Part shown: in pieces, positions 1-9,709 of the stretch | How positions within the stretch are numbered: position 1 is the stretch's first letter | How the letters are laid out: the number at the start of each line of letters is the position of its first letter | NCBI GenBank assembly: GCA_021784995.1 | Contig: JAJYHA010000382.1 | Span: 1 to 9,709 of the forward strand | Direction: 5' to 3' | Length of the DNA: 9,709 nt | DNA from: Myxococcales bacterium | GTDB lineage: Bacteria; Myxococcota; Myxococcia; Myxococcales; Anaeromyxobacteraceae | Notes under the pieces: model-generated | Told to the model about the DNA's origin: nothing | Seen by the model: the letters and a program-made list of their open reading frames with translations, nothing else | Databases searched by the model: none | Program-made: the position numbers and the translations under genes

Positions 1-606
1 CGATCTCTCCCCGTCGCGGTGGTGCTCGGCACGGTCCGCCTCGTCCAGGCGGTCCGGCCGCGCGTCCGCGGCCTGCGGCGGACCGGGCACGTGCTGTACC
101 GGCCCGGCGCGCGGTACGCGGCGAGCCACACCTGGCTGGTGCGGGAGGGCGGGCGGCTGACGGTGGGGCTGGACGGCGTGGCGCAGCAGATCCTCCCCTG
201 GGCGCTGGCCGTCCAGCTCCCCCGACCCGGCGACGTGCTGGCGGAGGGCCAGGTGGCGGCGGTGGTCGCGTGCGGCGGTCTGGACGCGCGCATCGCCGCC
301 CCGGTCGGCGGGCGGGTGGTGGCGGTGAACGCGGAGGTGCAGCGCGACCCGTCGCTCGTGAAGGAGGACGGGTACGGCCGGGGCTGGCTCTTCGCCCTGG
401 AGCCGTCCGACGCCCGCTGGTCGACGCTGCCGGGCGGGGAGAGGGCGCGGGCGTGGATGACGGACGAGTCGGAGCGGCTCGACCGCTTCCTCGAGGGTCG
501 GGTCGGGTTCGCGGGCCGGATCGCCCGGACGGGGCCGGGCCCGGTCGAACGACCGCTCGCGGGCGCCGCATGGCGCGACCTCACCGACGCCTTCCTCCAC
601 GCCTGA
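1..606 (+). CDS. GcvH-like (lipoyl-fold) membrane-associated protein without lipoyl-lysine, 5' partial
   Basis: The frame is open to the left edge, so the first residues are probably missing; GTG codons at 19 and 22 are possible internal starts. Numbering from base 1 gives 201 residues. Residues 38-137 follow the glycine-cleavage H-protein pattern: SHTW (42-45), a VGLDGVA stretch (55-61), PxPGD (74-78), APVGGRVVAVN (100-110) and a YGRGWLF segment (125-131). The position that carries lipoyl-lysine in GcvH, in the ESVKA turn before the APVSG strand, reads ACGGLDARI here. The only lysine in the whole visible protein is K121, so lipoylation is not possible. The visible N-terminus (LPVAVVLG, then Arg-rich) could be the end of a membrane anchor. 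The C-terminal GGERARAW...LDRFL helix is, as I recall it, typical of H-like proteins found beside redox genes in deltaproteobacteria, not of true GcvH. No glycine-cleavage genes are visible. Fold fairly sure; function unknown. Confidence 0.8.
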   Translation, partial: RSLPVAVVLGTVRLVQAVRPRVRGLRRTGHVLYRPGARYAASHTWLVREGGRLTVGLDGVAQQILPWALAVQLPRPGDVLAEGQVAAVVACGGLDARIAAPVGGRVVAVNAEVQRDPSLVKEDGYGRGWLFALEPSDARWSTLPGGERARAWMTDESERLDRFLEGRVGFAGRIARTGPGPVERPLAGAAWRDLTDAFLHA

Positions 607-623
607 AGCGCAGGACGGCGACG

Positions 624-640
624 TGCGGCTTGTTGCCGCA
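624..640 (+). terminator. Hairpin after the GcvH-like gene, possible weak terminator
   Basis: A perfect 6-bp stem, TGCGGC/GCCGCA with a 5-nt TTGTT loop, starts 18 nt after the stop codon. No T-run follows, so it is not a canonical intrinsic terminator. It may only slow polymerase or protect a 3' end, and stems this short are frequent by chance in GC-rich DNA. Confidence 0.2.
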
Positions 641-755
641 GAGGGCTCCTGCCTGCCGCTCGACTGCCCCCTCCACGAGGCGCGCGGCGCGCAGCCGTTG
701 CGCGGATCGGCGCGGTCGACGTTCCCGGCGCGCGCTTTTTCCCGGGGCTGCGGCC

Positions 756-771
756 GATTGACGCGGATTGA
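756..771 (+). promoter_or_regulatory. Direct repeat GATTGA-N4-GATTGA, candidate activator site
   Basis: Two identical GATTGA hexamers start exactly 10 bp apart (756-761 and 766-771), one helical turn, as in tandem sites for dimeric response regulators. The second copy overlaps the candidate -35 element at 768-773. The placement suits an activator contacting RNA polymerase at -35. The binding protein is unknown; the operon's own response regulator is one candidate. Two 6-mers are weak evidence alone. Confidence 0.25.
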
Positions 772-796
772 TCGCGCCTGGCCTCGCCTCTCAAAT
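768..796 (+). promoter_or_regulatory. Candidate sigma70-type promoter for the cytochrome/sensor operon
   Basis: TTGATC (768-773) matches the -35 consensus TTGACA at 4 of 6 positions. After a 17-bp spacer, TCAAAT (791-796) matches the -10 consensus TATAAT at 4 of 6. The spacing is ideal and the patch is less GC-rich than its surroundings. Transcription would start near 803 and leave a leader of about 115 nt before the ATG at 920. The match is modest and was found by eye. Confidence 0.35.
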
Positions 797-809
797 TCGC
801 GTGTCGAAT
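795..809. promoter_or_regulatory. Inverted repeat ATTCG-N5-CGAAT, candidate operator
   Basis: A perfect 5-bp inverted repeat with a 5-bp spacer (ATTCG at 795-799, CGAAT at 805-809) overlaps the end of the proposed -10 element and the likely start site. A protein bound there would be expected to block transcription. It could equally be a chance palindrome; no known regulator consensus was recognised. Confidence 0.25.
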
Positions 810-876
810 CAGGCGTCGTGGCTGCGCGATCGGCATTGGACATCGGCAATCCGACGGCGTAAGAAGCTCCCCTGGC

Positions 877-888
877 GCGTCCGGACGC
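877..888. promoter_or_regulatory. 12-bp perfect palindrome GCGTCCGGACGC in the leader
   Basis: GCGTCCGGACGC is its own reverse complement and lies 31 nt upstream of the ATG at 920, inside the proposed 5' leader. It could be a DNA operator. As RNA it would form only a 4-bp stem around CCGG, which is poor. Perfect 12-mers occur by chance in GC-rich DNA, so support is slight. Confidence 0.18.
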
Positions 889-919
889 TTTCGCGCGGGC
901 GGGAAAGGCGAGCTCGAGG

Positions 920-1972
920 ATGAGACGGATCTTACTCTGCGTCGCTCTGGCGCTCGGAGCGGGCCCAGCCTTGGCGGGGCTCCCATCGGACCAGGACGAA
1001 TGCATGGGGTGTCACGGCAGCGACCCCTCCATGTCGATGGACCTCCCCAGCGGCGAAAAGCTCTCGCTCTACGTGGACCCGGCCGTCTTCTCGAAGTCGG
1101 TTCACGGCGAGATCCTGCGCTGCACCGACTGTCACACGGAGAAGAAGGGGTACCCGCACGACTCGAAGCCGTTCGCGTCGAAGCGCGACCTGGCCGTCGC
1201 CTACTACGATGGCTGCAAGGCCTGCCACTTCGCGAACTACACCAAGACGCTGGACGGGGTGCACTACGCCGTGATGGCGAAGGGGAACCGCCAGGCGGCG
1301 CTCTGCGTCGACTGCCACGGCTCCCACGACATCCAGCGGGCCAGCGAGCCGCGCACCCGCATCTCGCACACCTGCGCCAACTGCCACGCCGACGTCTTCA
1401 AGGTCTACGCGGCGAGCGTCCACGGCCGTGACGCGGAGGCGGGCAACGCGGACGTGCCGGTCTGCACCGACTGCCACCGCGCCCACGACATCGTCGACCC
1501 GCGCGGCGGCGCGCTCTCGCTCCGCACTCCCGAGGTGTGCGGCCGCTGCCACACCAACGAGAAGCTGATGGCGAAGTACGGGCTCTCCACCAAGGTGGTC
1601 GACACCTACCTGCGCGACTTCCACGGCATGTCGGCCACCCTCCAGCGCCGCAGCGCGGGGCACCGCAGCGGCAACCGGAAGAGCTTCGCCGCCGTCTGCA
1701 CCGACTGCCACGGCGTGCACGACATCCAGAAGTCGTCCGACCCGTCCTCGCACACGATCCAGGCCAACCTGGTGCAGACGTGCCGCAAGTGCCACCCGGA
1801 CGCGACGAAGGAGTTCCCGAAGGCGTGGCTGTCCCACTACGAGCCGACGCCGCACAAGGCCAGCCTCGTGTGGATGGTGCAGATGTTCTACAAGGTGCTG
1901 ATCCCCTTCATGGTCAGCGGCCTCGTCCTCCAGATCGCGCTGCACCTCTGGCGCGTGGTGGTCAACCGATGA
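920..1972 (+). CDS. Nine-haem c-type cytochrome with C-terminal membrane anchor
   Basis: 350 aa. A signal peptide (RR, then a hydrophobic stretch to about A19, with an ALA-G cleavage site) exports it to the periplasm, and a C-terminal helix at about 322-347 anchors it to the inner membrane. Nine CXXCH haem-c motifs begin at C28, C68, C99, C129, C152, C182, C207, C260 and C288. After the first haem the motifs run in pairs: a CxDCH site followed by a second CXXCH, preceded by a (V/F)H(G/Y) histidine (H62, H115, H168, H235) that could be a distal ligand. Three of the four pairs also carry HDI after the first motif. The stop overlaps the start of a cytochrome b gene by 4 bp, so the product is probably the periplasmic electron-accepting subunit of a quinol-oxidising bc-type complex (compare Geobacter CbcA, which has seven haems). 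The direction of electron flow is inference. GAGG abuts the ATG and GAAAGG lies 11 nt upstream. Confidence 0.95.
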   Translation: MRRILLCVALALGAGPALAGLPSDQDECMGCHGSDPSMSMDLPSGEKLSLYVDPAVFSKSVHGEILRCTDCHTEKKGYPHDSKPFASKRDLAVAYYDGCKACHFANYTKTLDGVHYAVMAKGNRQAALCVDCHGSHDIQRASEPRTRISHTCANCHADVFKVYAASVHGRDAEAGNADVPVCTDCHRAHDIVDPRGGALSLRTPEVCGRCHTNEKLMAKYGLSTKVVDTYLRDFHGMSATLQRRSAGHRSGNRKSFAAVCTDCHGVHDIQKSSDPSSHTIQANLVQTCRKCHPDATKEFPKAWLSHYEPTPHKASLVWMVQMFYKVLIPFMVSGLVLQIALHLWRVVVNR

Positions 1973-2682
1973 GCGACTCCATCGTCCGATTCTCCGTCAA
2001 GCAGCGCATCGAGCATTTCATCACGATGATCGTGTTCACGATGCTCTGCCTGACCGGCCTGCCGCAGAAGTTCTACGAGGCGGCCTGGGCGCAGCGGCTC
2101 GTCGACCTCTTCGGCGGCATCGACGCCACCCGGTGGATCCACCGCTTCTGCGGGTGGACCCTGGCCATCTCGACCGTCTTCCACTTCTACAGCGCGCTGT
2201 GGACCATCGGGCAGAAGAAGACCCGGCTGGCGATGATCCCCACCCGCCACGACTTCGAGGACGCCATCAACACGCTGCGGTACTACCTCGGCCTGCGCGA
2301 TCACGGGCCGAAGTACGATCGGTACGACTACAAGCAGAAGTTCGAGTACTGGGGGCTGGTGTTCGGTAACGTCATCATGGTGATGACGGGCCTCATCCTG
2401 ATCTACCCGACGTTCGTGGCGCGGCTGCTGCCAGGGCAGTTCGTCCCGGCGGCCAAGGTCGCTCACTCGAACGAGGGCTTGATGGCCTTCCTGGTCATCA
2501 CGATCTGGCACGTATACAACGCCCACCTGAACCCGGACGTCTTCCCGTTCGACACGGGCATCTTCACGGGGAGAATCTCCCGCGAGAGAATGGCGCACGA
2601 GCACCCGCTCGAGCTGGCCCGGATGGAGGGCCGGAGCGAGGAGGGGGAGCACGTGGCCGGCCATGCCCGGGAAGTGGTTTGA
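1969..2682 (+). CDS. Di-haem cytochrome b, four-helix membrane subunit of a bc-type quinol oxidoreductase
   Basis: 237 aa. The ATG overlaps the TGA of the cytochrome c gene (ATGA). Four hydrophobic helices are visible at about 14-36, 55-80, 125-148 and 166-188. Histidines suited to b-haem ligation lie in helix 1 (H16), helix 2 (H58 and H72) and helix 4 (H166 and H181). This is the pattern of the cytochrome b561 / formate-dehydrogenase-gamma-like family, which oxidises or reduces (mena)quinone and passes electrons to a partner. A soluble C-terminal tail contains HEHPLELAR (210-218), a feature I associate with cytochrome b subunits paired with multihaem cytochromes. The partner here is clearly the nine-haem protein upstream. 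No iron-sulfur or molybdopterin subunit lies next to it, so a dehydrogenase anchor is less likely. The exact ligand set and direction of electron flow are inference. Confidence 0.9.
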   Translation: MSDSIVRFSVKQRIEHFITMIVFTMLCLTGLPQKFYEAAWAQRLVDLFGGIDATRWIHRFCGWTLAISTVFHFYSALWTIGQKKTRLAMIPTRHDFEDAINTLRYYLGLRDHGPKYDRYDYKQKFEYWGLVFGNVIMVMTGLILIYPTFVARLLPGQFVPAAKVAHSNEGLMAFLVITIWHVYNAHLNPDVFPFDTGIFTGRISRERMAHEHPLELARMEGRSEEGEHVAGHAREVV

Positions 2683-3634
2683 CTACGCCGCGGAGTCGAT
2701 GACCCACGCCCTCGTCGCCGCGCTGGCGATGGAGGCGCTCCTGCGCGCGTGGCGCGCGCGCTCGCCGGACGACCGGCTGGTGCTGCGGCTGGTGGGGCTG
2801 GTCCAGCCGCTCCTGGTCACCCCGGCGCTCTTCCTCTTCGTCCCCCAGCGCGTGGGCGACGAGTTTCGGGACCGGTACGCGATCTTCTCGGCGCGCCACT
2901 GGGAAGAGGTGAGCCTTCGCGGTGTCACGGCGTTCCAGGCCGGGGTGGTGCTGCTGGCGCTCCTCGGCACCGCGCTCTTCCTGATGGACCTGATGCCGTT
3001 GCTGCGGGCCGGGAGCCGATCGCTGCCGGCGCCGGCGCCGGCGCCTCCCGAGCTGGAGGGCCTGGTGGCCGAGCTGTCCGCGGCGCGCCGGCTGCGCCCT
3101 CCCGGGATCCGCTTCGTCGAGGGGCCCGCGCCGGTGCTCTTCTGCGCCGGGGTGCGCGCCCCGGCGCTCGTGGTCTCGCGCGGCGCGCTGGCGCTGCTCG
3201 ACGCGGACGAGCTGCGCTCCGCGCTCTCGCACGAGCTGGCGCACCTCACGCGCCACGACCCCGCCACCTCCTGGATCATGATGTGCGTGCGGGCGGTCCT
3301 CTTCTTCAACCCGGTGGCGCAGGTGGTGGCGCGGGCGCTGGCCCGCGACGCGGAGTGGCGCGCCGACGAGGGGGCGGGCGGGGACAGGCTCGCGCTGGCG
3401 AGCGCGGTCCTCAAGCTGTACCGGACCGGCGTGCGCCGGCGTCCGGCCGCGGGCCGGACGCTCCCGTTCGCGGCCGTGCTGGGCGAGCCGCTGCGCCGGG
3501 TGCGTTCCCACGACGTCGAGGCGCGCTGCCGGCGGCTGCTCGAGCCCGCGCCGCCGGCGCGGCTCCCGCTGCGGCGGCTCCGGGTGGCGCTCGCGGCCGC
3601 CTGCCTGGTCGCGCTGGCGACGGTGGTGACGTGA
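2663..3634 (+). CDS. M56 (BlaR1-like) membrane zinc metallopeptidase
   Basis: 323 aa. The start lies inside the end of the cytochrome b gene (20-bp overlap), and a GGAGGGGGAG purine run ends 13 nt upstream of the ATG. Likely membrane segments are at about 15-28, 42-61, 91-112, 204-217 and 304-322. The catalytic core is HELAH (190-194; zinc ligands H190 and H194, base E191). A downstream RDAEWRADE stretch supplies E231 as probable third zinc ligand, and LFFNP (213-217) fits the M56 pattern between them. A Pro-Ala linker (121-129) separates the third helix from the protease region. The protein ends in a last helix with no C-terminal penicillin-binding sensor domain, and no BlaI-type repressor lies nearby, so a role in beta-lactam sensing is not indicated. 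It probably cuts a membrane or cytoplasmic regulator; the substrate is unknown. An M48 (HtpX-like) assignment is the main alternative. Confidence 0.87.
   Translation: MPGKWFDYAAESMTHALVAALAMEALLRAWRARSPDDRLVLRLVGLVQPLLVTPALFLFVPQRVGDEFRDRYAIFSARHWEEVSLRGVTAFQAGVVLLALLGTALFLMDLMPLLRAGSRSLPAPAPAPPELEGLVAELSAARRLRPPGIRFVEGPAPVLFCAGVRAPALVVSRGALALLDADELRSALSHELAHLTRHDPATSWIMMCVRAVLFFNPVAQVVARALARDAEWRADEGAGGDRLALASAVLKLYRTGVRRRPAAGRTLPFAAVLGEPLRRVRSHDVEARCRRLLEPAPPARLPLRRLRVALAAACLVALATVVT
3025..3045 (+). repeat. Hexanucleotide tandem repeat (GCCGGC)x3.5 within the protease gene
   Basis: Three exact GCCGGC units at 3025-3042 plus a half unit (GCC) encode the Pro-Ala linker between the third membrane helix and the protease domain. 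Unit gain or loss would stay in frame and change only linker length. Confidence 0.6.
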
Positions 3635-4194
3635 GCGGCCTGGCCCGCCCGGCGCCCGTGCGCCTCGTCGATCTCCTCGGGGTCCTGGGCTCCGTCGCCG
3701 CGGTGTTCACGGGCGCGGCGCTGGTGCTCCAGGGCGTGGACGCGCTGCCGGCGCTGATCACCGGCGAGCCCCGTCACGTGCGGCGCGCCGCCACCGTGGC
3801 CGAGGTGGAGCACCGGCTGCGCGCGCGCCTCCTCGTGCCGTACTACTTCCCGAGCACGCTCCTCTGGCCGCCGCAGCGCATCCGCTTCGTGCGCGGCCCG
3901 CCCGGCGCCGCCGCGCTGTGGGTGGGCGCGCGCGAGGGGGGACCGCACCTCCTCGTGGCGGAGACCCTGGGGCCGGGCCCCATCCCGCCGCCCCTGCTCC
4001 CCGACGCGCAGGTGCTGCACGCCTCCCCGGTGGCGGTGGGCCGGGCCCGCGGCACGCTCGCGCGCGTCGTGGAGGACGGCGCCATGGCCTGGCAGCTCAC
4101 CTGGGTGCAGGACGGCCGCAGCATCCTGCTGCGGTCGCGGGGCACGGTGGACGAGCTGCTCCGCATCGCCCGCAGCGTGAGGGAGGAGCAATGA
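3631..4194 (+). CDS. Small single-pass membrane protein with DUF4367-like C-terminal region
   Basis: 187 aa from a GTG that overlaps the protease stop (GTGA, 4 bp); the next gene starts on its own stop (ATGA). One hydrophobic helix at about 12-33 is followed by a presumably periplasmic domain. Two stretches recall the DUF4367 / RseB-like lipid-facing domains: VPYYFPSTLL (69-78) and the C-terminal W-x3-W...DGRSILL...ELLRIARSV region (154-183). In that family this domain often sits on anti-sigma or envelope-sensing proteins. I see no catalytic residues. Its place between a membrane protease and a sensor kinase suggests an accessory sensor, protease regulator or substrate, but that is inference. 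The domain call is by eye and tentative; the reading frame itself is well supported by the flanking overlaps. Confidence 0.8.
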   Translation: MSGLARPAPVRLVDLLGVLGSVAAVFTGAALVLQGVDALPALITGEPRHVRRAATVAEVEHRLRARLLVPYYFPSTLLWPPQRIRFVRGPPGAAALWVGAREGGPHLLVAETLGPGPIPPPLLPDAQVLHASPVAVGRARGTLARVVEDGAMAWQLTWVQDGRSILLRSRGTVDELLRIARSVREEQ

Positions 4195-6074
4195 GCCCCG
4201 GGGCGCAGACCCGCGCGGGCGGCCTGGGGCGTCAGGGGCTCCGCTTCCGCGTCTACCTGCTGATCGCCATCGGCGTCCTCGTCCCCTCGGCGCTGGTGGG
4301 CTCCCTCGCCTGGTGGCACCTGTCGGAGCTCGACCACGAGCTGCTGGCGGCGCGCCGCGGCGCGACCATCGCGGTCGCGGAGCACGTGGACGAGGAGATC
4401 ACCGGCGACCTCGAGGCGCTCCAGCGCCTGGCGTCGGCGCCGGCCGTCACCGGTGGAGGGTCGCAGGAGGCGGTCGACGCCCTGCTGCGCGCCACCTACC
4501 TCCACGCGCAGTTCCTGGGCGGGCTCTTCCTGCTCGATCGCGAGGGGAGGGTGCTCATCGAGGAGCCGCGCGGCGGGCGCTCGGTGGCGCCGCCGTGGAA
4601 CCTCCCGGAGGTGCAGGCCACCCTGCGGGACGGCAAGCCGCGCGTCACCTCGCTGGAGGGCGCGCACGACGAGGAGCGCACCTACGCGCTCGTCTCGGTG
4701 GTGGACTGGCGCGGCAAGCCGATGGGAGTCGTGGGCGCGGTGATCGACCCGGGCCAGCCGGCGCGCGCGCGCGTGCTGCGCCACCTGATCCGGCGCCCGG
4801 GGGGGCACGCGAGCATCGTCGACGCGAACGGGACCGTGCTGGCCAGCACCGAACGCGGCCAGGTCCACCAGGCCATCAGCTGCCGCGCGCGCACGGCCCG
4901 GCTCGTGCGCGCGAAGGAGACCTCCATCGGGCTGTGCCGGGACTGCCACGCCACCGCCGTCCCCTGGATCATGGCGGTGGCGCCGCTCTCGGCGGCGCCC
5001 TGGGCCGTGGTGACGATCCAGCCGGAGGAGGCGGTGCTGGCCACCGCGCGGGGCATCTCCGGCCGCCTGATCCTGCTGGCGGTCGGCCTGCTGATCATGG
5101 CCGGGACCTTCGCGTGGGGGGCGGTGCGGAGCGTGACGCGCCCCGTGGCCGTGCTCACGGCGTCGGCCGAGCGCATCGCGGCGGGCGGCATGGACGAGCC
5201 GATCCCGGAGCTGGGGGCCGACGAGCTGGGCCGGCTCGGCCGCTCGGTCGAGCGCATGCGCAGCTCGCTGCGCGAGATGATCGCCTACGTGGCGCGGGCG
5301 AACGAGGCGCTCGAGCAGCGCGTCGCGGAGCGGACGCGCGAGCTGGCCAGCGCCAACGCGCAGCTGCGGGAGCGCGACGCCCAGCGGCAGCGGCTGCTCC
5401 GCACGGTGATCACCGCGCAGGAGGACGAGCGCAAGCGCATCGCCCGCGAGCTGCACGACGAGACCACGCAGAGCCTGGCCGCGCTCGCCATGGGGATCGA
5501 GGCGGCGGGCAGCGCGATCCGCAGCGGCGGGCCGCGCCCCCGGCTCGACGAGGTGAAGACGCTGGCGGTGCGGACGCTGGAGGAGGTCCACCGCCTCATC
5601 CTCGACCTGCGCCCGGCGGTGCTCGACGACCTGGGGCTCTCCTCGGCCCTGCGCTGGTACGCCGAGCGCTGCCTGACCAGCCGCGGCATCGCCGTCCGGT
5701 GCGAGATCGCGGAGATGGGGCGGCGGCTCCCGACCGAGATCGAGGTCGCGCTCTTCCGCATGGCGCAGGAGGTGATGAACAACATCGCCCGCCACGCCGA
5801 GGCCGAGTCGGTGCTGATCCAGATGGAGCAGAGCGGCCGCGAGCTGCGCATCGAGATCGAGGACGACGGCAAGGGCTTCGCCCCCGGCACGGCGCCGACG
5901 GACCGCCCGCACTACGGGCTGCTCGGGCTGCAGGAGCGCGCGGACCTGCTGGGGGGCAAGCTGACCGTCGACTCCGCGCCCGGCCGCGGCACCCGGATCG
6001 AGATCGTGGTGCCGCTCCCGCCGGACGAGGCTTCCCCGGAGGCGCCGGCCCCGATAAGCTCGGAGGCGCCGTGA
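4191..6074 (+). CDS. Sensor histidine kinase (HisKA_3 type) with periplasmic haem-c motif
   Basis: 627 aa, ATG overlapping the previous stop, with a strong GGGAGGAG ribosome site at 4181-4188. Order of parts: helix 1 (about 20-41), a periplasmic Cache-like region (42-290), helix 2 (291-313), HAMP (about 314-366), coiled coil (about 366-415), dimerisation/phosphoacceptor segment with ELHDE (H422 the likely phosphorylated His), and an HATPase domain with the EVMNN N-box (527-531), DDGKGF (558-563) and GLLGLQERADLLGG (576-589). This is the NarX/DegS-type subfamily that pairs with LuxR-type regulators, and such a regulator follows directly. The second half of the periplasmic region contains CRDCH (249-253), a perfect c-type haem attachment motif, plus a lone C231. 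H226 or M261 are possible second axial ligands. The kinase probably senses redox state or a small haem ligand; no signal is proven. Confidence 0.94.
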   Translation: MSPGAQTRAGGLGRQGLRFRVYLLIAIGVLVPSALVGSLAWWHLSELDHELLAARRGATIAVAEHVDEEITGDLEALQRLASAPAVTGGGSQEAVDALLRATYLHAQFLGGLFLLDREGRVLIEEPRGGRSVAPPWNLPEVQATLRDGKPRVTSLEGAHDEERTYALVSVVDWRGKPMGVVGAVIDPGQPARARVLRHLIRRPGGHASIVDANGTVLASTERGQVHQAISCRARTARLVRAKETSIGLCRDCHATAVPWIMAVAPLSAAPWAVVTIQPEEAVLATARGISGRLILLAVGLLIMAGTFAWGAVRSVTRPVAVLTASAERIAAGGMDEPIPELGADELGRLGRSVERMRSSLREMIAYVARANEALEQRVAERTRELASANAQLRERDAQRQRLLRTVITAQEDERKRIARELHDETTQSLAALAMGIEAAGSAIRSGGPRPRLDEVKTLAVRTLEEVHRLILDLRPAVLDDLGLSSALRWYAERCLTSRGIAVRCEIAEMGRRLPTEIEVALFRMAQEVMNNIARHAEAESVLIQMEQSGRELRIEIEDDGKGFAPGTAPTDRPHYGLLGLQERADLLGGKLTVDSAPGRGTRIEIVVPLPPDEASPEAPAPISSEAP

Positions 6075-6715
6075 GCAAGATCCGGGTCCTGATCGCCGAC
6101 GATCACGCCATCCTCCGGGAGGGGGTGCGGGCGCTCCTCTCGGCGACCGACGACATCGAGGTCGTGGGGCAGGCGGCGGACGGGCGCGAGGCCATCGAGG
6201 CCTGCCGCAGGCTCGACCCCGACGTCGTGCTGATGGACATCGCCATGCCCGGGCTGGGCGGGCTGGAGGCGGCCCTCGAGATCCGGAAGGAGGGGCTCCG
6301 CGCGCGCGTGCTCGTGCTCTCGCAGTACGAGGACCGCGAGTACGTGCGGCGGCTGCTCAAGGCGGGCGTGGCCGGCTACGTGCTGAAGAAGTCGGCGGGG
6401 AGCGAGCTGGTGGGCGCCATCCGGGCGGCGCACCGCGGCGGGCTGGTGCTCGATCCCGAGGTGGCGCGCGCCGCGATGGAGCAGGCGGATCCGCGCCGCC
6501 CCGGCGGCGACCCCTACGAGACGCTGACCGACCGCGAGAAGCAGGTCTTCCGGCTCGTGGCCGAGGGCAAGAGCAACAAGGAGGTGGCGGACGTGCTCGG
6601 CATCAGCGTCAAGACCGCCATGTCGCACCGCGAGCACGTGATGGAGAAGCTCGACCTCCACAACCGCACCGAGCTGGTCAAGCTGGCGCTCAAGCTGGGC
6701 GTGATCCAGGTGTAG
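6071..6715 (+). CDS. NarL/FixJ-family response regulator
   Basis: 214 aa from a GTG overlapping the kinase stop (GTGA), with GGAGG at 6062-6066, 4 nt upstream. The receiver domain has the acidic pair D10/D11, phosphoacceptor D56 (LMDIAMP), switch Ser S84 and conserved K106. A short linker leads to a LuxR-type helix-turn-helix at about 149-210 (LTDREKQVFRLVAEGKSNKE, then the recognition helix around VKTAMSHREHVMEKL). All catalytic receiver residues are intact, so it should accept phosphate from the kinase upstream and bind DNA as a dimer. Targets are unknown; autoregulation of this operon through the sites at 756-809 is possible but unproven. Confidence 0.95.
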   Translation: MSKIRVLIADDHAILREGVRALLSATDDIEVVGQAADGREAIEACRRLDPDVVLMDIAMPGLGGLEAALEIRKEGLRARVLVLSQYEDREYVRRLLKAGVAGYVLKKSAGSELVGAIRAAHRGGLVLDPEVARAAMEQADPRRPGGDPYETLTDREKQVFRLVAEGKSNKEVADVLGISVKTAMSHREHVMEKLDLHNRTELVKLALKLGVIQV

Positions 6716-6718
6716 GAG

Positions 6719-6737
6719 GCCGGGCGCCGCTCCCGGC
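6719..6737 (+). terminator. GC-rich hairpin after the response regulator gene
   Basis: GCCGGG (6719-6724) can pair with CCCGGC (6732-6737) around a 7-nt loop, 4 nt after the stop codon. No T-run follows, so intrinsic termination is not supported. It may mark the operon end or partly attenuate read-through into the ATPase gene. Confidence 0.2.
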
Positions 6738-6770
6738 GGGCTGCGACATGATGGCGCGGCCCCGGGCGGC

Positions 6771-9581
6771 GTGGCGCAGCGAGACGCGCCGGGAGCACCG
6801 TGGGGGCCGGGGTCCGCCGTGACGGCCAGCACGTCGCCGTGGGCGCAGGAGATCGGCGAGCTCACGGCCCACCTCGCCAGCGCCGATCGAGGCCTCGCGC
6901 AGGGCGAGGCGGCGCGGCGGCTCGCTCGCGACGGCCCCAACGAGCTGCCGCGCGAGCGATCGCGCCCTGCGTGGCGGATCGCCCGGGACGAGCTGACGCA
7001 CTTCATGGCCGTCCTGCTCTGGATCGCGGGGGGCCTGGCATTCGCCTCGCGCGCGCCGGAGCTGGGCTGGGCGATCTGGGGCGTGGTGTGCGTCAACGGC
7101 GCCTTCAGCTTCTGGCAGCAGCGCAAGGCGGAGCGCGCGCTGCAGGCCCTGCAGCGGCGGCTCCCGGACCGCGCGCGCGTGTACCGGGGCGGGCGCCTCG
7201 CCGTCCTCCCCGCCCGGGAGCTGGTCCCCGGCGACGTGATCGAGCTGGCCGAGGGCGACCGCGTGCCGGCCGACGCGCGCGTCGTCACGGCGGAGCTGCT
7301 GCACCTCGACCTGTCGCTGCTGACCGGCGAGTCGGCGCCGGTGGAGCGGCGCGGGGCGCCGGCGGCGCCCGGGGTGCGAGCGCTCGACGCGCCGGGCGCG
7401 GTGCTGGCCGGCGCGACGGTCGTCGCCGGGCGCGCCCGCGCCCTCGTCTACGCCACGGGGCGCGCCACGGAGCTGGGGAGGGTCGCCGCGCTCACGGCCG
7501 CGGTGCGGCGGCAGCCGAGCACGCTGGCGGAGCAGGTGCGCCACGTCGTGCACGTGATCACGGTGCTCGCCGCGGCCATGGGCGTCGCGGTGTTCCTGGT
7601 GGGCGGCGCGGTGGGCGGGCTCCCGGCGCACGAACGCCTGCTCTTCGCCGTCGCCATCATCGTCGCGAACGTGCCGGAGGGGCTGCTGCCGACCATCACC
7701 CTGGCCCTCGCGCTGGGGGTCCAGCGGATGGCCCAGCGCAGGGTGCTGGTGCGCCGCATGAACGCCATCGAGACGCTGAGCGCGGTGACGGTGATCTGCA
7801 CCGACAAGACCGGGACCCTGACGCGCAACGAGATGGCGGTCCGCGAGGCGTGGCTGCCGGGCCGCGGCGCGGTCCCGGTGCGCGACGGCGCCGAGCTCCC
7901 GCTCCGGCGCCTCCTCGCCGCCGCGGCGCTCTGCACCGAGGCGGGCGGGATCCCCGGCGCGGGCGTGGGGGCGATGCGGGACGGCATGGAGATCGCGCTG
8001 GTGGAGGCCGCCGGCGTGGGCCTGGAGACGCTCCGGGACCGGGCCGAGGTGCTGCGGGTGATCCCCTTCGTGCGCGCGCGCCGCGCGATGACGGCGATCG
8101 TGCGGTGGGACGCGCTCGGCCTGCGCGCCCCGGGGGCCGTGGTGGCCATCGGCAAGGGCGCGCCCGCCGACCTCCTCGCCCGCTGCGACCGGGTGCTGGA
8201 GGGCGCGGCGGCCGTCGCGCTCGACGCCGGCGGGCGGGCCGCCGTGCTGGCGGAGCACGACCGCCTCGCGACCCGGGGCTACCGGATGCTGGCCGTCGCG
8301 CTGTGGGACGCGGCGGCGGGCGCGGCGTCCCCGGGGGCGACCGGCGACGTCGCGGAGGGGGGGCTGCTCCTGGGGCTGGTCGCGATCATGGATCCGCCGA
8401 GGCCGGGGGTGGCGGAGGCGATCGAGACCTGCCGTCGCGCGGGCATCGAGGTCACGATGGTGACCGGCGACCACGGCGCCACCGCCGAGGCCGTCGCGCG
8501 GGAGGTGGGGCTCGTCCGCGGCCCCGCCACGGTGGTCGCGGGCGACGAGCTCGCCGCCATGGACGACGGGCGCCTGCGGGCGCTCCTGCGCGACGGCCGC
8601 GGCCTGATCTTCTCGCGCGTGGCGCCCGACCAGAAGCTCCGGCTGGTCGAGGCCTACCGGGCGCTGGGCCACGTGGTGGCCGTGACGGGGGACGGCGTGA
8701 ACGACGCGCCGGCGCTGCGCGCGGCCGACGTCGGGATCGCCATGGGGGCGAGCGGGACCGACGTGGCGCGGGAGGCGGCCGACATCGTGCTGCTCGACGA
8801 CGACTTCCGCTCCATCGTGGTGGCGGTGGAGGAGGGCCGGTCGCTCTTCCAGAACATCCGCAAGTTCCTCGCGTACATCCTCACCTCCAACGTCCCGGAG
8901 CTCGTGCCCTACCTGGCCATGCTCGCCCTGCGCATCCCGCCGGCGCTGGGGATCCTGCAGATCCTGGCCATCGACCTGGGGACGGACATGCTCCCGGCGC
9001 TGGCGCTCGGAGGCGAGCCGCCGGAGGCGGCCGTCATGGCCGCGCCGCCCAGGAGCCGGAGCGCCGCGCTGCTCGATCGCGCCCTGCTCGCGCGCGCCTA
9101 CCTGCGGCTCGGGCTGGTGCAGGCCGCGACCAGCATGGCGGGCTTCTTCCTGATCCTGCGCGGCCACGGGATCGGGATCGGCGAGCTGCAGCGCGCCGCG
9201 GGAGCGCTCCTCTCCGGCGCCGCGGACCCCACCACGGCGAGCGCCTTCCGGCAGGCGTCGACGGTGGCCCTGGCGGTGATCGTGGCCAGCCAGGTGGGGA
9301 ACGTCCTGGCGTGCCGGTCGGAGCGGTCGTCGGCGTTCCGGGGGTGGGTCCGCAATCCCCTCCTGCGCGCGGGGATCCTGCTCGAGCTGACCTTGCTGGC
9401 GGGGCTCGTCTACGTGCCCTGGGCGCAGCGGGTCTTCGGCACCGCGCCGCCGCCGGCGGCGGCGTGGGCGGCGCTGCCGGCGGCGCCGCTGGCGCTGCTG
9501 GCGGTCGACGAGGCGTGGAAGCGCCTGGCGGCGCGGAGACGGTCAGGGCGCCGTGACCGCGCGCTCGCGGGAGGGCTCTGA
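6771..9581 (+). CDS. P-type cation ATPase, type II with Na,K-ATPase (P2C)-like ion-site helices
   Basis: 936 aa from the GTG at 6771; an in-frame GTG at 6819 (V17) is an equally possible start, and neither has a good ribosome site. Full set of P-type motifs: TGES (185-188), NVPEGLL in TM4 (E303), phosphorylated D345 in DKTGT, KGAP (462-465), TGD (565-567) and GDGVNDAP (640-647). About ten membrane helices fit (four before the large loop, six after). TM5 reads YILTSNVPELVP (702-713) and TM6 IDLGTDMLPA (734-743), close to the animal Na,K-ATPase alpha subunit and unlike heavy-metal pumps. The Ser at 706, where H,K-ATPase has Lys, points to the Na,K type. No CPC motif and no N-terminal metal-binding domain is present. 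KGAPE is altered to KGAPA. No beta-subunit gene is visible. It should move monovalent or divalent cations across the inner membrane using ATP; which ion is not settled. It starts 55 bp after the regulator gene and may be a separate unit. Confidence 0.93.
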   Translation: MAQRDAPGAPWGPGSAVTASTSPWAQEIGELTAHLASADRGLAQGEAARRLARDGPNELPRERSRPAWRIARDELTHFMAVLLWIAGGLAFASRAPELGWAIWGVVCVNGAFSFWQQRKAERALQALQRRLPDRARVYRGGRLAVLPARELVPGDVIELAEGDRVPADARVVTAELLHLDLSLLTGESAPVERRGAPAAPGVRALDAPGAVLAGATVVAGRARALVYATGRATELGRVAALTAAVRRQPSTLAEQVRHVVHVITVLAAAMGVAVFLVGGAVGGLPAHERLLFAVAIIVANVPEGLLPTITLALALGVQRMAQRRVLVRRMNAIETLSAVTVICTDKTGTLTRNEMAVREAWLPGRGAVPVRDGAELPLRRLLAAAALCTEAGGIPGAGVGAMRDGMEIALVEAAGVGLETLRDRAEVLRVIPFVRARRAMTAIVRWDALGLRAPGAVVAIGKGAPADLLARCDRVLEGAAAVALDAGGRAAVLAEHDRLATRGYRMLAVALWDAAAGAASPGATGDVAEGGLLLGLVAIMDPPRPGVAEAIETCRRAGIEVTMVTGDHGATAEAVAREVGLVRGPATVVAGDELAAMDDGRLRALLRDGRGLIFSRVAPDQKLRLVEAYRALGHVVAVTGDGVNDAPALRAADVGIAMGASGTDVAREAADIVLLDDDFRSIVVAVEEGRSLFQNIRKFLAYILTSNVPELVPYLAMLALRIPPALGILQILAIDLGTDMLPALALGGEPPEAAVMAAPPRSRSAALLDRALLARAYLRLGLVQAATSMAGFFLILRGHGIGIGELQRAAGALLSGAADPTTASAFRQASTVALAVIVASQVGNVLACRSERSSAFRGWVRNPLLRAGILLELTLLAGLVYVPWAQRVFGTAPPPAAAWAALPAAPLALLAVDEAWKRLAARRRSGRRDRALAGGL

Positions 9582-9709
9582 CCGGATCACCACCACCGGG
9601 CAGGGCGCGTCGAGGATGACCTTCTGCGCCACCGAGCCGACGGGCGCCTCGGCCCGTCCGCTCCGGCCGTGCGTTCCCATCACGATCACGTCGTGGCGCC
9701 CCTCAGATC
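9543..9709 (-). CDS. Universal stress protein (UspA family), C-terminal part, 5' end outside window
   Basis: On the minus strand, frame from 9707 down to the TGA at 9545-9543, 54 complete residues are visible. They contain HDVIVMGTHGRSG, then APVGSVAQKV and APCPVVVIR. This is the UspA C-terminal ATP-binding signature G-x2-G-x9-G-(S/T), with GTHG and GS exactly nine residues apart, followed by the final beta-strand. The protein continues beyond the right edge. Its 3' end overlaps the end of the convergent ATPase gene by 39 bp. UspA proteins are cytoplasmic, often bind ATP, and are induced by starvation, anoxia or other stress. Family call sure; specific role unknown. Confidence 0.88.
   Translation of the reverse strand, partial: SEGRHDVIVMGTHGRSGRAEAPVGSVAQKVILDAPCPVVVIRSEPSRERAVTAP

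Follow-up and report, generated by a model that had tools for sequence, protein, structure and literature searches.

Respiratory operons with an adjoining two-component system are common. In NarX/NarL, TorSR and TtrSR, a HisKA_3 kinase and a NarL-type regulator are encoded beside a respiratory operon. Among the bc-type complexes of Geobacter, CbcL is described as oxidizing menaquinol and CbcBA as induced near -0.2 V (PMC12307469). For haem-binding sensors, NO binding has been reported in kinase-type members of the sCache_heme (DUF3365/Tll0287) family in a preprint (PMC12889525). The locus described here combines a cytochrome pair with a kinase, a response regulator, an M56 protease and a small membrane protein. 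A literature search of limited extent returned no description of this gene combination.

Layout and products of the six-gene locus

The analyzed stretch of 9,709 nucleotides (the window), from a Myxococcales bacterium of the Anaeromyxobacteraceae, carries six genes on the forward strand. These encode a c-type cytochrome (cytC, 920-1972), a b-type cytochrome (cytB, 1969-2682), an M56 metalloprotease (M56, 2663-3634), a small membrane protein (SMP, 3631-4194), a sensor histidine kinase (HK, 4191-6074) and a NarL/LuxR-type response regulator (RR, 6071-6715). All were taken from the ORF list and assigned by Pfam, except for SMP, which was characterized by membrane and fold prediction. Further evidence came from the CXXCH count (cytC), NCBIfam (cytB and RR), the nearest solved chain (cytB), alignments (M56) and a fold match (HK). 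The initial annotation had described the genes as lying on one strand without gaps, joined by 4-bp overlaps and one of 20 bp, and the ORF coordinates agree, with successive overlaps of 4, 20, 4, 4 and 4 bp.

The cytC product (350 aa) is a nonahaem c-type cytochrome with nine CXXCH motifs, a signal peptide and one C-terminal membrane stretch, and matches the cytochrome c7 and paired CXXCH families of Pfam. Its partner cytB (237 aa) is a b-type cytochrome of the Ni_hydr_CYTB/FdnI kind by Pfam; among solved chains it comes closest to the formate dehydrogenase N b subunit (E 5.7e-8).

The protease (323 aa; Peptidase_M56 at 43.8 bits against a Pfam cut-off of 31) contains an HEXXH motif at residues 190-194 (3230-3244, + strand) and a downstream Glu231 (3353-3355, + strand), both invariant in alignments of 24 and 10 rows. 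Judging from these alignments, Glu231 is probably the third zinc ligand. Hydropathy and K+R counts fit a prediction in which M56 has four membrane helices and exposes its protease loop to the cytosol, and the chain stops after the last helix, with no C-terminal sensor domain. The gene that follows encodes SMP (187 aa), predicted to consist of one long N-terminal membrane helix and one periplasmic alpha/beta domain. Its earlier label, DUF4367-like, finds no profile support, since the window protein matches no Pfam family and nine relatives give weak, unrelated matches only, none of them to DUF4367. The best fold match of the domain is the RseB C-domain, by a small margin and as a likeness of fold only. 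A profile search with 21 sequences (7997 candidates scored) recovered 25 proteins and scarcely widened the family, fewer than the 37 obtained with a single sequence. An M56-SMP fusion was considered as Rosetta-stone proof and rejected, as no ORF matching both was present among the loci examined.

The kinase (627 aa) carries HAMP, HisKA_3 and HATPase_c domains, a sub-threshold dCache_1 match and one CXXCH by Pfam and motif count. Its sensor is a predicted periplasmic double Cache, the top fold matches being double-Cache chains, and the CXXCH (residues 249-253; 4935-4949, + strand) falls within a loop in the second of the two Cache modules. Among 13 kinases compared by Pfam family, 12 match dCache_1 and none matches DUF3365/Tll0287 (14 families listed, none of Tll0287 type). 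The motif behind the proposal of a haem-c kinase is present in the window and in 18 of 19 Anaeromyxobacteraceae kinases but is not general, with CXXCH present in 4 of the 14 kinases found elsewhere and missing in 10. About 18 residues before the motif lies a conserved Cys231 (4881-4883), replaced by His in other lineages; residue 231 is a possible axial haem ligand. The regulator (214 aa) combines Response_reg and GerE domains by Pfam, and all NCBIfam equivalog scores for the kinase/regulator pair fall below cut-off.

Upstream of the module, a pattern match identified a promoter-like element, TTGGAC-N14-GGCGTA (836-861, + strand), 84 nt before the cytC start. The window contains no other match on the + strand and none on the - strand. 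The broader pattern TTGGAC-N14..17-GGCGTA/TGGTA occurs in 14 of 26 upstream regions of cytC and has no match in the other 12, with shuffles giving a mean of 0.02 and a maximum of 1 in 200; the start codons of some relatives were set by a simple rule. Within seven loci (282,596 bases counted, both strands), all five matches are located just upstream of cytC. The stricter form TTGGAC-N14..17-TGGTAG appears once per genome in 6 of 12 genomes, always just upstream of cytC, and has no exact match in the remaining six. Since the pattern was chosen from these same sequences, only its location is informative; a reversed control pattern gave 41 matches in the 12 genomes versus 6 for the real one, so there is no genome-wide enrichment.

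The window begins with a GcvH-like (lipoyl-type) gene (1-606), cut by the window start. In relatives, the gene of a small multihaem c7 cytochrome lies between two GcvH-like genes, preceded by genes for a TAT Fe-S protein and NrfD; a lipoyl-type carrier protein is odd in such a cluster. Upstream genes are similar in size and order in four Anaeromyxobacteraceae loci (L002, L004, L006, L123), and in L006 they encode a TAT-signal Fe-S protein, NrfD, a GcvH-like protein, a small cytochrome c7 and another GcvH-like protein. Directly downstream of the module lies a P-type cation ATPase gene (6771-9581), which was rejected as a module member because the downstream genes of the same four loci differ.

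Distribution of the genes among related genomes

Besides the window, 22 genomes carry the complete order cytC-cytB-M56-SMP-HK-RR on a single strand: 17 from Anaeromyxobacteraceae, one from elsewhere in Myxococcota and four from Acidobacteriota. Because the same order recurs in genomes of two phyla, the arrangement is not a product of chance. Within Anaeromyxobacteraceae, M56 is present in 22 of 24 genomes, and the visible neighbors in all 22 short loci are those of the module in the same order. The locus is complete in 17 of them (L002-L004, L006, L007, L123, L217-L227, with L227 and L008 being the same place); the other five are represented by stretches ending at a contig end or by short loci. 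The two family members without M56 (G015, G018) also have no orthologous cytC at E <= 1e-50, the G018 match belonging to a larger protein that contains 11 CXXCH motifs. When the genome collection was searched with a profile built from 24 M56 proteins, 29 loci were retrieved. The first nine hold the module, whole or truncated by a contig end; L010 has M56 and SMP, and the remainder have a distant M56 only.

Across 195 Myxococcota genomes, M56 was detected in 29 (E <= 1e-20) and cytC in 28 (E <= 1e-50), with 26 in common. Those with cytC only are G018, with its different protein, and G159, in which the cytochrome pair sits at a contig edge and the 4.7 kb contig holds no M56 or kinase; those with M56 only (G079, G094, G095) show weak matches. 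The single complete one-strand locus of Myxococcota outside Anaeromyxobacteraceae is that of G071. Among 396 Acidobacteriota genomes, cytC is matched in 77 at E <= 1e-50, and 16 of these score at least 400 bits; the complete one-strand locus occurs in four (G340, G442, G251, G373). In G009 and G109, also beyond Anaeromyxobacteraceae, a contig end truncates the locus. M56 and cytC co-occur outside Anaeromyxobacteraceae with p 1.5e-7, and all five Acidobacteriota genomes with a strong M56 fall within the 16 (p 5.5e-8); in both cases the stricter cut-offs were picked afterwards and relatedness was ignored, so the p-values overstate independence. In the phylum searches, 5-11 candidates were scored per genome, which makes absences soft. 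Genes in relatives were called with a simple ORF caller, which gave no clear gene calls at a second cytC place in G471 (L196).

The linkage also persists in other arrangements. Parts of the module are adjacent but distributed over both strands in two Myxococcota (G166, G058) and three Acidobacteriota (G230, G552, G506). In L191-L193, M56-SMP directly follows cytB although the kinase pair is encoded on the opposite strand; the gene after M56 has no SMP match in L191 and scores 18 and 25 bits in L192 and L193. Of the 16 Acidobacteriota with a strong cytC, 8 have an adjacent M56 and 12 have adjacent kinase genes (in G009, the kinase start only). Four of them (G316, G252, G295, G342) carry cytC-cytB-HK-RR without the protease and another four (G546, G532, G471, G447) the cytochrome pair with neither M56 nor kinase. 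Directly 3' of the pair in G546, which has no control genes, a 930-residue protein with 19 CXXCH is encoded (L190:4674-7466). M56 matches were further obtained in 19 of 301 Chloroflexota genomes, and M56-SMP without cytochromes is found in the Chloroflexota locus L115, in L010, where the contig begins 185 bp before M56, and as fragments in L125. Together, the loci with the pair alone, with the pair and HK-RR, and with M56-SMP alone define three separable blocks: the cytochrome pair, the two-component pair and M56-SMP.

The initial annotation had proposed that the six genes form a coupled module, and that routine separation of cytochrome and protease/kinase genes in relatives would speak against it. 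The blocks adjoin in most relatives, and in this respect the proposal stands, but the separation seen in some Acidobacteriota, with M56 not beside the pair in half of the 16, goes part of the way against it. Coupling of the cytochrome pair to the protease is not obligatory. No order of M56-SMP gain or loss was drawn from the 27-row cytC tree, which is midpoint-rooted and has weak deep forks. Viral carriage was also considered and set aside, as 25 stretches fit a pattern and none encodes a relative.

Proposed function and alternative explanations

A functional link of the cytochrome pair to the protease and two-component genes is likely, because the blocks stay adjacent in most relatives, even with genes shuffled between strands. 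We interpret the locus as one operon that encodes a bc-type, quinone-linked electron-transfer module together with its own two-component system and a separable M56-SMP layer, and give this reading a probability of roughly 60%. The analysis establishes which genes are present, how far they are conserved and linked, that the catalytic and haem motifs are intact and which folds are predicted; the direction of electron flow, the signal, the regulator target and the protease substrate are inferences. The cytochrome pair may, as the initial annotation suggested, act as a quinol oxidase, and redox state may feed back on expression. The nonahaem cytC, anchored in the inner membrane, and cytB would exchange electrons with the quinone pool. 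The two-component pair would form the transcriptional layer of operon control, in which the double Cache of the kinase, with a c-haem where CXXCH is present, may sense a small molecule, a gas or the redox state. The putative promoter just upstream of cytC may be the target of the NarL-type regulator. M56-SMP would provide a second, separable layer: the protease, in the membrane and facing the cytosol, would be gated by a periplasmic domain tethered to the membrane, as if BlaR1 had been cut into two polypeptides. The fullest version of this idea is unlikely, namely that M56 and a separate RseB-like sensor form a two-piece signalling protease on a respiratory complex, beside a double-Cache kinase that gained its c-haem independently of the single-Cache haem sensors. 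If the two-piece BlaR1 reading were true, proteolysis and phosphorylation would give two separate readings of electron flow or of the periplasmic redox/NO state.

M56-SMP could instead be an HtpX-like quality-control or assembly factor, dedicated to the pair, that clears cytochrome b lacking haem or left unassembled. SMP would then be the periplasmic adaptor, and the two-component pair alone would regulate expression. This is a credible alternative, although we lean against it. Compared by profile with solved chains, M56 is closest to an HtpX homologue (E 3.3e-8) and more distant from BlaR1 (E 0.0039); NCBIfam likewise ranks HtpX over BlaR1, both below cut-off. As in HtpX, the loop that carries the active site is predicted to face the cytosol, and the position of M56-SMP right after cytB in L191-L193, independent of the strand of the kinase pair, is consistent with such a role. 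The Acidobacteriota pairs that have no adjacent M56, however, suggest that the complex does not need it, and M56-SMP also occurs away from cytochromes (L115).

Somewhat unlikely, in our assessment, is a reverse flow in which cytC and cytB, like Fdn/Hyd-type systems, would deliver electrons from a periplasmic donor (H2, formate or other) to the quinone pool. The similarity of cytB to formate dehydrogenase and hydrogenase b subunits points in this direction, as do the hydrogenase maturation genes that precede the module in two scanned loci of Acidobacteriota (hypF, hypD and hypE-like at L111:842-5601; hypF at L113:13029-15308). Against it, the conserved six genes encode no donor enzyme, and although 41 of 48 genomes have a NiFe hydrogenase large subunit, its gene lies close to the module in G373 alone (~14 kb) and otherwise shares a contig with it in G071 alone (~77 kb). 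Hydrogenase was therefore rejected as a partner, not being a regular neighbor of the module. In G340 and G442, matches to PF00374 are weak and complex-I-like only, despite the maturation genes seen upstream in Acidobacteriota loci. Finally, it is highly improbable that the six genes are mere neighbors in a lineage-specific operon: bacterial operons do gather unrelated genes and the module is commonest in one family, but it spans two phyla, its linkage survives several arrangements, and both family members without M56 also have no orthologous cytC.

Under the preferred reading of an electron-transfer module with its own control layers, soil and sediment bacteria of two phyla may use dedicated equipment to tune a single respiratory branch. 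A conserved protease with a periplasmic partner would mean that electron-transfer complexes in metal-reducing soil bacteria can be adjusted post-translationally as well as transcriptionally. The pair alone, the pair with kinase, and the pair with protease and kinase form a natural series for comparison, and the kinase family offers members with and without CXXCH.

Comparison with known systems

As in CbcL and CbcBA, multihaem c-type and membrane b-type cytochromes are encoded side by side and would meet at the menaquinone pool, a likeness of arrangement and proposed role. Unlike those systems, the window cytC has nine haem motifs, and the operon adds a protease and a kinase/regulator pair.

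M56 resembles BlaR1/MecR1 (MEROPS M56) in its M56 domain, with HEXXH and downstream Glu; a cytosolic HEXXH loop and four membrane helices, as in BlaR1/MecR1, are predicted. In contrast to BlaR1/MecR1, its chain bears no beta-lactam sensor and is followed by a separate membrane-anchored periplasmic protein; a BlaI-type repressor is not among the six genes, and Pfam found no BlaI-like protein among the eight scanned proteins of the window. SMP, a helix with a single domain, differs from RseB/MucB in that it has no large N-terminal domain and is predicted to be membrane-anchored instead of free in the periplasm.

The HisKA_3 and HATPase_c kinase and the Response_reg and GerE regulator place the two-component pair with the NarX/NarL type, but the double-Cache sensor, with CXXCH in some lineages, sets it apart from NarX/NarL, TorSR and TtrSR. 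With sCache_heme proteins, as described in the preprint, the kinase shares a Cache fold and a CXXCH in the loop before the last strands, the haem of the window kinase being putative; it differs in having a double rather than a single Cache, no DUF3365/Tll0287 match and a motif that is absent from many relatives. Two-component genes adjoining a respiratory operon are ordinary; the unusual features of this locus are the conserved block of M56 and SMP and the CXXCH within a double Cache.
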